Part shown: positions 1-64,000 of the stretch, one piece after another
Position numbering within the stretch: position 1 is the first letter of the stretch
Layout of the letters: each line of letters opens with the position of its first letter
Source: Demequina rhizosphaerae
GTDB lineage: Bacteria; Actinomycetota; Actinomycetes; Actinomycetales; Demequinaceae
NCBI RefSeq assembly: GCF_000971255.1
Contig: NZ_BBMC01000002.1
Span: 620,001-684,000, forward strand
Length of the DNA stretch: 64,000 nucleotides
Direction: 5' to 3'
Position numbers and translations under genes: made by a program
The notes under the pieces: generated by a model
Seen by the model: only the letters and a program-made list of their open reading frames with translations
The model's database searches: none
What the model was told of the DNA's origin: nothing

Positions 1-1131
1 TAGCTCGGCCGACGCGCGAACGAAGAAGGCGTCCTGGTCGCGAGGGTCGGGGTGCTCCAGGTACGAGTCGCGGAGCATGACCTCGGCGAGATTGTCACCG
101 GTGATGGAGAACGGGCCCACCTCGGTCGCGGGGGCGCCCGCAAGCATGTAGCCGAGCGCCACCGGGTCGATCGAGAGCACGCCGTCCGGAGTCTCGCCGA
201 ACTCCGCCGCCCAGAACTCGCTCATCAGCTGTGCGGATCGGGGGTACTCCGGCGTGAAGTTGACGTTCTGCGGATAGACCTCCATGCGTCGCCCGAAGAT
301 GCGGAGCTCGTCCTCGGTGAGCGTGACGGGACCCGTGCGGTCGATCATGGAGTTCGCGGTCGCGTACCGCTCCAGCGAGATCACGCCGCCGTCCACGCTC
401 ACCTCGAGCACAGCGCCCGGGATCCCTCCGGTGGTCCTGGGCTCCGCGTTGTTCTGCACCATCACGAGGTAGGTCCTTGCCTCCTCGCCGCCGAGCATTG
501 TCGGGAGCACCTCGGCCGCGGCGTGCGCGCCGTTCACCACCTCGCGTACCTCGGCGAGCTGATCGGTCAGCTCGAGGAACGGATCGCGCACCGTGGAGAT
601 AGTGCCGTCGAGGTCCGTCCCGTCGAGGCTGTCGACCTCAGTGGCGAGCACCGCGGCGGCCTCGGCAAGGGTGGGTCGATAGGGCTCGAGGAGGTACGGA
701 TCTATGCGACCGTCGACGAACTCGGGGGCCGCCAACGCGGAGAGGTCGCCCATGGAGGCGAGCGGGCTCAGCGCTCCCTCCGCGACCGCGTCGACGGCCG
801 CGCCGGCCTGCTGAAGCGGAACCGCCTGGTCCGCCACCCACGGCAGATGCGTGGCCAGCCACCACTGCGGCCCGTCCGTCGCCGCCGCGAAGGCTCGCGC
901 GGCGGTCTCGAGCGCCGCGGCCTCGGCGACGAGCGTGTCCGCGTCGCGCTCGCCGATCGCCGATTGCACGGCCGCCGCGTGCGCGGCGAGGTCGTCCTTG
1001 GACCGCAGCAGCTGATAGCCGTCCCACGTGAGGGCGACAGCCGCGACGGCGAGCGCCACCACCGGTACGGCGACAAGCCAGCCCCAGAGGCGGCGGGGCT
1101 GGCGCGATGACGAGTGTCGTTGGGGTGCCAC
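1..1131 (-). CDS. DUF4012 domain membrane protein, C-terminus off the left edge
   Basis: Reads leftward and leaves the window at base 1, so 377 codons of what should be a protein of about 590 residues are present. The start is GTG at 1131; the in-frame ATG just upstream is followed by a stop, so it cannot be used. A short basic N-terminus is followed by one membrane helix at about residues 16-35 and then an extracytoplasmic region. The last visible residues (RDQDAFFVR) match DQDQFFVR in the complete DUF4012 protein at 6332-8092, and the two align along their length. DUF4012 proteins are of unknown function but are regularly found in actinobacterial exopolysaccharide loci. The next gene in the same direction upstream is a sugar transferase, 42 bp away, so co-transcription is likely. 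Confidence 0.85.
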   Translation of the reverse strand, partial: MAPQRHSSSRQPRRLWGWLVAVPVVALAVAAVALTWDGYQLLRSKDDLAAHAAAVQSAIGERDADTLVAEAAALETAARAFAAATDGPQWWLATHLPWVADQAVPLQQAGAAVDAVAEGALSPLASMGDLSALAAPEFVDGRIDPYLLEPYRPTLAEAAAVLATEVDSLDGTDLDGTISTVRDPFLELTDQLAEVREVVNGAHAAAEVLPTMLGGEEARTYLVMVQNNAEPRTTGGIPGAVLEVSVDGGVISLERYATANSMIDRTGPVTLTEDELRIFGRRMEVYPQNVNFTPEYPRSAQLMSEFWAAEFGETPDGVLSIDPVALGYMLAGAPATEVGPFSITGDNLAEVMLRDSYLEHPDPRDQDAFFVRASAEL

Positions 1132-1173
1132 CGCGCTAGTGTGCCATCGAGCGCGCCACACTCGACTGCACTG

Positions 1174-2658
1174 TCAGTAGGCGCCGCGCCCGAACAGGAT
1201 TGCGCCGACCGTGCGGAGCACGATGATGGCGTCACCGGCGAGGCTCCAGTTCTCGGTGTAATAGAGGTCGAGGCGGACGCTCTCGTCCCAGGACAGGTCG
1301 CTGCGGCCGCTCACCTGCCACAGCCCGGTGATGCCCGGCTTCACCAACTGGCGACGCGCGACGCGCGCGTCGTCCCACTGGTCGACCTCGGACCGGAGCG
1401 GCGGGCGCGGGCCGACGATGGACATGTCGCCCTTGAGCACGTTGATGAGCTGCGGCACCTCATCGATGCTGAAGCGCCGCATTAACCGGCCGATCGACGT
1501 GACGCGCGGGTCGTCCTTCATCTTGAACAGCACCTCGTTGCCCTCGGCGCGCTGGCGCTCGCGTAGCCCCTCGAGCCGCTGTTCCGCATCGACGTACATG
1601 GAGCGGAACTTCAGCATCGCGAACGGCTCGTGGTCGCGACCGATGCGTTCCTGGCGGAAGAACACCGGGCCCGGGCTGGTGATCTTGATGAGCGCGGCCA
1701 CCACCAGCATGGGAAGCGCGCCAAGCGCGAGTAGCGTGAGAGCGGCCAGGCGGTCACCGATCTCCTTGAGGTAATATTTGCCACCCTCGAAGCGGGGGAT
1801 GTCCACGTGAAGAAGCGGTAGACCCTCGACCGGACTCATCGACACCCTCGGGCCTGCGACGTCGACCATCGCGGGTGCGACGATGAGACCGATGTCGGTG
1901 CCCTCCAGCTCCCACCCGAGCTGACGCGACTCCCTCAGCGACATCGCATCGGTGCCCGAGAGCAGCACGTACTCAACGTCGTCCCGTTTGGCGACCTCCG
2001 CGGCCTCATCGAGGGTGCCCAGGAGCGGGATGTCCTGCATGTCCTCGTCGACGAAGCGGTGACCGACCGGAAGACAGGCTCCGATGACGCTGTAGCCAGC
2101 TCGGGGCGAGCGCTGGATGCGGCGGATCAGCTGCTGCGAGGTGAGCATCGGTCCCACGACGATGACCTGCGCCAGCAGCTCGCCGCGGTCGCGCTGCGTG
2201 TGCATCCAGGCGCGCCACGCGGCCCGGTAGACCGCCAGCGCGACGGTGCCGAGAGGGATGGCGAAGAGGAGGTATCCGCGGCTGACATGCCACTGGGTGA
2301 GGAATCCGACGATCGCGACGATGGTGAAGGTGTGCCACGAGGCGAGCAGCACCCGCTGGAACTCCTGAGGACCGTGTCCGAGCACGACGGCCTCACGCGA
2401 TCGGGTCCAGCCGAGCTGCAGCACCCAGAGCGCGGCGACGATGACGGTGACCTGCCAGTAGGCCGGAGAAGCGTTCCCGGTCACTCCGACGAACGGATCC
2501 CACCCGAACCGGACCGCGTGAGCGCCGACCATGACCAGCGCGACCACGACCACGTCCGTGAGGAACAGCCGCGCCTCGTATTTGCGCGCCCAGCCGCGCG
2601 TGCCGAACATTCTCTGCTTCGAGGCGCGCCGAAGCGCCTCGCCCCCCATGGCCTTCAT
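1174..2658 (-). CDS. Polyprenyl-phosphate sugar phosphotransferase (exopolysaccharide initiation)
   Basis: Transfers a sugar-1-phosphate from a nucleotide sugar to undecaprenyl phosphate, starting repeat-unit assembly at the inner membrane face. The N-terminal half has four membrane helices and a nucleotide-binding-like domain (IVVGP, then RAGYSVIGACLP). A fifth helix (about residues 300-325) leads into the bacterial sugar transferase domain with its hallmarks: FFRQERIG, FAMLKFRSM, SIDEVPQLINVL-KGDMSIVGPRPP, and KPGITGLWQVSGRS. The C-terminus GAILFGRGAY is typical of WbaP/CpsE-like enzymes. ATG at 2658 is preferred because its N-terminus matches the paralogue at 17281-18750; an in-frame TTG at 2727 would add 23 residues that look non-coding. 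The divergent neighbour at 2786 is a Wzz/BY-kinase fusion. Confidence 0.9.
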   Translation of the reverse strand: MKAMGGEALRRASKQRMFGTRGWARKYEARLFLTDVVVVALVMVGAHAVRFGWDPFVGVTGNASPAYWQVTVIVAALWVLQLGWTRSREAVVLGHGPQEFQRVLLASWHTFTIVAIVGFLTQWHVSRGYLLFAIPLGTVALAVYRAAWRAWMHTQRDRGELLAQVIVVGPMLTSQQLIRRIQRSPRAGYSVIGACLPVGHRFVDEDMQDIPLLGTLDEAAEVAKRDDVEYVLLSGTDAMSLRESRQLGWELEGTDIGLIVAPAMVDVAGPRVSMSPVEGLPLLHVDIPRFEGGKYYLKEIGDRLAALTLLALGALPMLVVAALIKITSPGPVFFRQERIGRDHEPFAMLKFRSMYVDAEQRLEGLRERQRAEGNEVLFKMKDDPRVTSIGRLMRRFSIDEVPQLINVLKGDMSIVGPRPPLRSEVDQWDDARVARRQLVKPGITGLWQVSGRSDLSWDESVRLDLYYTENWSLAGDAIIVLRTVGAILFGRGAY

Positions 2659-2785
2659 GGCGGCCAGGGTACCCCGTGCCTGTGCGCGCAACTGCAGACG
2701 TCCGATGCGCGGGGATGACCGTGGCAAGATTGACCCGTCGTGAGGGGCGCGCCCTCGCGTGCTTGAGACGACATCAGGGAGACAC

Positions 2786-4159
2786 GTGGAGCTACAGGAC
2801 TACCTCCGGATTCTTCGCAAGAACTGGATCCTGATCCTCCTGCTGACGGTCCTCGGTGCGAGCGCAGGCTTCGCCTACTCGATGGTGTCCACTCCGAGCT
2901 ACTCCGCTTCGTCGAAGGTGTTCGTCTCCACCTCGGGTGGCTCGACCGTCTCGGAACTAGCCGTAGGAAGCAATTTCACACAGCAGCGCGTCAAGACCTA
3001 CGCCGACCTCATCTCCACCTCGGCGGTCCTCCAGCCCACGATCGAGTCGCTGCACCTCGACATGAGCGTCGCGCAGCTCCGCGGGAAGATCTCCGCGTCG
3101 ACGCCCGCGAGCACCTCTGTCATCGATATCTCAGTCTCGGATTCAGATCCCGTGTTCGCGGCGTCACTCGCCACGGAGGCCGCGAACCAACTCATCGGCG
3201 TGGTCGAGGACATCGAGACCACCGACGCCTCCGAGGGCTCACCCGTGAGCCTCGCGGTCGTGCAGGAGGCCGAGGTCCCGCAGTACCCGGTCAGCCCCAA
3301 CACGACCCTCAACACCGCACTCGGCCTGCTGCTCGGACTCGCGCTCGGGGTCGGTGTCGCGCTGCTCCGCGCGACGCTCGACACCCGCATCCGCGGCGAG
3401 CGCGACCTCGAGCGCCTCACCGATGCACCCGTGCTCGGAGGCATCGTGTTCGACCCCAAGGCGAGGCAGCGCCCGCTCATCGTCCACGAGGACGCCCGCA
3501 GCCCCCGCGCCGAGTCCTTCCGCACGCTCCGCACCAATCTGCAATTCCTCGACACGGAGCGAGAGACCCGCAGCTTCGTCATCACCTCGTCGGTCCCGTC
3601 GGAAGGCAAGTCCACGACGGCCGCCAATCTGGCCATCACGCTCGCCGACGCGGGAGCGCGCGTGCTCCTCGTGGGCGCGGACCTCCGCCGCCCCAAGATG
3701 GCCAAGTACATGGGGATCGAGGCCTCCGTCGGGCTTACCGATGTGCTCATCGGACGTCTCGACCTCGAGCAGGCGATCCAGCGCTGGGGCCGTAGCGAGC
3801 TCCACCTCCTGCCGTCCGGCTCGATCCCGCCGAACCCGTCCGAGCTGCTCGGCTCCTCCCGCATGGACGAGCTCATCAAGCAGCTCGACGCCCGCTTCGA
3901 CGTCGTCCTCTACGACGCGCCGCCGCTTCTTCCTGTCACGGACGCCGCGGTCCTGGCAAAGCTGGTGGGCGGGGCGGTCGTCATCGTCGCCGCTGGCAAG
4001 ACCCACGCGCCCCAGCTCGACAGCGCGCTCCAGTCGCTCGAGACCGTCGGCGCGCACGTCTCCGGCCTCGTGCTGTCGATGCTCCCGTCGCGCGGACCTG
4101 ACGCCTACGGCTACGGTCGGTACGGCTACGTCTACGGAGACGAGTCGGCCGCCTCGTAG
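2786..4159 (+). CDS. Wzz-type chain-length determinant fused to BY-kinase
   Basis: Polysaccharide co-polymerase and autophosphorylating tyrosine kinase in one chain (457 aa). Helix 1 spans about residues 12-33 and helix 2 about 170-192, bracketing the extracytoplasmic Wzz loop. The cytoplasmic kinase follows: Walker A SSVPSEGKST near residue 270, Walker A' VLLVGADLRRPK, Walker B VVLYDAPPLLPVTD, and a C-terminal tyrosine cluster (AYGYGRYGYVYG) that would be the phosphorylated tail. The chosen GTG at 2786 has AGGGAGA five bases upstream and gives the usual short N-terminus before helix 1; a GTG at 2759 would add nine residues with no good ribosome site. By family knowledge the phosphatase at 13625-14173 would reverse this kinase. 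A paralogue with a long acidic tail lies at 8146-9924. Confidence 0.92.
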   Translation: MELQDYLRILRKNWILILLLTVLGASAGFAYSMVSTPSYSASSKVFVSTSGGSTVSELAVGSNFTQQRVKTYADLISTSAVLQPTIESLHLDMSVAQLRGKISASTPASTSVIDISVSDSDPVFAASLATEAANQLIGVVEDIETTDASEGSPVSLAVVQEAEVPQYPVSPNTTLNTALGLLLGLALGVGVALLRATLDTRIRGERDLERLTDAPVLGGIVFDPKARQRPLIVHEDARSPRAESFRTLRTNLQFLDTERETRSFVITSSVPSEGKSTTAANLAITLADAGARVLLVGADLRRPKMAKYMGIEASVGLTDVLIGRLDLEQAIQRWGRSELHLLPSGSIPPNPSELLGSSRMDELIKQLDARFDVVLYDAPPLLPVTDAAVLAKLVGGAVVIVAAGKTHAPQLDSALQSLETVGAHVSGLVLSMLPSRGPDAYGYGRYGYVYGDESAAS

Positions 4160-4304
4160 GCGTCGTGGCCGCGGCTTCAGTCGCCTGCAGGGTGTGCACT
4201 ACTCTTTCCGTACCGGGGACGCGTGACGAAGCGCCTGGCCGTGCTGGCCGCTTCCGCGGATCCCCGAGATTCTGTACTCGCTACTACCTCTGGGGGAAAC
4301 GCTG

Positions 4305-5354
4305 ATGGCGAAGAAGGCCTTCATCACGGGAATCACGGGCCAGGACGGCTCGTACCTCGCTGAACTGCTGCTGAGCAAGGGGTACGAGGTGCACGGGCTG
4401 ATCCGCCGCGCCTCGACCTTCAACACCCATCGCATCGACCACCTCTATGTGGACCCGCACAACCCGGATGCCAAGCTCTTCCTGCACTACGGCGACCTCT
4501 CGGACGGCGCCCGCATGGTGACGCTGCTCGCGGAGATCAACCCCGACGAGGTCTACAACCTCGCCGCGCAGTCGCACGTGCGCGTGAGCTTCGACGAGCC
4601 GGAGCACACCGCCGACACCACGGGCACCGGCACCATTCGCCTTCTCGAGGCCGTCCGTCTGTCCGGCATCGAGACGCGCTTCTACCAGGCCTCCACCTCG
4701 GAGCTCTATGGCGCGACTCCCCCGCCGCAGAGCGAGACGACGCCGTTCTACCCGCGCTCGCCCTATGCCGCCGCGAAGCTCTACAGCTACTGGATCACCA
4801 AGAACTACCGCGAGGCCTACGACCTGTTCGCCGTCAACGGCATCCTGTTCAACCACGAGTCCCCGCGCCGGGGCGAGACGTTCGTCACCCGCAAGATCAC
4901 GCGCGCCGTCGCGCGGATCAAGGCCGGCGTCCAGAAGGACATCTACCTGGGCAACCTCGACTCGATCCGCGACTGGGGCTACGCCGCCGAGTACGTCGAG
5001 GGCATGTGGCGCATGCTCCAGGTCGACGAGCCCGAGGACTTCGTGCTCGCCACCGGCGTCGGCTACACCATCAAGGACTTCCTCGAGACGTCCTTCGGTC
5101 ATGTCGGTCTCGACTGGCAGGAGTTCGTCAAGTTCGACGAGCGCTACCTGCGCCCCACCGAGGTCGACGCCCTCATCGGCGACCCGTCCAAGGCCGCCGA
5201 CAAGCTCGGATGGACCCCGACCATCGACGGCAAGGAACTCGCCAAACTCATGGTCGACGCCGACGTCGAGGCCCTCGAGAAGGGCGGCGACTGGATCGAC
5301 ACCGTCAACCTGGCCTCGTGGACCACGAACGACTCCCTGCAGGGGATCAAGTGA
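4305..5354 (+). CDS. gmd: GDP-mannose 4,6-dehydratase
   Basis: Converts GDP-D-mannose to GDP-4-keto-6-deoxymannose, the first step to GDP-L-fucose. The 349-residue length is normal for the family. The Rossmann motif [12 protein letters not shown] is at residues 8-19, the catalytic Thr/Ser/Glu stretch STSELYG near 130, and the Y-x3-K pair in SPYAAAKLY near 152. The substrate loop [16 protein letters not shown] is also typical. ATG at 4305 is preceded by GGGGGAA. The stop overlaps the next start by GTGA, so gmd and the fucose synthase are translationally coupled and the pathway to GDP-fucose is complete here. Confidence 0.97.
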
Positions 5355-6331
5355 CCGCGGTCGACGGCGTCGAGTTCACCCCGGCGCCGCTGGACCGTGA
5401 CGCGACGTTCTACGTCGCGGGGCACCGCGGCCTTGTCGGCAGCGCCATCGTGCGCCGCCTGGAAAGCGCGGGCTTCACGAACATCGTGGGCCGCGCCTCG
5501 TCCGAGCTCGACCTCAAGGACCGCGACGCGACCTTCGCGTTCTTCGCCGAGACCAAGCCCCGCTACGTCGTGCTCGCCGCGGCGAAGGTCGGCGGCATCC
5601 TCGCGAACAACACGTACCCGGTCGACTTCCTGTCCGACAACATCCGGATCCAGACGAACGTCATCGACGCGGCGATCGCGCACGACGTCGAGCGGCTGCT
5701 GTTCCTGGGCTCGTCGTGCATCTACCCGAAGTTCGCGCCGCAGCCCATCCCCGAGGACAGCCTCCTCACCGGCCACCTCGAGCCGACCAACGACGCGTAC
5801 GCGATCGCGAAGATCGCCGGCATCCTCCACATCCAGGCCGCCCGCCGCCAGTACGGCAAGGCGTGGATCTCGGCGATGCCGACGAACCTCTACGGCCCGA
5901 ACGACAACTTCTCCCCCAAGGGGAGCCACGTCCTGCCGGCGCTGATCCGCCGCTACGACGAGGCCGCCAAGTCCGGCGCGCAGTCGGTGACCAACTGGGG
6001 CACCGGGTCGCCTCGCCGCGAGTTCCTCCACTCCGACGACATGGCCGACGCGTGCCTGCACCTGCTCGAAAACTACGACGGACCCACCCAGGTCAACGTC
6101 GGCACCGGCACCGACGTCACCATCCGTGAGATCGCCGAGACCATCGCGCAGGTGACCGGCTTCGAGGGCGTCACCGAGTGGGACACCACCAAGCCCGACG
6201 GCACCCCGCAGAAGCTCCTCGACGTCTCCCACCTCGCCGAGCTCGGCTGGACCGCCCAGATCTCCCTCGAGGAGGGCCTGCGCCGCACCCACGCCTGGTA
6301 CCTGGAGAACGCCGCACACCTGCGCGGTTGA
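5351..6331 (+). CDS. fcl: GDP-L-fucose synthase (epimerase/reductase)
   Basis: Bifunctional 3,5-epimerase and 4-reductase that turns GDP-4-keto-6-deoxymannose into GDP-L-fucose with NADPH. The start is GTG at 5351, overlapping the gmd stop by four bases with AGGGGA just upstream; this gives 326 aa, close to the usual 310-320. Visible motifs are [10 protein letters not shown] near residue 21, LGSSCIYPK with the catalytic Ser/Cys near 120, and YAIAKIAG carrying the Tyr/Lys pair near 150. NLYGPNDNF and the C-terminal [12 protein letters not shown] are also characteristic. It supplies activated fucose for the surrounding glycosyltransferases. The converging DUF4012 gene stops directly against it: its stop codon occupies 6332-6334, leaving no room for a terminator between them. 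Confidence 0.96.
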
Positions 6332-8092
6332 TCAGCACCCCGCCGCCTGCTCCGTGAGCACGGTCGGCGGCATGTCCCGCGGCCCGGGCGTCACCACGAC
6401 GCCCGGGTCGCCGAGGCCGGTCTTCTTCGCCGCGAACTCGTACGTCAGCCTGACGCTCTCCCCCGGATCGAGCGTCACCCGCTTCTGCGACATCGCGCGA
6501 CCGTCGTGCGTGTCGGCCACGATCTCCGTCGGCTCGCCGTCCAGCCGCGTCGAGACGACCTCGGTCCCGACCACCGGGTACACCACCACGTTGGCCTGGA
6601 ACTGCCCCTCGGGCACGAACACCCCACCGCCACTGACGTAGTACGGCAGGTCCGCGACGTCGCCGCCGAACGTGTGGGCGAGGTCCAGCTGAAGCACCTG
6701 GGAGGCGAGCGACCCGTCCGCGCACATCATGTTGACGACGGTGACGTTCGTCTCGACGTAGTAGCCGATCTTCGACCCCGACCCGTCGTTGAGGAACACG
6801 CCCAGCGCATCGTCCTCCTCGAGGAACGTGCCCGAGACGGGCGTGCCGGCGAGGACCTCCTCCTCGTCGCCGTGCGCCGACCACAGCAGGAACCGGTGCG
6901 CGTCGATCGCCCTCTGCACGCCTGCGACCGGAGACGCCTTCCCGGAGACGATGCGTCCGAAAAGGTCCCGCGCGGTGCGGACGAAGAACTGGTCCTGGTC
7001 GAGCGGGTCGTCGTAGAGGAAGTACGCCTGGTTGAGGAGCACGTCGGCGAGATTGGCGCCGGTGATGGTGAGCCCCTCGGTCTCGAGCGCGGGCGCACCC
7101 TCGAGCATCCAGCCGAGCGCCACCGGGTCGACCGAGACGACGCCGTCGACGACGGTGCCGTGCTCGTGCTCCCAGAACGCGCTGAGCAGCTCCGCGGTGC
7201 GGGGGAACTCGGGAGTGAAGTTCGCGTCGTGCGGGTAGACGGCCATGAGCTCGGAGAAGATCCGCTCCTCGTCGGCGGTGAGCTCCGCCACGCCGTCGTC
7301 GACCACGAGCGAGCGCGCCGCATCGTAGGCACCGAGCGACATGTCGCCGTCGTCGACGGTGAGCTCGAGGAACGCTCCGGGGAGCCCGCCCGTGGTGCGT
7401 GGCTCGGCGTTGTTCTGCACGACCACCAGGTACGTGCGCGGGCCGTCGCCCCCCAGCATCGTCGGGAGGAGCTCCGCGGTCACGCGTGCGCCGTCGACCA
7501 TGGCCGCGAGGCTCTCGAGCTGCTCCTCGAGGTCCTCGAACGGCTCGCGGACCTGGTCGACGGTGCGGGCGAGGTCGATCGCCGCGAGCGCCTCGACCTG
7601 GCCGTCGAGCGCCCCCGACGCCTGCTCGAGCGCCGGGCGGTACGGCTCGAGCATCTCCGGGTCGATGCGTCCCCCCTCGAACGCGGGCCCGGCGAGGGCG
7701 TCGAGGTCCTCGAGCCCGGCGAGCGGCTCGAGGGCGTCGTGCGCGACGGCGCCCACGGCATCGCCCGCCGCGATCAGCGGCCGCGCCTGCTCCTTGACCC
7801 ACGGCACGTGCGACGCCAGCCACCAGTGGGGTCCGTGAGTCGCGGCGCCGAACACGTTCGCGGCGTCCTCGAGCGACGCCACCTCGGCCTGGAGCGCCTC
7901 GACGTCCCGTGCCTCGAGGGCCTGGCGCGCCGCCGCGGCGTGCGCCGTCAGCCCGTCGGCCGCGCTCTGCAGCCGCATGCCGTCGTACGCGAACAAGGCG
8001 GCGACCACGCCGACCGCGACCAGCACGGCGCCCGCGACCACCCAGGGCCAGCGGCGCCTGCGCGGCGGCTCGACGACGGCATCGTCGCCCAT
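6332..8092 (-). CDS. DUF4012 domain membrane protein
   Basis: A complete member of the family whose truncated sibling lies at 1-1131. A cytoplasmic basic start (EPPRRRRW) is followed by one helix (WVVAGAVLVAVGVVAALFAY, about residues 17-36), and the rest is predicted outside. The domain shows NNAEPRTTGGLPGAFLELT, a conserved stretch in DUF4012 proteins. The C-terminal domain (RVTLDPGESVRLTYEF) looks like a beta-rich fold. ATG at 8092 sits about seven bases after GGGGGT; a GTG at 8098 is too close to that site. Function is unknown; association with exopolysaccharide clusters suggests a role in polymer export or anchoring, which is inference. It follows the BY-kinase gene at 8146-9924 by 53 bp in the same direction. 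Confidence 0.88.
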   Translation of the reverse strand: MGDDAVVEPPRRRRWPWVVAGAVLVAVGVVAALFAYDGMRLQSAADGLTAHAAAARQALEARDVEALQAEVASLEDAANVFGAATHGPHWWLASHVPWVKEQARPLIAAGDAVGAVAHDALEPLAGLEDLDALAGPAFEGGRIDPEMLEPYRPALEQASGALDGQVEALAAIDLARTVDQVREPFEDLEEQLESLAAMVDGARVTAELLPTMLGGDGPRTYLVVVQNNAEPRTTGGLPGAFLELTVDDGDMSLGAYDAARSLVVDDGVAELTADEERIFSELMAVYPHDANFTPEFPRTAELLSAFWEHEHGTVVDGVVSVDPVALGWMLEGAPALETEGLTITGANLADVLLNQAYFLYDDPLDQDQFFVRTARDLFGRIVSGKASPVAGVQRAIDAHRFLLWSAHGDEEEVLAGTPVSGTFLEEDDALGVFLNDGSGSKIGYYVETNVTVVNMMCADGSLASQVLQLDLAHTFGGDVADLPYYVSGGGVFVPEGQFQANVVVYPVVGTEVVSTRLDGEPTEIVADTHDGRAMSQKRVTLDPGESVRLTYEFAAKKTGLGDPGVVVTPGPRDMPPTVLTEQAAGC

Positions 8093-8145
8093 CAGCACTC
8101 ACCCCCAGCGAGTCGGCGGCGCCGGCTCCAGTCCCTCGCTACGTC

Positions 8146-9924
8146 TCACGCATCCTTCGCGGCACGAGCCGAGCGCGCCCGCACCGGCATCTTGTCCTCG
8201 TCGTCGATGTCCTCCAGAGACGCGGCGATCTGCTCGAGCGCGGGTCCCAGCTTCTCCCGCTCGGGCCCGTCGTCCGCGTCCTGCGACAGCTCCTCCAGCG
8301 CAGGGAGGTCGTCGCCGTCGGGGTCGTCGTCCGGCGCGAGCGTCGGTACCGTCGCGCCGTCCTCCGTCGCCTCCGGCGCCTCGTCGGCATCCTCCGCCGC
8401 CTCGTGGGCATCCTCGGCCGGTTCGTCGGCGTCCGTCGCCCGCTCCTCGGCCACCTCCGCCTCGTCGCCGGTCGCCTTGCCGTCGGTCGGCCCCGCCGGG
8501 ACCTCGTCGTCATCGTCGTCCGCGGACGCCGAGTCCGACACCGCAGGCGGACCGAACTCGTCGGCGACCTTCGCGGTGTAGCCGTAGCCGTACGCGTAGA
8601 CGTCGCGGTGGGGACCGTGCTGCGGCACCGCATCGAGGACGATGCCGAGCACCCGGCCGTTGACGCGCTCGAGCGCTCGGAGCGCACGGTCGAGCATGTC
8701 GGTGGTGGTGCGACCGGCGCGGGCCACCATCACGGCGCCGTCGGTGTGCACGGTCAGGATCGCCGCGTCCGTCACGGGCAGCAGCGGCGGCGTGTCCACC
8801 AGCACGGTGGTGTGCTGGGGGAACGAGTAGAGCAGGGTGCGCAGCGCGTTGGAGCCGATGAGCTCCGACGGGTTCGGCGGGATCGGACCCGCGGACATCA
8901 CCTGCAGGTTGCCGGTGTCGCCGTACGGCTGCAGCACGTCCTCCACGTTGGCGCGTCCCACCAGCACGTCCGTCAGTCCCGCGTCGTTGGACAGCCCGAG
9001 GTTCGCGGCGAGCTTCGGCCTGCGCAGGTCGGCGTCGATGAGCACGACCTTCCGGTCGGACTGCGCGAGCGCCTCGGCGAGCTTGCAGGACACGGTCGAC
9101 TTGCCGTCGCCGGGAAGCGCGGAGGTGATGACGATGACGCGAGGCGGGTCGTCGACGCTCATGTACTGGAGGTTGGTGCGGAGCTCGCGCACCGCCTCGT
9201 TCATGAGCGGATCCGGCACCGAACGCGACGGCCCGGACTTCGCCAACGCCCCGACGTACGGGAGGGCGCCGATCACCGGGAGCGAGAAGGCCCGCTCGAC
9301 GTCGTCGGCGGAGCGCATGTGACGGTCCATCGAGGCACGGATGATCGAGTAGGCCACGCCGGCGGCGAGGCCGAGGACGAGGCCGATCGCGACCATGAGC
9401 TTGGTGTTCGGCGATGACGGCGAGGACGGTAGGTTGCCGGAGTCGAGGGTCTGCAGGGCGACGATCGACTCGCCGGTGCCGTCCGCGCCCGACTCGAGCT
9501 CCGCCACCTTCGCGGTGAGGCCCGTGATCCAGCCCTGGGTGAGCTCGCGCGCCGCCTCGGGCGACGGCCCGGTGGCCGAGATCCGCAGCACCGCCGTGTC
9601 GAGCGGGTTCGCCACGGTGATCCGCGTGAGCACGGTGTCCGGCGACTCGTCGAGCTCCATCTCGTCGACGACGTCCTCGGCCAGGCCGCGCGACTTCGCC
9701 ACATCGAGATACGAGGTCACGCGCGCGGCCGCGTAGTTCTCGGCCACGAGAGCCTCCGCGAGCGTCTCGGCCGCACCCGTGGACACGATCACGGATCCCG
9801 TGGACGTGTAGACAGTCGGCTGGAGCAACGTCCAGCCGAACGCGAGGCCTGCACCCATCAGCGCAGCCGAGAAGATCACCAACCAGTGAGCGCGAACGAT
9901 GCGCGCCAGTACGCCGATGGTCAC
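8146..9924 (-). CDS. Wzz/BY-kinase fusion with a long acidic C-terminal tail
   Basis: Second polysaccharide co-polymerase/tyrosine kinase of the locus (592 aa). Helix 1 is at about residues 13-34 and helix 2 near 170-192. The kinase has Walker A SALPGDGKST near 272, A' VVLIDADLRRPK, and Walker B TVLVDTPPLLPVTD. A short tyrosine cluster YAYGYGY lies near residue 443. Unlike the paralogue at 2786-4159, about 140 residues continue beyond it; they are rich in Asp/Glu/Ala and end with a basic RARSARAAKD, probably disordered. The start chosen is GTG at 9924, with a GGGGGGG run just upstream; longer forms would add 115 residues of antisense-like sequence. It is followed by the DUF4012 gene in the same direction. 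Confidence 0.9.
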   Translation of the reverse strand: MTIGVLARIVRAHWLVIFSAALMGAGLAFGWTLLQPTVYTSTGSVIVSTGAAETLAEALVAENYAAARVTSYLDVAKSRGLAEDVVDEMELDESPDTVLTRITVANPLDTAVLRISATGPSPEAARELTQGWITGLTAKVAELESGADGTGESIVALQTLDSGNLPSSPSSPNTKLMVAIGLVLGLAAGVAYSIIRASMDRHMRSADDVERAFSLPVIGALPYVGALAKSGPSRSVPDPLMNEAVRELRTNLQYMSVDDPPRVIVITSALPGDGKSTVSCKLAEALAQSDRKVVLIDADLRRPKLAANLGLSNDAGLTDVLVGRANVEDVLQPYGDTGNLQVMSAGPIPPNPSELIGSNALRTLLYSFPQHTTVLVDTPPLLPVTDAAILTVHTDGAVMVARAGRTTTDMLDRALRALERVNGRVLGIVLDAVPQHGPHRDVYAYGYGYTAKVADEFGPPAVSDSASADDDDDEVPAGPTDGKATGDEAEVAEERATDADEPAEDAHEAAEDADEAPEATEDGATVPTLAPDDDPDGDDLPALEELSQDADDGPEREKLGPALEQIAASLEDIDDEDKMPVRARSARAAKDA

Positions 9925-10084
9925 GAAGCCCCCCCTTGCCTGACCATAGGGGCAGTGTATGGCGGGACCGTCAACCACGGAACCCCTGGTCTCCGACAGT
10001 TGTCGGGCCCGTCTCCCGACGTCCCCGAAATCGCCCTGGCGCAGGCCCGATGCCGCGATTAACCTGAAGGCGGGCCGGCCCGGA

Positions 10085-10110
10085 CCGCGTCCCCTTCCTG
10101 AGGGACGCGG
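10085..10110. other. Perfect hairpin between divergent genes
   Basis: CCGCGTCCC and GGGACGCGG form a 9-bp perfect stem with an 8-base loop (CTTCCTGA). It lies in the 229-bp gap between the leftward BY-kinase start (9924) and the rightward polymerase start (10154), so it is in the leader or promoter region of the rightward gene, not at a 3' end. No U-tract follows. A leader structure is possible; function is unknown. Confidence 0.5.
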
Positions 10111-10153
10111 CATCGCGTTCCGGCGGCTGCCGTGATGACGGTGTGGGGGGACA

Positions 10154-11566
10154 GTGAGGCAAGAGGCACGATCGTTCTCGGAGACGCGGATCGCCGCGCC
10201 CCGCGAGCGGCTGCGGCTCCATCTCGACCCGAACCTCCGGTGGAAGGCCACCTGGACGGCCCTGATCATCGGCGCGATGAGCGCGTCCTATGTCCGGGTG
10301 GGCGCGCAGCTGTACGTGGCCGAGGTGCTGCTGACCCTGCTGGCCGTGATCGCGCTCGCGTCGCCCGAACGCCTGCCGCTGCCCCGCTGGATCCCGTGGA
10401 CCCTGGGCGCATGGGCGACGGTGTCGCTCGTCAGCGACCTCGCCGCGGGGTCGGGGATGATCGACTCGCTCAAGGGCATCCTGCGGGTGTTCATGGTGAC
10501 CACCTGCACGATCGCGCTCGTCCACATGTTCGCCAAGGACCGCGCGACGGTGCGGTGGCTGTGGGGCGGGACCGCAATCGCGGGCGTCATCGCGTACGTC
10601 CTTCAGCCCGACGTCTACGCGGCTGTGCAGCCGTGGAAGTTCGGCCTCGGCATGCCCGTGACGATGGCGGTCATCGTGGCGGTCTCCGCGCGCCGGCGCT
10701 TCGACGCATTGGGCGCGGCCATGATCATGGCGCTCGCGGTCGCGCACTTCGCGCTCGGCTTCCGCACCATGGCGATCGTGTGCGCCATCACGGTGATGCT
10801 CCTCATCGTCGCGCGTACCCATCAGGACGGGCTGCCCCGCCGCGCATGGTTCCGGCTCGCGACGGTGGGCGCGATCGCGGTGATGGCGACGGTCGCGGTC
10901 GTGGGCCTGTGGGACCAGCTCGCGCGCAGCGGCTCGCTCGGCACCGACGCGACCGCCAAGGCGAGCACGCTGGACGGCCAGTACGGCACCATCCTCGGCA
11001 GCCGCTCCGAGGTGCTCATCGCCGCGCTCAGCATCACCCACGACCCGGTGCTCGGCGTCGGGACCGGCGGCACGCCGGCCGCGGTCGTCGACAACTTCGC
11101 CGCACAGCTCTACGAAACCCTCGGGTACTCCTACGTCTCCGACAGGATCACCGAGGGCAGGGCGCTCTTCCACTCCATGGCTCTGGGGACGGTCGCCGAG
11201 AACGGACTCATCACGCTCGCCTTCTGGGCCGGGTTCGTCGTCCTGGTGATCCGCGCCCTGGCGATGGTCCTCGCCGGCTCGGCACGCTTCCCCGTGCTCG
11301 CCACCTTCCTCTCGGTGCTCGCGCTGTGGGACACCTTCTTCAGCCCGTTCGGCGCGGAGCGCCGCTTCTGGGTCGCGGCCACGATCGCCACGCTCCTCGT
11401 AGCGACACGACAGATAGGAGACGACCATGACCACGATGTCGGTCGTGACAGTGTCGATGAACCAGCGCGAGTACCTCCCGCGCTGCGTCGAGAGCGTGCG
11501 GAGCCAGCTTCGCGATGGCGACGAGCACATCGTGATGGACCCGGGTTCGAGCGATGGCTCCCGTGA
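10154..11566 (+). CDS. O-antigen polymerase/ligase-like membrane protein (Wzy-type)
   Basis: A 470-residue protein with about ten hydrophobic helices between residues 35 and 415, including ALIIGAMSASYVRVGAQLY, FMVTTCTIALVHMF and FVVLVIRALAMVL. Between the later helices lies a large loop (about residues 260-340) containing GSRSEVLIAALSITHDPVLGVGTGG; R-S-E followed by PxxGxG is typical of O-antigen polymerases and ligases. It would polymerise lipid-linked repeats outside the membrane. GTG at 10154 follows GGGGGGACA. The last 140 bp overlap the next gene, and the tail after residue 425 is polar, basic and unlike a family C-terminus, so it may be a read-on extension. Position between sugar transferases and the flippase supports the role. 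Confidence 0.75.
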   Translation: MRQEARSFSETRIAAPRERLRLHLDPNLRWKATWTALIIGAMSASYVRVGAQLYVAEVLLTLLAVIALASPERLPLPRWIPWTLGAWATVSLVSDLAAGSGMIDSLKGILRVFMVTTCTIALVHMFAKDRATVRWLWGGTAIAGVIAYVLQPDVYAAVQPWKFGLGMPVTMAVIVAVSARRRFDALGAAMIMALAVAHFALGFRTMAIVCAITVMLLIVARTHQDGLPRRAWFRLATVGAIAVMATVAVVGLWDQLARSGSLGTDATAKASTLDGQYGTILGSRSEVLIAALSITHDPVLGVGTGGTPAAVVDNFAAQLYETLGYSYVSDRITEGRALFHSMALGTVAENGLITLAFWAGFVVLVIRALAMVLAGSARFPVLATFLSVLALWDTFFSPFGAERRFWVAATIATLLVATRQIGDDHDHDVGRDSVDEPARVPPALRRERAEPASRWRRAHRDGPGFERWLP

Positions 11567-12227
11567 GTGGCTTGCGGACAACCCGCACGACCGGCTGATC
11601 ACGGTCCTCGAGCCCGACAGCGGGCCGGCCGACGGCCTCAACAAGGGCCTGGCGCGTGCCCAGGGCGAGATCTTCGTCTACCTCAACTCTGACGACGAGC
11701 TCGCGCCGGGAGGCCTCGACCTCATCCGCTCCCACTTCGACGACAACCCCGAGGCCGATGTCGTGGTCGGCAACGGCTGGATCATCGACGAGGCGGGCAC
11801 GCCGATCAAGTACATCCTCAGCGACCGCTTCACCCCGATCCGCTTCGCGCTGGGGATCGGGATCGTGCTCCAGCAGGCGACCGGCTACCGCATGAGCTCG
11901 CTCGAGCGCCTCGGCATCAGCTTCAACGAGCAGAACCGCCTCGCGTGGGACGCGGAGCTGCTCTTCGACCTGCAGAAGGCGGGAGCGCGCTTCCACTACA
12001 CCGACGACGTGCTCGGGTACTTCCGCGTCTACGACGGCACCATCACGACGACGCCGGAGAACGCGGAGGCGCACCTGCGCGAGCGCCACCGGCTCGTGGT
12101 CGCCACAGGCACGTCGCGCTACCCGCGGCTGCTCGACACGGTCGGCTTCCCGCTCCGCGCGCTCAAGTACGCGCGCAACCTCCCCAAGCGCGCCGCCGCG
12201 TTCGAGACCTTCCCCGGCCTGGCCTAG
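11427..12227 (+). CDS. Family 2 glycosyltransferase
   Basis: Inverting GT-A glycosyltransferase (266 aa), cytoplasmic, using a nucleotide sugar to extend the lipid-linked repeat unit. The fold starts at once: SVVTVSMNQREYLPRCVESV, then DPGSSDGSREWL, the donor-binding segment PDSGPADGLNKGLARAQGE and the DxD-like metal site YLNSDDEL near residue 93. AWDAELLFDL is a plausible acceptor/base segment. ATG at 11427 has AGGAG eight bases upstream and begins exactly where the family fold begins, so the start is well supported even though it lies 140 bp inside the preceding ORF. The flippase start follows 13 bp downstream. The sugar specificity cannot be read from sequence. Confidence 0.88.
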   Translation: MTTMSVVTVSMNQREYLPRCVESVRSQLRDGDEHIVMDPGSSDGSREWLADNPHDRLITVLEPDSGPADGLNKGLARAQGEIFVYLNSDDELAPGGLDLIRSHFDDNPEADVVVGNGWIIDEAGTPIKYILSDRFTPIRFALGIGIVLQQATGYRMSSLERLGISFNEQNRLAWDAELLFDLQKAGARFHYTDDVLGYFRVYDGTITTTPENAEAHLRERHRLVVATGTSRYPRLLDTVGFPLRALKYARNLPKRAAAFETFPGLA

Positions 12228-12240
12228 CGGGTTCCACACG

Positions 12241-13563
12241 ATGGCTGTCGCCGACGAGGAGACCTCACGGTACCGACGCGGGCTGTCCGCGCGTTTCCTG
12301 GCGCTCGCAAGCACGTTCGGCCTGCAGGTCCTCCAGGTGCCGATCCTGCTCGGCGTGTTCGGCGCCGAGGCCTACGGCAACTACCTCGCCCTCATCGCCA
12401 TCCCGGTGATGTTCACGCTCTTCGACGGAGGCCTGCTCGGCGCCTCGTCGACGCGACTCCTCCAGCTCGTCGCCCAGGGCGACCTCAATGAGGCCTCACG
12501 CGTGTCACGCGCGGTCGTGACGGTCATCATGGCGGTCTCCGGCCTCCTCGCGCTCGCCGTGCTCGTCGTGTCCTTCGTGGTCTTGACGCCGCTCACGAAC
12601 TACGACACCGGCGACCCGGCGAACATCATCTTCTTCATCTACTCCCTCTACGCGACGCTCAACCTCATCACCGGGGTGATCGAGGGTGCCCTCCGCGCGG
12701 CCGGCCACTACCCCTTCGGGTGGCTGTACCTCGCGCTCATGCGGACGGGCGAGTTCGCGCTCGCCGCGGCCTCGCTGCTGGTGAGCCCGTCGCTCGTCAC
12801 CTTCGTCTCGGTCCTGCTGGTCTCGCGCCTCGTCGGGCTCGTGTTCATGTACCGGGCCGCGCGCCGGCGCGCGCCGTGGTTCGACCTCCACGTGACCCGC
12901 CGCATCGGCACCGCCTTCCACGGCATCCGCACGAGCATGGTCGGCACCTTCGCCCAGCAGCTCTCCATCGCGGCGCTGCTCCAGGGCACGGTCATCATCG
13001 TCTCGGCCTCGCTCGGACCCACGGCCGTCGTGGCGCTCACCGCGACGCGCACCATGGTCAACGCGCTGCGCATGGTGGCCGACACCATCATGAACGCGCG
13101 CATGCCGAGCCTCACCCACTACAGCGCGCGCGGCGACGGGTCCGCCGCCAAGGCGGCCTTCCAGCGGGCGGTCCGCCACGTCGCGATCCTCATGACGGCG
13201 GGCGCGATCGGCCTGCTGTTCCTCGGCCAGCCCATCCTGCGCATCTGGACGCACGACACGGTCGGCGACGACCGGGCGCTGCTCGTCTGGTACATCGTGG
13301 CCGTGCTCGTCGAGGTCGGCTGGCTCTGCGCGATCTCCTGGCCGATGGCCCACAACCGCCACTTCGTGTCGACGTCCATCTACACGGGCGCGACGGCCTC
13401 TGCCCTGCTCGCGATCTGGATCGTGATGCCGCAGCCGGTCGCGACGGTCCCGATGGTGCAGGCGGGCGTGATGACGCTCGGCCTCCTCGTGTGCCTCGCC
13501 CACCTGAGGCGCGCCAAGATCGGCGTCCCGACCACCTCACCTGTGACCGACGCCGTGCCGTGA
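12241..13563 (+). CDS. Polysaccharide flippase, Wzx/MurJ-like (MOP superfamily)
   Basis: A 440-residue integral membrane protein with about twelve to fourteen helices, beginning RFLALASTFGLQVLQVPILLGVFGAEAYGNYLALIAIPVMFTLFDGG; the GLxxxxxP and FG.E.YG.Y features are typical of Wzx proteins. It would flip undecaprenyl-linked repeat units to the outer face for the Wzy-like protein at 10154. A central conserved Arg-containing helix pair (GIRTSMVGTFAQQLSI) follows the middle loop. It starts 13 bp after the glycosyltransferase, in one transcription unit with the polymerase. High sequence divergence in the family makes substrate prediction impossible. Confidence 0.85.
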   Translation: MAVADEETSRYRRGLSARFLALASTFGLQVLQVPILLGVFGAEAYGNYLALIAIPVMFTLFDGGLLGASSTRLLQLVAQGDLNEASRVSRAVVTVIMAVSGLLALAVLVVSFVVLTPLTNYDTGDPANIIFFIYSLYATLNLITGVIEGALRAAGHYPFGWLYLALMRTGEFALAAASLLVSPSLVTFVSVLLVSRLVGLVFMYRAARRRAPWFDLHVTRRIGTAFHGIRTSMVGTFAQQLSIAALLQGTVIIVSASLGPTAVVALTATRTMVNALRMVADTIMNARMPSLTHYSARGDGSAAKAAFQRAVRHVAILMTAGAIGLLFLGQPILRIWTHDTVGDDRALLVWYIVAVLVEVGWLCAISWPMAHNRHFVSTSIYTGATASALLAIWIVMPQPVATVPMVQAGVMTLGLLVCLAHLRRAKIGVPTTSPVTDAVP

Positions 13564-13624
13564 CCTCGCGGCCGCCGCGCCGTTATCCTCGACCCGACAC
13601 CGCGGGCGAGACACGAGGAGCACG

Positions 13625-14173
13625 ATGGCCAGGATCCTGACCGTATGCACGGGGAACATCTGCCGCTCCCCTGCCGCGGAGCTGCTGCTCGACCGCGCGC
13701 TCGGTGACGTGGCCTCCGTGTCGAGCGCGGGCACGCACGCGCTCGTCGGCCACGGCATCCCCGGGCCGATGCTCGCCGAGCTCGCCGCTGACAGCCTCGA
13801 CGGAACGCTGCACGAGGGCCGCCTGCTCACCGAAGGGCTGATGCGCGACGCCGACCTCGTCGTCACCATGACGGCCGAGCATCGCCAGCTCGCCGTCCGC
13901 ACCGGGCCGTTCGCCCTCAAGCGCACATTCACGCTCGCGGAGCTCGCCGCCTCTGCTGGCACGGGCGCGACCCTCGAGGGATCGACACCGGCGGACAGGC
14001 TCGCCGACATCCCGCGAGCGATCGCCGCGCATCGTCACGTGCTTGCGGGATACGACCTCGACGACGTGCCCGACCCGTTCCGGCGCGACCGCGACGCCTA
14101 CCACGACTCGTACTCGCTCATCCGCGGGGCCGTCGCCGAGCTCGCCGCCTGGGTGCTCGGCACCGACGGCTGA
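13625..14173 (+). CDS. Low-molecular-weight protein-tyrosine phosphatase (Wzb-like)
   Basis: Cytoplasmic phosphatase of 182 aa. The P-loop CTGNICRS (C-x5-R-S) begins at residue 8, and the general-acid Asp lies in DVPDPFRRD near residue 147 (DPF where most members have DPY). TVCTGNICRSPAAELLL is a standard N-terminus. In capsule loci these enzymes dephosphorylate the tyrosine cluster of BY-kinases, so its partners would be the kinases at 2786 and 8146. GAGGAG lies seven bases before the ATG. It ends the rightward part of the locus; the next gene converges 20 bp away. Confidence 0.93.
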   Translation: MARILTVCTGNICRSPAAELLLDRALGDVASVSSAGTHALVGHGIPGPMLAELAADSLDGTLHEGRLLTEGLMRDADLVVTMTAEHRQLAVRTGPFALKRTFTLAELAASAGTGATLEGSTPADRLADIPRAIAAHRHVLAGYDLDDVPDPFRRDRDAYHDSYSLIRGAVAELAAWVLGTDG

Positions 14174-14193
14174 CGCCGCACGCCACGGCTCGA

Positions 14194-15309
14194 CTAGCGG
14201 GAGGCGGCGCTGGGCTCGGCGACCATCTCCTCGATCTGCTGCGCCGCGCGCTCCCACGTCCAGTTCTCCCGGGCGTAGGCGCAGAGCCGCTCCGCGGATG
14301 ATGCCGCATCGTCGCGCGCCGCGTCGACGAGCGCGGACGCGAGCACGTCCGGGTCCTGCGGATAGGTGTGCGTGGCGCCGTCGCTCTCGGCCTCGAGCAT
14401 CGCGACCACGTGGTCGCTGGTCACCACGGCCATGCCGGCGGCGGCTGCCTCGGCCACCGCGATACCGAAGCTCTCGTCGTCGCTCGGCAGGATGAACACT
14501 CGCATGCGGGCGAGAAGCGCGCGCCGCTCGCCCTCCTCGACGGCTCCGAGGAACTCGACGTGATCGCCGATGCCGAGGCGTTCGCACATCTCGCGTGGGT
14601 CGTAGGGCAGCCCGGGCTCGATGGGGCCCGCCACCACCAGGGGGTGGCCCTGCTCCGCGAGGCCGGACCGCGCGTACGCCTCGATCGCGAGGTCGACGCG
14701 CTTCTTGCGTGCGACGCGGCTGAGGAAGAGGACGCCGCGCCGGTCCTTCCAAGGGGTGTCGATGCGGTGCAGCGCCGGATCGACGCCGAGTGCCATCTCG
14801 GTCACACCCGTCAGGCCGCGCTCTCGCAGGTAGCCGGCGTCGTGACCCGAGTCCGCAACGATTCGGTGCGCGTGACGCATCGCCGGCGCAAGGATGAACC
14901 GATCCCAGGCGCTGTTGAGCACGGGATTGTTGGGCGCGTGGCCGCGCGTCCAGACCCCGTGGGGAGCGACGAGGAACGGCACCCCCGCGCGCCGCGACTC
15001 GCGCATCGCGTCGATCAGGATGAGCCCGTAGACGCCGTGCACGTGCACCACGTCGGCGTCGGCGACGGCCTCGCGCAGCACACGCCGCATGCCGCGTCCG
15101 TAGCCGAGCCGTCCGGGGCCGACGAGCGGCACGATGCGCGCCTCGGCGCCCTCGACCTCGCGATCGGCGGGGGTCTCCGCGCCGACGTCGGTCGCGACGA
15201 CGGTGACCTCGTGCCCGCGATCCCGCTGCACGGGCAGGAGCCCCCGCAGCAGGGTCGTGGGCCCTCCGAGCTTCCTGCTGATCCCCGGGGCGACGTGCAG
15301 GATCTTCAT
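14194..15309 (-). CDS. Family 4 glycosyltransferase
   Basis: Retaining GT-B glycosyltransferase (371 aa). The N-terminal domain starts MKILHVAPGISRKLGGPTTLL with the glycine-rich acceptor loop. The C-terminal donor-binding domain contains FLSRVARKKRVDLAIEAY and the E-x7-E motif in PSDDESFGIAVAEAAAAGMAVV, whose glutamates contact the donor sugar. ATG at 15309 is preceded by GAGGGAGTTGGAG. The small Thr-rich surface-protein gene lies 140 bp upstream in the same direction and its promoter probably drives both. Substrate unknown; it presumably adds one residue of the exopolysaccharide. Confidence 0.9.
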   Translation of the reverse strand: MKILHVAPGISRKLGGPTTLLRGLLPVQRDRGHEVTVVATDVGAETPADREVEGAEARIVPLVGPGRLGYGRGMRRVLREAVADADVVHVHGVYGLILIDAMRESRRAGVPFLVAPHGVWTRGHAPNNPVLNSAWDRFILAPAMRHAHRIVADSGHDAGYLRERGLTGVTEMALGVDPALHRIDTPWKDRRGVLFLSRVARKKRVDLAIEAYARSGLAEQGHPLVVAGPIEPGLPYDPREMCERLGIGDHVEFLGAVEEGERRALLARMRVFILPSDDESFGIAVAEAAAAGMAVVTSDHVVAMLEAESDGATHTYPQDPDVLASALVDAARDDAASSAERLCAYARENWTWERAAQQIEEMVAEPSAASR

Positions 15310-15449
15310 GCTCCAACTCCCTCAGCGAGCGGGCACGCGACCGAGAGGACCCCGGCCGCACCCTGTGGATACGGAGGGCCCTCGTCGGCCCGCTGTCGCG
15401 GTGCGGCGGCTGCGGTTCCTGCCCCAGCACTCACACCGCGTCGGTCCTT

Positions 15450-15824
15450 CTAGGATCGATCGTCCACCGACGTACGTCGAGCGGCGATGACGACGGTGGC
15501 GGCGCCGGCGAGCAGCAGCGCGCCCGCGCCGATCGCCATCTCGGTGCCACCGAAGCCGGTGGTCGAGAGCGTCTCCGTGGCGGTGCCGGTCGTCGTCGTG
15601 CCGGCGTTCAGCACCGACGTCGTCGTGGCCGTCTCGGTCGTCGTCTTCTTCGTCTCGACCGCGGTGGTCTTCTGCGTCGTCGGCGTCTGCGTATCGGTCG
15701 GCGTCGACGTCTCCTCGGGCACCGTGCCCCCCTGCGGGTTCGGTGCGACATAGGCGAACGCGGCCGCGGGAATCAAGCTCAAACCCCCAGCCAGAACTGC
15801 AACTGCGATGGTGCGACGGATCAT
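15450..15824 (-). CDS. Small Thr-rich secreted surface protein with LSTTG sorting-like tail (copy 1)
   Basis: A 124-residue protein with an N-terminal signal peptide (MIRRTIAVAVLAGG..AAAFA, cleavage likely near residue 24), a Thr/Glu/Lys-rich stalk without cysteines, then LSTTGFGGTE, a hydrophobic helix (about residues 95-115) and an Arg-Arg end. This is the layout of a sortase substrate with a non-canonical LSTTG in place of LPxTG; attachment is inferred. It is about 90% identical to the protein at 18807-19181. It has its own promoter (15885-15913) shared with that copy, and it heads the unit leading into the GT4 gene at 14194. The Thr-rich stalk could be O-mannosylated. Function unknown. 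Confidence 0.85.
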   Translation of the reverse strand: MIRRTIAVAVLAGGLSLIPAAAFAYVAPNPQGGTVPEETSTPTDTQTPTTQKTTAVETKKTTTETATTTSVLNAGTTTTGTATETLSTTGFGGTEMAIGAGALLLAGAATVVIAARRTSVDDRS

Positions 15825-15854
15825 GTCGTCACTTCCCCCTCGTGCCCCTCATGC

Positions 15855-15877
15855 GAGCACGGCCCCCCGACCGGCTC
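15855..15877 (-). promoter_or_regulatory. 5'-leader hairpin of surface-protein gene, copy 1
   Basis: In the transcript, GAGC-CGG pairs with CCG-GCTC around a short G-rich loop with one bulged base. The same hairpin is conserved at 19212-19234. It lies between the predicted promoter and the start codon, followed by a seven-codon in-frame mini-ORF (15829-15852, ATG to TGA) ending four bases before the ATG of the gene. A leader-RNA control element is possible. Confidence 0.5.
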
Positions 15878-15884
15878 CTTCTCG

Positions 15885-15913
15885 ACAGTAGCACCGCGCA
15901 TCCGTTTTGTCGC
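15885..15913 (-). promoter_or_regulatory. Promoter of surface-protein gene, copy 1
   Basis: Reading leftward: -35 GCGACA (15913-15908), a 17-bp spacer, and -10 TACTGT (15890-15885) with an extended -10 TGC just before it. The same boxes with the same spacer occur before the second copy (19242-19270), which supports function. Transcription should start near 15878. Confidence 0.65.
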
Positions 15914-15962
15914 TGTTATCCCAGTTTGCCAAGGCGTTGGCGCAGGATGCGCCCGCGTCAGC

Positions 15963-17249
15963 CTAGGAGCGTGGGCTCGCGGTGCCGTTCGAAGCCGGCG
16001 CGCGCGAGCGCGCAGCCCCGGCCGAGGAGTCGAGGATCGCCTCGAACCGGTCGACCGCCGCCTCCTTCGACAGCTGTTCGCGACGGTACCGCTGCCCCCC
16101 CGCGCCGAGCCGCGCCGCCCGCTCTGTGTCGAGCCCGACCTCCTCGACCGCGGCCAGCAGGGCGGCACCGTCCCCCGAGGGCACCACCACGCCGGCACCC
16201 GCGCGGCGGACCTCCTCGGCGCTGGCGCCGCCGGGGTCCACCGAGGCCACGACGGGCCGTCCGGACGTGAAGTAGGACGTGAGCTTGCTCGGCACCGACA
16301 TCTCCGCGACGCCCGGGCGCTCATTGACGACGAGGACGTCGGCGGCGGCAAGGGCGTCCCGGAAGGTGTCGTCGTCCAGGGTGCCGACGAAGTCGATCGC
16401 GGCGACCCCCTCGGCGGCCTCCATGAGGCGCTCGCGGTCCGACCCGTTGCCGACCATGACGAAGCGCACCCGCGAACCCTGCTCGTCCGCGAGCGCGGCG
16501 GCCTGCACGACGGTGTCGAGCCCCTGCTTGACGCCCATGTTGCCCGCGTGGACCGCCACGATCGCGTCGCCCTCCCAGCCGAGCCGTGCGCGCGCCCTCG
16601 CTCTGTCGGGTGGCGGCTGGTCGGCGAGGTGCGTCCAGTTGCGGACGATGTCGATCCGACCCGGGTCGATCGCATAGTCGCGCTCGATCGCGGCGGCGAA
16701 GCGCTCATGGATCGCGACCACGCGCGTCGCACGCGCCAGCACCCATCGTTCGACGGCGCGCACGACCCGCGTCGCGGCACCGCCGCCGCCGGTCTCCGAC
16801 AACCCGACTCCGTAGAGGTCCTGCACCCAGACGATCACCGGGGTGCCGCGGTCGAGCAGCACCGATCGAGCCATCGCCACGGCGGTCGCGAACAGCGCCG
16901 GTGAGACGAGGATCCTGACCCGCGCCGGCGCCCACCGCGACAGCGCGGCACGGAACCCGAAGCTCGTCTCCGACAGCAGCCTCATCACGGAGCTCGGCCG
17001 GCTCGGCACGAAGTGGCGCAGGCGCGTCAGCCGGACGCCCGCATCGTCCTCGCGGACCGTCCAGCCGCCGTAGCCCTCGTAGATGCGCCAGCCCGGGTAG
17101 AAGGGGTGTGCGGCGGTGACGCGTACCGTGCGGCCGCGGCGGACGAGCTCACGCGCGAGCGACGTCGAGTACGGCGCGTTCCCGGTGGGCTCCGGCGCAT
17201 AGTGGACGCTGATGATCTGGACGTCGGCGAACCCGTCGGCCTCGCGCAT
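15963..17249 (-). CDS. Family 4 glycosyltransferase, WcaI/WbuB-like
   Basis: GT-B enzyme of 428 aa. The N-terminus QIISVHYAPEPTGNAPYSTSLARELVRRG followed by HPFYPGW is characteristic of the WcaI/WbuB group, which often transfers fucose or N-acetylfucosamine in capsule synthesis; this fits the GDP-fucose genes nearby but is inference. The C-terminal domain has AVHAGNMGVKQGL and VVNERPGVAEMSVPSKLTSYF, where this group carries its donor-contacting glutamate region. ATG at 17249 is chosen because AGGGAGG lies eight bases before it; a GTG at 17258 would be too close to that site. The gene follows the sugar transferase at 17281 by about 31 bp, in one unit. Confidence 0.88.
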   Translation of the reverse strand: MREADGFADVQIISVHYAPEPTGNAPYSTSLARELVRRGRTVRVTAAHPFYPGWRIYEGYGGWTVREDDAGVRLTRLRHFVPSRPSSVMRLLSETSFGFRAALSRWAPARVRILVSPALFATAVAMARSVLLDRGTPVIVWVQDLYGVGLSETGGGGAATRVVRAVERWVLARATRVVAIHERFAAAIERDYAIDPGRIDIVRNWTHLADQPPPDRARARARLGWEGDAIVAVHAGNMGVKQGLDTVVQAAALADEQGSRVRFVMVGNGSDRERLMEAAEGVAAIDFVGTLDDDTFRDALAAADVLVVNERPGVAEMSVPSKLTSYFTSGRPVVASVDPGGASAEEVRRAGAGVVVPSGDGAALLAAVEEVGLDTERAARLGAGGQRYRREQLSKEAAVDRFEAILDSSAGAARSRAPASNGTASPRS

Positions 17250-17280
17250 GCGACCCACCTCCCTCAGCGATGCAGCCAGG

Positions 17281-18750
17281 TCAGTATGCGCCAGACTTCC
17301 CGACCACGGCCCAGAACGTCCTCAGGAGGATGACCACGTCGCCGCCGAGCGACCAGTTCTCTGCGTAGTACGCGTCGAGCTCCATCGAGGCCTCGGGCGA
17401 CAGCGAGGAGCGGCCGCTCACCTGCCAGAGCCCGGTCATGCCCGGCTTCACGAGCAGCCGGCGCTGCTCGAGGTCGCCGTACTGCTCGACCTCGGCGGCG
17501 ATCTGCGGGCGGGGCCCCACCAGGGACATGTCGCCCTTCAGCACGTTGAGGATCTGCGGGAGCTCGTCGAGCGAGTAGCGCCGCATGAAGGCGCCGAAGC
17601 GCGTGACCCGGGGGTCGTTCTTGGGCTTGTAGAACATCCCCACCTCGTCGCCGCAGACCTCCTGGAGACGCGCCTCGGCGCCGACGACCATCGAGCGGAA
17701 CTTGAGCATCGCGAAGGGCTTGCCGTCCTTGCCGATGCGCTCCTGCCGGAAGAACACGGGGCCGCGGCTGGTGAGCTTCACGAGCGCGGCGATGACGAGC
17801 ATGGGGATCGCGGCGATGGCCAGCAGCACGGCGGCGCCGACACGGTCGACCGCGTCCTTGAGGGAGTAGCGTGCGCCGGAGAACGCCGCGGAGTCGACGA
17901 AGAGCAGCGGGACGCCCTCGTGTCGCGACATCAGCACGCGCGGGCCCGCGACGTCGGAGATGCCGGGGGCGACGATCAGCGTCACGCCGGTTCCCTCGAG
18001 CGCCCAGCCGAGACGGCGGGCCTCACCCATGGAGACGGCGTCGTTGGCGGTGAGGATGATCGCACCGGCGTCGTGGCGCTGCACCAGATCGGCCGCATCC
18101 TCGATCGGGCCGAGCACGGGCACGTCCTCGAGGTCCGCCTCGAGGCCCGCGCTGGAGGGGTCCGCCAGGCACACGCCGACGACCTGGTACGCGGATTCGT
18201 GGTTGCGGCGGAGACGCCGCACCAGCTGCTCCGAGGTGCGACGCGGCCCGGCAACGATCACGGGCGTGCGGCACCGACCGACATCCCGCTGCTTGTTGAG
18301 CCACGCACGCCACACGCGCCGGTAGCCCAGCAGGACGAGCGTGCCGAGCGGAAGCGCGAACAGCAGGTAGCCGCGGCTGAAGCCCCACTGCGTGAAGAAG
18401 CCGATGATGGCGACGATGGCGACCGTACGCATGCCGGCGCTGACCACCCGCTGGTACTCCTGCGGGCCCTCCCCGAGGATGCGCGAGTCGCGCGACCGCA
18501 GCCACCCGAGCTCGAAGATCCACAGCGCGGAGATCGCCACCGTGATCCACCAGTGGTGGATCCCGACCGTGCCGAGGTGGGACGCGAGCGGCACCCACCC
18601 GAACTGCACGCCGTGCGCGATCACCATCGTCATCGCGACGACGAAGACATCGGTGAGCGCGATGCGCCGCTCGAGCGGCTTCGCCCACGCGCGCGAACCC
18701 TTACGGACCGCCGCCCCGGCCTTCGTGGATGCGGATACTGCTAGCGCCAT
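17281..18750 (-). CDS. Polyprenyl-phosphate sugar phosphotransferase, second copy
   Basis: A 489-residue paralogue of the enzyme at 1174-2658 with the same layout: four N-terminal helices, a nucleotide-binding-like middle (VIVAGPRRTSEQL), a fifth helix and the sugar transferase domain with FFRQERIGKDGKPFAMLKFRSM, SLDELPQILNVLKGDMSLVGPRPQ and KPGMTGLWQVSGRSSL. It would initiate a repeat unit on undecaprenyl phosphate. ATG at 18750 follows GGGGGGACTTCC. The two copies may load different first sugars or serve two polymers. The surface-protein gene (18807-19181) lies 56 bp upstream and the WcaI-like gene just downstream. Confidence 0.92.
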   Translation of the reverse strand: MALAVSASTKAGAAVRKGSRAWAKPLERRIALTDVFVVAMTMVIAHGVQFGWVPLASHLGTVGIHHWWITVAISALWIFELGWLRSRDSRILGEGPQEYQRVVSAGMRTVAIVAIIGFFTQWGFSRGYLLFALPLGTLVLLGYRRVWRAWLNKQRDVGRCRTPVIVAGPRRTSEQLVRRLRRNHESAYQVVGVCLADPSSAGLEADLEDVPVLGPIEDAADLVQRHDAGAIILTANDAVSMGEARRLGWALEGTGVTLIVAPGISDVAGPRVLMSRHEGVPLLFVDSAAFSGARYSLKDAVDRVGAAVLLAIAAIPMLVIAALVKLTSRGPVFFRQERIGKDGKPFAMLKFRSMVVGAEARLQEVCGDEVGMFYKPKNDPRVTRFGAFMRRYSLDELPQILNVLKGDMSLVGPRPQIAAEVEQYGDLEQRRLLVKPGMTGLWQVSGRSSLSPEASMELDAYYAENWSLGGDVVILLRTFWAVVGKSGAY

Positions 18751-18806
18751 GGAAGTCCCCCCGCTGTCCCGTGCGCCCGCGGGGTCTCAGCGACCCCGCC
18801 TGCCCG

Positions 18807-19181
18807 TCACGCGTCCTTCGTGGTGCGCCGCGCGGCGATCATGACGGTCGCGGCACCGGCGACGAGCAGCGCGCCCGCCCCGATCGCCATCTCGGTGCCG
18901 CCGAAGCCGGTGGTCGAGAGCGTCTCGGTCGCGGCAGTGCCCGTGCTCGTCGTCGTGCCGGCGTTGAGGACCGACGTCGTCGTGGTCGTGCCCGTGGTCG
19001 TCTTCTTGGTCTCGACGGCCGTGGTCTTCTGCGTCGTCGGCGTCTGAGTGTCGGTCGGCGTCGACGTCTCCTCGGGCACCGGCCCGCCCTGCGGGCTGGG
19101 TGCGACATAGGCGAATGCGGTGGCAGGGATGAGCGCGATCCCCCCAGCGAGAACTGCAACTGCGATGGTGCGACGGATCAT
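18807..19181 (-). CDS. Small Thr-rich secreted surface protein with LSTTG sorting-like tail (copy 2)
   Basis: 124 aa, signal peptide at residues 1-24, Thr-rich stalk, LSTTGFGG, one hydrophobic helix and a C-terminal RRTTKDA. It matches copy 1 (15450-15824) almost residue for residue; differences are concentrated in the stalk, where the STGTAATE insertion and GTTTTT changes occur, and in the final residues. Promoter, leader hairpin and mini-ORF are also duplicated. It heads the unit of sugar transferase (17281) and WcaI-like transferase (15963). Not recognised as a named family; a sortase-anchored, possibly glycosylated surface protein is the best reading. Confidence 0.85.
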   Translation of the reverse strand: MIRRTIAVAVLAGGIALIPATAFAYVAPSPQGGPVPEETSTPTDTQTPTTQKTTAVETKKTTTGTTTTTSVLNAGTTTSTGTAATETLSTTGFGGTEMAIGAGALLVAGAATVMIAARRTTKDA

Positions 19182-19211
19182 GTCGTCACTTCCCCCTCAT
19201 GCCCCTCATGC

Positions 19212-19234
19212 GAGCACGGCCCCCCGACCGGCTC
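19212..19234 (-). promoter_or_regulatory. 5'-leader hairpin of surface-protein gene, copy 2
   Basis: Same GAGC-CGG / CCG-GCTC hairpin as at 15855-15877, identical in sequence. It is followed by the seven-codon mini-ORF at 19186-19209, which differs from copy 1 by a single amino acid. Confidence 0.5.
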
Positions 19235-19241
19235 GTTTTCG

Positions 19242-19270
19242 ACAGTAGCACCGGGCGTCCGTTTTGTCGC
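19242..19270 (-). promoter_or_regulatory. Promoter of surface-protein gene, copy 2
   Basis: Reading leftward: -35 GCGACA (19270-19265), 17-bp spacer, extended -10 TGC-TACTGT (-10 at 19247-19242). Identical boxes and spacing to 15885-15913, while flanking bases have drifted. Confidence 0.65.
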
Positions 19271-19320
19271 TGCTTTTCCCTTCGACCCTTTTGTGGCGCA
19301 GGAATCGTGCGAAGCAGGGG

Positions 19321-19800
19321 CTATGCGGGCGCGGGACCTTCGAACAGCTGCGAGCATGCGCGCACGCCGCTGTCCGCGCCATCGGGGTTCGGGGAGGCCG
19401 CGACACACGCGACCGCGCCGATGCTGAAGTCAGGGTCGAGGATGTTGGCACGATGCCCGGCGGACCCCATCCAGAGGTCCACGACCTCGGCCGCGGAGAG
19501 GTCCGTTCGCGACAGGTTCTCACCCGCCTTCGCGCCCTCGTGGCACGTCGAGACGAGCACCTCGTGCTCGAGGTCCGGCTCGTCGACGAACGGCGCTGCG
19601 CGGTCGGCTGCCTTCTCCGCGAGGCAGTCGTTCCAGACCAGCGCGTCGAGCCCCTCCGCGACGCGCTGCTCGTTGGAGAGGTCGAACAGCTCGCGCGCAA
19701 GCTCGGCCGGCGGAGTCGGAGGCGTCGAGCAGGACGCGAGGGAGGATGCCACGGCAAACGACGCGACGAGGGTCGCCGCAGCGCGGCGGGCGCTCAGCAT
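19321..19800 (-). CDS. CAP-domain lipoprotein (SCP/PR-1-like)
   Basis: A 159-residue secreted protein. The signal peptide ends in a lipobox (SLASC) with the modified Cys near residue 24. The CAP fold is recognised from LFDLSNEQRVAEGLDALVWNDCLAEKAADRAA, then HEGAKAGENL and the conserved WMGSAGHRANILDPDF, which holds a CAP-cavity histidine. Cysteines at CLAEK, STCHE, VACVA and RACSQ may form disulfides. ATG at 19800 overlaps the stop of the preceding DUF218 gene by seven bases, so the two are translationally coupled. The function of bacterial CAP proteins is poorly known; an envelope-associated role is inferred. Confidence 0.85.
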   Translation of the reverse strand: MLSARRAAATLVASFAVASSLASCSTPPTPPAELARELFDLSNEQRVAEGLDALVWNDCLAEKAADRAAPFVDEPDLEHEVLVSTCHEGAKAGENLSRTDLSAAEVVDLWMGSAGHRANILDPDFSIGAVACVAASPNPDGADSGVRACSQLFEGPAPA

Positions 19801-20342
19801 CCGTCCTCGAGCCACACCTTGACGAACGCCGCGCTCTGGTAGGCGTAGTGATAGGCCCAGTACCACGGGTCGAGATGCTCGCCCGAGGACACGTACGCGA
19901 TGTCGCCGTCCCAGCACCGCTCCATGATGACGCGCGTGCGCGTGAGGTGGGGCGTGGTGGTGATCACCGCCACCGATTCCCACCCGTGCTCGACCACCAG
20001 GTCCGTCATCCAGCGGGCCTCCCCGCGCGTGGTGAACGGATCGGGCATGGCGCAGTGCACCTCGTAGTCCTGCGGCTGCTCGCAGGCGTCGACCGCCTCC
20101 GGCCACTTCTCGCGGTCGTCCGGCTCCTCGGTGAGCGACACCACCATCGTGTCCGTGAGCCCGTCCGCGATCATGGCCTCCGCGAGCTCCATGCGCGGCG
20201 CGGTGGGAGGACCGATGACGTAGACGGCGTCGACCTCGCGCGGCTCGTCGCTGGCCGGCAGCACGTAGAGCGGCACCCCGATCAGCGCCACCAGCACCGC
20301 GCCCGCGGCTCCGACAGCAACGAGACCCTTCCCCCAGTTCAC
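19794..20342 (-). CDS. YdcF/DUF218 family membrane-anchored protein
   Basis: 182 aa with one N-terminal helix (about residues 7-28) and an outside DUF218-like domain: VDAVYVIGPPTAPRMELAEAMIADG, then DPFTTRGEARWMTDLVVEHGWESVAVITTTPHLTRTRVIMERCW. The E-A-R..TxxPH..R pattern is typical of YdcF/SanA/ElyC proteins, which act in envelope or wall-precursor metabolism. Start is GTG at 20342. It is a close paralogue of the protein at 20386-20943, 43 bp upstream in the same direction, and is coupled to the CAP lipoprotein downstream. ElyC/SanA-like involvement in peptidoglycan precursor handling is inference. Confidence 0.82.
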   Translation of the reverse strand: MNWGKGLVAVGAAGAVLVALIGVPLYVLPASDEPREVDAVYVIGPPTAPRMELAEAMIADGLTDTMVVSLTEEPDDREKWPEAVDACEQPQDYEVHCAMPDPFTTRGEARWMTDLVVEHGWESVAVITTTPHLTRTRVIMERCWDGDIAYVSSGEHLDPWYWAYHYAYQSAAFVKVWLEDGC

Positions 20343-20385
20343 GAGAGGAAGGCTACTGTGCGCGCGTGTCGGTCAGATGTCCGGG

Positions 20386-20943
20386 TCAGCATCCGCTCTC
20401 GAGCAGCACCTTCACGAACCCTCCGGTCTGGTACGCGTACTGGTAGATCCATTCGCCCAGCGGCGGCTCCTCGCCGGAGTCGAGGTAGACGAAGTCTCCG
20501 TCCCAGCACCGCTTCATGATGGCCCGGGTGCGGGAGATGTGCGGCCGGTACGTGATCACGGCCACGGACTCCCACTCGTGCTCGTCGATGAGGTCGCGGA
20601 TCCACCGTGCCTCGCCGCGCGTGGTGAAGGGATCCGGCTGCGCGCAGTAGACGTCGTAGTCCCGGTCCTCCTCGCACGCCGCCGTTGCGGGCGCGAACCA
20701 TTCGCGCAGCGCCTCGTTCTCGGCGAGGGAGACCACGAGCGCGTCGGCAAGGCCGTCCTCGACCATCGACTCGGCCATGGCGATGCGGGTGTCCGTGGGC
20801 GGCCCGATGACGTACACCGCGTCCACGGCGCGCGGCTCGTCGTGGGCGGGGAACACGTAGAGCGGCAGGCCGGCGGCGGCGATCGCGATCAGCATCCCCG
20901 CGGCGATCATCCCGACGATCACCCACCGTCTCCCCAGCCCCAT
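20386..20943 (-). CDS. YdcF/DUF218 family membrane-anchored protein, second copy
   Basis: 185 aa, single N-terminal helix (WVIVGMIAAGMLIAIAAAG) followed by the same domain as its neighbour: VDAVYVIGPPTDTRIAMAESM, DPFTTRGEARWIRDLI and VAVITYRPHISRTRAIMKRCWDGD. Both copies end in Gly-Cys and carry a CWDGD segment, so disulfides outside the cell are likely. Tandem duplication is evident. The ATG at 20943 starts 55 bp after the stop of the SGNH hydrolase gene and reads in the same direction. Confidence 0.82.
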   Translation of the reverse strand: MGLGRRWVIVGMIAAGMLIAIAAAGLPLYVFPAHDEPRAVDAVYVIGPPTDTRIAMAESMVEDGLADALVVSLAENEALREWFAPATAACEEDRDYDVYCAQPDPFTTRGEARWIRDLIDEHEWESVAVITYRPHISRTRAIMKRCWDGDFVYLDSGEEPPLGEWIYQYAYQTGGFVKVLLESGC

Positions 20944-20998
20944 GGGGCGAACACTATCCCGGGCGCATGACGGGCATATGTCGCGTTTCGGTCAGCCC

Positions 20999-21532
20999 TC
21001 AGGCGCGAAGCGCCTCGCCCACCTTCTCCCCCACCAGCCGCGCCGCGCGCGCCGTGTAGTGGACGCCGTCGTTGGACATCCCCGGCGCCCAGCCGTCGCC
21101 GTCACGCACGGGCGCTGGCGCGTCCACGAACTCCCAGCCCTCGGCCTCCGCGAGCGCGCGGAGCCAGCCGTTGTAGACGGGCGTCGTGGGGCCGAGCTCG
21201 GGCTCGAGCGGCGGGATCGCGAGCAGGAGCACGCGCGGCGGCGGGCCCACGATCCCGGCGATGTCCCGCAGTGCGCCCGCGGTCTCGTCGAAGGGCAGTC
21301 CCCAGGCGAGGTCGTTCGTGCCGAGCGCGAGGATGAGCACGTCCGCCTCGACCGCCACGGCCCGCGAGCGCTGGTGCAGCGACGTCGCGCCCGGGACGGC
21401 CGTGCCGCCCGCGAGCACCGCATCGTCCCCCAGGGCGGTGTAGAGGTACGACGACCGGTCGAGCCCCTCGGCGGTGAACGACGGCGAGAAGCCCACCGAC
21501 AGCGAGTCCCCGACGACCGCGACCCGCGTCAC
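20999..21532 (-). CDS. SGNH/GDSL-type hydrolase
   Basis: A 177-residue esterase/lipase-fold enzyme without signal peptide. Block I is VVGDSLSVGFSP with the nucleophile Ser near residue 9, block III is LGTNDLAWG with the oxyanion Asn, and block V is MSNDGVHYT with the catalytic Asp/His near 155. GTG at 21532 overlaps the stop of the upstream oxidoreductase gene by GTGA, so expression is coupled to it. Substrate unknown; deacylation of a small ester is a reasonable guess. Confidence 0.88.
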   Translation of the reverse strand: MTRVAVVGDSLSVGFSPSFTAEGLDRSSYLYTALGDDAVLAGGTAVPGATSLHQRSRAVAVEADVLILALGTNDLAWGLPFDETAGALRDIAGIVGPPPRVLLLAIPPLEPELGPTTPVYNGWLRALAEAEGWEFVDAPAPVRDGDGWAPGMSNDGVHYTARAARLVGEKVGEALRA

Positions 21533-22701
21533 GCCCACGGCTCGTCCGCGACCACCACGTCCGCCCCGCTGTGCGCGGATTCCACGATCGCGAGCGACAG
21601 CGCGTGGTCCCACAGCCCCTCCGCGAGCGGGTAGGGCGCGGGCCCCTCGCCGCGCGCCCACCTCCCGGTGTCGAGCAGGATCTGCGCGACCGCGAGATCG
21701 TCCTCGGACATGCGGCTCGCGTGCCAGGCGTTGCGGTAGACCACGTCGCCGTCGAAGCTCATGTGCCACAGCGCGTTGCCCTCGAGGTTGAGGTCGACGC
21801 CGGTGCGGCGGTGCTCGAGCCGGCCCGCGACCGGGCCGTCGGGGGTCATGCGCAGGACGGAGTCGTCGGCGATCTCGCCGTGCGAGCCGCGGATGACGAT
21901 GCGGCGGTGCAGGTACGGGTTCCACCACTGGTTGTCGACGAAGTCGTACAGCCCGAAGCGGCCGTCGCCGAGGTCGAGCGTTGCGATCGTGGTGGTGCGG
22001 GGCTCGGCCGGCGGCACCGCGGTGGCCCCGCCCGGGACCGCGGCGGCCTCCTCGCCGGCCCCACGACCGACCCACCCGTCGGGCGTGAGCGGATCGACCA
22101 TCGGCGCGGTGAACGTCCGCGCGTTCACCCGCACCCCGGCGCCGGTCACGGGAGCGCCCGCGCCGAGCATCGTCCGAACGAGCGAGACCGCGTGATAGAG
22201 GTGCGTCGACGACACCTCGACCGTGTGCGGCGCCCCGATCACGCCCCTCTCGAGCAGCGCGATCCGCGCCGCATGGCCGGGCATGCGCGTGTACTGCTCG
22301 GCGACCTGGACCAGCCCGGACGACCCGACGTCGGCCCACAGCGACCGCAGCCCGTCGAGGTCCGGCGCGGGCGGCGTCTCCGCGAGCACCGGCACACCGG
22401 CGCCCACCACCTCGCGGATCACGCCCGGGCTCGCCTCCCACGGCACCGCCGCCACCACGAAGTCGGGCCGCAGGCTCAACGCCTGCTCGAGCCCGTCGAC
22501 CGGCAGGTGGTCGTGCAGGTGCGCCGAGAACGGCGCGGCGGCCGCGCGGGCCTCGCGCAGCGCATCGTGCGCCCGGCCGGGGTTGCGCCCGACGATCGCG
22601 ACCGGCTCCAGCACCTCCGGCGCCATCGCCGCGAGGCGCAGCATGAACCGCGTCCGCCAGCCCGTGCCGACGATCGCGAAGCGCACGGGCCCGCCCGTCA
22701 C
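21529..22701 (-). CDS. Gfo/Idh/MocA family oxidoreductase
   Basis: NAD(P)-dependent sugar-type oxidoreductase, 390 aa. The Rossmann start is RFAIVGTGWRTRFML with GxGxxx near residue 10; the family's E-x-P motif appears as LAETPPAPD near 107 (Pro-rich and lacking the usual Lys of EKP). The C-terminal domain includes TTTIATLDLGDGRFGLYDF and ends ALSLAIVESAHSG. GTG at 22701 overlaps the stop of the FAD-FeS gene and its own stop overlaps the SGNH gene, giving a three-gene coupled unit. Replacement of the EKP lysine by Thr is unusual and may mean altered catalysis. Substrate unknown. Confidence 0.85.
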   Translation of the reverse strand: MTGGPVRFAIVGTGWRTRFMLRLAAMAPEVLEPVAIVGRNPGRAHDALREARAAAAPFSAHLHDHLPVDGLEQALSLRPDFVVAAVPWEASPGVIREVVGAGVPVLAETPPAPDLDGLRSLWADVGSSGLVQVAEQYTRMPGHAARIALLERGVIGAPHTVEVSSTHLYHAVSLVRTMLGAGAPVTGAGVRVNARTFTAPMVDPLTPDGWVGRGAGEEAAAVPGGATAVPPAEPRTTTIATLDLGDGRFGLYDFVDNQWWNPYLHRRIVIRGSHGEIADDSVLRMTPDGPVAGRLEHRRTGVDLNLEGNALWHMSFDGDVVYRNAWHASRMSEDDLAVAQILLDTGRWARGEGPAPYPLAEGLWDHALSLAIVESAHSGADVVVADEPWA

Positions 22702-25568
22702 CGCGACTCCATCCGCTCGACCAGCAGCTGCGCCAGATGCCTGCCCTGGACGCCGGCGAGGTCGTCGGCCTGCGTCCGGCACGAGACCCCGTCCGCGAGG
22801 TAGATCGAGCCCTCGGGGGCGGACCGCAGCGCGGGCAGCAGCGAGTTCTCGGCGACCTTCACGGAGGTCTCGTAGTGACCCTTCTCCGTGCCCCAGTTCC
22901 CCGCGAGGCCGCAGCATCCCGCGGTCTCGGTCACGGAGGCGCCGGCGCGCGCGAGCAGCTCGCGGTCCGCCGCGTACCCCATCACCGAGTACTGGTGGCA
23001 GTGCGGCTGCACCACGGCCTCGACGTCGTCCAGCGACGGGATCCGCCAGCCGTCGCGCGGCTTGACCGGCGCCCGGCCGGTGAGCACCTCGGCCAGCGTG
23101 TAGGTGGACGATGCGACGGCGCCGGCGCGCGGGTCGTCCGGCAGGAGCTCGGTGAGGTCGCTGCGGAGGACCCCCATGCACGAGGGCTCGACGCCGACGA
23201 TCGGCACCCCGTTGACGGCCCACGGCCCGAGCACGCCGAGCAGGTGGGACAGGTGCTTCTTGGCGCCGTCGAGCTGGCCCGTCGAGATCCACGTGACGCC
23301 GCAGCACGCGTCGCCCGCGACCACCACGACGTCGATCCCGGCACCCTCGAGCACCGAGACGATCGCGGTGGGGATCTCGGGGTCGAGGCCGTCCGTGAAC
23401 GAGTCGGCCCACAGGACCACGAGGTTGTCGAGGCGGGTCGCCCTGTCCGGGTTCGCGCGGCGGGCGCGCGCGACGGCCGACCGCCGGAACGGCACCTTGA
23501 ACTCCGGCAGGCGGCGGCGCTTGTCCATGCCCGCGACCGGGACGACCAGGCGTTGGATCCAGTCCGGCTTCAGGACGGTCGAGATCAGCCGCGGCGCGAG
23601 GCCCACGAGCTTGAGCCAGCGCGGCAGCCACCCGATCGAGTAGTGGGTCATGGGCCTGACCCGCCCCTTGTAGGTGCGGTGCAGCACCTCGGACTTGTAC
23701 GCCGCCATGTCGACGCCGCTGGGGCAGTCCGAGGAGCACGCCTTGCACGACAGGCACAGGTCGAGGCTCTCGAGGACCTCGGGCGAGGTCAGCCCGCCGA
23801 TGAGCGTGCCGTTGAGCGCGTCCTGCAGCACGCGGGCGCGGCCGCGGGTGACGTCCTTCTCGTCGCCGGTCGCCTGGTAGCTGGGGCACATGAAGCCGGA
23901 TCCGGCGCCGATCGAGTCCGCGCGGCACTTGCCCACGCCCGTGCAACGGTGGACGGCCTCGGCGAGGTCGCCGTGGTCGTGCTCGAGCGCGAGGCCGAGG
24001 GCCGGCGTGCGGGGCGCGGCGGGGCGGCGCAGGTGGGCGTCGAGCGGGTCGGGATCGACGATGACGCCCGGGTTGAGCAGGTTCTCGGGGTCGAAGAGGT
24101 GCTTGACGCCCCGGAACAGCGCGACGGCCTCGTCGGAGTACATGGTCGACAGCAGCTCGGAGCGGGCGCGGCCGTCGCCGTGCTCGCCGGAAAGCGATCC
24201 GCCGTGCGAGGCGACGAGCGCGGCGGCGTCCTCCATGAAGGCGCGCAGCGGGCGTCCGTCCTCCTGGAGCGGGATGCCGAGGCGCACGTGGATGCAGCCG
24301 TCGCCGAAGTGGCCGAACGGCTGGCCGACCACGCCGTGGCGGTCCATGAGCGCGTCGAAGTCGCGCAGGTACGCGCCGAGCCGCTCGGGCGGGACGGCGG
24401 CGTCCTCCCAGCCCGGCCACGCCTCCTGGTTGTCGGGGGTGCGGCCGGACAGGCCGGCACCGTCGGCGCGGATCGCCCACAGCCGGGCGGCCTCCCTGGG
24501 GTCCGCGACCTCGCGCCAGACGTCGGTGCCGGAGTCCGCCGCGAGCGCGGCCAGCGTGGCGCGCGCCTCGTCCTCGGTCTCGCCGCCGACCTCGACGAAC
24601 AGCCAGCCGGCGCCGTGCGGGAGGTCGGGCACGGGCCCGGTCGCGCCCGCGACGCGCGCGACGAGGCGGGCGTCGAGGCCCTCCACGGCCTGGGGACGGT
24701 GCGCGAGCATGGGGACCACCGCATCGGCCGCCGCGGGCATGTCGGGGTAGCCGAAGGCGGCGGTGAGCCGCACGGGCGGCACGTCGACGAGCCGCACGGT
24801 CGCCTCGAGGACCGTGGCAAGCGTGCCCTCGCTTCCCACCAGGAACTTCGCGAGGTCGCCGCCCAGCTCGGGCAGCAGGTGCTCGAGCGAGTAGCCGCTC
24901 ACCTGGCGCGAGAAGCGGCCGAACTCGGTGCGGATGAGCGCGAGGTTGGCCTGGACCAGCTCGTCGAGCCCCTGCACGGAGTCGACGCCGCGCGAGCCGG
25001 CGGCGAAGACCCGCCCGAGCCCGTCGACCGCGTCGAGCGCGAGGACGTTGTCGGCGGTGCGCCCGAAGGCGACGGCGTGCGGGCCGCACGCGTTGTTGCC
25101 GATCATCCCGCCGAGCGTGGCGCGAGTGGAGGTCGACGGGTCGGGGCCGAAGCGCAGCCCGGCGCCCGCGACGGCCGCCTGGAGGTCGGACAGCACCACG
25201 CCGGGCTGGACGCGCGCGGTCTTGGCCTCGAGGTCGACGTCGAGGATGCGGGTCATGTGGCGGCTCGTGTCGAGCACGAGGCCCGGGCCGATCGCGTTGC
25301 CCGCGACCGAGGTGCCGCCGCCGCGCATCGTCACCGGGACGCGGATGTCGTGGGCGACGCTCAGCGCGGCCAGGAGGTCGGAGGCGTCGCGCGGGTAGGC
25401 CACGACGGCGGGCGGGATGCGGTAGTTGGAGGCGTCCGTGGAGTACTCGGCGCGGCGGCGCGGCGACACGTCCACCTCGCCGTCCATGGCGCGCGCGAGG
25501 GCGGCCGCGAGATCCGCGGCGTGGGCCGGGGCGGGAGTCTGGGGCGCCGTCGTCGTCACGCGCGCCAT
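22698..25568 (-). CDS. FAD-linked oxidase fused to 4Fe-4S and CCG domains (DLD/GlpC-like)
   Basis: A 956-residue fusion. Residues about 50-500 form a GlcD-like FAD-linked oxidase: the PCMH FAD domain has VVAYPRDASDLLAALSVA and MRGGGTSVAGNAIGPG, and the C-terminal cap has GQPFGHFGDGCIHVRL and SLSGEHGDGRARS, which holds the family's active-site His. Next come CTGVGKC and CLSCKACSSDCPSGV, ferredoxin-type cysteine clusters, then a CCG/heterodisulfide-reductase-like part with DACCGVTW, VQPHCHQYS and TAGCCGLAGNWG. Such fusions oxidise D-2-hydroxy acids and pass electrons to the respiratory chain. ATG at 25568 has GGTGGAAGA upstream. The neighbours (Gfo/Idh and SGNH) are coupled to it; substrate unknown. 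Confidence 0.9.
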   Translation of the reverse strand: MARVTTTAPQTPAPAHAADLAAALARAMDGEVDVSPRRRAEYSTDASNYRIPPAVVAYPRDASDLLAALSVAHDIRVPVTMRGGGTSVAGNAIGPGLVLDTSRHMTRILDVDLEAKTARVQPGVVLSDLQAAVAGAGLRFGPDPSTSTRATLGGMIGNNACGPHAVAFGRTADNVLALDAVDGLGRVFAAGSRGVDSVQGLDELVQANLALIRTEFGRFSRQVSGYSLEHLLPELGGDLAKFLVGSEGTLATVLEATVRLVDVPPVRLTAAFGYPDMPAAADAVVPMLAHRPQAVEGLDARLVARVAGATGPVPDLPHGAGWLFVEVGGETEDEARATLAALAADSGTDVWREVADPREAARLWAIRADGAGLSGRTPDNQEAWPGWEDAAVPPERLGAYLRDFDALMDRHGVVGQPFGHFGDGCIHVRLGIPLQEDGRPLRAFMEDAAALVASHGGSLSGEHGDGRARSELLSTMYSDEAVALFRGVKHLFDPENLLNPGVIVDPDPLDAHLRRPAAPRTPALGLALEHDHGDLAEAVHRCTGVGKCRADSIGAGSGFMCPSYQATGDEKDVTRGRARVLQDALNGTLIGGLTSPEVLESLDLCLSCKACSSDCPSGVDMAAYKSEVLHRTYKGRVRPMTHYSIGWLPRWLKLVGLAPRLISTVLKPDWIQRLVVPVAGMDKRRRLPEFKVPFRRSAVARARRANPDRATRLDNLVVLWADSFTDGLDPEIPTAIVSVLEGAGIDVVVVAGDACCGVTWISTGQLDGAKKHLSHLLGVLGPWAVNGVPIVGVEPSCMGVLRSDLTELLPDDPRAGAVASSTYTLAEVLTGRAPVKPRDGWRIPSLDDVEAVVQPHCHQYSVMGYAADRELLARAGASVTETAGCCGLAGNWGTEKGHYETSVKVAENSLLPALRSAPEGSIYLADGVSCRTQADDLAGVQGRHLAQLLVERMESR

Positions 25569-25650
25569 TCTTCCACCCCCGCCCCCGTGTGCTGCCAGGG
25601 ACGTCGGGCCCGGGCGAGCCGCGCATCGTCCACGCGCACGATCCTGTCGG

Positions 25651-25681
25651 AGACGTGTCAAACAGTTGCAGACGTGACAAA
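25651..25681. repeat. Direct repeat upstream of the secreted protein gene
   Basis: AGACGTGTCAAA at 25651-25662 and AGACGTGACAAA at 25670-25681 are direct repeats 19 bp apart (11 of 12 bases identical). They sit in the 150-bp gap between the leftward FAD-FeS gene and the rightward secreted gene at 25719. Two regulator half-sites on nearly the same DNA face are possible. Confidence 0.35.
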
Positions 25682-25718
25682 TGGGACGCACGATGAGTCA
25701 TAGCCCGAGGGAGGCCTC

Positions 25719-26378
25719 ATGCAGCCGTTGCGCGCACTCGCCTTCGCGACCGTGCTCGCCACCGCCACCGCCGGAGGCGCAGCGGTCGCGGCGTCGGTCG
25801 TGACCGCGATCGAGGTCGCGGCGACCACGCCGAACGTCAACGTCAACGTGTCGTGCGGCTCGCAGATGAACCTCGACATCACCTACAACGAGGCCCCGGA
25901 GATCGAGGGCGTCAACTGGGTGTTCACGGTGACGACGTCGGAGGGCGACGTGTTCGTGCTCGAGGACATGGACTCCGACCTCATGGGCTTCCACCCCGTC
26001 ATCCCGGCCGAGGACCTGCCCGACGTCAACTACACGTTCACGGTCGACGCGCAGTACGGCGACGAGGTGTTCCTCGGGGTGTTCTCGGGTTCGGTCGTGT
26101 GCACGACCGAGCCGCCGGTGACGACGCCGACCCCGACGCCGACCGAGACCGAGACGACGGAGCCGACCACCGAGCCGACGTCCACCACGGACCCGACCTC
26201 GACCACGGAACCCACGTCGACGACCGAGCCGACCTCCACGACCACCTCGGAGCCCACGGAGACCGCGACCTCCGAGCCCACCGAGACCGCCACCGACGGC
26301 ACGGACACCGGCACGGACGTGCTCGACGACAGCTCGGGCGCCTCGCCGGTCCCGGGCGACGCCGACTACACCGGCTAG
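25719..26378 (+). CDS. Secreted Thr/Glu-rich protein ending in YTG
   Basis: 219 aa. A signal peptide (residues 1-25, ATATAGGAAVAAS) precedes a globular part (about 30-125) with two cysteines and beta-rich text such as NLDITYNEAPEIEGVNWVFTVTTSEGDVFVLED, which resembles an Ig-like or cell-surface adhesion domain. Residues 130-195 are PT/TE/TS repeats typical of a linker or glycosylated stalk. The protein stops at SPVPGDADYTG with no hydrophobic tail. The same (Y/F)TG ending is seen in the proteins at 26582 and 28643. GAGGGAGG lies four bases before the ATG. Family not recognised. Confidence 0.8.
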   Translation: MQPLRALAFATVLATATAGGAAVAASVVTAIEVAATTPNVNVNVSCGSQMNLDITYNEAPEIEGVNWVFTVTTSEGDVFVLEDMDSDLMGFHPVIPAEDLPDVNYTFTVDAQYGDEVFLGVFSGSVVCTTEPPVTTPTPTPTETETTEPTTEPTSTTDPTSTTEPTSTTEPTSTTTSEPTETATSEPTETATDGTDTGTDVLDDSSGASPVPGDADYTG

Positions 26379-26581
26379 CAGGGGCGTCACGCCCAGACGG
26401 CGGCGAGAAGAGCGCAGTCCCACGCGCCCCATCCGTCACACCCGTATCGCCGCCCCGCATCAGCCACGGAGATTTCGCGACGCACGCGCCGCGCCGAGAG
26501 CCCGGCGAGACGATCGAAACAGCTGGGGGTAGCGGTGCCATTGCTGAGGGCCCCCACGTCCCCCCGGCGTTGGAGGGCGTC

Positions 26582-27142
26582 ATGCGCACCCGCACACTCC
26601 TCGCCTCGACCGGACTGCTCGCGCTGGGCATCGTCGCCGGCGCGTCCGCGGCGATCGCGGGCGAGAACAACCCGAGGAACGACCCGCACGTCGAGACCGA
26701 GAAGGTCATGATCTGCCACGCCACGGCGTCGGAGAAGAACCCCTTCACCGTGAACGAGATCTCGTTCAACGCCGTCGACAACGGCTACAACATCGACTGG
26801 AACGGCCACGGCGACCACGAGGGCGACATCATCCCGGCGTTCGCCGACTTCCCGGGCCTCAACTGGACCGAGCTGGGCCAGGCGATCTGGAACAACGGCT
26901 GCGAGGTGCCCACCACGGAGCCCGAGCCCCAGGAGACCACCGTCCCCGAGGAGACCGAGACCCCGGAGCCCGAGGAGACGACCACCCCGGAGGAGACCCC
27001 GGAGCCGGAGGAGACCACGGAGACCGAGACCGAGGTCGAGGTCGAGTCCGCGACCACCACCACCGAGGACACGGAGGAGGAGGCCGCCCCGGAGGCCGAG
27101 TCCGCGACGGCGGTGCTGTCCGACGCCGGCTTCACCGGCTGA
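26582..27142 (+). CDS. Secreted protein with CHAT..H..H motif, Glu/Thr-rich tail ending in FTG
   Basis: 186 aa. Signal peptide at residues 1-26 (ending ASAAIAG). The globular part contains KVMICHATASEKNPF and HGDHEGDIIPAF, a pattern (CHAT..NP....H..H..DI.P) repeated in many secreted actinobacterial proteins of unknown function; the His/Asp cluster could bind metal. Residues 110-170 are acidic PEE/TTE repeats. It ends at VLSDAGFTG with no anchor. TTGGAGGG lies five bases before the ATG. It follows the YTG protein at 25719 by 203 bp and is followed by a strong bidirectional terminator. Note that the sequence motif is unrelated to the CHAT protease domain. Confidence 0.8.
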   Translation: MRTRTLLASTGLLALGIVAGASAAIAGENNPRNDPHVETEKVMICHATASEKNPFTVNEISFNAVDNGYNIDWNGHGDHEGDIIPAFADFPGLNWTELGQAIWNNGCEVPTTEPEPQETTVPEETETPEPEETTTPEETPEPEETTETETEVEVESATTTTEDTEEEAAPEAESATAVLSDAGFTG

Positions 27143-27160
27143 CGACCGCCCGAGGGGGGC

Positions 27161-27193
27161 AGGGCCGGGCGGGCGCGATGCCCACCCGGCCCT
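27161..27193. terminator. Bidirectional terminator hairpin
   Basis: AGGGCCGGG and CCCGGCCCT form a perfect 9-bp stem with extra inner pairing (CGGGC with GCCC) around GCGAT. It lies between the converging genes at 26582 and 27209. Confidence 0.7.
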
Positions 27194-27208
27194 CGCATCG
27201 TCCCCGCG

Positions 27209-27619
27209 CTACGCCGGGACGACGGACGGGCCGGGCTCGAGCCCGATGCTCTCCATGAGCGCGCGCACGCGGCCGTCGATCTCGTCGCGCTGCGCCTCGG
27301 ACGGGCCGGGCTCGATCGCCCAGTCCTCGTAGCGCTTGCCGGGGATGTACGGGCAGGCGTCGCCACAGCCCATGGTGACGATGACGTCGGCCTCCTGGAG
27401 CTGCGAGTCGGTCCAGCGCTTGGGGTGCTCGTGCGTGATGTCGATGCCGACCTCGGCCATCGCGGCGACGGCGCCCGCGCTGAGCGCCTCGCCCGGCTGC
27501 GAGCCGCCGGACCACGAGGTAGCGCGGTCGCCGGCGTAGTGGGCGAAGAGGCCGAGGGCCATCTGGGACTTGCCCCCGTTCTTCACGCAGAGGAACAGGA
27601 CGGCGGGCTTGTCGGACAT
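27209..27619 (-). CDS. Arsenate reductase, LMW-phosphatase fold (CX5K type)
   Basis: 136 aa, cytoplasmic. The active-site loop is CVKNGGKSQM beginning at Cys11, with Lys at the position normally held by the P-loop Arg; as I recall, actinobacterial arsenate-mycothiol transferases share this NGGKSQM form. A second cysteine pair (MGCGDACPYIPGKRYEDW) near residues 84-90 and WAIEPGP follow the family pattern. It would reduce arsenate to arsenite. ATG at 27619 has AAGGAG six bases upstream. It lies 10 bp downstream of the ArsR-phosphatase fusion and must be co-transcribed with it. No arsenite efflux gene is visible nearby. Confidence 0.88.
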   Translation of the reverse strand: MSDKPAVLFLCVKNGGKSQMALGLFAHYAGDRATSWSGGSQPGEALSAGAVAAMAEVGIDITHEHPKRWTDSQLQEADVIVTMGCGDACPYIPGKRYEDWAIEPGPSEAQRDEIDGRVRALMESIGLEPGPSVVPA

Positions 27620-27629
27620 TTCTCTCCTT

Positions 27630-28307
27630 CTATCGGGACGATGCGGTGGTCGTGGTGCGGAGCGTCGCCGCGAGGCGGCGGACCCGAGGTTCGAGGGCGT
27701 CGAAGGCCGCGGCGAAGGCGCGCGTGGTGCCCTCGGCGGCGGGATCGGGGACGGACCAGTGGAGGTCGCCGCCGCAGTCCTCGTACGCGAGGTCGCACAC
27801 GGCGACGACGAGGTCGCCCGCATCGCGGACCTCGTCGAGGGCGGCGGGGGCGAGGGCGACCGGCGCGAGGCCGCGGCGGTCGAGCTCGTCGAGCGCGAGC
27901 GGGTGGATGCGCGGCGCGGGATCCGTGCCGGCTGACGCCACGGGCACGATGCGCGCGGCCGCCAGCATCGCGGCGGCCATCTGCGAGCGGGCGGAGTTCG
28001 CGGTGCACGTGAAGACCACGCGGTCCGGCCGCGCGGCCGCCTCGCCGGCCGGGCGGGACACGGCCGCCTCGACCAGCGGCGACCACGCGAGCGCGAGGTA
28101 GGAGCGGCGGCGGTCGGCGTCCGAGCGACGGCGGCGGACCACACCCGCGTCCTCGAGCGCCCGCAGGTGGTGCGCGAGCAGGCTCGAGGCCATCCCGGTG
28201 CGCGCGCCGAGCTCGCCCGGGGCGAGGTCGCCGTCCGCGAGCGCGTCGACGAGCGCGAGACGATGCGCGTCGGCGAGGGCCGCGAGGACGGCGAGGCGGT
28301 CGGTCAC
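27630..28307 (-). CDS. ArsR-type repressor fused to a LMW phosphatase/arsenate reductase domain
   Basis: 225-residue fusion. Residues 1-85 are a winged-helix ArsR domain: LAALADAHRLALVDALADGDLAPGEL, then GMASSLLAHHLRALEDAGVVRRRR. Residues 95-215 are a LMW-PTP-like domain with P-loop CTANSARSQMA (C-x5-R-S) near residue 100 and VPDPAAEG in the acid-loop position. No CVC-type metal site is visible in the HTH part, so sensing may use other cysteines (CDLAYEDC near 170). GTG at 28307 gives the standard ArsR N-terminus. A perfect inverted repeat lies 14 bp upstream and is the likely autoregulatory operator. Such fusions are known in actinobacteria; here it pairs with a separate CX5K reductase. Confidence 0.85.
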   Translation of the reverse strand: MTDRLAVLAALADAHRLALVDALADGDLAPGELGARTGMASSLLAHHLRALEDAGVVRRRRSDADRRRSYLALAWSPLVEAAVSRPAGEAAARPDRVVFTCTANSARSQMAAAMLAAARIVPVASAGTDPAPRIHPLALDELDRRGLAPVALAPAALDEVRDAGDLVVAVCDLAYEDCGGDLHWSVPDPAAEGTTRAFAAAFDALEPRVRRLAATLRTTTTASSR

Positions 28308-28642
28308 GCGGCGAGGATATCTCAATCTTGATTGAGAGAATCGCGCAAGGTCGCCGCGGCGGGGCGACCGCCGCATCGTCCCTGCTCACCGGCCCGGAAC
28401 GTGCGGCGACACGCGGCGTGGCGGTGCGCGCGCATCGTCACGTCGGACACCAGACTTGAGCCGATAACACCCTCACTTCTGTCACATCCTTCACGCACGT
28501 ATATCCCCGGCACATGCGTCTATGTGCGGTTCGCCACACCTTTGACGGCCCCCTGCGCCCGCCAGACGATGGGGCCAGCCGGGAGGGCGGGGCGCTGCTG
28601 AGGGCGCCGGATCACCCCCTCCCGCAGCGGAGGGAACTGAAC
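28308..28642. other. 335-bp intergenic region between divergent genes
   Basis: Holds the ArsR-type operator next to the leftward start (28321-28336) and, towards the right, a less GC-rich stretch (about 28440-28545) that probably carries the promoter of the secreted protein at 28643. The leader then reads GCTGCTGAGGGCG and GGAGGGAACTGAAC before the ATG. No open frame with a convincing start was found. Confidence 0.6.
28321..28336. promoter_or_regulatory. Perfect inverted repeat, likely ArsR operator
   Basis: CTCAATC-TT-GATTGAG: two perfect 7-bp arms with a 2-bp centre, starting 14 bp upstream of the ArsR-fusion GTG at 28307. ATCAA/TTGAT-type half sites are usual for ArsR-family repressors, so autorepression of the arsR-arsC operon is inferred. 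Confidence 0.75.
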
Positions 28643-30652
28643 ATGCTGAGGAAGACCCTCGTGGTCGCGGCCGTCGCCGCGCTCACGATGATGATGAGCT
28701 CGCCCGCAGGGGCGACGAGCGGCGACACGCAGCCCGGGAACGACGGCGTCCACAAGGTGTGGGTGTGCAAGTACTCGGGCACGCCCTACGTCGACGAGGT
28801 GCTGAAGCCGGGCAAGAACCCGATCGCCGTCGACGGCAGCGCGACGGTCGGCACGTACTTCAAGGACGGCCAGGGCCAGTCCTTCGTGCTCGACGACGTG
28901 ACCGACGAGAACACCGCGCAGGGCGAGCGCTACACCGGCACGCTCACGTGCCCCGAGGGCCGCTCGTTCGACCATGACTGGGAGTACGCGGCGCCCTCAT
29001 GCGACGCGCTTACGGTCGACTACCCCGAGGCTCTGCCGGCAGGCCAGGCCAACGACGTCAACGTGCGGATCAAGAACCTCGCCACCGGCCAGGAGAAGAC
29101 GCTCAACTTCCACAACGGCGGCGGCACCTGGTCCGGCACGCAGGTCTTCGACTTCGCGTCGCACCACGCATGGCCCGCCTGGGGCTACTACGCCGTGACG
29201 TGGGTCCAGGTGGCGGGCTCCAACTACCACTGGTCCGGCGAGGTGACCTGCGGCCAGCCCGAGAAGCCCGAGAAGCCCGAGACGAAGGTGGAGACCACCC
29301 GGTGGACGGTCTCGGACTACGTGTGCGAGTCCGAGTCGGTCGCGCTGGCGCGCAGCGTGACGACGACCACCTACACGTGGGATGAGGGCTCGTGGAGCTG
29401 GAAGGCCTCCTCCTCGACCGAGACCGAGACCGACTCGCGCGCCATGACGGAGCAGGAGAAGGCGGCACAGTGCGAGGAGCCCCCGGTCGACGTCTGCCTC
29501 AACATCGACGGCATCCAGACCGAGGTGCCGGACGGCTACAAGGCGGACGGTCAGGGCAACTGCTGCAAGTGCACGCCCCCGCCGGTGGTCGACAAGTGCC
29601 TCAATATCGACGGCGACCAGGCGACCGTGCCCGAGGGCATGACGCGCGACGAGAACGGCGACTGCTGGACGCCGAAGCCGCCGACCAAGGTCGAGTTCAC
29701 CGAGTGGGCCGTCTCCGACTTCATGTGCGAGAGCGAGAAGGTCACCGAGACCAGGACGAAGTCGATGACCACGTACGCGTGGGACACCGCGACGGGCACC
29801 TGGGTCGGCACCACCACGGAGACCGTCCAGTCGCACACCCGGGCCATGACGGCGGACGAGTCCGCCGAGCTGTGCCCGCCGCCGATCGACGTCTGCGAGA
29901 ACCTGCCGGGCATCCAGACCGAGCTGCCCGAGGGCCTCGTGATGGACGAGGGCGACTGCCTCATGCCGCCCGAGGTCACCGTGAGCGAGTGGACCGGTGA
30001 GCCGGTGTGCGACATGACCTCGTACACCGAGTGGGCGACCGAGACCACGAGCGGCTACCTGCCCGTCGAGACCGAGGGCGGCTACAGCTGGGCGCCGTAC
30101 GTCACGTACAAGACGCTTTACCGGACGGTCGAGGTCGACGAGGTCATCCCCTGCGACGTCGAGGAGCCGACCGAGCCGACGATCGACGGCACGATCGTGG
30201 GCGAGATCTGCACCGCCGACGCGCCGTACCTCGGCTACGACATCGTCCTGGACGACCCGGACGGCGTCTCGACCGACGACGGCACCGCGACGATCACCTT
30301 CGTCCACCCGACCAACGCGGCGAAGAACTGGTCGACCACGGTCGCGATCGGCACGGGCAAGATCCTGTGGCCGGGCGCGAGCGTCGACGAGGACGGCGTC
30401 GCGAACAACTGGCCCGGGTACAAGTACTCCGAGTCCAAGGACGAGTGGGTGTCCGTGGGCGCGAAGAACTACGGCTGGACCAGGGCCGACGACACCGAGG
30501 TGATCATCTCGGTCAACCCGAGCAAGACCTTCACGGTCTCCTACCCGCCGGCCACCCCGGTCTGCAACTCGGAGCCTCCCGTGGAGATCGTGAGCGTCCT
30601 CGACGCTCCGGCGGCCACCCCGGTCACGGGCGTGGCGACGTACACCGGCTGA
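28643..30652 (+). CDS. Large secreted repeat protein ending in YTG
   Basis: 669 aa with a signal peptide (residues 1-25, ending SSPAGA). The first domain has KVWVCKYSGTPYVDEVLKPGKNPI, a beta-type segment seen in actinobacterial secreted proteins. Two internal repeat types follow: (a) W.VSD..CESE.V....T..YTWD, twice in full (near residues 218 and 353) and a third degenerate form; (b) C.NIDG.Q..VP.G....G.C, three times (near 281, 316, 418). A C-terminal domain (about 510-640) has repeated Trp/Tyr-rich strands. The chain stops at ATPVTGVATYTG with no membrane anchor. Many cysteines suggest disulfides. Family not recognised; an adhesin or surface-layer type role is inference. GGAGGGAACTGAAC precedes the ATG. 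Confidence 0.8.
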   Translation: MLRKTLVVAAVAALTMMMSSPAGATSGDTQPGNDGVHKVWVCKYSGTPYVDEVLKPGKNPIAVDGSATVGTYFKDGQGQSFVLDDVTDENTAQGERYTGTLTCPEGRSFDHDWEYAAPSCDALTVDYPEALPAGQANDVNVRIKNLATGQEKTLNFHNGGGTWSGTQVFDFASHHAWPAWGYYAVTWVQVAGSNYHWSGEVTCGQPEKPEKPETKVETTRWTVSDYVCESESVALARSVTTTTYTWDEGSWSWKASSSTETETDSRAMTEQEKAAQCEEPPVDVCLNIDGIQTEVPDGYKADGQGNCCKCTPPPVVDKCLNIDGDQATVPEGMTRDENGDCWTPKPPTKVEFTEWAVSDFMCESEKVTETRTKSMTTYAWDTATGTWVGTTTETVQSHTRAMTADESAELCPPPIDVCENLPGIQTELPEGLVMDEGDCLMPPEVTVSEWTGEPVCDMTSYTEWATETTSGYLPVETEGGYSWAPYVTYKTLYRTVEVDEVIPCDVEEPTEPTIDGTIVGEICTADAPYLGYDIVLDDPDGVSTDDGTATITFVHPTNAAKNWSTTVAIGTGKILWPGASVDEDGVANNWPGYKYSESKDEWVSVGAKNYGWTRADDTEVIISVNPSKTFTVSYPPATPVCNSEPPVEIVSVLDAPAATPVTGVATYTG

Positions 30653-30711
30653 TCCCCGGTGTACGGCCCGGCGGGGCGCGGCCTTCCTCAGCGGGCCGCA
30701 CCTCGCCGGGC

Positions 30712-30729
30712 CACTCCCCGAGGGGAGTG
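30712..30729 (+). terminator. Short hairpin after the repeat-protein gene
   Basis: CACTCCCC-GA-GGGGAGTG, a perfect 8-bp stem about 60 bp after the stop at 30652, without a T-run. Possible terminator or 3'-end processing hairpin. Confidence 0.45.
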
Positions 30730-30742
30730 AAGCGAGGGGGAA

Positions 30743-30764
30743 GCTGAGGGGGCGCTGAGGGGGC
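30743..30764. repeat. Tandem 11-bp repeat
   Basis: GCTGAGGGGGC occurs twice head to tail (30743-30753 and 30754-30764), followed by a degenerate GCTCAGG. It lies between converging genes. Significance unknown. Confidence 0.5.
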
Positions 30765-30805
30765 GCTCAGGCGGGACCCCACTGAGGGGCGGGGCCCCGC
30801 GACGT

Positions 30806-30846
30806 CGATCCCGACGTTCCGTGCCAGGCACGGAGCGTCGGGATCG
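30806..30846. terminator. Long bidirectional terminator hairpin
   Basis: A nearly perfect inverted repeat: arm CGATCCCGACGTTCCGTGCC against GGCACGGAGCGTCGGGATCG, one mismatch in 20 with a one-base centre. It lies between the converging genes at 28643 and 30911 and would fold on either strand. Confidence 0.7.
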
Positions 30847-30910
30847 ATGCATGTGGGGGCTTGGCAGGGCGGGCGGATCCTCCGCCGCCGGACCGGGAGG
30901 CCCGACCCGC

Positions 30911-31702
30911 CTACGCCTCGTCGATGTGGACCGGCGTCCCGAGCGGGATCCCGATCTCCTCGACCATCTCCGTGATGACGTCGTTGGGGACGCGGATGCA
31001 GCCGTGCGAGATCGACTTGCCGAACGAGTCCGGGTCGTTGGTGCCGTGCAGCCCGATGACCGCGTCGCCGCCCGCGAACTCGTCGAGCACCGGCGAGTAG
31101 CCCGACAGCCCGTACGCGTACGGCCCGTAGAGCCCGTCCGGGTCCGGCGGCTGCAGCAGCTCGCGCACGTAGTAGACGCCGCCCGGCGTGGGCAGCTCGT
31201 CCGTGCCGAGCCCGATCTCCGTGGTGAGCACCTCGTCCTCGCCGTCCCACACGATGAGCTCGTAGGCCTCCATGTCGATCTCGATGCTCATGTGCGTCGC
31301 GGCGAGCGAGACGTCGTCGGCGGCCACCCAGCCGGTGGAGCCGTTCGGCCGGATCGGCAGGTACACCTCGAGCCACGAGCCCTGGATCTGCTTGACCAGG
31401 AAGGTCAGCGGGGTCTGGTCGGGCACGGTGAGGACATCCGCGGCCTTCACGACGGTCTTCTTCGCGCCGTCGGGCTTCTTCAGCACCGTCACCTTGGTGC
31501 CGCGCGCGGTCGCGATGTAGGACAGCGTCGAGTCCTCCGACGCGGTCGCGGAGGGCTCGGGCTCCGGGGTCGTCGTCTCGGTCGGCGCGACGGCAGCGAC
31601 GGTGGACGATGCGCTGGTGGCCGGCGACGGCTCGGCCGCCGGCGTGCACGCGGACAGCGCGAGCGCGCCCACGACGGTGAACAGCGCGACGATGCGACGC
31701 AT
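30911..31702 (-). CDS. L,D-transpeptidase lipoprotein (YkuD domain)
   Basis: Cross-links or modifies peptidoglycan by 3-3 transpeptidation outside the membrane. 263 aa: a signal peptide with lipobox (LALSAC, Cys19), a Thr/Glu/Ser-rich spacer (residues 20-60), an SH3-like region (about 60-130) and the YkuD domain (about 135-263) with the catalytic motif HGTNDPDSFGKSISHGCIRVPN; the nucleophile is the Cys in SHGCIR near residue 236. ATG at 31702 is preceded by GAGGGAGGTCCG. It is monocistronic: a strong terminator (31746-31781) separates it from the symporter gene upstream. Confidence 0.93.
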   Translation of the reverse strand: MRRIVALFTVVGALALSACTPAAEPSPATSASSTVAAVAPTETTTPEPEPSATASEDSTLSYIATARGTKVTVLKKPDGAKKTVVKAADVLTVPDQTPLTFLVKQIQGSWLEVYLPIRPNGSTGWVAADDVSLAATHMSIEIDMEAYELIVWDGEDEVLTTEIGLGTDELPTPGGVYYVRELLQPPDPDGLYGPYAYGLSGYSPVLDEFAGGDAVIGLHGTNDPDSFGKSISHGCIRVPNDVITEMVEEIGIPLGTPVHIDEA

Positions 31703-31745
31703 CGGACCTCCCTCAGACCCCTCAGCGCCCCCACACTACGACGCA

Positions 31746-31781
31746 GCCGCCCGGCCTGGGTAGGTCCCCGGGCCGGGCGGC
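31746..31781 (-). terminator. Terminator hairpin after the symporter gene
   Basis: GCCGCCCGGCC and GGCCGGGCGGC form a perfect 11-bp stem with inner pairing in the 14-base loop. It follows the leftward gene at 31810-33129 by about 28 bp. Confidence 0.7.
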
Positions 31782-31809
31782 CGTCGCATCGTGCCTCCGA
31801 GAGGCGGGG

Positions 31810-33129
31810 TTATGCGTTGACGAGCTCGCGCTCCACGGGCTCGCCCGGCTCGCCCTCGATGGCGTCCGCGCGGTCCTTGTCGGAGCGCATGAGGAAGCTC
31901 GCGATCACCGTGACCGCGACGATGACGACCGACATCACGAGGTACGCGTTGGCGAAGCCGATGGACTCGTACGCCTGGCCGAACGGCAGCGAGAACGCCG
32001 CGACGCCCAGCGACTTCGCCACGCCGAATCCGAGCATGTACGCGGTCGCGGAGATCCTCACGTCGAACATCCGGGTGATGTACTTCATCACCGAGACCAG
32101 CATGAGCGGCATCTCGATGGCCGCGAGCAGGCGCCACGCGATGAGCGCCTCGGTGGTGGTGACCAGCGCCGAGCCGAGCACGCGGACCACGAGGATCGCG
32201 GCGAACAGCTGCAGGCCGCGCTTCGCGCCGATCTTGTTGACGAACCAGGGCGCGACCAGCATGACCGCCGCCTCGGCGAAGATCTGGATGGTCACCACCT
32301 GCGAGAACAGCGCCACCGGGTCGCCGTGGTTGACGTGCTGCGCGAAGTAGATAGAGAACTGCTGGTCGAAGACGTCGTAGAGCGCGGCCGTGCCGAACAT
32401 CAGGACGACGAAGCCGATGAAGCTGCGGTCCGTGAACAGGCGCTTGATGGTGTCCTTGCTCACCTTGGTGGCGGAGGTCTCGCCGGCGGCGGCGCTCTCC
32501 TGCTCCTGCGCCGGCACCTTCGCGACGAAGAGCAGCGCGCCCAGCACGATGGCGCAGAACGAGGCCGCCCACCAGATGCTATCGGGGTTGACGTGCGACC
32601 ACATCCAGCCGGCGACCAGGGTGATCGTGCCGCCCGCGATCGAGCCGAACAGGCGAGCGTGGCCGTACTCGAACTTGTTGGCGCGGGACGCGCGCTCGTT
32701 GAAGGCCTCGACGACGGACACGCCGGCGAGCAGCACGAGCGCCATGAACATGCCGCCGACCACGGCCGCACCCACCATGCTCCACGCCATCAGCGGCGGG
32801 AACACGAACGCGAAGAACGGGCCGACCATCGCGCCGCAGAGCACCACGAACGCGAACAGGTGCTTCTTGAGGCCCAGGCGGTCCTGCAGGTAGCCGTACA
32901 GCGGCTGGAGGCACAGCGCGGTGATCGCCATCACCGTGTTGATAAGGCCGATGTTGCCCTCGCCCATGCCCTTCTCCGACAGCCACAGGCCGTGGAACGA
33001 GAAGAAGATCTGCCAGACGGCGAAGTAGAAGAAGTACAGGCCGCCGTAGTTCCAGAACACCCCGCGCTTGAGGGAGGCCAGGATGGACCCGCCGCCGGTG
33101 GCGGGCGTCGTTGCAGTAGGTGCGCTCAT
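31810..33129 (-). CDS. MFS oligosaccharide:H+ symporter, LacY family
   Basis: Twelve-helix transporter of 439 aa. The start WNYGGLYFFYFAVWQIFFSFHGLWL is the LacY/RafB-like first helix, and GYLQDRLGLKK is the MFS signature loop after helix 2. VVEAFNERASRANKFEYGHARLFGSIAGG carries the conserved Glu/Arg and YG.aR.fGS segment of helices 4-5 in this family; IGAKRGLQLFA closes the helix 8-9 loop. It should import an oligosaccharide with protons. ATG at 33129 has AAGGGA seven bases upstream. A LacI-type operator half-resembling those of the GH42 operon lies 90 bp upstream (33219-33234). It is closely related to the next symporter (33473-34792), of identical length. Confidence 0.9.
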   Translation of the reverse strand: MSAPTATTPATGGGSILASLKRGVFWNYGGLYFFYFAVWQIFFSFHGLWLSEKGMGEGNIGLINTVMAITALCLQPLYGYLQDRLGLKKHLFAFVVLCGAMVGPFFAFVFPPLMAWSMVGAAVVGGMFMALVLLAGVSVVEAFNERASRANKFEYGHARLFGSIAGGTITLVAGWMWSHVNPDSIWWAASFCAIVLGALLFVAKVPAQEQESAAAGETSATKVSKDTIKRLFTDRSFIGFVVLMFGTAALYDVFDQQFSIYFAQHVNHGDPVALFSQVVTIQIFAEAAVMLVAPWFVNKIGAKRGLQLFAAILVVRVLGSALVTTTEALIAWRLLAAIEMPLMLVSVMKYITRMFDVRISATAYMLGFGVAKSLGVAAFSLPFGQAYESIGFANAYLVMSVVIVAVTVIASFLMRSDKDRADAIEGEPGEPVERELVNA

Positions 33130-33472
33130 CGCACATCCCTTCGGGGATTCTCGTGGAGGTGGCCGCCATGGCCAGGGTGGTGAGCGGCGCGCGGGCGGAA
33201 TCCGCGGGCGCATGCACGCTGCAACCGGTAACAGAAGGCGACTCTACGTCACCTGGTGCTGAAAAACAGCGTAATTGGTGGCAGCACCCAACAATGGGAC
33301 GTATCGCCTATGCCAGCGCTTACATGCTGGGAGTTCGCTGAGAGTCTTCGCCCAGGCCCGTTCACCCCTCCACGCCACGGCCTCCGGAGCGGGTGCTTCC
33401 GATGCGCCGCCCACCGGTCAACGGGGGTGTCGCGTGGAGGGCTGCCTCACCCGCGTGGAGGGGAGCGCGGGG
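33130..33472. other. 343-bp intergenic region between two symporter genes
   Basis: Both flanking genes read leftward, so this is the promoter region of the gene at 31810 and the 3' region of the gene at 33473. It holds a LacI-type operator (33219-33234), a less GC-rich stretch (about 33240-33345) likely to carry the promoter, and near 33364-33462 a foldback element whose ends (CCCTCCACGC and GCGTGGAGGGG) resemble the intergenic repeats at 40360 and 49219. No gene seen. Confidence 0.6.
33219..33234. promoter_or_regulatory. LacI-type operator upstream of the symporter gene
   Basis: CTGCAACCGGTAACAG; on the other strand CTGTTACCGGTTGCAG. It has the central CG typical of LacI-family sites, and its GTTACCGG half is identical to those at 48022-48037 and 48053-48068, suggesting the regulator at 48158 also controls this symporter. 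Confidence 0.55.
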
Positions 33473-34792
33473 TCAGGCGGCCGGCTCCTCCTCGTCGACG
33501 CCGTCCGCGAGCTCGCCGGTCGGTGCCTCGCGGCCCTTGTCGTTGCCCATGAGCAGGCTCGCGAGCACGGTCACGACCGCGATCACGACCGACATGATGA
33601 GGTAGGACTGCTCGAAGCCCACCCTGTCGTAGGACCGCCCGAAGGCCGCCGAGAACAGCGCCACCCCGAGGGACTTCGCGACGCCGAAGCCGAGCATGTA
33701 CGCGGTCGCGGAGATCTTCACGTCGAACATGCGCGTGAGGTACTTCATCACCGAGACGAGCATGAACGGGATCTCGATCGCCGCGAGCAGGCGCCACATG
33801 ATGAGCGCCTCGGTGGTGGTGACGAGCGCCGAGCCGAGCACGCGCACCACGAGGATCGCGGCGAAGATCTGCAGTCCGCGCTTCGCGCCGATGCGGTTGA
33901 CGATCGCCGGGGTGAAGATCATCACCACGGCCTCGAGGAGGATCTGGATCGACACGACCGTGCCGAACAGCCCCTCGGGGTCGCCGTGCTGCACGCGGTC
34001 GGTGAAGTAGATCGAGAACTGCTGGTCGAACACGTCGTAGAGCGCGGCCGTGCCCATCATCAGCACCACGAAGCCGAGGAAGTTGCGGTCCGTGACGAGC
34101 CCGACGATCGCCTCGCGGCTGATCTTGTGGGCGTGCGCCTCGCCCTCGGCGTGATGCGCGGCGGGCGCCTGGTGCGGGACCCGCGCGACGAAGAGCAGGA
34201 CCCCGAGCACGAGCGCGGAGAAGGTCGCCGCCCACCAGATGTTGTCGGGGTTCGCCGCCCAGATGACGCCGCCGATCGCCGAGGCGAACGAGCCGCCGAG
34301 CGACCCGAACAGCCGCGCGTGGCCGTACTCGAAGCCGTTGGCGCGGCTCGCGCGCTCGTTGAACGCCTCCACCACGGACACGCCGGCGTACGTGACGAGG
34401 CTGAGGAAGAAGCCGCCGACCACCGCCGCGAGCCGCTGGTCGACCCCGATGAGCGGCTTGAACACGAACTGGAAGAACGGCCCCACCATCGCGGCGGACA
34501 CCACGACGAACGCGAACAGCGGCTTGCGGAACCCCAGCCGGTCCTGCACCAGGCCGTAGACGGGCTGGAGGCACATCGCGACGAGCGCCATCACGGTGCT
34601 CACGAGCCCGATGCTGCCGCCGCTCATGCCCTCGTCGTCGAGCCACAGGCCCATGTACGTGAAGATGAACTGCCAGACGACGAAGTAGAAGAAGTAGATC
34701 CCGCCGTAGTTCCACAGCACGATGCGCTTGACCGAGTCGAGGATGCTCGGCCCGGCCGAGGCGGTGGGGGCTTTGTCGCCTGAGGCGGTCAC
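33473..34792 (-). CDS. MFS oligosaccharide:H+ symporter, LacY family (second copy)
   Basis: 439 aa, aligned along its whole length with the symporter at 31810: WNYGGIYFFYFVVWQFIFTYMGLWL, GLVQDRLGFRK, VVEAFNERASRANGFEYGHARLFGSLGG and IGAKRGLQIFAAILVVRVLGSALVTTTEAL. The central cytoplasmic loop differs, being His/Ala-rich (HQAPAAHHAEGEAHAH). GTG at 34792 overlaps the stop of the GH43 gene by GTGA, so the transporter is translationally coupled to that hydrolase and probably imports the oligosaccharide it acts on. Confidence 0.9.
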   Translation of the reverse strand: MTASGDKAPTASAGPSILDSVKRIVLWNYGGIYFFYFVVWQFIFTYMGLWLDDEGMSGGSIGLVSTVMALVAMCLQPVYGLVQDRLGFRKPLFAFVVVSAAMVGPFFQFVFKPLIGVDQRLAAVVGGFFLSLVTYAGVSVVEAFNERASRANGFEYGHARLFGSLGGSFASAIGGVIWAANPDNIWWAATFSALVLGVLLFVARVPHQAPAAHHAEGEAHAHKISREAIVGLVTDRNFLGFVVLMMGTAALYDVFDQQFSIYFTDRVQHGDPEGLFGTVVSIQILLEAVVMIFTPAIVNRIGAKRGLQIFAAILVVRVLGSALVTTTEALIMWRLLAAIEIPFMLVSVMKYLTRMFDVKISATAYMLGFGVAKSLGVALFSAAFGRSYDRVGFEQSYLIMSVVIAVVTVLASLLMGNDKGREAPTGELADGVDEEEPAA

Positions 34793-35805
34793 CGCATCGT
34801 CCCGTCGGGCGGCAGGACCTCGACGCCCGACGGGACCGGGCGGGTGAGCGGCAGCGGCACGCCCCAGACGGGGTTGCCGTCGTCGTCGAACGGCAGCACC
34901 TGGGCGCAGGCCTGACGGTTGGGCTCCCACAGGGGGTTGCCGATCAGCTCGGTGTACGTGCGCGCGTGGTAGACGAGCACGGTCTCGCCGTCCTCGTCCT
35001 CGGTGAAGCTGTTGTGGCCCGGGCCGTAGATGCCGTTCTCGGGGGCGCTCGTGAACACGGGGGTCGGGGACTTGGTCCAGCTCGACGGGGCGAGGAGGTC
35101 GCTGTCCGCGTCCGCGGTGAGCAGGCCCATCGCGTACTCGATGCCCGTCGCGGAGGCGCTGTAGGTGAGGTAGAGCCTGCCGTTCCTCTGCAGCACGCTC
35201 GGGCCCTCCGCGACCCAGAAGCCGACGATCTCCCAGTCGTACTCCGGCTGGCACAGCATCACCGGCGGCGTCGCGAGCGTCCACGGGTTCTCCATGCGCG
35301 CGATGTAGAGGTTGGAGTGCCCCTTGACGTCGAAGTCCTGCTGCGCCCACACGAGGTACTGGTCGCCGTCCTTCACGAAGCTGGTCGCGTCCAGCGCGAA
35401 GGTCTCCCAGCCGGTGTCGACCTGGCCCTTCTCGGTCCAGGTGCCGGTAAGCGGGTCGTCGTCGAGGCACTCGAGGCAGAAGATGCGGTGGTTGAAGGTG
35501 TCGTCGGCGTCGGGCACGTCGAAGGTGACGTCAGCGCTGGGCGCGGCCGCGTAGTAGATGTACCAGGCGCCGTTCACCCGGTGGATCTCGGGGGCCCAGA
35601 TGAGGTGCGACTGCGGGCCGGTCTCGTGCTTGGTCCAGATGGTCACCTCGGGCGCCGCCTGGAGGTCCTCGAGACGCTCGGCCCTCCTGAGGACGATGCG
35701 GTCGTACAGCGGGTACGAGCCGGTGAAGTAGTACTGGCCGTCGTGACGCAGGACGCACGGGTCGGCACGCTGGAGGACGATCGGGTTGGGGATGGTCTCG
35801 GCCAC
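34789..35805 (-). CDS. GH43 family glycoside hydrolase (arabinofuranosidase/xylosidase type)
   Basis: 338-residue five-bladed beta-propeller enzyme with no signal peptide, so cytoplasmic. The catalytic base Asp is in RADPCVL (near residue 16), the pKa-modulating Asp in LDATSF (near 142) and the general acid Glu in AEGPSVL (near 200). IYGPGHNSF supplies the usual His. It would release arabinose or xylose from imported oligosaccharides. GTG at 35805 follows GAGGAG. Coupled to the symporter gene 33473. A close paralogue lies at 36731-37762; the GntR gene between them is divergent from this gene and convergent with the paralogue. Confidence 0.88.
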   Translation of the reverse strand: MAETIPNPIVLQRADPCVLRHDGQYYFTGSYPLYDRIVLRRAERLEDLQAAPEVTIWTKHETGPQSHLIWAPEIHRVNGAWYIYYAAAPSADVTFDVPDADDTFNHRIFCLECLDDDPLTGTWTEKGQVDTGWETFALDATSFVKDGDQYLVWAQQDFDVKGHSNLYIARMENPWTLATPPVMLCQPEYDWEIVGFWVAEGPSVLQRNGRLYLTYSASATGIEYAMGLLTADADSDLLAPSSWTKSPTPVFTSAPENGIYGPGHNSFTEDEDGETVLVYHARTYTELIGNPLWEPNRQACAQVLPFDDDGNPVWGVPLPLTRPVPSGVEVLPPDGTMR

Positions 35806-35983
35806 GGACGCTCCTCGGTTTCGCGCGATCAGACGCCTTCTCGCACCCTAGGCGAGCGGGGTGGGCGCCGCGACTGGAGACCGCCCGTGCCGACGGGAAC
35901 CGCGACGGAAGGCCCAGGCGGATCCCACACGACCCGGGATACGATCCGTGTCACCGGCTGTCCCCGCATGCAAGGAGGCATCG

Positions 35984-36634
35984 ATGACCCCGGAGAGCAA
36001 GGCCGACCACGCGTACCGCATCCTCACCGATCGCCTGGCCGAGGGCGTCTACCTGCCCGGACACCGCCTCGTCATCGACCGTTTGGTCCGCGAGCACGGC
36101 ATCAGCTCCATCCCGTGGCGCGAGGCGCTGCGCCGGCTCGAGGCCGAGGGCTGGGTCGACATCATCCCCAACGCCGGCGCCGTGGTGCGCGCGTTCACCA
36201 CCGACGACCAGCTCAGCACGATGCGCGTCCTCGGCCGGCTCGAGCCGCTCGCGATCGCGCTGTCGGCGCCGCACCTGGACGCCGGCGAGATCGCCGCGGC
36301 ACGCGAGCTCGAGGACCAGGCGCAGGCAGCGCTCGTCGACTTCGACGCGGCCGGCTTCGCGATGCTCGACCGCGCCTTCCACTCCCTGCTGCGCGCGCAC
36401 TGCCCCGACGCCCGGCTCACGGCCATGGTCGACGCGGAGAGCCTGCGCCTCGCGATGATGGACCGCGTGCTGCCCGCGCACGCGCCCGGACGTGTCGCCG
36501 CGACCCCGAAGGAGCACGCCGACCTGCTCGCGCTCATCGAGTCCGGCGCGTGCGCGGACGAGGTCGAGGAGGCCGCGCGGGCCCACCGCCTCCGCACCGT
36601 CGCCGCGATCGAGGCGGCCGTCACCGCGGGCTGA
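35984..36634 (+). CDS. GntR family transcriptional regulator (FCD type)
   Basis: 216 aa. The N-terminal winged helix reads AYRILTDRLAEGVYLPGHRLVIDRLVREHGISSIPWREALRRLEAEGWVDIIPNAGAVV; the C-terminal all-helical FCD domain (about 80-210) carries ARELEDQA and FHSLLRAH with the His/Asp residues that usually bind a metal and a small carboxylate or sugar acid. ATG at 35984 has AAGGAGG five bases upstream. It lies between the two GH43 genes and diverges from the one at 34789, so local control of that hydrolase-symporter unit is the simplest reading. Confidence 0.88.
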   Translation: MTPESKADHAYRILTDRLAEGVYLPGHRLVIDRLVREHGISSIPWREALRRLEAEGWVDIIPNAGAVVRAFTTDDQLSTMRVLGRLEPLAIALSAPHLDAGEIAAARELEDQAQAALVDFDAAGFAMLDRAFHSLLRAHCPDARLTAMVDAESLRLAMMDRVLPAHAPGRVAATPKEHADLLALIESGACADEVEEAARAHRLRTVAAIEAAVTAG

Positions 36635-36665
36635 GCCCGCGCATCGTCCACCCGGACACGACGAA

Positions 36666-36707
36666 GCCCGGGCCGCATCGTCCACGCGGAACGATGCGGA
36701 CCCGGGC
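36666..36707. terminator. Bidirectional terminator hairpin
   Basis: GCCCGGG-CCGCATCGT pairs with ACGATGCGGA-CCCGGGC with one bulge, and the loop (TCCACGCGGA) can pair further. It lies between the converging GntR gene and the GH43 gene at 36731. Confidence 0.7.
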
Positions 36708-36730
36708 GGTCGCGTCTCGAGGAGGGAGAC

Positions 36731-37762
36731 TCAGGCCGGCGCCACCTGCGGCATGCCCTCGGGGGGCAGCACGTCGAGCGCGGTCGGCACGGGTCGGGTC
36801 ATCGGCAGCGGGATGCCCCACACCGGGTCGCCCGCGGCGTCGAAGGGCAGCACTTGCGCGCAGGCCTGACGGTTGGGCTCGTACAGCGGGTCGCCCTCGA
36901 TCTTCGTGTAGGTGCGGGCGTGGTAGACCAGCACCGTCTCACCCTCGGGCGACTCGGTGAACGAGTTGTGGCCGGGACCGTAGATGCCGTTCTCGGGCGC
37001 CGACGTGAAGACGGGCTCGGGGCTCTTGGTCCAGGAGGCGGGGTCGAGGAGGTCGGCGTCCGCGTCCGCGATCAGCACGCCCATCGCGTACTCGGGGCCG
37101 GTGCCGGACGCCGAGTAGGACAGGTAGAGCTTGTCGTTCTTCTGCAGCACCGAGGGGCCCTCGTTGACCCAGAAGCGCTCGATCTCCCAGTCCAGCTCGG
37201 GCTTGGTCAGCATGACCGCGGGCGTCGCGAGCGTCCACGGGTTCTCCATGCGCGCGATGTAGAGGTTCGAGTTGCCGCGGATCTCGTAGTCCTGCTGCGC
37301 CCACACGAGGTACTGGGCGCCGTCCTTGACGAACGACGTCGCGTCGAGGGCGAAGGACTCCCAGCCGGTGTCGACCTGGCCGCGCTCGACCCACTCGCCC
37401 GTCATGGGATCCTCGTCGGTGCACTCGAGCACGAAGACGCGGTGGCAGAAGGTCTCGGCGGTGTCCGGCACGTCCGCGTGCGGGTGGCCGATCGCGGCGG
37501 CGGCGTAGTAGATGTACCAGGCGCCGTTCACGCGGTGGATCTCGGGGGCCCAGATGAGATTGGACTGCGGGCCCTCGTGGTGCTTGGTCCAGATGGTCAC
37601 CTCGGGCGCGGCCTGCAGGTCCTCGAGACGCTCGGCGCGACGCAGGACGATGCGGTCGTACAGCGGGTACGAGCCGGTGAAGTAGTACTGCCCCTCGTGG
37701 CGCAGGACGCACGGGTCCGCGCGCTGGAGCACGATGGGGTTGGGGATGAGGTCCGTGGGCAC
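36731..37762 (-). CDS. GH43 family glycoside hydrolase (second copy)
   Basis: 343 aa, cytoplasmic; roughly three quarters identical by eye to the enzyme at 34789 and with the same catalytic residues: RADPCVL (base Asp), LDATSF (pKa-modulating Asp) and NEGPSVL (acid Glu). It differs in the loop after YIYYAAA, where a His-Pro-His insertion (IGHPHADVP) replaces SADVTFD, close to the active-site rim, so substrate preference may differ. GTG at 37762 has AGGAGG eight bases upstream. A LacI-type palindrome (37797-37812) lies 35 bp upstream. It is a single-gene unit ending at the terminator at 36666. Confidence 0.88.
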   Translation of the reverse strand: MPTDLIPNPIVLQRADPCVLRHEGQYYFTGSYPLYDRIVLRRAERLEDLQAAPEVTIWTKHHEGPQSNLIWAPEIHRVNGAWYIYYAAAAIGHPHADVPDTAETFCHRVFVLECTDEDPMTGEWVERGQVDTGWESFALDATSFVKDGAQYLVWAQQDYEIRGNSNLYIARMENPWTLATPAVMLTKPELDWEIERFWVNEGPSVLQKNDKLYLSYSASGTGPEYAMGVLIADADADLLDPASWTKSPEPVFTSAPENGIYGPGHNSFTESPEGETVLVYHARTYTKIEGDPLYEPNRQACAQVLPFDAAGDPVWGIPLPMTRPVPTALDVLPPEGMPQVAPA

Positions 37763-37796
37763 GGGATGGCCTCCTCGTCGTTGAGTCGTGGACTGA

Positions 37797-37812
37797 TTTG
37801 CAACGTTGTAAA
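37797..37812. promoter_or_regulatory. LacI-type operator upstream of the GH43 gene
   Basis: TTTGCAAC-GTTGTAAA, a palindrome with 7 of 8 matching positions around a central CG, typical of LacI-family sites. It sits 35 bp upstream of the GTG at 37762. Its half-site differs from the GTTACCGG type seen at 33219 and 48053, so it may belong to another LacI protein. Confidence 0.6.
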
Positions 37813-37956
37813 GAAGTGTACGGCACGCTGCGCCACGCGCGGGAACGCGTGGTCCCGGCCGGGGCTGGACCCGGGGTCGCCGCGCGTCCCGGTCGGGGCG
37901 CAATCCGACGCCCGACCCCTGGCCAGCCCTACGATGAGGCGGAAAGGGGGGTGCCC

Positions 37957-39627
37957 ATGGAAGGCGCGTCTCACGAGGCGATCCCGACGGTCCGCGAGCA
38001 GCTCGCGGGCATGGCCCGGGCGATGGCGAACGGCGCCTCGCTGCGGGGCGTCGCGCTCGTCGTCGCGGGCAGCGTGCTGCTCATGCTCCCGGCCGCGACG
38101 ACCTGGATCGCGCAGGTGGTGGCGATCGGCGCCCTCGGCGTGACCGGCCTCATGGACCTCTTCTACTCGGTCACCGGGCGGCGCTGGCTGGGCCGCCGGA
38201 TCAACCGCGTGGTCGCGTTCCTGCGCGGCCTCATGACCACGGCGATCGCGGCGCTCCTCACCTGGATCGCGTACCTCGACCCGACGGGTGGCTCCCTGAG
38301 CCTCGCGGGCGTGGTCGCCGCGGTCGGCGTGTACGTGGCCTTCCGCGGCCTCATCGGCGTCATCGACGTGCTGGTGCGGAGGAACCGTCGCGAGCGGCTC
38401 GTCCGGCTCGCGGTCTCGGCGCTCGCGCTCACGGGTGGCGTGCTCGCGGCCCAGGTCCCGGAGGCGATCGCCCGCACGGTGCTGGTCTCCTCCGCGGCGG
38501 CCGCGATCATCGTCGGCTTCATCCTCATCGCCTGGGGCATGCGCCGCGCGGAGCAGGGCAGCGGGCTCGACCCCGCGCGCGCCTCGATCGGGGAGGTGCT
38601 GTGGGACTGGATCCGCGGCTCCGACATCGGCGACGAGGCCCGATCCGAGCAGGTCGACTCCCTCTACTTCGAGAACCCGGGACGCCTCAACAAGCTCGGC
38701 ACGTGGTGGGTGATGCTCGCGCTGTCCGTCGCGATCGCGACGTTCGCGGTGCTCGCGGACTCCACCGCGGTCGTCATCGGGGCGATGCTCGTGGCCCCGC
38801 TGATGACGCCGATCGTCGGCCTCGCGGGCGCGCTCGTCAACGGCTGGGCGAGGCGGGCGTTCCACTCGGCCGGCCTCGTCGCCGCCGGCGTGGCCGTGTC
38901 GATCACGCTCGCCTACGGCATCGCGTCGTGGTCCCCCGTGGCGATCACCTTCAGCACCAACTCGCAGATCGTCTCCCGCGTCAACCCCAGCACGGTCGAC
39001 ATGCTGATCGCGCTGGCCGCCGGCGCCGCGGGCGCCTACGCGACCGTGAACAAGCGCGTGGCCTCCGGCATCGCGGGCGTCGCGATCGCGGTCGCCCTCG
39101 TGCCGCCGCTCGCCGTCGTGGGAGTCAGCCTCAGCGGGGAGCGGTGGGCCGACGCCGCCGGGGCGCTGCTGCTGTTCCTCACCAACTTCGTCGCGATCGT
39201 GCTCGCCGCGTGCGTCGTCTTCGTCGCGACTGGCTTCGCGCAGCCGGGCGTCCTCCGCCGCAACCCGCGCCGGCTGCTCCTCACCCTGTCGCCCTTCGTG
39301 ATCCTCGCGGCGATCGTCCTGCTGCCGCTCATGCTGACCGCCGAGGGCCAGCTCAACACCACCTCGCTCAACCGCAGCGCCGAGAAGGCCGTGGAGGAGT
39401 GGCTCGGCGAGGACACCCCGTTCGTGATCGGCAGCGTCATCGTCGACGGCGACATCGTCGAGGTGACGCTCGAGGGCCCCGGCGACCCTCCCCCGGTCGA
39501 GGCCCTGCAGCAGGACCTGCTCGACAGCTGGGAGGGCTACAACTCGGCGGTCGGGGTCAAGCTCACCGTCGTCCCGGTGACCGTCACCGAGCTGCCGGTC
39601 GCCACGCCGTCGCCGTCGTTCGGGTAG
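37957..39627 (+). CDS. DUF389 membrane protein with a HdeD-like N-terminus
   Basis: 556 aa. Residues about 25-185 carry six helices resembling short HdeD/DUF308-type membrane proteins (ALVVAGSVLLMLPAATTWIAQVV). A cytoplasmic linker follows, then the DUF389 core (about 235-440) with NKLGTWWVMLALSVAIATFAVLADSTAVVIGAMLVAPLMTPIVGLAGALVNG and VGVSLSGERW, both strongly conserved. The C-terminus (about 460-530) is a soluble extension with VDGDIVEVTLEGPG. Function unknown; transport or envelope sensing has been suggested for related proteins. ATG at 37957 follows GGAAAGGGGGG. The fused N-terminus is not the usual one for the family as I know it. Confidence 0.85.
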   Translation: MEGASHEAIPTVREQLAGMARAMANGASLRGVALVVAGSVLLMLPAATTWIAQVVAIGALGVTGLMDLFYSVTGRRWLGRRINRVVAFLRGLMTTAIAALLTWIAYLDPTGGSLSLAGVVAAVGVYVAFRGLIGVIDVLVRRNRRERLVRLAVSALALTGGVLAAQVPEAIARTVLVSSAAAAIIVGFILIAWGMRRAEQGSGLDPARASIGEVLWDWIRGSDIGDEARSEQVDSLYFENPGRLNKLGTWWVMLALSVAIATFAVLADSTAVVIGAMLVAPLMTPIVGLAGALVNGWARRAFHSAGLVAAGVAVSITLAYGIASWSPVAITFSTNSQIVSRVNPSTVDMLIALAAGAAGAYATVNKRVASGIAGVAIAVALVPPLAVVGVSLSGERWADAAGALLLFLTNFVAIVLAACVVFVATGFAQPGVLRRNPRRLLLTLSPFVILAAIVLLPLMLTAEGQLNTTSLNRSAEKAVEEWLGEDTPFVIGSVIVDGDIVEVTLEGPGDPPPVEALQQDLLDSWEGYNSAVGVKLTVVPVTVTELPVATPSPSFG

Positions 39628-39656
39628 GCCGCGCGCGCCCGGCGTAGCGTGACGGG

Positions 39657-40346
39657 ATGGGGACGATGCGGCGATGGCCGGTCGCGGTGGCCGTGACCGC
39701 GGCGCTGGTCGCGGGCTGCTCGTCGAGCCCCGAGCCCGACGTGTCGCCGAGCGTGTCCTCCACCCCGACGGCGTCCGCGAGCGCCGTGCCGTCCCCCACC
39801 GAGACGGCCTCCGCGACGCCCTCGCCGTCGACCTCGGCCTCGCCGTCCGTCGCGGCCACCGCGGCGCGCGACGGCTGCCCGGCCTTCGACGCCACGGGAG
39901 CGAGCGCATCGTCCGACGACTGGACCGACGACCTCAGCGACCGCCTGTGGGGCGTGACGATGCGGGTGGGCACCCACGAGTGCTACGACCGCTGGGTCCT
40001 CGAGTTCAAGGGCCGGGGCGGCATGCCGGGGTGGTCGGTGACGCCGCACGAGGCGAGCACGTTCGCGGTCGACGGCTCGGGCGAGGACCTCTCCCCCGCG
40101 CTCGCCGGCTCCGCGTCCCTCGAGGTTCGCTTCGGCGCCTGGTACGACGGCACCGCTCTCGACCGCGCGGCGTACGACGGGCCGATGCGCGTGATCACCG
40201 GCGGGTTCGTCGCGATCCAGGATGCGCGGATCGTGGGCGCGTTAGAGGGCGTCTCGCAGGTCGGGATCGGGCTCGACGAGCTGCGACCCTACCGGGTGCG
40301 GTGGCTCGAGGACCCGCCGCGGCTCGTGGTGGACGTGGCGAAGTAG
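39657..40346 (+). CDS. AMIN-like domain lipoprotein
   Basis: 229 aa: signal peptide with lipobox (VAGCSS, Cys near 22), a Ser/Thr/Pro-rich spacer (residues 25-70) and a globular domain (about 72-229) with RVGTHECYDRWVLEFKG and the end RPYRVRWLEDPPRLVVDVAK. The C-terminal R.RW..DPPRLVVDV matches the AMIN-like fold often attached to cell-wall proteins, so a wall-binding lipoprotein is inferred. Two cysteines (DGCPAF, HECYD) could form a disulfide. It starts 29 bp after the DUF389 gene, and a second in-frame ATG at 39666 is also possible. Confidence 0.8.
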   Translation: MGTMRRWPVAVAVTAALVAGCSSSPEPDVSPSVSSTPTASASAVPSPTETASATPSPSTSASPSVAATAARDGCPAFDATGASASSDDWTDDLSDRLWGVTMRVGTHECYDRWVLEFKGRGGMPGWSVTPHEASTFAVDGSGEDLSPALAGSASLEVRFGAWYDGTALDRAAYDGPMRVITGGFVAIQDARIVGALEGVSQVGIGLDELRPYRVRWLEDPPRLVVDVAK

Positions 40347-40359
40347 CGCCCGCGCGGGG

Positions 40360-40470
40360 ACCTCTCCACGCAGGCCCTCGATCCCGACCCCGATTCGCCG
40401 GTTTCCCACCGCGACACGCCGCCGACACGCCCGGTCCCCGGTGGGAGAGTGCCTCGGCCGCGTGGAGGGG
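40360..40470. repeat. Dispersed intergenic foldback repeat, copy A
   Basis: 111-bp element aligned without gaps to 49219-49329 (21 mismatches, about 81% identity), including an identical CGCGACACGCCGCCGACAC core. Its ends (CCTCTCCACGC and GCGTGGAGGGG) are inverted, so it can fold back on itself. It lies between converging genes and probably serves as a bidirectional terminator or REP-like element. Confidence 0.75.
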
Positions 40471-40482
40471 CACTCGGGGGGT

Positions 40483-42441
40483 TCAGACCACCCGGACCTC
40501 GCCGGCGTCCAGGGTCGCCGCGCCGCCGTCCCACTCGACCTCGGCCGCCGTGGCCCCGTGGTTGATGAGGAACAGCCGGTCGCCGCGGCGCACCGCCTCG
40601 ACCTCGTCCGACGCCGAGGTCGCGACCGGGGCCACGCCCGAGTCCGCGAGCAGCCGCGCGACGACCGCGTCCGCGAGCGCCTCCGACGGCTGGGTCGCGA
40701 CGTACCAGGCGGCGCCGGCACCCTCGGCGCCCGCGCGGCGGGTGATCGCGGGGCCGCCCGCGGCGAGGCCCTCGGTGAAGGTCGCGAGCACCTCGGCGGC
40801 GTCCGCGTGGACCACCTCGGACCAGCCCTCGATGCCGCCGGCGAGCTCGCCGTCGAGGCTGGACACGGGGACGGTGGCGGGGGCGTCGAAGAACTGGTCG
40901 GGCTGCGCGTAGGGCGCGAACTCCTCGACCCGCACGCCGAGCAGCTCCTGCCACGCACCCAGGTAGCCGCCGGGCAGCACGCCCAGGCCCTCGTCGAGGA
41001 TCGCCGACTGGTACGTCACCAGTACGGTCGCGCCCCGCCCGCTCGCCGCCGCGACCCGGGCCTGCACCTCGGGGGTGACGACCTGCATGGTCGGGACGAT
41101 GACGAGGTCGTAGCCGTCGAGCGACGAGTCCTTGGACGCGAAGTCGACGGTCACGCCGGCCCGGTAGAGCGCCGCGTGCCACGCGAGCACCGCGCGGATG
41201 TACGAGACCCGGGCAGGGGTGTCGGTCTGCTCGACCGCCCACCACGAGTCCCAGTCGAACATCACGGCCACACGGGACGGCACCCGCGAGCCGATCACGG
41301 AGGTGAGCCCGGCGAGCTCCTCCCCCAGCGCGCACACGTCGCGGTAGATCCGGGTGTCCTCGCCGGCGTGGGGCACCATCGCGGAGTGGAACTTCTCGGA
41401 GCCGCGCACCGACTGGCGCCACTGGAACTGCATGATGCCGTCCGCGCCGCGCGCGATCGACTGGAGCGACAGGCGGCGGAACATGCCCGCCGGCTTGGGG
41501 GCGTTGCGGGGCCGCCAGTTCACGGCCGAGGTCGCCTGCTCCATGAGGATCCACGGCTTGTCGCCGGCGAGCGAGCGCATGAGGTCGCGCACGGCCGCGG
41601 CGAACGGGATCGCGCGCGGGTCGGCGGGGTCGGGGTAGGCGTCGTCGGTGACGAAGTCGACGTGCTCGGCCCAGCGCCAGTAGTCGGCCGGCTTGAAGAA
41701 GCCCATGAAGTTCGTGGTGATGGGCTTGTCCGAGCGCGCCCGGATGATGTCGCACTCCATGCGGTGCAGCGCGAGCAGCGCGTCGGAGCCGAAGCGGTCG
41801 AAGTCGAGCTGCTGCGTCGGGTTGATGCTCGCGGGCGCGGCGCGCGGCGGCATCACCTCGTCGAACGACGCGTAGTGCTGCGACCAGAAGGCGGTGCCCC
41901 ACGCATCGTTCAGCGTCTCGATGTCGCCGTAGCGCTCGGCGAGCCAGGCGCGGAAGGCGACGGCGGACTCGTCCGACCAGCAGCGCGGCACATGGCACCC
42001 GTACTCGTTGTTGACGTGCCACGCGATGACCGCGGGGTGGTCCGCGTAGCGCTCGACGATGCGCGTGGCGAGCCGCGCGGCGTACTCGCGGTAGGTCGCG
42101 GAGCTCGGGCTGTAGTGCTGGCGCGAGCCGATGCCGAGGACGGTGCCGTCGGCCATGACCGGCAGGGTGTCGGGGTGCTCGCGCGCGAGCCACGGCGGCG
42201 GCGCCGCGGTCGCCGTGGCGAGGTCGACGCCGATGCCGCCGGCGTGGAGCCGGTCGATGACGTCGTCGAGCCACCCGAAGTCGAACTCGCCGTCGGCGGG
42301 CTCCAGCTTGGCCCACGAGAACACGCCGACCGTCGCGACGGTGACGCCGGCGCGGCGCATGAGGCGCACGTCGTCGTCCCACACGTCGGGGGTCCACTGC
42401 TCGGGGTTGTAGTCGCCGCCGTACCAGAGGCTGCTGAACAT
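40483..42441 (-). CDS. GH42 beta-galactosidase
   Basis: 652-residue cytoplasmic enzyme. The N-terminal TIM barrel starts WYGGDYNPEQW; the acid/base Glu is in AWHVNNEYGCHVP (near residue 150) and the nucleophile Glu in WILMEQATSAVNW (near 305). The trimerisation domain (about 390-600) and a short beta C-terminal domain (LINHGATAAEVEW) follow. It hydrolyses terminal beta-galactosides. ATG at 42441 has AAGGAG upstream. It is the last gene of the leftward GH42-ABC transporter operon, after the permease at 42525. The first operon gene is another GH42, giving two enzymes of probably different linkage preference. Confidence 0.92.
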   Translation of the reverse strand: MFSSLWYGGDYNPEQWTPDVWDDDVRLMRRAGVTVATVGVFSWAKLEPADGEFDFGWLDDVIDRLHAGGIGVDLATATAAPPPWLAREHPDTLPVMADGTVLGIGSRQHYSPSSATYREYAARLATRIVERYADHPAVIAWHVNNEYGCHVPRCWSDESAVAFRAWLAERYGDIETLNDAWGTAFWSQHYASFDEVMPPRAAPASINPTQQLDFDRFGSDALLALHRMECDIIRARSDKPITTNFMGFFKPADYWRWAEHVDFVTDDAYPDPADPRAIPFAAAVRDLMRSLAGDKPWILMEQATSAVNWRPRNAPKPAGMFRRLSLQSIARGADGIMQFQWRQSVRGSEKFHSAMVPHAGEDTRIYRDVCALGEELAGLTSVIGSRVPSRVAVMFDWDSWWAVEQTDTPARVSYIRAVLAWHAALYRAGVTVDFASKDSSLDGYDLVIVPTMQVVTPEVQARVAAASGRGATVLVTYQSAILDEGLGVLPGGYLGAWQELLGVRVEEFAPYAQPDQFFDAPATVPVSSLDGELAGGIEGWSEVVHADAAEVLATFTEGLAAGGPAITRRAGAEGAGAAWYVATQPSEALADAVVARLLADSGVAPVATSASDEVEAVRRGDRLFLINHGATAAEVEWDGGAATLDAGEVRVV

Positions 42442-42480
42442 CCGTGGTGCTCCTTGAGAGGTGTGAGGAGGTCCGAGGAC

Positions 42481-42518
42481 CCGGTCGCCGGGGCGGGAGG
42501 CGGTGCCTCGGCGACCGG
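42481..42518 (-). other. Hairpin between the permease and GH42 genes
   Basis: CCGGTCGCCG and CGGCGACCGG form a perfect 10-bp stem with an 18-base loop, in the 83-bp gap before the last gene of the operon. No T-run; it may set transcript stability or attenuate the last gene. Confidence 0.55.
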
Positions 42519-42524
42519 TCTCCC

Positions 42525-43448
42525 TCAGCCCTTGACGCTTCCGGCCGAGAGTCCACTCTGCCAGTAGCGCTGGAGGAACAGGAACGCGACGATCAGCGGG
42601 ACGATGCTGATGAAGGAGCCCGTGATGACGGTCGAGAACAGCACCTCGCCGCCGCCGCCGGAGGTTCCGGCGGACTGCATCTGCGCGAGGCCGACGGTGA
42701 GCGGGTAGAGGTCCGAGCTGTTGAGCATGATGAGCGGCAGGAAGTAGTTGTTCCACGTCGCCACCAGCGCGAACAGCAGCACCGTGATGAAGCCCGGGAC
42801 CATGAGCCGGAAGGCCACCTGGAAGAACGTCCGCAGCTCCCCCGCGCCGTCGACGCGTGCGGCCTCGAGCAGCGAGTCCGGCACCGAGTCCGCGGCGTAG
42901 ACCCGCATGAGGAACACGCCGAACGGGCTGACCAGCGACGGCACGATGATCGCCCACACGGTGTTGGTGAGCCCCGCGGAGCTGAACAGCAGGTACGTCG
43001 GCAGCGCGAGCGCCGTGAGCGGGATCATGATCGCGCCGAGCACGATGCTGAACATCGCGTTCGAGCCGAAGAAGCGGTACTTCGCGAAGCCGTAGCCGGC
43101 CATGGTCGCGAGGAACGATGCGCCGACCGCGCTGACACCCGCGTACAGGAGGGTGTTGAGCGCCCAGCGGCCGAAGATGCCGTCCTTGTAGCCGAACACC
43201 GACTGGATGTTGTCCCACAGCGCGAAGCTGTCGCCGAACCAGAACCCGAACGTCGAGAACAGGTCGCCCGTGTTCTTGGTGCTGGCGATCGCGAGCCACA
43301 CGAGCGGCAGCAGGAAGTACAGCGCGAGGGCCCACACGATGATCGACAGTGGGGCGCTGCGGTCGCGGCCGCGGCGGTGGCGCGAGGGCCGAGGCTTGTG
43401 GAGACCGGCGGCGGAGGCGGTGCCGCCGGCTGACATCGTGGCGGTCAT
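42525..43448 (-). CDS. Sugar ABC transporter permease, MalG-type
   Basis: 307 aa with six helices after a basic N-terminal tail (KPRPSRHRRGRDRS). The EAA loop that docks the ATPase reads EAARVDGAGELRTFFQVAFRLMVPG near residues 200-225. VGLAQMQSAGTSGGGG precedes the last helices and SAGSVKG ends the protein, as in other CUT1 permeases. ATG at 43448 overlaps the stop of the upstream permease (ATGA). No ATPase gene is in the operon, so a shared MsiK-like ATPase elsewhere is inferred, as is usual for actinobacterial CUT1 systems. Confidence 0.92.
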   Translation of the reverse strand: MTATMSAGGTASAAGLHKPRPSRHRRGRDRSAPLSIIVWALALYFLLPLVWLAIASTKNTGDLFSTFGFWFGDSFALWDNIQSVFGYKDGIFGRWALNTLLYAGVSAVGASFLATMAGYGFAKYRFFGSNAMFSIVLGAIMIPLTALALPTYLLFSSAGLTNTVWAIIVPSLVSPFGVFLMRVYAADSVPDSLLEAARVDGAGELRTFFQVAFRLMVPGFITVLLFALVATWNNYFLPLIMLNSSDLYPLTVGLAQMQSAGTSGGGGEVLFSTVITGSFISIVPLIVAFLFLQRYWQSGLSAGSVKG

Positions 43449-44398
43449 CGCCGCACCTTCCTCTCGGCGCGCTGCGAGCTGAGCTGCACCACGTACGACA
43501 TGATCGCGATGACGAGGCCGAGCAGGAACGCGATGGCCGCGGCGTAGTTGACGTCCTGGTTCACGAACGCGACGTTGTAGGCGTAGAAGTTCGGCGTGAA
43601 GCCGTTGGTGATGACCACCGGCGCGATCGCGTCGAGCAGCGCGGGCTCGTTGAAGAGCTGGAACGTGCCGATCACCGAGAAGATGACCGTGAGCATGATC
43701 GCGGGCTTGATCGCCGGGATCTTGATGCTGAGAGCGATGCGGATGCGGCTCGCGCCGTCGATCGCGGCGGCCTCGTACAGCTCGGTGGGGATCGCGCGGA
43801 GCGCGGCGTACATGATGATCATGTTGTAGCCGACGTACTCCCACGTGACGATGTTCATCATCGACCCGAGGATGCTCGACTCGCCCAGGAGGTCGGGCGG
43901 CTGCAGCCCCAGCGCCTCGAAGGCCTGGGTGATCGGCCCGAAGTCGGGGCCGTAGAGGTAGCCCCACATGAGCGTCGCGACGACGCCGGGGACCGCGTAC
44001 GGCATGAAGGCGAGCAGGCGCGCGCTGCGAGCGGCGCGGGTGCGGCCGCTGTCGATCGCGAGCGCGAGGAACAGCGCGATGCCGAGCATGATCGGCACCT
44101 GGATCACGAGGAAGAGCGCCATGCGCCCGACGCCGCCGAGGAAGGCCGGGTCGGTGAGGGCCTCGGCAAAGTTCTTCAGCCCCACGAACGAGGTGCCGCC
44201 GATGAGCTTGCTCTCGAACAGGCTGAGGTACGCGGCGTATCCGAGCGGCACCAGGATCATCGCGATGAACAGCACCATGAACGGCACGACGAAGAGGAAG
44301 CCGGCGAGCGGGTGCCCGCGATGGCCGCGGCGAGCCGCGCGCCCGGGCGACCTGCGCGTCGCCGGCGGATCGGCGGAGCTGACGGTGGTGACGGCCAT
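43445..44398 (-). CDS. Sugar ABC transporter permease, MalF-type
   Basis: 317 aa, six helices, first one at about residues 33-54 (GFLFVVPFMVLFIAMILVP). The ATPase-contact EAA loop is YEAAAIDGASRIRIALSIKIPAIKP near residue 215. FVGLKNFAEALTDPAF after helix 1 is typical of the MalF/LacF group. It pairs with the permease at 42525, coupled by ATGA, and lies 71 bp after the substrate-binding protein gene, with a strong hairpin in that gap. Confidence 0.92.
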   Translation of the reverse strand: MAVTTVSSADPPATRRSPGRAARRGHRGHPLAGFLFVVPFMVLFIAMILVPLGYAAYLSLFESKLIGGTSFVGLKNFAEALTDPAFLGGVGRMALFLVIQVPIMLGIALFLALAIDSGRTRAARSARLLAFMPYAVPGVVATLMWGYLYGPDFGPITQAFEALGLQPPDLLGESSILGSMMNIVTWEYVGYNMIIMYAALRAIPTELYEAAAIDGASRIRIALSIKIPAIKPAIMLTVIFSVIGTFQLFNEPALLDAIAPVVITNGFTPNFYAYNVAFVNQDVNYAAAIAFLLGLVIAIMSYVVQLSSQRAERKVRR

Positions 44399-44431
44399 GG
44401 GAGGCCTCCTTCACTGCGTTGTGAGGGTGGT

Positions 44432-44462
44432 GGCGGGGGCGCCGATGCGCGGCGCCCCCGCC
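44432..44462 (-). other. Intercistronic hairpin between binding-protein and permease genes
   Basis: GGCGGGGGCGCCG and CGGCGCCCCCGCC form a perfect 13-bp stem with a 5-base loop, just after the stop of the substrate-binding protein gene. In such operons a stem-loop here commonly stabilises the binding-protein message and lowers permease expression; that role is inferred. Confidence 0.65.
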
Positions 44463-44469
44463 CTTGCTG

Positions 44470-45825
44470 CTACTCGATCGTGAAGCCCTGCTCGGTCGCG
44501 TAGTCGACGATCTCCTGCTGCCAGTCGTCGAGCGCGGCGACCGCGTCGCCCTTCTTCTCCCACGCGACGCCGACGGTCTCGTTGTACGCGGAGAGGACGA
44601 ACTCGTTGAACGGGAGCCACTCGAAGGTCGGGTCGACCGTGGCGGAGATCTCCGCGAACTCGGCGTTCACCTCCTGGCCGCCGAAGAACTCGACGGGCTG
44701 GTCGGCGTACTCCGGGTCCTCGAGGAGCGACGTGAGCGCCGGGTAGAGGAACTGCTCGGTCGCGAACATCGTCGTCGGCTCGGGCTCGTGGTTGATCCAG
44801 CGCGCGAGCTCGTAGGCCGCGATGGGGTTCTCCGTGGTGGAGAGCACCGCGTTGGACGAGCCGCCCCAGTTGCCGGACACCGGGTTCGCGGCGTCCCACT
44901 GCGGCAGCGGCGCCGCGCGCCACTTGCCGGTGGTGCCCTCGGCGGTGCCCTGGAGGAAGATCGGGCCCCATGCGGGGACGAGCCAGCCGGCGTAGTTCCC
45001 GTTGGCGATGTTCTGGAACCAGTTGTCGGTCCAGCCCGCGTCGGTCGACACGAGGTCCGCCTGGACGAGGTCCTGCCAGTACTGCACGACCTCCTTGACC
45101 TCGGGCGAGTTCACGTTGATCGACACGGTCTCCGCGCCGTCGTAGCCGAACGGGTCGAGGCCCGCCTGCCACAGCAGCGCGATGAGCTGGACGGGCTCGT
45201 TCGCCGCGAGGTTCGAGATGTGCGAGCCGGTCTTGTCCTTCACCTGCTTCGCGGCCTCGGCGTACTCCTCGTACGTCTCGGGCGCGCCGTCGAGGCCGGC
45301 CTCCGTGAGGATGTCCTCGCGGTAGAGGTTGCCCATGGGGCCGGTGTCCTGCGGGATCGCCCACACGCCCGCATCGTTCGCCACCTGGTTCCAGACCCAC
45401 TCGACGTAGTCTCCGCCGAGGTCGCGCGCGCCGTACTCCGACAGGTCGAGCAGCGAGCCGGTGAGGTTGAACGTCGGGATGTACATGTACTCGATCTGCG
45501 CGACGTCGGGGGCGCCCTCGCCGGACTCGAGCGCCGAGCGCAGCTTCTGGTAGTGCTCGAGGCCCTGGCCCACGTTCTCGACGGTGACGTCGATCTCCGG
45601 GTACTCCTCCTCGAAGAGCGCGATCTCGTTCTCGATGTCCGGCACCCACGTCCAGAAGGTGAGCGAGGTGGGAGTGCTCATGGCCTCCTCGAAGGCGTCC
45701 GAGGCGATGGGCTCGGCGCTCTCGCCGCCGTCCCCGCCGTCGCCCGAGCTGCAGCCGGTGGCGATGAGGGAGAAGGCGGCGGCAGTGCCTGCCAGCGCCA
45801 TTGCTGTCTTCCGTGCCTTGTTCAT
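44470..45825 (-). CDS. ABC transporter sugar-binding lipoprotein (CUT1)
   Basis: 451-residue extracytoplasmic solute-binding protein. Lipobox LIATGC at about residues 20-25. The family 1 fold shows SLTFWTWVPDIENEIALFEEEYPEIDVTVEN, then APDVAQIEYMYIPTF and GNYAGWLVPAWGPIFL; the many Trp/Tyr residues suit stacking on sugar rings. ATG at 45825 has AAGGAACAGGA upstream. It lies 17 bp after the first GH42 gene and is followed by a stem-loop before the permeases. By context it probably binds a beta-galactoside or galacto-oligosaccharide. Confidence 0.93.
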   Translation of the reverse strand: MNKARKTAMALAGTAAAFSLIATGCSSGDGGDGGESAEPIASDAFEEAMSTPTSLTFWTWVPDIENEIALFEEEYPEIDVTVENVGQGLEHYQKLRSALESGEGAPDVAQIEYMYIPTFNLTGSLLDLSEYGARDLGGDYVEWVWNQVANDAGVWAIPQDTGPMGNLYREDILTEAGLDGAPETYEEYAEAAKQVKDKTGSHISNLAANEPVQLIALLWQAGLDPFGYDGAETVSINVNSPEVKEVVQYWQDLVQADLVSTDAGWTDNWFQNIANGNYAGWLVPAWGPIFLQGTAEGTTGKWRAAPLPQWDAANPVSGNWGGSSNAVLSTTENPIAAYELARWINHEPEPTTMFATEQFLYPALTSLLEDPEYADQPVEFFGGQEVNAEFAEISATVDPTFEWLPFNEFVLSAYNETVGVAWEKKGDAVAALDDWQQEIVDYATEQGFTIE

Positions 45826-45841
45826 TCCTGTTCCTTCTCTC

Positions 45842-47977
45842 TTACAGTCCCGGGTTCGGGGACTCGGGGTGCTCCGACTCGCCGACGAGGACCACCGTGG
45901 TCCAGGCGGCAAGATCCAGGTGATCGCCGGCGGCGTGCGCCGCGCCGTCGATCGGGTCCGTGACCGGCCGGGTGAGGGCGACGGTCGTGGGCGTCCAGCT
46001 CCAGTTGAAGACGAACCACACGCGGCGGCCGTCGGGCAGGGTGCCGGACGATTCGGTGACGGCCTGCGGCGGGTCGACCAGCAGGCGGTCGGCGGCCTCG
46101 GCGCCGAGCGCGTGGCCGACGACCGCGGCGGCGAGCTCGCGGGTCGGGACGCAGCCGACCGTGGTGACCCGCCCTGCGCCCGCCGGGGCGCTCGTGACGG
46201 CCGCGAAATCGCCGAAGCGCGGGTGGTCGTAGCTCGCGAGCACGTCGGCGCCCGCCGGGAGGAGCCCGTCGATCCACAGCTCGGCGCCGGCGCCCTCGGG
46301 CAGCGCGAGGGCCGGCGTCCCGGTGGCGGGGACCGCGGCGTCGAGGTTGGAGAACTCCTCGTACCGCACGCCGGCCGCATCGACGAGCCCCGGGGGCGCG
46401 ACCTGGTGGCGGGCCCGCGCCTCGGTGTCCGCGTACGCCGTGCGCGGGCCGAGGACGAGGTGTCCCCCCGCCGCCGCGTAGTCGTCGAGCAGCGTGATGT
46501 CCGCGTCGGAGGCGATGTAGAGGCCGGCGGCGACCAGCACGGGGAAGCGGCGCGCGAGCTCGGCGGCGCCGAGGTCGTGCGCCTGACCCACGTGCAGCAC
46601 GCGGACCTGGGCGCGCGCGTCGAACGCGCCGTTGTAGAAGGCGTCGACGATGCGCTCGTACGGATCGCCGGCGTCGCCGGCCGGCATCCGGAACGGCGGC
46701 TGGAACTGCAGCGCGTGCTTGCTCGGGAGGGACCACAGCAAGGCGACGTCCGCGTCGGGCTCGTAGCCGTCGAGCAGGCCGCCGAGGCCCTCGAGACGCG
46801 CGCCGATGCCCGCGATCTCGCGGTACACGCGGCCGGGCTCGAGGCTGTGCGGGAGCACGCCGCCCCAGTACGTCTCGGCGCCGTAGGGCAGGGTGTTCCA
46901 CTGCCAGTACTCGATCAGCGCGGCGCCCCGCGAGATCAGGGAGAACGCGGCCTGCGCGAGCTGGCCGGGGTACGGCGGGTAGTTGGTGGCCGAGTCGCCG
47001 ATCGCCTGCGCGTTGGTCTCGGTCACGAGGAAGCGCGCCTGCTTCGACGAGTACATGCGGTCGCCCTGGCGGAACAGCGTCGCGACGCCGCTCGTGGTCC
47101 AGTAGTCGGTGGTGGGGCGGCGGTCGTCGATCGCGAGGCGGTCCTGCATCCCGTAGTAGGGGTTGCCCGCCGTCACGGTGAGCGCCTCGGCCGTCTTCTG
47201 GTCGTCGAGCGCGGCGCGGGGGTACTGGAAGCACGTCGTGACGAACTGACCGGCGTCGCGATAGTCCTCGACGAGGCCGGCCTGCCACGCGATGAACTCG
47301 GCGGTGAGGTCGGCCTGGAAGGTCCGCCACGCGAGGTCGTACTGCGGGAACGAGTTGCCGTCGGGACGCCACAGCTCGGACCAATCCTGGAGGCGGTGCG
47401 ACCAGTAGGTGAGGCCCCACTCGCGGTTGAGCGTGTCGACGTCGCCGTACGTGGCGGCGAGCCGCTCGACGAAGCGCGCGAACACGTGGTCGTTGTGGAA
47501 GATCTCGATGCCCGGCTCGTTGTCGACCTGGAAGCCGACCACCGACGGGTGGGACGCGTAGCGCTCGAGGATCGCGCGGACCAGGCGCTCCGCGCGGCCG
47601 AGGAACTCGGGGTGCGTGAAGTCCATCTCCTGACGGGCGCCCCACGGGATCGGCTCGCCCGTCGCGCGGTCCGCGGCGATCTCCGGGTGCGCCACCTGCA
47701 GCCACGGCGGCACCGCGTAGGTCGGGGTGCCGAGGATGACCCGGATGCCGCGGGCGTGCGCGGCGTCGAGCGTCGGGGCGAGCCACTCGAGGTCGTACTC
47801 CCCCTCGCGCGGCTCCCACGTCGACCACACGGACTCCCCCACGCGGATGGTGGTGATGCCCGCCTCGACCATGAGGTCGAGGTCGGTCTCCAGGCGGTCG
47901 TGACGCTGGTACTCGGGGTAGTACGCGACTCCGAGGTCGACGCGCCCCGTCGCGGCCGCGGTGCTGCTGTGCTCCAT
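45842..47977 (-). CDS. GH42 beta-galactosidase, operon-leading copy
   Basis: 711 aa, cytoplasmic. The barrel starts DLGVAYYPEYQRHDRLETDLDLM; the acid/base Glu is in VGFQVDNEPGIEIF (near residue 155) and the probable nucleophile Glu in FLVTETNAQAIG (near 318). YWQWNTLPYGAETYWGGVLPH is a substrate-site segment of the family. The C-terminal part has WFVFNWSWTPTTVALTRPV. It is only distantly similar to the GH42 at 40483. ATG at 47977 has GGAG eight bases upstream. It is the first gene of a five-gene leftward operon whose promoter region holds two LacI-type operators. Confidence 0.92.
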   Translation of the reverse strand: MEHSSTAAATGRVDLGVAYYPEYQRHDRLETDLDLMVEAGITTIRVGESVWSTWEPREGEYDLEWLAPTLDAAHARGIRVILGTPTYAVPPWLQVAHPEIAADRATGEPIPWGARQEMDFTHPEFLGRAERLVRAILERYASHPSVVGFQVDNEPGIEIFHNDHVFARFVERLAATYGDVDTLNREWGLTYWSHRLQDWSELWRPDGNSFPQYDLAWRTFQADLTAEFIAWQAGLVEDYRDAGQFVTTCFQYPRAALDDQKTAEALTVTAGNPYYGMQDRLAIDDRRPTTDYWTTSGVATLFRQGDRMYSSKQARFLVTETNAQAIGDSATNYPPYPGQLAQAAFSLISRGAALIEYWQWNTLPYGAETYWGGVLPHSLEPGRVYREIAGIGARLEGLGGLLDGYEPDADVALLWSLPSKHALQFQPPFRMPAGDAGDPYERIVDAFYNGAFDARAQVRVLHVGQAHDLGAAELARRFPVLVAAGLYIASDADITLLDDYAAAGGHLVLGPRTAYADTEARARHQVAPPGLVDAAGVRYEEFSNLDAAVPATGTPALALPEGAGAELWIDGLLPAGADVLASYDHPRFGDFAAVTSAPAGAGRVTTVGCVPTRELAAAVVGHALGAEAADRLLVDPPQAVTESSGTLPDGRRVWFVFNWSWTPTTVALTRPVTDPIDGAAHAAGDHLDLAAWTTVVLVGESEHPESPNPGL

Positions 47978-48021
47978 AGATCCACTCCGTTGTTGATCCG
48001 GCTTCGCACCCCGACTCGGTC

Positions 48022-48037
48022 TTGTTACCGGCCACAT
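48022..48037. promoter_or_regulatory. LacI-type operator O1 before the GH42-ABC operon
   Basis: TTGTTACCGGCCACAT: one strong GTTACCGG half and one degenerate half. It is 31 bp from the sister site at 48053 (three helical turns), which suits cooperative or looping binding. Confidence 0.5.
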
Positions 48038-48052
48038 TGGTGCAATACGGCG

Positions 48053-48068
48053 ATGTTACCGGTAATAT
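48053..48068. promoter_or_regulatory. LacI-type operator O2 and lacI-type gene -10 region
   Basis: ATGTTACC-GGTAATAT, a palindrome with a central CG and 6 of 8 matched positions. It lies in the divergent region between the GH42 operon and the LacI gene. Its right half contains TAATAT (48063-48068), a good -10 for the rightward regulator gene, so the regulator probably represses itself as well as the operon. Confidence 0.65.
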
Positions 48069-48090
48069 CCGGATGTGCAAGCCCCGTGTT

Positions 48091-48108
48091 CATCACGGTT
48101 TCGTGATG
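48091..48108. promoter_or_regulatory. Perfect inverted repeat in the regulator leader
   Basis: CATCACG-GTTT-CGTGATG, perfect 7-bp arms with a 4-base centre, 50 bp upstream of the regulator start codon and just past the expected transcription start. Either an RNA hairpin or an additional regulator site. Confidence 0.5.
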
Positions 48109-48157
48109 TGCGAGCGGTACGGTGCGGGGACGAGCGTGCGACGAAGGGCGGACAGGC

Positions 48158-49219
48158 ATGACTGACCAGGCGGTTCCCGCCGCGGAGCACCCCGCCGAGC
48201 GCAGGCCCCGGCAGGGGGCGGCCGCGGGCAAGCCGGCGACGATCTACGACGTCGCGCACGCGGCGGGCGTGTCCCACCAGACGGTCAGCCGGTACCTCAA
48301 GGGCTTCGAGGGCATCCGCCCGGAGACGCGCGCCAAGGTCGAGCGCGCGCTCGCCGAGCTCGACTACCGGCCCAACCTCACCGCCCGTTCGCTCACCACG
48401 GGCCGGTCCCGCCGCATCGGCGCCCTCACCCACGACATCGACAAGTACGGCCCCAGCAAGATCCTGGGCTCGGCCTCGGCGGCCGCGCGCGACGCCGGCT
48501 ACGTGCTCGACGTCGTCACCCTCGACACGACCGACACCGCCTCGATCCGGGAGGCGCTGGCCATCATCGCGGAGCACGACGTCGAGGGCATCCTCGCGCT
48601 GTCCTCCACCGACGAGATGACGCACGCGTTCGAGGGGATCGACTTCCGCGTCCCGGCGCTCATCGCGGCCGAGCCCGACGAGCCGTCGCGGGTGCAGTCC
48701 CAGCTCGCGACGGTCGGCATGCCCGCGCTGGTCGCGCACCTCGCGGAGCTGGGCCATCGCCGGCTGATCTTCCTCGCCGGCCCTCACCACTGGTCCGCGG
48801 CCCGCAACCGTACGCGCGCGCTCGAGGTCGCCGCCGAGTCCCAGGGCATCGAGGTCGCCGCGGTGCTCGAGGGCGACTGGTCGGCGCGCTCGGGCCACGA
48901 GCTGATCCGCGACCTGCCGGAGATCGACGCGACCGCCATCGTGTCGGCCAACGACCAGATGGCGCTCGGCGCGATCCTGGCGCTCTCCGAGCGCGGGCTC
49001 GAGGTGCCCGGCGACGTCAGCGTGACCGGCATCGACGACCTGCCCGACGCCGCCTTCTACACGCCGCCGCTCACGACCCTCCGGATGGACCTCTCCGGAC
49101 GCGGACGCGCGGCGTTCGCCGAGCTGCTCAGCAGGATCGACGGGTCCGAGGCGCACGAGCCCGCGCCGGTGCAGTCGGAGCTGATCGTGCGGAGCTCGAC
49201 GGGCCCCGCGCCGCGTTGA
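48158..49219 (+). CDS. LacI family transcriptional regulator
   Basis: 353 aa. The DNA-binding head is at about residues 26-75: ATIYDVAHAAGVSHQTVSRYLKGFEGIRPETRAKVERALAELDYRPN, with the hinge ARSLTTGRS. The sugar-binding core has LGHRRLIFLAGPHHWSAARNR and TAIVSANDQMALGAILALSERGLEVPGDVSVTGIDDLPDAAFYTPPLTT, typical of galactoside-responsive LacI proteins. ATG at 48158 follows GAAGGGCGGACAGG. It is divergent from the GH42-ABC operon, and its operators (48022-48068) overlap both promoters; a similar site at 33219 suggests it also controls a symporter. The effector is probably a galactose-containing sugar. Confidence 0.93.
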   Translation: MTDQAVPAAEHPAERRPRQGAAAGKPATIYDVAHAAGVSHQTVSRYLKGFEGIRPETRAKVERALAELDYRPNLTARSLTTGRSRRIGALTHDIDKYGPSKILGSASAAARDAGYVLDVVTLDTTDTASIREALAIIAEHDVEGILALSSTDEMTHAFEGIDFRVPALIAAEPDEPSRVQSQLATVGMPALVAHLAELGHRRLIFLAGPHHWSAARNRTRALEVAAESQGIEVAAVLEGDWSARSGHELIRDLPEIDATAIVSANDQMALGAILALSERGLEVPGDVSVTGIDDLPDAAFYTPPLTTLRMDLSGRGRAAFAELLSRIDGSEAHEPAPVQSELIVRSSTGPAPR

Positions 49220-49329
49220 CCTCTCCACGCACACCCGGGAGCTCGACCCCGATCCGCGACTCTCCGAGCGCGACACGCCGCCGACACCCCCGGCCTCCGG
49301 TGACAGAGTGCCTCGGCTGCGTGGACAGG
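49219..49329. repeat. Dispersed intergenic foldback repeat, copy B
   Basis: 111-bp partner of 40360-40470 (ungapped, about 81% identity). The inverted ends here are CCTCTCCACGCA and TGCGTGGACAGG. It starts at the last base of the LacI stop codon and ends 16 bp before the stop of the converging ABC1 kinase gene, again between converging genes. Confidence 0.75.
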
Positions 49330-49344
49330 TAATCGCGAGAGAGG

Positions 49345-51024
49345 TCAGCGCGGGTTGCGGCGCCCGAAGATCACGTGGCCGAGCGGGATGAGCGAGCCGA
49401 TCATCAGCACCCACCCCTGACCCGGGTCGTCCGCGTGCAGCCGTGCTCCCCCGACCAGCAGCGCGCAGAAGATCAGCGCGGACACCAGGCGCCTCGCCGT
49501 GAGCTCGAGCTTGGAGAACGTCTCCTCGAGACGCGGCGTCGTGACCGCGAGGTTGCCGGTCTCGACCTTGTGGAGGACAGCGTCGAGACGCTTGGGCATG
49601 TGGCGGATCACGCCGACGGCCTCGACCGCCTCGCGCCCGACCTCGCGCGCCATGCTCGTGGTCTCGTCGCGCAGCAGGCGCTGCGCGTAGGGCTCGACCG
49701 AATCCCAGATGTTGTACGCCGGGTCGAGCGAGCTGCACAGACCCGACGTGAGCGACACCGCGCGGATGATGAGCAGGAAGTTCTCCGGCAGCTGGAACGG
49801 CATCGTCACCATGACGTCGGAGAACTCGAGCGCGAAGTCGCGGAACTCGCGCGGGTCCACGCGCCGCAGGTCCGCGAAGCCCATGCCGCCGAAGCGCGAG
49901 AAGACCTGCGTCATCACCCGCTCGAGCTCGACGGTGTCCGCCGAGGGCAGCAGGACCCCCGCGTCGTGCATCGCGCGGACCATGCCCTTGCCGTCGCGGG
50001 AGGCCGCGGCGATCACGACCGCGCGCAGGGCGTGGCGCAGCCGGTCGGGCACCTCGCCCATCATCCCGAAGTCGACGAAGGTGAGCGTCCACTCGGGGCC
50101 CTCCGCGCCGGGCGCGCGCGGCGTGACGAAGAGGTTGCCGGGGTGCGGATCGGCGTGGAAGAAGCTGTGGCGGAAGAGCTGGTCGAGCATGACGTCGGCG
50201 AAGACGTTCGCGACCTCGGCCGGCGAGATGCCGGCGGCGCGGATGCCCTCCACGTCCGTGATCTTGATCGCCGTGACGTCCTCGAGCGTGAGGACGCGGC
50301 GGGTGGTGCGCTCCCACACCACGGCGGGCACGCGGACCCGCGCATCGTCCGCGAAGCTCTCGGCGAAGCGCTCGGCGTTGGCGGCCTCGTGGAGGTAGTC
50401 GATCTCCTCGAGGCTGGTCGCGGCGAACTCCTCGACCAGCGCGGGCAGGTCGACGCGCTGGTGGATGATCCGGATGCGCATGAGCCACATCGCGATGCGG
50501 CGCAGCGCGGAGAGGTCGACCTCGACGATGTGGCCGATGCCGGGGCGCTGGATCTTCACGACGACGTCCGTGAAGCCGACGGCGTCCTTGTCCGTCGCCG
50601 CGAGCCTGGCCCGGTGGGCCTGGCCGATCGAGGCGGAGGCGACCGGCTCCTCGTCGAAGCTCGCGTAGACGTGGCGCAGCGGCACGCCGAGCTCGTCCTC
50701 GGCGAGCGCGTGGATCTCGTCGAACGGCACCGCCGGGACCTCGTCCTGGAGGTCCTCGAGCTCCTTGGTGATCTCCGGCGGCAGCACGTCGAGTCGGGTC
50801 GACAGGAACTGGCCGAGCTTGATCATCAGCCCGCCGAGATCGACCGCGAGCGCGCGGAACCGGCGCGCGAGCCGCTGCATGCGGGCCTCGCGGGTGCGCT
50901 CGGCGATGCCGGACATGCCGAAGCGCGGAAGGAAGAGCTCGTACCACCACGTGACGATGAGGTGGCGCGCGGCGAAGCGCAGGATGCGGCGATAGCGGGC
51001 GCGTCCGCGGGTGGCGTCGGGCAT
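49345..51024 (-). CDS. ABC1/AarF (UbiB) family atypical kinase
   Basis: 559 aa. The protein-kinase-like fold carries the family's N-terminal KxGQ motif (LMIKLGQFLSTRLDVLPPEI near residue 70), the Ala-rich loop in VASASIGQAHRARL near 130, the VVVKIQRPG lysine, and HADPHPGN with VDFGMMGE (catalytic and metal Asp) near residues 285-315. One or two C-terminal helices (SALIFCALLVGGARL, VLMIGSLIPLGHVIF) anchor it to the membrane. Members support quinone biosynthesis or lipid homeostasis. GAGGAG lies six bases before the ATG at 51024. The PadR gene is just upstream (38 bp) in the same direction. Confidence 0.92.
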   Translation of the reverse strand: MPDATRGRARYRRILRFAARHLIVTWWYELFLPRFGMSGIAERTREARMQRLARRFRALAVDLGGLMIKLGQFLSTRLDVLPPEITKELEDLQDEVPAVPFDEIHALAEDELGVPLRHVYASFDEEPVASASIGQAHRARLAATDKDAVGFTDVVVKIQRPGIGHIVEVDLSALRRIAMWLMRIRIIHQRVDLPALVEEFAATSLEEIDYLHEAANAERFAESFADDARVRVPAVVWERTTRRVLTLEDVTAIKITDVEGIRAAGISPAEVANVFADVMLDQLFRHSFFHADPHPGNLFVTPRAPGAEGPEWTLTFVDFGMMGEVPDRLRHALRAVVIAAASRDGKGMVRAMHDAGVLLPSADTVELERVMTQVFSRFGGMGFADLRRVDPREFRDFALEFSDVMVTMPFQLPENFLLIIRAVSLTSGLCSSLDPAYNIWDSVEPYAQRLLRDETTSMAREVGREAVEAVGVIRHMPKRLDAVLHKVETGNLAVTTPRLEETFSKLELTARRLVSALIFCALLVGGARLHADDPGQGWVLMIGSLIPLGHVIFGRRNPR

Positions 51025-51062
51025 CGATTCTCCTCGATCCCCGACGGCCCGACGGCGTGTCG

Positions 51063-51626
51063 TCAGCCCTGCGCGAGGATCGAGTAAATCCTACGTCGTG
51101 CCTCGTCCAGGACCTCGACGACCTTGTCCTGCTCCTCCTTGGTGCCCGTGCGGGCAGCCTGCGCGGCGGCCTGCGCGAGCTCGAAGCCGGACTTCGACAA
51201 CGGGCCCAGCTTGGAGCTGTCCCACAGCGGCTGCGTCTCCCACGGCGCATCCTTCGCGGCCGCGGCGGCCTCGTCGCGGCCGGCCTCCGTGAGCGTGTAG
51301 ATCTTGCGGTCCTGCTGCATCTCCGCCGCGACCAGGCCCTCGTCCGCGAGGAGCTGGAGCGTCGGGTACACGGAGCCCGCGCTGGGCTTCCACCGTCCGC
51401 CCGTGCGCTCCTCGATCTCGCGGATGATCTGGTAGCCGTGCATGTCACCCTCGTGCAGCAGCGCGAGGATGGCCGCGCGCACGTCGCCGCGGCCCATGCG
51501 GGTCCCCACGCGCTTGTCGAAGCTGCTCTTGATCTGGTCCATCGCGTCCCACATCGCGTCCATCGCGTCCGAGGGGCTGGGCGGGGTGAAGCTCCCGCGG
51601 TTCCCGGGGCGTGCCGTGCCGGTCAT
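51063..51626 (-). CDS. PadR family transcriptional regulator
   Basis: 187 aa. After a 45-residue Ser/Pro-rich lead (with AMDAMWDAMDQIKSSFDKR), the winged helix reads RAAILALLHEGDMHGYQIIREIEERTGGRWKPSAGSVYPTLQLLADEGLV, the PadR signature. The C-terminal helix (EEQDKVVEVLDEARRRIYSIL) would dimerise. AAGGAGG lies six bases before the ATG at 51626. An inverted repeat 32 bp upstream (51658-51683) is its likely operator, so it probably regulates itself and the UbiB-like gene that follows. Confidence 0.9.
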   Translation of the reverse strand: MTGTARPGNRGSFTPPSPSDAMDAMWDAMDQIKSSFDKRVGTRMGRGDVRAAILALLHEGDMHGYQIIREIEERTGGRWKPSAGSVYPTLQLLADEGLVAAEMQQDRKIYTLTEAGRDEAAAAAKDAPWETQPLWDSSKLGPLSKSGFELAQAAAQAARTGTKEEQDKVVEVLDEARRRIYSILAQG

Positions 51627-51657
51627 GGTGGCCTCCTTGCCGTCCGGCGGGATCGCC

Positions 51658-51683
51658 GAACGATAGCGAGCGATACATCGTTC
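51658..51683. promoter_or_regulatory. Inverted repeat upstream of the PadR gene
   Basis: GAACGAT-N12-ATCGTTC, perfect 7-bp arms 12 bases apart, in a less GC-rich stretch. Position and symmetry suit an autoregulatory PadR operator. Confidence 0.6.
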
Positions 51684-51982
51684 AGTGTCGCTCGCGGGGG
51701 GACGATGCGCAAGGGGTTCGGGGCAGAAGGGCGCCCGAGCAGCCCGCACGTGGCGGTCGTAGGCTGGAACCTAAAGTCCCGCGCGAGGCGCGTCCGTCCC
51801 GTCCGGGCCCGCGCGACGGCGTGGAAGCCGCCGCCCCGTCCGGCGCCGCGACCGGTTCCCCGGCCACCCCGCATCGTCCCGGCTCGCGACGATGCGCGAC
51901 ATCGACAGCCCCCGAGCGCGTCCGCCGCGCCTGTGCGCCGCGGCCCGGGCGGCTGCCTCACCTCTCGGTGAAGGAGAGCGAC

Positions 51983-52690
51983 ATGGCCCTCAGCAAGCAG
52001 CGCACCTCGGACTTCGCGTGGGTGCAGTTCCTCAAGTGGGCGGAGGCGAACCACTACACGCTGCTCGAGTGCAAGCCGTACAACAGCGTGCACTCGGTGC
52101 ATGCGCCGAGATCCGCGCACTACGACGTCTGCCACCACGACGGCACGACGTACTCGATGGGGGTCGACGTCAACTGGCCCGCCGGCGGCTCCGAGGAGCG
52201 GAAGATGCTCACCCGAGCGGTCCCCGTGGCGCAGAGCCTCGGCGTCGCGGTGACCTTCGCGCTCAAGGGAACCGCCGGCACCGCGGCGAACCACCAGACC
52301 CACCTCCATGCGGACCCCTTCTCGTACTCCAACCTGGGCGAGGGCAACTTCGAGCAGCCGACCGGCGACCCGACGGCCTGCCGCATGCAGGCCGCCCTGA
52401 AGTTCGAGCCGCGGCAGCGCGACAACCTCTTCGGGCCGCTGTCGCGCAAGCGCGGCTCGGCGGTGCGGATGGCGTCCCGCATGCACGGCGGCAAGCATCC
52501 CCACGGCATCGCGTTCACCCAGCGGGTCATCGGGGCGAAGCCGACGGGCGAGTGGGACGCGCAGTCGATGACCAAGCACGACCGGGCCGTCGCACGGATC
52601 CAACGGGTGCTGGGCCTCAGGCAGACGGGCGTCTGGGACGAGGCGACCGAGGACCGATGGCAGGCGTTCCTCAGGAAGCACGGGAGGTAG
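51983..52690 (+). CDS. Possible M15-like cell-wall peptidase with repeated C-terminal segments
   Basis: 235 aa, no signal peptide. The first 120 residues contain YSMGVDVNW and HQTHLHADPF; a G-x-D followed later by H-x-H resembles the zinc site of M15/VanY-type D,D- or L,D-peptidases. The second half has two similar segments, GIAFTQRVIGAKPTGEWDAQS and RIQRVLGLRQTGVWDEAT, which look like peptidoglycan-binding helices (QR.LG...TG.WD..T). Together this suggests a wall hydrolase, perhaps an endolysin-like or exported-by-other-means protein. AAGGAG lies seven bases before the ATG. No phage genes are near. The family assignment is tentative. Confidence 0.6.
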   Translation: MALSKQRTSDFAWVQFLKWAEANHYTLLECKPYNSVHSVHAPRSAHYDVCHHDGTTYSMGVDVNWPAGGSEERKMLTRAVPVAQSLGVAVTFALKGTAGTAANHQTHLHADPFSYSNLGEGNFEQPTGDPTACRMQAALKFEPRQRDNLFGPLSRKRGSAVRMASRMHGGKHPHGIAFTQRVIGAKPTGEWDAQSMTKHDRAVARIQRVLGLRQTGVWDEATEDRWQAFLRKHGR

Positions 52691-52705
52691 TCGGCGGCGC
52701 GCCGG

Positions 52706-54175
52706 TCAGGCGTGGACGGAGGACGCGACCAGCACCGCGGTCGCGATCACGACCGCGACGAAGAGCACCGACTCCCACCGGACGGCGGATCGGAGGTGCT
52801 CGTCCTCGGGCTCATCGCTCTCCGCGGCGTCCGTCCGGGCGGCGAGCCGCGGCACGATGCGGAAGTGGGTGTAGGCGCCGATCGCGGCCACCACGGCAAC
52901 GAGCCCGACCTTGACCAGCAGCACGATGCCCCACGTCGAGGTCCACAGGTCGGAGAGCTCCTCGAGGATCTCCCAGGCGAGCACGACGCCCGCGATTCCG
53001 ACCACGACGAACGAGGCGGCGGCGACCACGCCGAAGCGCGACGCCATCGGTCCCGCGGCGAGCGCGCGGCCCTCGCGGGCGCGCCGGCGCAGCACCGCGA
53101 CGAGGGCGACCACGCCGCCCACCCACATGGCGGCCGCGACGAGGTGCGCGATGTCGGCGGTCAGCACGAGCCAGCGCGGCTCGGCGGTGTTGCTGTGGCC
53201 GCCGAGCACGTGGCCCGCTCCGGCGACGAGCACGCCGGCGACCGCGAGCCACGAGCCCGCGACGGTGCGGCGCGCACCGACGAGCAGGAGCAGCGCGCCG
53301 GCGGCCTGGAGTCCGAGCACCCACGCGAAGGTGCCCGTCAGCGCGTCCTGGAGCGCCTCGGCCTGCAGCCCGTCGGCGAACGACCCGCCCGCGATGAGGG
53401 CGGACCGCCCGACCACGCGCAGCGCGAGGCCGCCGAGCAGCAGGGCCCCGCACCACCGCACGCCCGCGAGCAGGCGGGGCACGTCGTCGGCGTCCCGGCC
53501 GCGCATCGCGAAGCCGGCGAAGGCGAGCACGCCACCGGCCACGAGCAGCGACCACAGCGCGATCGCTGCGCCGCCCCGGGCGACGATGCGCGCGGCGAGG
53601 TCGCTCTCGTCGCCGCCGGCGGCCTCCGGATCCATGTCCATCGTCGCCGCGGGTGACGGCGTCGCGGACGGCTGCGCGGTGGTCGACGCGGACGGGCTGG
53701 GCTCGCTGCTCGGGGATGCCGAGGCGGTGGCGGTCGCGGTCGGCGCGGGCGTCGCGCCCTCGACGTCGAAGCCGAACTCGCCGTCGAGCGGGTGCCCGTC
53801 CTCCGCGGCGACCGTCCACGCGACCGTGTAGCTGCCGTCGCCCAGCGGCTCGGCGGGCGTCGCCACGATCACGATGCCGTCGTCGGTCTGCTCGACCGCC
53901 GCGTCGACCGGCCCGTCCGGCCCGGTGATCTCCACGGCCTCGCCCAGGGGCGTGACCGGGAGCGTGAAGGTGAGCACGACCTCCTCGACGGCCTGCTCGA
54001 CGGTCGTGCCGTCGGCGGGATCGGAGTGGTCGAGATCCGTGTGCGCCCACGCCGCTCGGCCGTCGACGAGGGCGAACGCGAGCGCGAGGGCGGCGACGAG
54101 CGCCCATCGGACGGCGACGGCAGCCGTGGTCGCGGTCGATCGGCTCGGGGCGGGGACTCTCCGACGGTCGGACAT
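52706..54175 (-). CDS. CopC-CopD fusion copper-resistance/import protein
   Basis: 489 aa. Signal peptide (cleaved before AHTDLDHS, near residue 45) leaves the CopC beta-barrel with its N-terminal His (H-T-D-L-D-H) and the late DGHPLDGEF segment that together bind copper. A Ser/Thr/Pro-rich and Met-containing linker (about 145-190, with MDMDPE) precedes the CopD part (about 200-489) with eight helices including HVLGGHSNTAEPRWL and TADIAHLVAAAMWVGGVVAL, which has the conserved His/Trp. It handles copper at the outer face of the membrane. Fused forms are common in actinobacteria. The ATG is at 54175; no other copper gene is adjacent. Confidence 0.9.
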   Translation of the reverse strand: MSDRRRVPAPSRSTATTAAVAVRWALVAALALAFALVDGRAAWAHTDLDHSDPADGTTVEQAVEEVVLTFTLPVTPLGEAVEITGPDGPVDAAVEQTDDGIVIVATPAEPLGDGSYTVAWTVAAEDGHPLDGEFGFDVEGATPAPTATATASASPSSEPSPSASTTAQPSATPSPAATMDMDPEAAGGDESDLAARIVARGGAAIALWSLLVAGGVLAFAGFAMRGRDADDVPRLLAGVRWCGALLLGGLALRVVGRSALIAGGSFADGLQAEALQDALTGTFAWVLGLQAAGALLLLVGARRTVAGSWLAVAGVLVAGAGHVLGGHSNTAEPRWLVLTADIAHLVAAAMWVGGVVALVAVLRRRAREGRALAAGPMASRFGVVAAASFVVVGIAGVVLAWEILEELSDLWTSTWGIVLLVKVGLVAVVAAIGAYTHFRIVPRLAARTDAAESDEPEDEHLRSAVRWESVLFVAVVIATAVLVASSVHA

Positions 54176-54196
54176 TGCCGCCCACCATAGGCATGC

Positions 54197-54216
54197 CCCT
54201 CGCGATCACGCGAGGG
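54197..54216 (-). terminator. Terminator hairpin of the Trypco1-CHAT operon
   Basis: CCCTCGCG-ATCA-CGCGAGGG, a perfect 8-bp stem with a 4-base loop, 65 bp after the stop of the leftward CHAT gene and just upstream of the CopC-CopD start. Confidence 0.65.
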
Positions 54217-54280
54217 TGGGGACCGCCCACCACGCCGGCCGCCGGTGGCGGCCGAGGGCCTCCCGACTCGGGCTCGGCGG

Positions 54281-56332
54281 CTACGGGGCTCCCGCGAAAT
54301 CCCCCGATCCTGCGTCCATCTCCCGCCGCAGGAGGCGCGCGGCGACGATGCACGCGGCAGCCCACGTCGCGGGTGCGCAGATCCAGATCCAGTTGAGCAG
54401 CTCGTAGGTGTACCCCGACGCGACCGCCCCGAGGGCCACGATGACCTCGATCGCGCCGGCCACCATGAGCAGGTAGGCGGGGACCACGATGCTTCCCGGG
54501 CGCGCTGCCTCCTCGCCGCGCGGCAGCCAGCGGAGGGCGGTGCCCGCGGCGATGTCGAGCAGGCCGAGGACGGCGATCAGCCACGAAAGGATCAAGGTGT
54601 CGAACACGCCGTACGGGTCCGTGCCGGAGATCCCCAGGAGGGTCAGGCCGAGCAGGCCCCGCGCCAGCAGCATCACGACGAGCACGCCGAGCGCGACCCG
54701 CCGCTTCTGCGAGCGAGCGACGAGATGCGCGGCCAGGGCGGCTATTCCCGCGGCCCCGAGAACCTCGTGGATCCCCAGCCATCCGATCCCCGCCTCGACG
54801 TCCGCGATGCGCGTGTCGAGGAGCCGCACCGCGGAGAGCAGCGCGACCGTCGCCGCCGCCCAGAGTCCCGCCGCGATCCAGGCGTAGGTCACCGGCTGTC
54901 GCAGACCTCCGAGCCTGCCTCCCGGATGGGTCGGGCGAGCGGACGCGGGCGCTGCTCGGTCGCCGCCCGATGTCGGGTGAAGCAGGGCACGGTAGGGATC
55001 GGCCTGGTCGGCGGGCGCGGCGGCGGGTTCAGCGATCGCGGCCGGCTCGGCTCGGAGCGACGGCTCCGGTTCCGGTGCGGGAACAGGCTCGGGCTCCGGT
55101 TCGGGTTCGGGTTCGGGCGTGGCCTCAGGTTCCGGTTCGAGTTCAGGTTCGGCAGCGGGGACGGGCGCAGGCTCGGCTTCCTGCACCGGCACCTCGCTCG
55201 TCTCCGGCTCGCGCGGCGCAGGTGCCCCGACCACGTCGAAGAGCCGCGCGTCACCTGATCGCAGGAACAGGACCGGGGTCGCGAACTCGACCTCCTTCAT
55301 CGCGCCGACGATCGCGCGTCGCGCGGGGGCGATCGCCGCGTCGATCGGCAGGCCGCGCGCGAGGCCGTCGTAGAGGCTGTCGCTGAACGCGATCGCCGCC
55401 TCGTCCGTGATCTCGAACTGCATCGCCACAACCGCGGGGATGTCGAACTGGACGAGGCTCGTGGCGACGCCCGAGAACGGGTCGATCCTCGAGGTGCGCG
55501 CGCCTTCGCACGCGTTGAGCACCACGAGCCTCAGGCTCATCTCATCCTGGAGCATCGCGCCGAACTGCCGCCCCGACACGTCCTGCGCGCGGCCCTGCGG
55601 GGTCTCGAGGACGAGCACCCCGGACTCGGTCGCCTCGTCGTACGCGCCGTGACCGACGTAGTGGACGATGTGGATGTCGTCGTCCTCGGAGATGCGGCGG
55701 CCGATCTCCGCGAGCGTGGCACGCTCGAGCCAGACGAGCTCGACGAGCCCCTCCCCGATAAGGCCGCCGAGCGCCTTCTCGAGGTTCAGCCGCTCCGTCT
55801 CCACGTCGAGCTCGGGGTAGCCGACCGGGCTGCTGACGATGCCGAGGACCCGGAGCGGCGGCTTCACGACGTGCGGCCGGGTCGCCGTGTCGAGGTCGAG
55901 GGCGCGCACCACGGGGGTCTGCACCGACTGCGCGATGAAGCGCGGCTGCTTGTACAGGAACTCCCACGGGAGGCGCATCAGCTCGGGCGCGCCCGACAGC
56001 CGCAGCGTGATCCGGAGCCCGCGCGACTCCGCCGATGCGTGTGCGCGCGCCGCGTAGTAGGCGGTGCCGACGTCGTCTCGGATCAGCGCGTCGAACAGCG
56101 ACGCCCCGAACCGTTCGACGGTGGCGAGCCGGTCATCGGCGCCTGAGCGTCGGCGCCGCGAGAGCCCCACGCGTTGGACGAGCCTGTCGAGGTCGTCGTC
56201 CGCCACCGGCGACACGAAGGTGCCGCGCGCGATCTGCCCCGCCGATGCCCGTGCCACCACGCGATACGAGTCCGCCGAGTCGCGATCGATCCGCAGCTCG
56301 AAGTCGTCGTAGCGCTGGTCCGCCACCGCCAT
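54281..56332 (-). CDS. CHAT-domain (caspase-like) protease with Pro/Glu linker and six-helix membrane domain
   Basis: 683 aa. Residues 1-110 form a front domain (ELRIDRDSADSYRVVARAS). The CHAT peptidase (about 105-350) has LRLPWEFLY-type text at 121-127, the catalytic His228 in YVGHGAYDE and Cys275 in LNACEGAR, both intact. Residues about 365-455 are a P-E repeat linker, then six hydrophobic helices (488-683) ending inside. ATG at 56332 shares one base with the stop of the small upstream gene (TGATG), so the two are coupled. CHAT proteases act as effectors in prokaryotic conflict systems; here the protease would be tethered to the membrane. Targets unknown. A pore-like or sensing role for the helices is inference. 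Confidence 0.85.
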   Translation of the reverse strand: MAVADQRYDDFELRIDRDSADSYRVVARASAGQIARGTFVSPVADDDLDRLVQRVGLSRRRRSGADDRLATVERFGASLFDALIRDDVGTAYYAARAHASAESRGLRITLRLSGAPELMRLPWEFLYKQPRFIAQSVQTPVVRALDLDTATRPHVVKPPLRVLGIVSSPVGYPELDVETERLNLEKALGGLIGEGLVELVWLERATLAEIGRRISEDDDIHIVHYVGHGAYDEATESGVLVLETPQGRAQDVSGRQFGAMLQDEMSLRLVVLNACEGARTSRIDPFSGVATSLVQFDIPAVVAMQFEITDEAAIAFSDSLYDGLARGLPIDAAIAPARRAIVGAMKEVEFATPVLFLRSGDARLFDVVGAPAPREPETSEVPVQEAEPAPVPAAEPELEPEPEATPEPEPEPEPEPVPAPEPEPSLRAEPAAIAEPAAAPADQADPYRALLHPTSGGDRAAPASARPTHPGGRLGGLRQPVTYAWIAAGLWAAATVALLSAVRLLDTRIADVEAGIGWLGIHEVLGAAGIAALAAHLVARSQKRRVALGVLVVMLLARGLLGLTLLGISGTDPYGVFDTLILSWLIAVLGLLDIAAGTALRWLPRGEEAARPGSIVVPAYLLMVAGAIEVIVALGAVASGYTYELLNWIWICAPATWAAACIVAARLLRREMDAGSGDFAGAP

Positions 56333-56661
56333 CACTCCACCTTCGGGCCGCCCCACCTCAGCTGGACCCTGAAGTTCGCCTCGCCGCTCGCGCGCGCGAT
56401 CACAAGATTGGAGTCCGCGGCGATCGTGACGGCGAACTCGACCTCGATCTGCTCGGGGCGCCCGGCCGACTCGCGGATGCCGGCGACGATCCCCTTGACG
56501 ACGGGACCGATCCTCGCGACGACATCCTCGAGGCTCTCGGTCGCCTCGACGACCGCAGCGCCCGGCCTGCCGCTACGCATGACGGGGCCGGTCGAGGCGT
56601 CGGTCGCCTCGACGAGGACCGCGGAACCGTCCTCGGACGTGAACGCGAGCAGGGTCGACAT
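56332..56661 (-). CDS. Trypco1 (CU044_2847) domain protein
   Basis: 109 aa, single domain. The pattern EATESLEDVVARIGPVVKGIVAGI followed by IEVEFAVTIAADSNLVIARASGEANFRVQLRW is that of the trypsin-co-occurring domain 1 family, small proteins encoded beside trypsin-like or CHAT proteases in predicted conflict systems, where they are thought to regulate or sense for the effector. ATG at 56661 has AAGGGGGAG five bases upstream; an in-frame start 18 bases earlier is less likely. The stop overlaps the CHAT gene start. A partner of the CHAT protease is the simplest role; the molecular function is not known. Confidence 0.85.
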   Translation of the reverse strand: MSTLLAFTSEDGSAVLVEATDASTGPVMRSGRPGAAVVEATESLEDVVARIGPVVKGIVAGIRESAGRPEQIEVEFAVTIAADSNLVIARASGEANFRVQLRWGGPKVE

Positions 56662-56864
56662 GCCGCTCCCCCTTGGCACCTCTCACCATCATGCGACCAA
56701 GTCACGCGGGACGCCAGAGCCGCGGGCGACACCGCTCCGCTCCAGAGTCCGCGACAACCGGCAGGCATGACCGCCTCGCGCCATTCGACGAGGCGCCGCA
56801 CGAACTCGCGGACACGAGCAGCGGCGCGTGGGCCCGTCGGCGGCGGCGGTCGAGCGACACGCGC

Positions 56865-56910
56865 CGATCCGGCGGAGGGCACCCCCCGAGGGGCACCCTC
56901 CGCCGGATCG
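56865..56910 (-). terminator. Strong terminator hairpin after the DUF4386 gene
   Basis: CGATCCGGCGGAGGG and CCCTCCGCCGGATCG form a perfect 15-bp stem with a 16-base loop, 15 bp after the stop of the leftward gene at 56925. The 263-bp gap 56662-56924 otherwise holds only the promoter region of the Trypco1 gene. Confidence 0.75.
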
Positions 56911-56924
56911 AGGTATCGGCGCGC

Positions 56925-57701
56925 TCAGACCTGCGCGCGATCGGCGCGGGCCGCGGCGGCCCGCCACGCGTCCTGGTCGACCCCCTTGATCAGGAGCCAG
57001 AGCGCGAAGACCAGCTCGCCCGGGATCGCGAGCACGATCACCACGAGCTCCCACGCGTCGGCCAGGCCAGGAGCGAGGAAGGTCCCGAAGCTCTGCAGCA
57101 GGTAGCCCGCTCCCGCGAGCGCCAGCAGGATGCCGGCGACGCGGGGCAGGAAGCCGGAGCGGGCCACCAGCCAGCCGGTGAGCAGCAGCGACAGCGCGAA
57201 GAAGAAGCCCCAGATCAGCACGATCCCGTCGTTCGCCTCCTGGAAGTACAGCGCGAGAGCGTCGCGCTCGCCGGCGTCGAAGGCGTCCAGCGCGCCGCCG
57301 TCGCCGAGCGCGACGAGCGTGAGGACGCTCGTGACGAGGCATCCGGCGGCCATCACCACCGCCTCGGCGACGCGGGCGAGCGCCCCGGCCAGCGACACCG
57401 ACCGGCTCACCGGGCGCAGCAGCGTGTACAGGACGGCCGCGAGCGCGATCTCGATGAGCACGATCGTCGCCTCACCTGCCAGGCCCCACCGGAACAGCGT
57501 CTCCTGGGCGCGGACGTTGGCGGCCGTGAGGGCGGCGTCGCCGGGCACCACCAGGGTCGAGCGCACGGACGTCGCGAGCGGGTAGATCACGAAGATCGCG
57601 AGGTAGAGGACGCCGGCGACCCGGGTGAGACGGCGCAGCCGGCGGTGAGGCGTGGAGGCCGGGGCGACCTCGGCGGACGGGGTGGTGGTGGCGGTTGACA
57701 T
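56925..57701 (-). CDS. DUF4386 family membrane protein
   Basis: 258 aa with six to seven helices. The N-terminal RLTRVAGVLYLAIFVIYPLATSVRSTLVVPGDAALTAANVRAQETLFRWGL is the DUF4386 signature. Further helices are ALARVAEAVVMAAGCLVTSVLTLV, WGFFFALSLLLTGWLVAR and ELVVIVLAIPGELVFALWLLIKG. Function unknown. It lies 36 bp after the alcohol dehydrogenase gene and is probably in one unit with it, controlled by the divergent AraC-type regulator. ATG at 57701. Confidence 0.88.
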   Translation of the reverse strand: MSTATTTPSAEVAPASTPHRRLRRLTRVAGVLYLAIFVIYPLATSVRSTLVVPGDAALTAANVRAQETLFRWGLAGEATIVLIEIALAAVLYTLLRPVSRSVSLAGALARVAEAVVMAAGCLVTSVLTLVALGDGGALDAFDAGERDALALYFQEANDGIVLIWGFFFALSLLLTGWLVARSGFLPRVAGILLALAGAGYLLQSFGTFLAPGLADAWELVVIVLAIPGELVFALWLLIKGVDQDAWRAAAARADRAQV

Positions 57702-57737
57702 GGCTGCTCCTCCGGGGGTGAGCGGGTGGGTGGGGTG

Positions 57738-58721
57738 TCAGGGGACGAGGACGACCTTGCCGCGGGCCTTCCCGCGGTGGACGAAGTCGACGGCGTCGGC
57801 GGCGTCGCGCAGGGCGTACGCGGCCTCGACGGACGGGTGCACGCGGCCGTCGACCGCGTGAGACAGCACGGTCGCGAGGTCCTCGCGCCGGGGCGTGGCG
57901 AACAGCGGGCGCAGCCGCTGCGGGCCGAACGGCGACAGGAGCCCGGCCGCGACGAAGCGACGCATGCCGGTGAGCGTGCGCGCCTTGCCTCCGCCGACGA
58001 CGACGTAGGCGCCGCCGCGCCTCGCCAGGCGGCGGGCGCGGGTGAGCGGGAGCTGACCGGCGAGGTCGACGACGAGGTCGTAGCCGCGGAGCGCGGCGAC
58101 GTCCTCGACGGTGTAGTCGACGACGCGGTCGGCGCCGAGCGACCGGACCAGGTCCACGTTGCGGGTCGAGCAGACGCCGGTGACCTCGGCGCCGCACGCG
58201 GCGGCGAGCTGCACCGCGAACGACCCGACGCCGCCGGAGGCGCCCAGGACGAGCACGCGGTGCGCCGTCCCGATGCCGCCCCTCTCCAGCGCCTGGAGCG
58301 CGGTGACCGCGGCGGTGGGAAGCGCGGCGGCCTCCTCGAAGGTGAGGCCCTCGGGCTTGGCGAGCAGGGACGATGCGGAGGCGAGCGCATGGTCGGCGAA
58401 GGCGCCGACGGCCCAGCCCACCACATCGTCCCCGGGCCTCCACGCGGTCACGGAGGCGCCGACGGCGACGACGGTGCCCGCCACGTCGGTGCCCGGGACG
58501 GGGCGCTTGGGGCGGGTGACGCCGTAGGACAGGCGGGCCGCGTAGGGCAGGCCCGCGATGGCGAGGCCGTCGCCGCGGTTGATGCCGGCGGCGCGGACGC
58601 GGACGACGACCTGGTCGTCGGCCGGCGCGGGGATGTCGACCGTGAGGTGCCGGAGCTCGGTGGGCGAGCCGTAGCGGTCGAGCTGGACGGTGCGGGTGGT
58701 GGTGGGTGCTGTGGTGTTCAT
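57738..58721 (-). CDS. NAD(P)-dependent zinc-free alcohol dehydrogenase/quinone reductase (MDR family)
   Basis: 327 aa. The GroES-like half has VRVRAAGINRGDGLAI and PVPGTDVAGTVVAVG; the Rossmann half has HRVLVLGASGGVGSFAVQLA, the GxGxxG-type nucleotide loop near residue 150. Zinc-ligand cysteines of classical alcohol dehydrogenases are absent, so it belongs with the quinone oxidoreductase/enoyl reductase-like branch. It ends HRGKARGKVVLVP, the usual C-terminus. ATG at 58721. The gene diverges from the AraC regulator at 58853 and is followed by the DUF4386 gene. Substrate unknown. Confidence 0.9.
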   Translation of the reverse strand: MNTTAPTTTRTVQLDRYGSPTELRHLTVDIPAPADDQVVVRVRAAGINRGDGLAIAGLPYAARLSYGVTRPKRPVPGTDVAGTVVAVGASVTAWRPGDDVVGWAVGAFADHALASASSLLAKPEGLTFEEAAALPTAAVTALQALERGGIGTAHRVLVLGASGGVGSFAVQLAAACGAEVTGVCSTRNVDLVRSLGADRVVDYTVEDVAALRGYDLVVDLAGQLPLTRARRLARRGGAYVVVGGGKARTLTGMRRFVAAGLLSPFGPQRLRPLFATPRREDLATVLSHAVDGRVHPSVEAAYALRDAADAVDFVHRGKARGKVVLVP

Positions 58722-58852
58722 GCTGCTCACGCTAGGAAGCGGCATGAGGCCTGGTCTTGGCATCCACGGCCGTTCCGTTGACCGTTGCGGCCACCCCCGC
58801 ACTACGGTGGATCAACCCGCACCCCACGATCCCGGACGGGAGGATGCGCATC

Positions 58853-59866
58853 GTGACGAGCGTCCGGAGCTCCGTCGTGAGGATCGTCGCGCGGGTCGCG
58901 AGCGCCCCGGTCCCGCCGGAGGAGCTGCTGGCGACCATCGGGCTGGCGCCGGACGCGGACCCGGTGCGCGCGGCCCAGGAGCGCGTGGACGCGGAGGACT
59001 ACTACGACGTCCTCGAGCGGGCGACGCTGCCGCACGACGACGGGCTGCCCTACCGCTACGGCGCGCTGCTGCGCCCCGACGACTTCAGCGCCCTGGGGCT
59101 CGGGCTCAAGACGGCCGATACCGTGGGCGACGCGCTGCGCAGGCTGGTGCGCTACATCGTGCTGCTGAGCGACTCCCTCGAGTACGCGCTGCTCGACGAG
59201 CCCGGCGGCGGCGCCACGCTCACGCTGTCACGGCCGGCGCCGCGGCGCGGCGCGAGGCTCGCCAACGAGTGCGCGTTCGCGGCGGTGACGACGATGCTGT
59301 CCGAGGCCGCCGGGCGCCGCGTGGTGCCGCGCGCGGTGACGTTCAGCCATCCACGCCCGGCGTCGATCACGGATGCGCACTCGTACTTCGGGTGCCCTGT
59401 GACATTCGACGCGCCGCGGAACGCGCTCGAGCTCGACGCCGCGACGCTCGCGATCCGCGGCCGGCTGGCGGACCAGGGCCTGTCCTCGTTCCTGATCGCC
59501 CACCTCGAGGACCTCCGCTCGCGGGAGGGCGAGCGGTCGCTCGTCGACGCGGTGCACGCGACCATCACCGACCTGCTGCCCGACGGACCCCCCACGAGGG
59601 CGGTGATCGCGCGTCGCCTCGGCATGAGCGAGCGCACGCTGCACCGTCGCCTCGCGGAGCAGGGCGAGACATACCAGTCGCTCACCGCACGGGCACGCCG
59701 CGAGGGCGCGGAGGCGCTGCTGGCGGACTCGCGGCACTCGCTCGCGGAGGTCGCGTTCCTCACCGGGTTCTCGGACCAGAGCGCGTTCCAGCGGGCGTTC
59801 AAGGGCTGGACCGGGCGGACGCCGGCGTCCTTCAGGAACGATGCGGCGGGTACCGCGACGCGGTAG
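58853..59866 (+). CDS. AraC family transcriptional regulator (OruR/ArgR-like)
   Basis: 337 aa. The N-terminal arabinose-binding-like domain (about 20-200) carries YYDVLERATL and DFSALGLGLKTADTVGDALRRLVRYIVLLSDSLEY; the C-terminal double HTH (about 240-330) has RAVIARRLGMSERTLHRRLAEQGETYQSL and LAEVAFLTGFSDQSAFQRAFKGWTGRTPASFR, the AraC signature. GTG at 58853 is chosen because GGGAGG lies nine bases before it; ATG at 58844 and a start 96 bases upstream are alternatives. Divergent from the dehydrogenase gene with 131 bp between, so control of that unit is likely. Confidence 0.88.
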   Translation: MTSVRSSVVRIVARVASAPVPPEELLATIGLAPDADPVRAAQERVDAEDYYDVLERATLPHDDGLPYRYGALLRPDDFSALGLGLKTADTVGDALRRLVRYIVLLSDSLEYALLDEPGGGATLTLSRPAPRRGARLANECAFAAVTTMLSEAAGRRVVPRAVTFSHPRPASITDAHSYFGCPVTFDAPRNALELDAATLAIRGRLADQGLSSFLIAHLEDLRSREGERSLVDAVHATITDLLPDGPPTRAVIARRLGMSERTLHRRLAEQGETYQSLTARARREGAEALLADSRHSLAEVAFLTGFSDQSAFQRAFKGWTGRTPASFRNDAAGTATR

Positions 59867-59890
59867 CCGCGCCTCCCGGCCGAGACGCTG

Positions 59891-60865
59891 CTACGCAGCG
59901 TCCTCGAAGGCCTCCGCGTCCACCTCGTCGGACTGCGCGGCGTTGTAGCGCGGCCCCGACACGGTCGCCGTGTCGATCAGGTCGCCGGCCCTCGCCAGGA
60001 TCTCGGGGGCGACCGCCAGCGACTCGGCCGCCCGGTTCTCGCGGAGGTGGTCGAGGCTCGTCGTGCCGGGGATCGCCACGACGTGCGACCCCCGCGACAG
60101 CACCCACGCGAGCGCGAGCTGCGCCGGGGTGCACCCCGCCTCGACCGCGAGCGCGTGCCACGCGGGCAGCAGCGCGGCGTTGGCCGGCCAGTGGTCCGGC
60201 TGGAAGCGCGGCATGTTCCGGCGGATGTCCTTCGGGGCGAGTTCCTCCGGGTCCGCGACGCCGCCCGCGAGGAAGCCGCGCGCGACGGGCGAGAACGCGA
60301 CGAGCGCGACGCCGGCCTCGCGGGTCGCGTCGAGCATGCCGAGCTCGGGGTTGCGGCTCCACAGCGAGTACTCGTTCTGGACGGCCGCGATCGGGGCGAC
60401 CTCGAGCGCCTCGTGCAGGCGCGCGACCGACACCTCCGACAGCCCGATCGCGCCGATCTTGCCCGCCTCGACCGCCTCCGCGAGCGCCCCGACGCTCTCG
60501 GCGATCGGCACGGTCTTGTCCCAGCGGTGCAGGTAGTAGAGGTCGATGTGGTCGACGCCGAGCCGGCCGAGCGAGGCATCCACCTGGGCCCTCAGGGTCG
60601 CGGGCCGGCCGTCGATCGTCTTGACGCCGTCGACCATCGCCATGCCGCCCTTGCTGGCGAGCACCGCATCGTCCCTCCGGCCCTTCAGCGCGCGCCCGAC
60701 CAGCTCCTCGTTGCGGCCGCCGCCGTAGAGCGTCGCGGTGTCGAGCAGCCGCACGCCGTCGTCGAGAGCGGCGCGGAGCATCCGCTCGCCGTCCTCGGGC
60801 GACGGCGCGACGCCGTACGCATGGCTGAGCTCCATGCAGCCGAGGCCCATCCGGGGGAGGCTCAC
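59891..60865 (-). CDS. Aldo/keto reductase
   Basis: NADPH-dependent TIM-barrel reductase, 324 aa. The catalytic tetrad is visible: Asp in LLDTATLYGGG (D and Y near residues 40-45), Lys in ASKGGM (near 70) and His in YYLHRWD (near 108). VVAIPGTTSLDHLRENRAA near 255 binds the cofactor phosphate. GTG at 60865 overlaps the stop of the upstream gene by GTGA. In the protocatechuate operon it may reduce an aldehyde or keto intermediate, but no standard step of the 4,5-cleavage route needs it, so its job is open. Confidence 0.88.
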   Translation of the reverse strand: MSLPRMGLGCMELSHAYGVAPSPEDGERMLRAALDDGVRLLDTATLYGGGRNEELVGRALKGRRDDAVLASKGGMAMVDGVKTIDGRPATLRAQVDASLGRLGVDHIDLYYLHRWDKTVPIAESVGALAEAVEAGKIGAIGLSEVSVARLHEALEVAPIAAVQNEYSLWSRNPELGMLDATREAGVALVAFSPVARGFLAGGVADPEELAPKDIRRNMPRFQPDHWPANAALLPAWHALAVEAGCTPAQLALAWVLSRGSHVVAIPGTTSLDHLRENRAAESLAVAPEILARAGDLIDTATVSGPRYNAAQSDEVDAEAFEDAA

Positions 60866-61818
60866 GCGAGCTGCTCCTCCAGCTGGCCCAGCACGCGGTA
60901 GCAGTCGATCACCTGGCGCAGCGAGGAGTTCGGCTCGCGGTCCTCGCGGATGGCCGCGACGAACTCGCGGTCCTGGAGCTCGATGCCGTTCATGCTCACC
61001 GCGACCTGCGACACGTCGATGGGCTCCTCCCGCCCGTCGACGAGGTCGTCGTAGCGGGCGATGTAGGTGCCGGTGTCGCCGATGTAGCGGAAGAACGTGC
61101 CGAACGGGCCGTCGTTGTTGAACGACAGCGACAGCGTGCAGATCGCGCCGGACTCGGACTTGAGCTGGATGGACATGTCCATCGCGATGCCGAGCTCGGG
61201 GTGGATGGGCCCCTGGATCGCGTTCGCCTGGACGATGCGTCCCGCCTGGTAGGCGAACAGGTCCACGGTGTGCGCGGCGTGGTGCCACAGCAGGTGGTCG
61301 GTCCACGAGCGCGGCTCGCCCTTGGCGTTGGTGTTGGTCCGGCGGAAGAAGTACGTCTGCACGTCCATCTGCTGGATGCCGAGCTCGCCGGAGGCGATCC
61401 GCTGGTGGACCCACTGGTGCGACGGGTTGAAGCGGCGCGTGTGGCCCACCATCGCGACCCGGTCCGACGCCTCGGCCGCGGCGAGCGTGGCCTCGGCGTC
61501 CGCGAGCGAGTCCGCGAGCGGGATCTCGACCTGGACGTGCTTGCCGGCCGCGAGCGCCGCCTGCGTCTGGGTGGCGTGGAGCCCGGTCGGGGTCGCGAGG
61601 ATGACCGCGTCGACGTCGTCGCGCTCGAGCACCTCCTCGTAGCTGAGCAGGGCCGTGGGCACGCCGTACTTCTCCGCGACGGCCTGCGTCGGCTCGGGCC
61701 GGGTGCCGCTGACGACGGTCACCTCGGCGTCCTCGATGTGGGCGAGGCCGTCGAGGTGCTTCATCCCGAAGGCTCCGGCGGCGCCGACGACGGCGATGCG
61801 GACCTTGTCGCTGCTCAT
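60862..61818 (-). CDS. ligC: 4-carboxy-2-hydroxymuconate-6-semialdehyde dehydrogenase, LigC-like (Gfo/Idh/MocA fold)
   Basis: 318 aa. Rossmann motif VRIAVVGAAGAFGMKHL near residue 6; VILATPTGLHATQTQAALAAGKHVQVEIPLADSL, with E-I-P in place of EKP, is the form seen in LigC-type enzymes. The C-terminal domain includes RRFNPSHQWVHQRI and HHAAHTVDLFAY, with several histidines at the active site. By family and position it oxidises the ring-cleavage product to 2-pyrone-4,6-dicarboxylate using NADP. ATG at 61818 overlaps the stop of the dioxygenase gene by ATGA, and its own stop overlaps the aldo/keto reductase start. Confidence 0.85.
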   Translation of the reverse strand: MSSDKVRIAVVGAAGAFGMKHLDGLAHIEDAEVTVVSGTRPEPTQAVAEKYGVPTALLSYEEVLERDDVDAVILATPTGLHATQTQAALAAGKHVQVEIPLADSLADAEATLAAAEASDRVAMVGHTRRFNPSHQWVHQRIASGELGIQQMDVQTYFFRRTNTNAKGEPRSWTDHLLWHHAAHTVDLFAYQAGRIVQANAIQGPIHPELGIAMDMSIQLKSESGAICTLSLSFNNDGPFGTFFRYIGDTGTYIARYDDLVDGREEPIDVSQVAVSMNGIELQDREFVAAIREDREPNSSLRQVIDCYRVLGQLEEQLA

Positions 61819-63158
61819 GCATGGACCTCCTGGGGAAGCTCGTCGGCGGCGGGCGTGGCCTGCGCCACGGGGTTGCTCAGCACCAGGTGGCCGACCGCGG
61901 TGTTCGAGGCGGGCACGTGGTAGAAGCGGTGGTCGACGCTGGGGGCGCCTCCCTCGAACTGATCATCCATCGCGCCGCGGGCGATGAGCCAGTCGACGAG
62001 CTCGATGCCCTCGGATCCGGCCTCGTCGACGTACTCCATGTGCGGCCACTCGGTGAGGCCCAGCGGGTCCGCGATGAGGTGGTCGAGGAACGCGTTGTCC
62101 CACTCCTCGTTGATGAGGCCGGCGCGGGGTCCCTGGAGCTGGTGGCTCATGCCGCCGGTGCCCCAGATCTGCACGTTCAGCGGCTCGCCGTCCCACTTGT
62201 CGAGCGCGCGGCGGATCGCCTTGCCGAGCTCGTAGCAGCGGCGCCCGGACGGCACCGGGTACTGCACCACGTTGACCGGCAGCGGGATGATCTTGCACGG
62301 CCACTCGTCGACGTCGCCGAAGACGAGCGACAGCGGCACCGTGAGGCCGTGGTCCACGACCATCTCGTTGACGAGCGTGAGGTCGAAGTCGTCCTGGATC
62401 ACCGACTGCGCGATGTGGGCGGCCAGCTCGGGGTGGCCGTAGACGTCCGGCACCGGGCGGGGCCCGTAGCCCTCGTCCGCGACCGGGTAGTGCGCGCCCG
62501 TGCCGAGCACGAACGTCGGGATGATGGTGGAGTCGAAGGCCGTGGCGTGGTCGTTGTAGATGAGGATGATGACGTCGGGGGTGTTCTCCTTCACCCACTT
62601 GCGGGTCCACTCGTAGCCGGCGAACAGCTTCTTCCAGTACGGCTCCTCGGTCTTGCCGAGGTCCATCGCGGCGCCGATCGCGGGCACGTGCGAGGTGAAC
62701 AGCGCCGACGTGTACTTCGCCGGGGCGTCCGGGCGCATCGTGGTGGCCTTCTCCTTCGACGGCGGCGTCCAGCCGTCGAGGTCCTTGAGCCTCACGCCCT
62801 CGGGACGGCGCCCGCCGCCGATCATCATGTCGCGGTACGCGGCCTCGCTCATGCCGGTCATCGAGCCCGCCATCTGCTGGAAGCTCATGCCGTGGGTCGC
62901 GCCGATCTTGCTGAGGAAGTAGATGTTGCCGCCCTCGGCCATCATCGCGTTGAGGTCGAGGTCGAGCACGGCCTGGCGCTGCGCGGGCGACAGCGGCCAC
63001 TCGTCGAGGTACGCCTCGCGGTCGGCGAGGTAGCGCTCGCGGTTCTCCGGCTTCATCAGCGACATCGAGAACTGGTTGAGGTGGAAGCCCTTCCGGGCCT
63101 GCTCGGCGTCGAAGATGATCGTGCCGGGGATGTCCTTGTACGGCTTGTCGAGGGACAT
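61815..63158 (-). CDS. ligAB: Protocatechuate 4,5-dioxygenase, fused alpha-beta (LigA-LigB order)
   Basis: 447 aa. Residues about 20-120 are the LigA-like alpha part (FHLNQFSMSLMKPENRERYLADREAYLDEW, GGNIYFLSKIGATHGMSFQQ). Residues about 145-435 are the LigB-like extradiol dioxygenase: FTSHVPAIGAA carries the first iron-ligand His, followed by YNDHATAF, VVDHGLTVPLSLVF with the catalytic His, and IWGTGGMSHQLQGPRAG. It opens the ring of protocatechuate (or gallate) between C4 and C5 using Fe(II). The two parts are separate genes in Sphingobium; fusion in this order is known from Arthrobacter PcmA, as I recall. ATG at 63158 has AAGGAG six bases upstream, just after the LigI stop. Confidence 0.92.
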   Translation of the reverse strand: MSLDKPYKDIPGTIIFDAEQARKGFHLNQFSMSLMKPENRERYLADREAYLDEWPLSPAQRQAVLDLDLNAMMAEGGNIYFLSKIGATHGMSFQQMAGSMTGMSEAAYRDMMIGGGRRPEGVRLKDLDGWTPPSKEKATTMRPDAPAKYTSALFTSHVPAIGAAMDLGKTEEPYWKKLFAGYEWTRKWVKENTPDVIILIYNDHATAFDSTIIPTFVLGTGAHYPVADEGYGPRPVPDVYGHPELAAHIAQSVIQDDFDLTLVNEMVVDHGLTVPLSLVFGDVDEWPCKIIPLPVNVVQYPVPSGRRCYELGKAIRRALDKWDGEPLNVQIWGTGGMSHQLQGPRAGLINEEWDNAFLDHLIADPLGLTEWPHMEYVDEAGSEGIELVDWLIARGAMDDQFEGGAPSVDHRFYHVPASNTAVGHLVLSNPVAQATPAADELPQEVHA

Positions 63159-63159
63159 G

Positions 63160-64000
63160 TCATGCTCCTTCCGGCCAGTAGAGGCGCTGGGGGTTGTCGA
63201 CCAGCAGCTTGTGCTGCAGCTCGGGCGTCGTCGCGATCTGCGGGATGTAGTCGACCAGCAGCCCGTCGTCGGGCATGTGGTCCTTGAGGTTGGGGTGGGG
63301 CCAGTCGGTGCCCCACAGCACGCGGTCGGGGAACTCCTCGACCACGCGTCGGGCGAACGGCACCACGTCGGTGTAGGCGTGCTGCTCGCCGTCGAGCGCG
63401 CGGGGACCGGTGACGCTGAGCCGCTCGGGGCACGACACCTTGGTCCACACGTTGGGGTTCTCGCGCATGAAGCGCAGGAACAGGTCGAACTCCGGCCCGT
63501 CGGGATCCTTCGTCACGTCGGGGCGACCCATGTGGTCGACGACGACGTCGGTGGGGATGCCGGAGAAGAAGTCGTAGAGGTCGGGCAGGTCCTCGGCCTC
63601 GAAGTAGATGACGACGTGCCACCCGAGCGGCGCGATCCTGGCGACGATCTCGTCGAGCGAGTCGGTGGGCACGCGGTCGACAAGCCGCTTGACGAAGTTG
63701 AAGCGCACGCCGCGGACGCCGGCGGCGTGCAGCTCGGCGAGCTCCTCCTCGGCGACGTCGCGGCGCACGGTGGCGACGCCGCGTGCGCGGCCGCCGCTGC
63801 GGTGCAGCGCGTCGACTAGCGCGCGGTTGTCCGCACCGTGGCACGTGGCCTGGACGATGACGTTGCGGTCGAAGCCGAGCCGGTCGCGCAGCGCGAACAG
63901 CTGCGCGGCGGAGGCGTCGCACGGCGTGTACTTGCGCTCCGGGGCGAACGGGAACTCCTCGCCGGGACCGAAGACGTGGCAGTGCGCGTCGACCGCGCCG
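63160..64000 (-). CDS. ligI: 2-pyrone-4,6-dicarboxylate hydrolase LigI-like, N-terminus off the right edge
   Basis: 280 codons are visible; the start lies beyond 64000 and only a few residues are missing. Amidohydrolase TIM barrel: the H-x-H in VDAHCHVFGPG lies at the very N-terminus, VIVQATCHGADNRALVDAL and GVRGVRFNFVKRL follow, and the C-terminal GTDWPHPNLKDHMPDDG carries the conserved Asp; the end LLVDNPQRLYWP is a LigI hallmark. The enzyme hydrolyses the pyrone made by LigC to 4-oxalomesaconate. It is the first visible gene of the operon, coupled closely to the fused dioxygenase. Confidence 0.9.
   Translation of the reverse strand, partial: GAVDAHCHVFGPGEEFPFAPERKYTPCDASAAQLFALRDRLGFDRNVIVQATCHGADNRALVDALHRSGGRARGVATVRRDVAEEELAELHAAGVRGVRFNFVKRLVDRVPTDSLDEIVARIAPLGWHVVIYFEAEDLPDLYDFFSGIPTDVVVDHMGRPDVTKDPDGPEFDLFLRFMRENPNVWTKVSCPERLSVTGPRALDGEQHAYTDVVPFARRVVEEFPDRVLWGTDWPHPNLKDHMPDDGLLVDYIPQIATTPELQHKLLVDNPQRLYWPEGA

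Follow-up and report, generated by a model that had tools for sequence, protein, structure and literature searches.

The window, by which we mean the whole stretch of 64,000 nucleotides of the Demequina rhizosphaerae genome that was analysed, contains three neighbouring forward-strand genes for secreted proteins: protein 1 (P1, 219 aa, positions 25719–26378), protein 2 (P2, 186 aa, 26582–27142) and protein 3 (P3, 669 aa, 28643–30652). Each begins with a Sec signal peptide, as judged from the N-termini by inspection. P1 continues with a small domain and a Thr/Pro/Glu linker, and no Pfam or NCBIfam family scored above its cut-off for this protein; P2 bears a domain with MICHATASEKNPF and a Pro/Glu/Thr linker, and P3 several domains. 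The open reading frames end in GDADYTG (26355–26375, + strand, stop codon at 26376–26378), SDAGFTG (27119–27139, + strand) and GVATYTG (30629–30649, + strand), which confirms the original observation of three adjacent secreted proteins with a (Y/F)TG-COOH terminus. That their bodies differ was also borne out: the best pairwise BLASTP E values were 0.32 for P1/P3, 0.005 for P2/P3 and 13 for P1/P2, and the P2/P3 match (22% over 67 residues) covers the signal peptide and the start of the mature part. The tails of P1 and P3 are identical at 9 of 16 positions. As had been claimed, no hydrophobic or membrane segment and no basic tail follows the motif in any of the three: the glycine is directly followed by the stop codon, and none of the reading frames downstream of the stops continues into a sorting signal. 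The tails contain neither an LPXTG nor an LAXTG pentapeptide, no C-terminal transmembrane helix with basic tail of the PEP-CTERM/GlyGly-CTERM type was seen, and no NCBIfam CTERM model scored above its cut-off.

The pattern A-x-[YF]TG-stop occurs at exactly three sites in the 3.03 Mb genome, all in this cluster; five of the eight pattern matches were discounted because they read a TGG codon instead of a stop. Genome-wide, [YF]TG-stop is found at six sites, comprising four real genes, all for secreted proteins, and two spurious short frames (12 further matches read TGG, not stop). A [YF]TG site on another contig (C8), ∼3 kb from a sortase gene, was rejected as a short spurious frame. As a pattern search of this genome, the count points against a lack of enrichment of the ending. 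A comparison of 56 tags (loci L185, L186 and L088 were left out) yields approximately A-x-P-V-x-[AG]-x-P-[TS]-[FY]-[TA]-G-COOH; Val occupies position −9 in 42 of them, and Ala is equally frequent (42) at −12. The (Y/F)TG ending initially described is real, but the conserved motif is longer, about 15 residues. Natural variants end in YAG or FAG, rarely in YSG or YPG. The homologues of P2 carry the same tag; in a 93%-identical orthologue the terminal SDAGFTG is replaced by SDAGYTG, so that the Phe/Tyr exchange keeps the motif. Other Demequina endings include SYTG and TYTG, and the genes corresponding to P3 in this genus show the same type of ending. Homologues ending differently would have spoken against the tag; those of P2 that reach a stop codon within the genus keep the motif, and YAG-type variants belong to other tagged proteins.

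Tail-to-tail with P3 lies a reverse-strand gene (30911–31702) for a YkuD L,D-transpeptidase (LDT) of 263 aa (PF03734, E = 4.9e-14; 53.6 bits with a cut-off of 23.4). Its N-terminus is of the lipoprotein type by eye, and its predicted fold is best matched by YkuD of B. subtilis (4a1i/1y7m). The protein shows the catalytic pattern HGT...(S/H)GC-x-R: His219, Gly234, Cys235 and Arg237 are invariant among 35 LDTs, and the codon of the predicted catalytic Cys235, within ISHGCIRVPN, is located at 30998–31000 on the reverse strand. This LDT is the only YkuD protein found in the genome and adjoins three of its four tag genes. A search for a co-occurring enzyme had been suggested as a check; the enzyme that was found to travel with the tag is this YkuD L,D-transpeptidase, which we propose as the tag-processing enzyme.

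We examined this association at loci picked by similarity to the LDT alone. All 26 strong Demequina loci have a frame ending in [YF][TA]G next to the LDT, as do 18 of the 19 loci that represent six further families, for which eight candidates per genome were scored. The 26 Demequina loci are not independent because much of the neighbourhood is syntenic within the genus. The sole exception among the 19 (L140) reads PTGGVR and lacks the catalytic cysteine, and its genome contains no [AP]-x-[YF]TG-stop site. No tag adjoins the intact LDT of Actinotalea fermentans; when the whole genome was searched, a secreted protein ending in PPATPATGTPRFTG turned up, as did a doubtful second pattern site in a frame cut by a contig end. 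Since the gene caller sometimes chose antisense frames (L127, L128, L131, L135, L138, L142), the test was rerun on all frames irrespective of gene calls. Of the frames with 80 or more codons that end within 600 bp of an LDT (619 in total), 32 have the ending [YF]TG and 7 [YF]AG; in the same frames the controls gave 0 for [YF]T plus another residue, 5 for another residue plus TG and 1 for [YF] plus another residue plus G. At larger distances (4285 frames) we counted 25 [YF]TG and one [YF]AG, some of which are further tag genes. The orientation of LDT and tag gene (n = 56) is convergent in 24, co-directional in 20 and divergent in 12 cases and differs between clades; the pair is therefore not one frozen operon. 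All seven Phycicoccus/Serinicoccus/Aeromicrobium/Goekera-type tag proteins that were scanned (six genomes) have an NCBIfam 'choice-of-anchor Q' domain 28–38 residues before the end. In one 50%-complete genome (L069) the tag is present in an apparently frame-broken gene, of which only the intact end was read. From the tree, 14 loci had been left out beforehand (contig edges and same-genome duplicates). Taken together, the LDT–tag partnership is strongly supported. The tag as such is well supported, and the originally suggested role as a C-terminal recognition tag gains strong support from its retention across families, on different bodies and with a constant gene partner.

The reverse comparison concerned genomes and loci lacking one of the partners. 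In four Demequina genomes without this LDT (no protein match at E ≤ 1e-10), no tag protein was present at the 73 of 78 [YF][TA]G candidate sites that were read, i.e. 55 of 60 TRA-stop and 18 of 18 TAG-stop sites; five sites of one genome (G053) were left out. The LDT family itself needs no tags, as follows from 36 of 48 non-Demequina loci among the best 80 of 388 relatives (the other 32, from Demequina, were not counted here) that have no tag within 4 kb. These 36 comprise 24 loci of Acidimicrobiia and Nitriliruptoria, none with a tag nearby, mostly unclassified others and four Actinomycetes, of which two are cut by contig ends and two have the LDT in a purine operon. Weaker LDT paralogues in Demequina stand mostly beside mdh/sucC-like genes: 7 of 13 such loci are tagless in the stretch read, two have an adjacent [YF]TG protein and four have one 4.7–4.9 kb away, ending in QATFTG or QGTFTG. 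The one of these four that was checked (L086) contains the NCBIfam domains choice-of-anchor U and Q, and was not counted as a sure tag because the anchor-U domain reaches almost to the end.

Based on these sequence comparisons we propose, with a probability of roughly 55%, that the LDT uses the [YF]-[T/A]-Gly-COOH tag as an acyl donor for sortase-free wall anchoring in actinobacteria. The tagged protein would be secreted by Sec, and the Pro/Thr/Glu-rich linker could keep its free C-terminus close to the lipoprotein LDT. L-Thr-Gly-COOH may mimic a stem peptide that terminates in L-DAP-D-Ala-COOH, the achiral glycine with its free carboxylate standing in for D-Ala4. From the gene association we infer an action of the LDT on the tag; cleavage between Thr and Gly and covalent attachment to peptidoglycan are predicted. 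The LDT cysteine would attack the carbonyl of Thr (or Ala) with release of the terminal Gly, and the threonyl acyl-enzyme would be resolved by a side-chain amine of peptidoglycan, fixing the protein to the wall. The outcome would resemble sortase cleavage at the Thr-Gly bond, carried out by another enzyme family and with the membrane-retention segment absent. In favour of the proposal, LDT-dependent muropeptides include those with a terminal Gly4 from D-Ala exchange, as stated in the accessible part of PMC8649774, and a donor peptide with acetylated lysine is used according to excerpts from PMC13235563. Against it, the LDT–protein links covered in the available portion of a 2025 review, all from Gram-negatives, have the protein as acyl acceptor via Lys or the N-terminus (PMC12729407). 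Also against it, a threonine donor without the γ-D-Glu-L-DAP context is, to our knowledge, not known as an LDT substrate.

Other readings are given in order of decreasing probability. The tag might be a sorting, binding or protease signal for another, unlinked protein, the LDT being adjacent since both belong to cell-wall loci. We regard this as unlikely. In its favour, some tag genes lie away from the LDT, and further genes are shared by Demequina neighbourhoods, among them one resembling an FAD/Fe-S oxidase and a pair resembling ArsR and a low-molecular-weight phosphatase (labelled by eye). These genes and a DUF389 protein, all near the cluster in many Demequina genomes, were rejected as partners since they were not seen beside the pair in other families, whereas in these lists, read by eye, no gene other than the LDT was seen beside tags in all families examined, and it occurs there in three orientations; the tagless result in the four LDT-less genomes likewise argues against an unlinked reader. 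Similarly doubtful is a non-covalent role in which the uncleaved tag sits in the donor site and serves to dock to, activate or inhibit the LDT, which would make the tagged proteins partners or regulators of the LDT. Such binding would also account for the gene association and for a free C-terminus resembling that of a stem peptide. However, the tagged proteins form a highly varied set (their precursors span ∼90 to 2100 residues), many species have several per genome, some far from the LDT, and in the scanned type the tag comes after an anchor-type domain; this diversity, number and domain content is more easily reconciled with one enzyme acting on many substrates than with a single regulator.

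A degenerate signal for a class E or F sortase is highly improbable. Thr-Gly is the sortase scissile pair and the genome encodes two sortases, but LPxTG/LAxTG, hydrophobic segment and basic tail are all absent, and neither sortase lies on the contig of the window. Every one of the 44 Demequina genomes searched has sortases, with or without tags, so their co-occurrence is uninformative; we rejected them as partners, and a relationship to the end of an LPxTG sorting signal, as considered originally, is not supported. Still less probable is that the LDT attaches these proteins as acyl acceptors via Lys or the N-terminus, as with Braun's lipoprotein or outer-membrane proteins of Brucella and Coxiella, with the tag serving for recognition only: precedent is entirely of this kind in the review portion cited above (PMC12729407), yet the conserved part here is the C-terminus itself, and lysine occurs in the last three residues of 0 of 56 tags, leaving no Lpp-type Lys-Arg/Lys-Lys acceptor, and in the last six of 2 of 56. 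Chance or shared ancestry is hardly conceivable, since against the two window tags alike over 16 residues stand the differing bodies, the recurrence of the tag, under LDT-only selection, in five further families of this order and the scarcity of other tripeptides in that position, the frame count speaking strongly against chance.

The proposed donor reaction can be compared with known systems. With sortase/LPXTG sorting (and class E LAXTG) it shares a secreted protein, a disordered Pro/Thr-rich linker, a C-terminal Thr-Gly signal and a dedicated extramembrane Cys transpeptidase; here, in contrast, the protein ends with the signal, whose carboxylate is free, membrane segment and basic tail are lacking, and the partner is a YkuD LDT. 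PEP-CTERM and GlyGly-CTERM signals have a transmembrane helix and a basic tail and depend on other enzymes. Like the tag, they are short C-terminal signals in a many-to-one relation to one processing enzyme, exosortase or rhombosortase (PMC3237569, in the part available). The attachment of Braun lipoprotein Lpp, Dickeya OutB and Coxiella/Brucella outer-membrane proteins likewise involves a YkuD L,D-transpeptidase and peptidoglycan as target; there, within the accessible text of PMC12729407, the stem peptide donates the acyl group and the protein of the Gram-negative accepts it through a Lys side chain or its N-terminus, whereas in the Gram-positive actinobacteria considered here the donor would be the protein. 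From the available parts of PMC12445094 and PMC12632848, ZnuF of Corynebacterium diphtheriae is attached to the actinobacterial wall without need of known sortases, and the attachment mechanism of PorH/ProtX in C. glutamicum is open; ZnuF differs by a C-terminal membrane segment and charged tail, and these parts report no similar tag for either.

An earlier description of the tag or of LDT-based anchoring was not found in the literature searched. L,D-transpeptidases are known for β-lactam-resistant cross-linking and for tethering Lpp. If the proposal is true, they would also be protein-sorting enzymes with proteins as donors, a set of LDT genes would gain a defined role, and the wall retention of many LPXTG-free actinobacterial surface proteins would be explained, which touches on the so far unanswered question of how these bacteria attach proteins to the wall independently of sortase. 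It would further predict carbapenem-sensitive surface display and yield a tag for C-terminal ligation that is only a few residues long and has its carboxylate free. The association alone gives a simple rule to find tagged proteins together with their likely partner enzyme.

The three open reading frames at 25719-26378, 26582-27142 and 28643-30652 (+ strand; tagged proteins P1, P2 and P3) were found as originally noted, and their endings GDADYTG, SDAGFTG and GVATYTG each abut a stop codon. Their bodies had been described as different, and this was upheld: the best BLASTP match among the pairs (P2 and P3, 22% across 67 N-terminal residues) reached an E-value of only 0.005. P1-P3 matched no Pfam or NCBIfam family at its cut-off, and their signal peptides were assigned by eye. 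The 15-contig genome of 3.03 Mb has three A-x-[YF]TG-stop sites, all of them the ends of P1-P3; five further pattern matches read TGG. The six [YF]TG-stop sites are those of P1-P3, that of a fourth secreted protein (L038), which ends in EAAAPVAATPTFTG and is encoded on the window's contig but outside the window, and two in short frames judged spurious. All four real genes with this ending encode secreted proteins.

The proposed partner enzyme of the tag is a YkuD L,D-transpeptidase (LDT), encoded at 30911-31702 on the - strand (PF03734, 53.6 bits) and arranged tail-to-tail with the P3 gene at a distance of 258 bp. It has a lipoprotein-type N-terminus, and no second YkuD protein was found in this genome. 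The AlphaFold model (mean pLDDT 86) has B. subtilis YkuD as its best structural match, and His219, Gly234, Cys235 and Arg237 are invariant among 35 LDTs compared. The fold search also matched PDB 4lpq, the solved LDT domain of the actinobacterium Xylanimonas cellulosilytica. A 997-aa gene (22698-25691, -), labelled by eye as FAD/Fe-S oxidase-like, adjoins the cluster of tagged genes in many of the Demequina genomes seen, and a low-molecular-weight phosphatase/arsenate-reductase-like gene with an ArsR-like regulator (27180-28376, -; labels also by eye) sits between the P2 and P3 genes, as in many relatives.

With the window LDT as query, 44 genomes of the genus yielded 54 matches in 40 genomes, of which 41 were strong (E ≤ 1.3e-72; 37 genomes) and 13 weaker. 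The locus had been fetched solely on the LDT match in 26 of these 37 genomes, and all 26 loci carry a [YF][TA]G-ended frame at most 509 bp from the LDT; the other 11, reached partly via tags or P2, likewise have an LDT-adjacent tag. At L069, where the assembly breaks the frame of the tag gene, the tag was found through a pattern search. In two genomes (G009, G007) the oxidase- and phosphatase-like neighbours usual in most other species are missing beside the LDT-tag pair. Joint duplication is suggested by four loci (L041, L052, L070, L076) where a single block holds two strong copies of the LDT together with two or three tagged proteins. The weaker LDT loci comprise two with an adjacent tag (L080, L088), four with a [YF]TG protein 4.7-4.9 kb off (L085, L086, L087, L089) and seven with no tag within the stretch read. 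Secreted proteins with ends resembling VDPVALAIQATFTG lie near this second LDT type (L085, L086, L087, L089; adjacent in L088), and the one scanned, that of L086, contains choice-of-anchor U and Q domains; L085-L089 may possibly represent a second tag-LDT pair. Four Demequina genomes (G003, G005, G013, G053; 85-99% complete) gave no match to the window LDT, and none of the 73 sites inspected among their 78 [YF][TA]G-stop sites was judged a tag gene. The long frames at these sites resemble antisense frames or other proteins, which we take to be an LpqB-like lipoprotein, a recombinase and a GreA-like protein.

Association of tag and LDT is also observed outside the genus. A search of 297 genomes of the order (E ≤ 1e-30) gave LDT matches in 38, 16 of them non-Demequina, and all 19 LDT loci of these 16 were fetched. 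In 18 loci, belonging to five of six families, a [YF]TG-ended frame with a signal-like start or linker lies immediately beside the LDT. The sole exception, L140 of the sixth family, reads PTGGVR in place of (S/H)GC-x-R and thus lacks the catalytic Cys. In its genome the pattern [AP]-x-[YF]TG-stop, which covers only Ala or Pro two residues ahead of the aromatic residue, gave a single match that reads TGG, hence no stop site. L140 may represent a natural loss of the system. The LDT gene of cellulomonad-type genomes lies between genes labelled by eye as purA-, purD- and purC-like (L219, 4609-5403; L233, 4785-5576; L140 on G288:C1, 9343-10092, within a purD-purC-like interval).

Among the best 80 of 388 relatives, 48 named non-Demequina LDT loci include 12 with the pair: Aeromicrobium (2), Serinicoccus, Phycicoccus, Goekera, Actinotalea (2), Cellulomonas bogoriensis, Actinomadura, Actinoallomurus (2) and one unclassified actinobacterium, the Serinicoccus and Phycicoccus genomes being already in the 19-locus set. 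The other 36 loci, 12 of which lie at most 1.5 kb from a contig end, have no tag within 4 kb of the LDT (by record title 20 Acidimicrobiia, 4 Nitriliruptoria, 4 Actinomycetes, 8 others). The four Actinomycetes are Klenkia and Actinotalea ferrariae, whose loci are truncated at contig ends, and A. fermentans and an Actinomycetales MAG, in which an intact LDT lies inside a purine operon and has no tag close by. Searched with [AP]-x-[YF]TG-stop, the A. fermentans genome holds a secreted protein ending in PPATPATGTPRFTG and one unclear frame truncated at a contig end, and the MAG one cut-off frame ending in APSFTG. The LDT of L247 (CAMAQM010000009.1), labelled as a Bifidobacterium breve MAG, lies very near that of an Acidimicrobiales MAG in the tree, and this record is probably mislabelled or contaminated.

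As a control, all frames of at least 80 codons were compared at 45 loci. The 619 frames ending at most 600 bp from the LDT include 32 with [YF]TG and 7 with [YF]AG, against none with [YF]T plus another residue, 5 with another residue plus TG and 1 with [YF] plus another residue plus G; the 4285 farther frames include 25 with [YF]TG, some of them additional tag genes, and 1 with [YF]AG. At this strict distance 39 of the 45 loci are positive, and the six others are L140 and five with divergent genes whose 3' ends sit farther away. The orientation of 56 pairs is clade-dependent (24 convergent, 20 co-directional, 12 divergent). A quick tree of 93 LDTs accounts for the tag labels with 9 changes, compared with a mean of 28.7 for shuffled labels; the labels are grouped by clade, yet do not form one block.

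Homologues of P2 end in SDAGYTG, AVAGTPSYTG, PVAATVTYTG and AVAAKVTYTG, other Demequina species carry one to three tagged proteins per neighbourhood, and YAG, FAG, YSG and YPG were seen as natural variants. In 56 LDT-adjacent tags picked by [YF][TA]G, a choice that fixes the last three positions, position -9 is Val in 42, position -12 is Ala in 42, position -10 is Pro in 32 and position -5 is Pro in 29 (24 of 28 outside Demequina). Some tag proteins (L128, L138) comprise hardly anything besides signal peptide, low-complexity linker and tag, which makes it improbable that the tag belongs to a folded domain. Of one type of tag protein, seven were scanned (L124, L125, L126, L183, L184, L186, L188; L124 and L186 from the same genome), and in all seven the NCBIfam domain NF041518 'choice-of-anchor Q' stops 28-38 residues short of the C-terminus; from its name we take this to be a domain ahead of various anchor signals. 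Tag proteins of other types (L238, L211, L136) had no NCBIfam match in the same scan. The tag is not a member of the sortase, PEP-CTERM or GlyGly-CTERM signals.

LDTs attack the L-centre carbonyl of the stem tetrapeptide, free the C-terminal D-Ala and transfer the acyl group to an amine (PMC13235563), and Gly-at-position-4 muropeptides arise from LDTs via exchange (PMC8649774); LDTs therefore make L-residue-Gly-COOH bonds and could in principle cleave them. The same geometry would be offered by a protein that ends in L-Thr-Gly-COOH, and specificity could come from the aromatic residue at -3 and the conserved upstream tail. While the tag and its association with the LDT gene are shown by the data above, we infer that the LDT acts on the tag as acyl donor, with peptidoglycan as the probable acceptor. 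Cleavage would leave Thr on the LDT, as it does on a sortase. Such a donor mechanism would explain why the tag stands at the extreme C-terminus, why Gly is constant and Thr replaceable by Ala, and why the tag can do without a membrane segment. The protein would here be the donor, whereas the attachments listed in the passages and table consulted of a 2025 LDT review all have the protein as acceptor, in Gram-negatives (PMC12729407); OutB of Dickeya obeys the Lpp rule (PMC12274547). For Corynebacterium, two articles present the wall attachment of some proteins as sortase-independent or unexplained, an open problem (PMC12445094, PMC12632848). No description of the tag or the pair was found in the literature searched, whose scope left out most subscription papers. 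The system would work like sortase anchoring, yet it belongs to none of the sortase, PEP-CTERM and GlyGly-CTERM systems, and provided that the LDT really acts on the tag it would be categorically new as a system. Elsewhere in the genome that contains the window (L040, G000:C8, 11667-13223) a short sortase adjoins a secreted protein whose C-terminus has a membrane segment followed by a basic tail, and the two look like an ordinary sortase-type pair.
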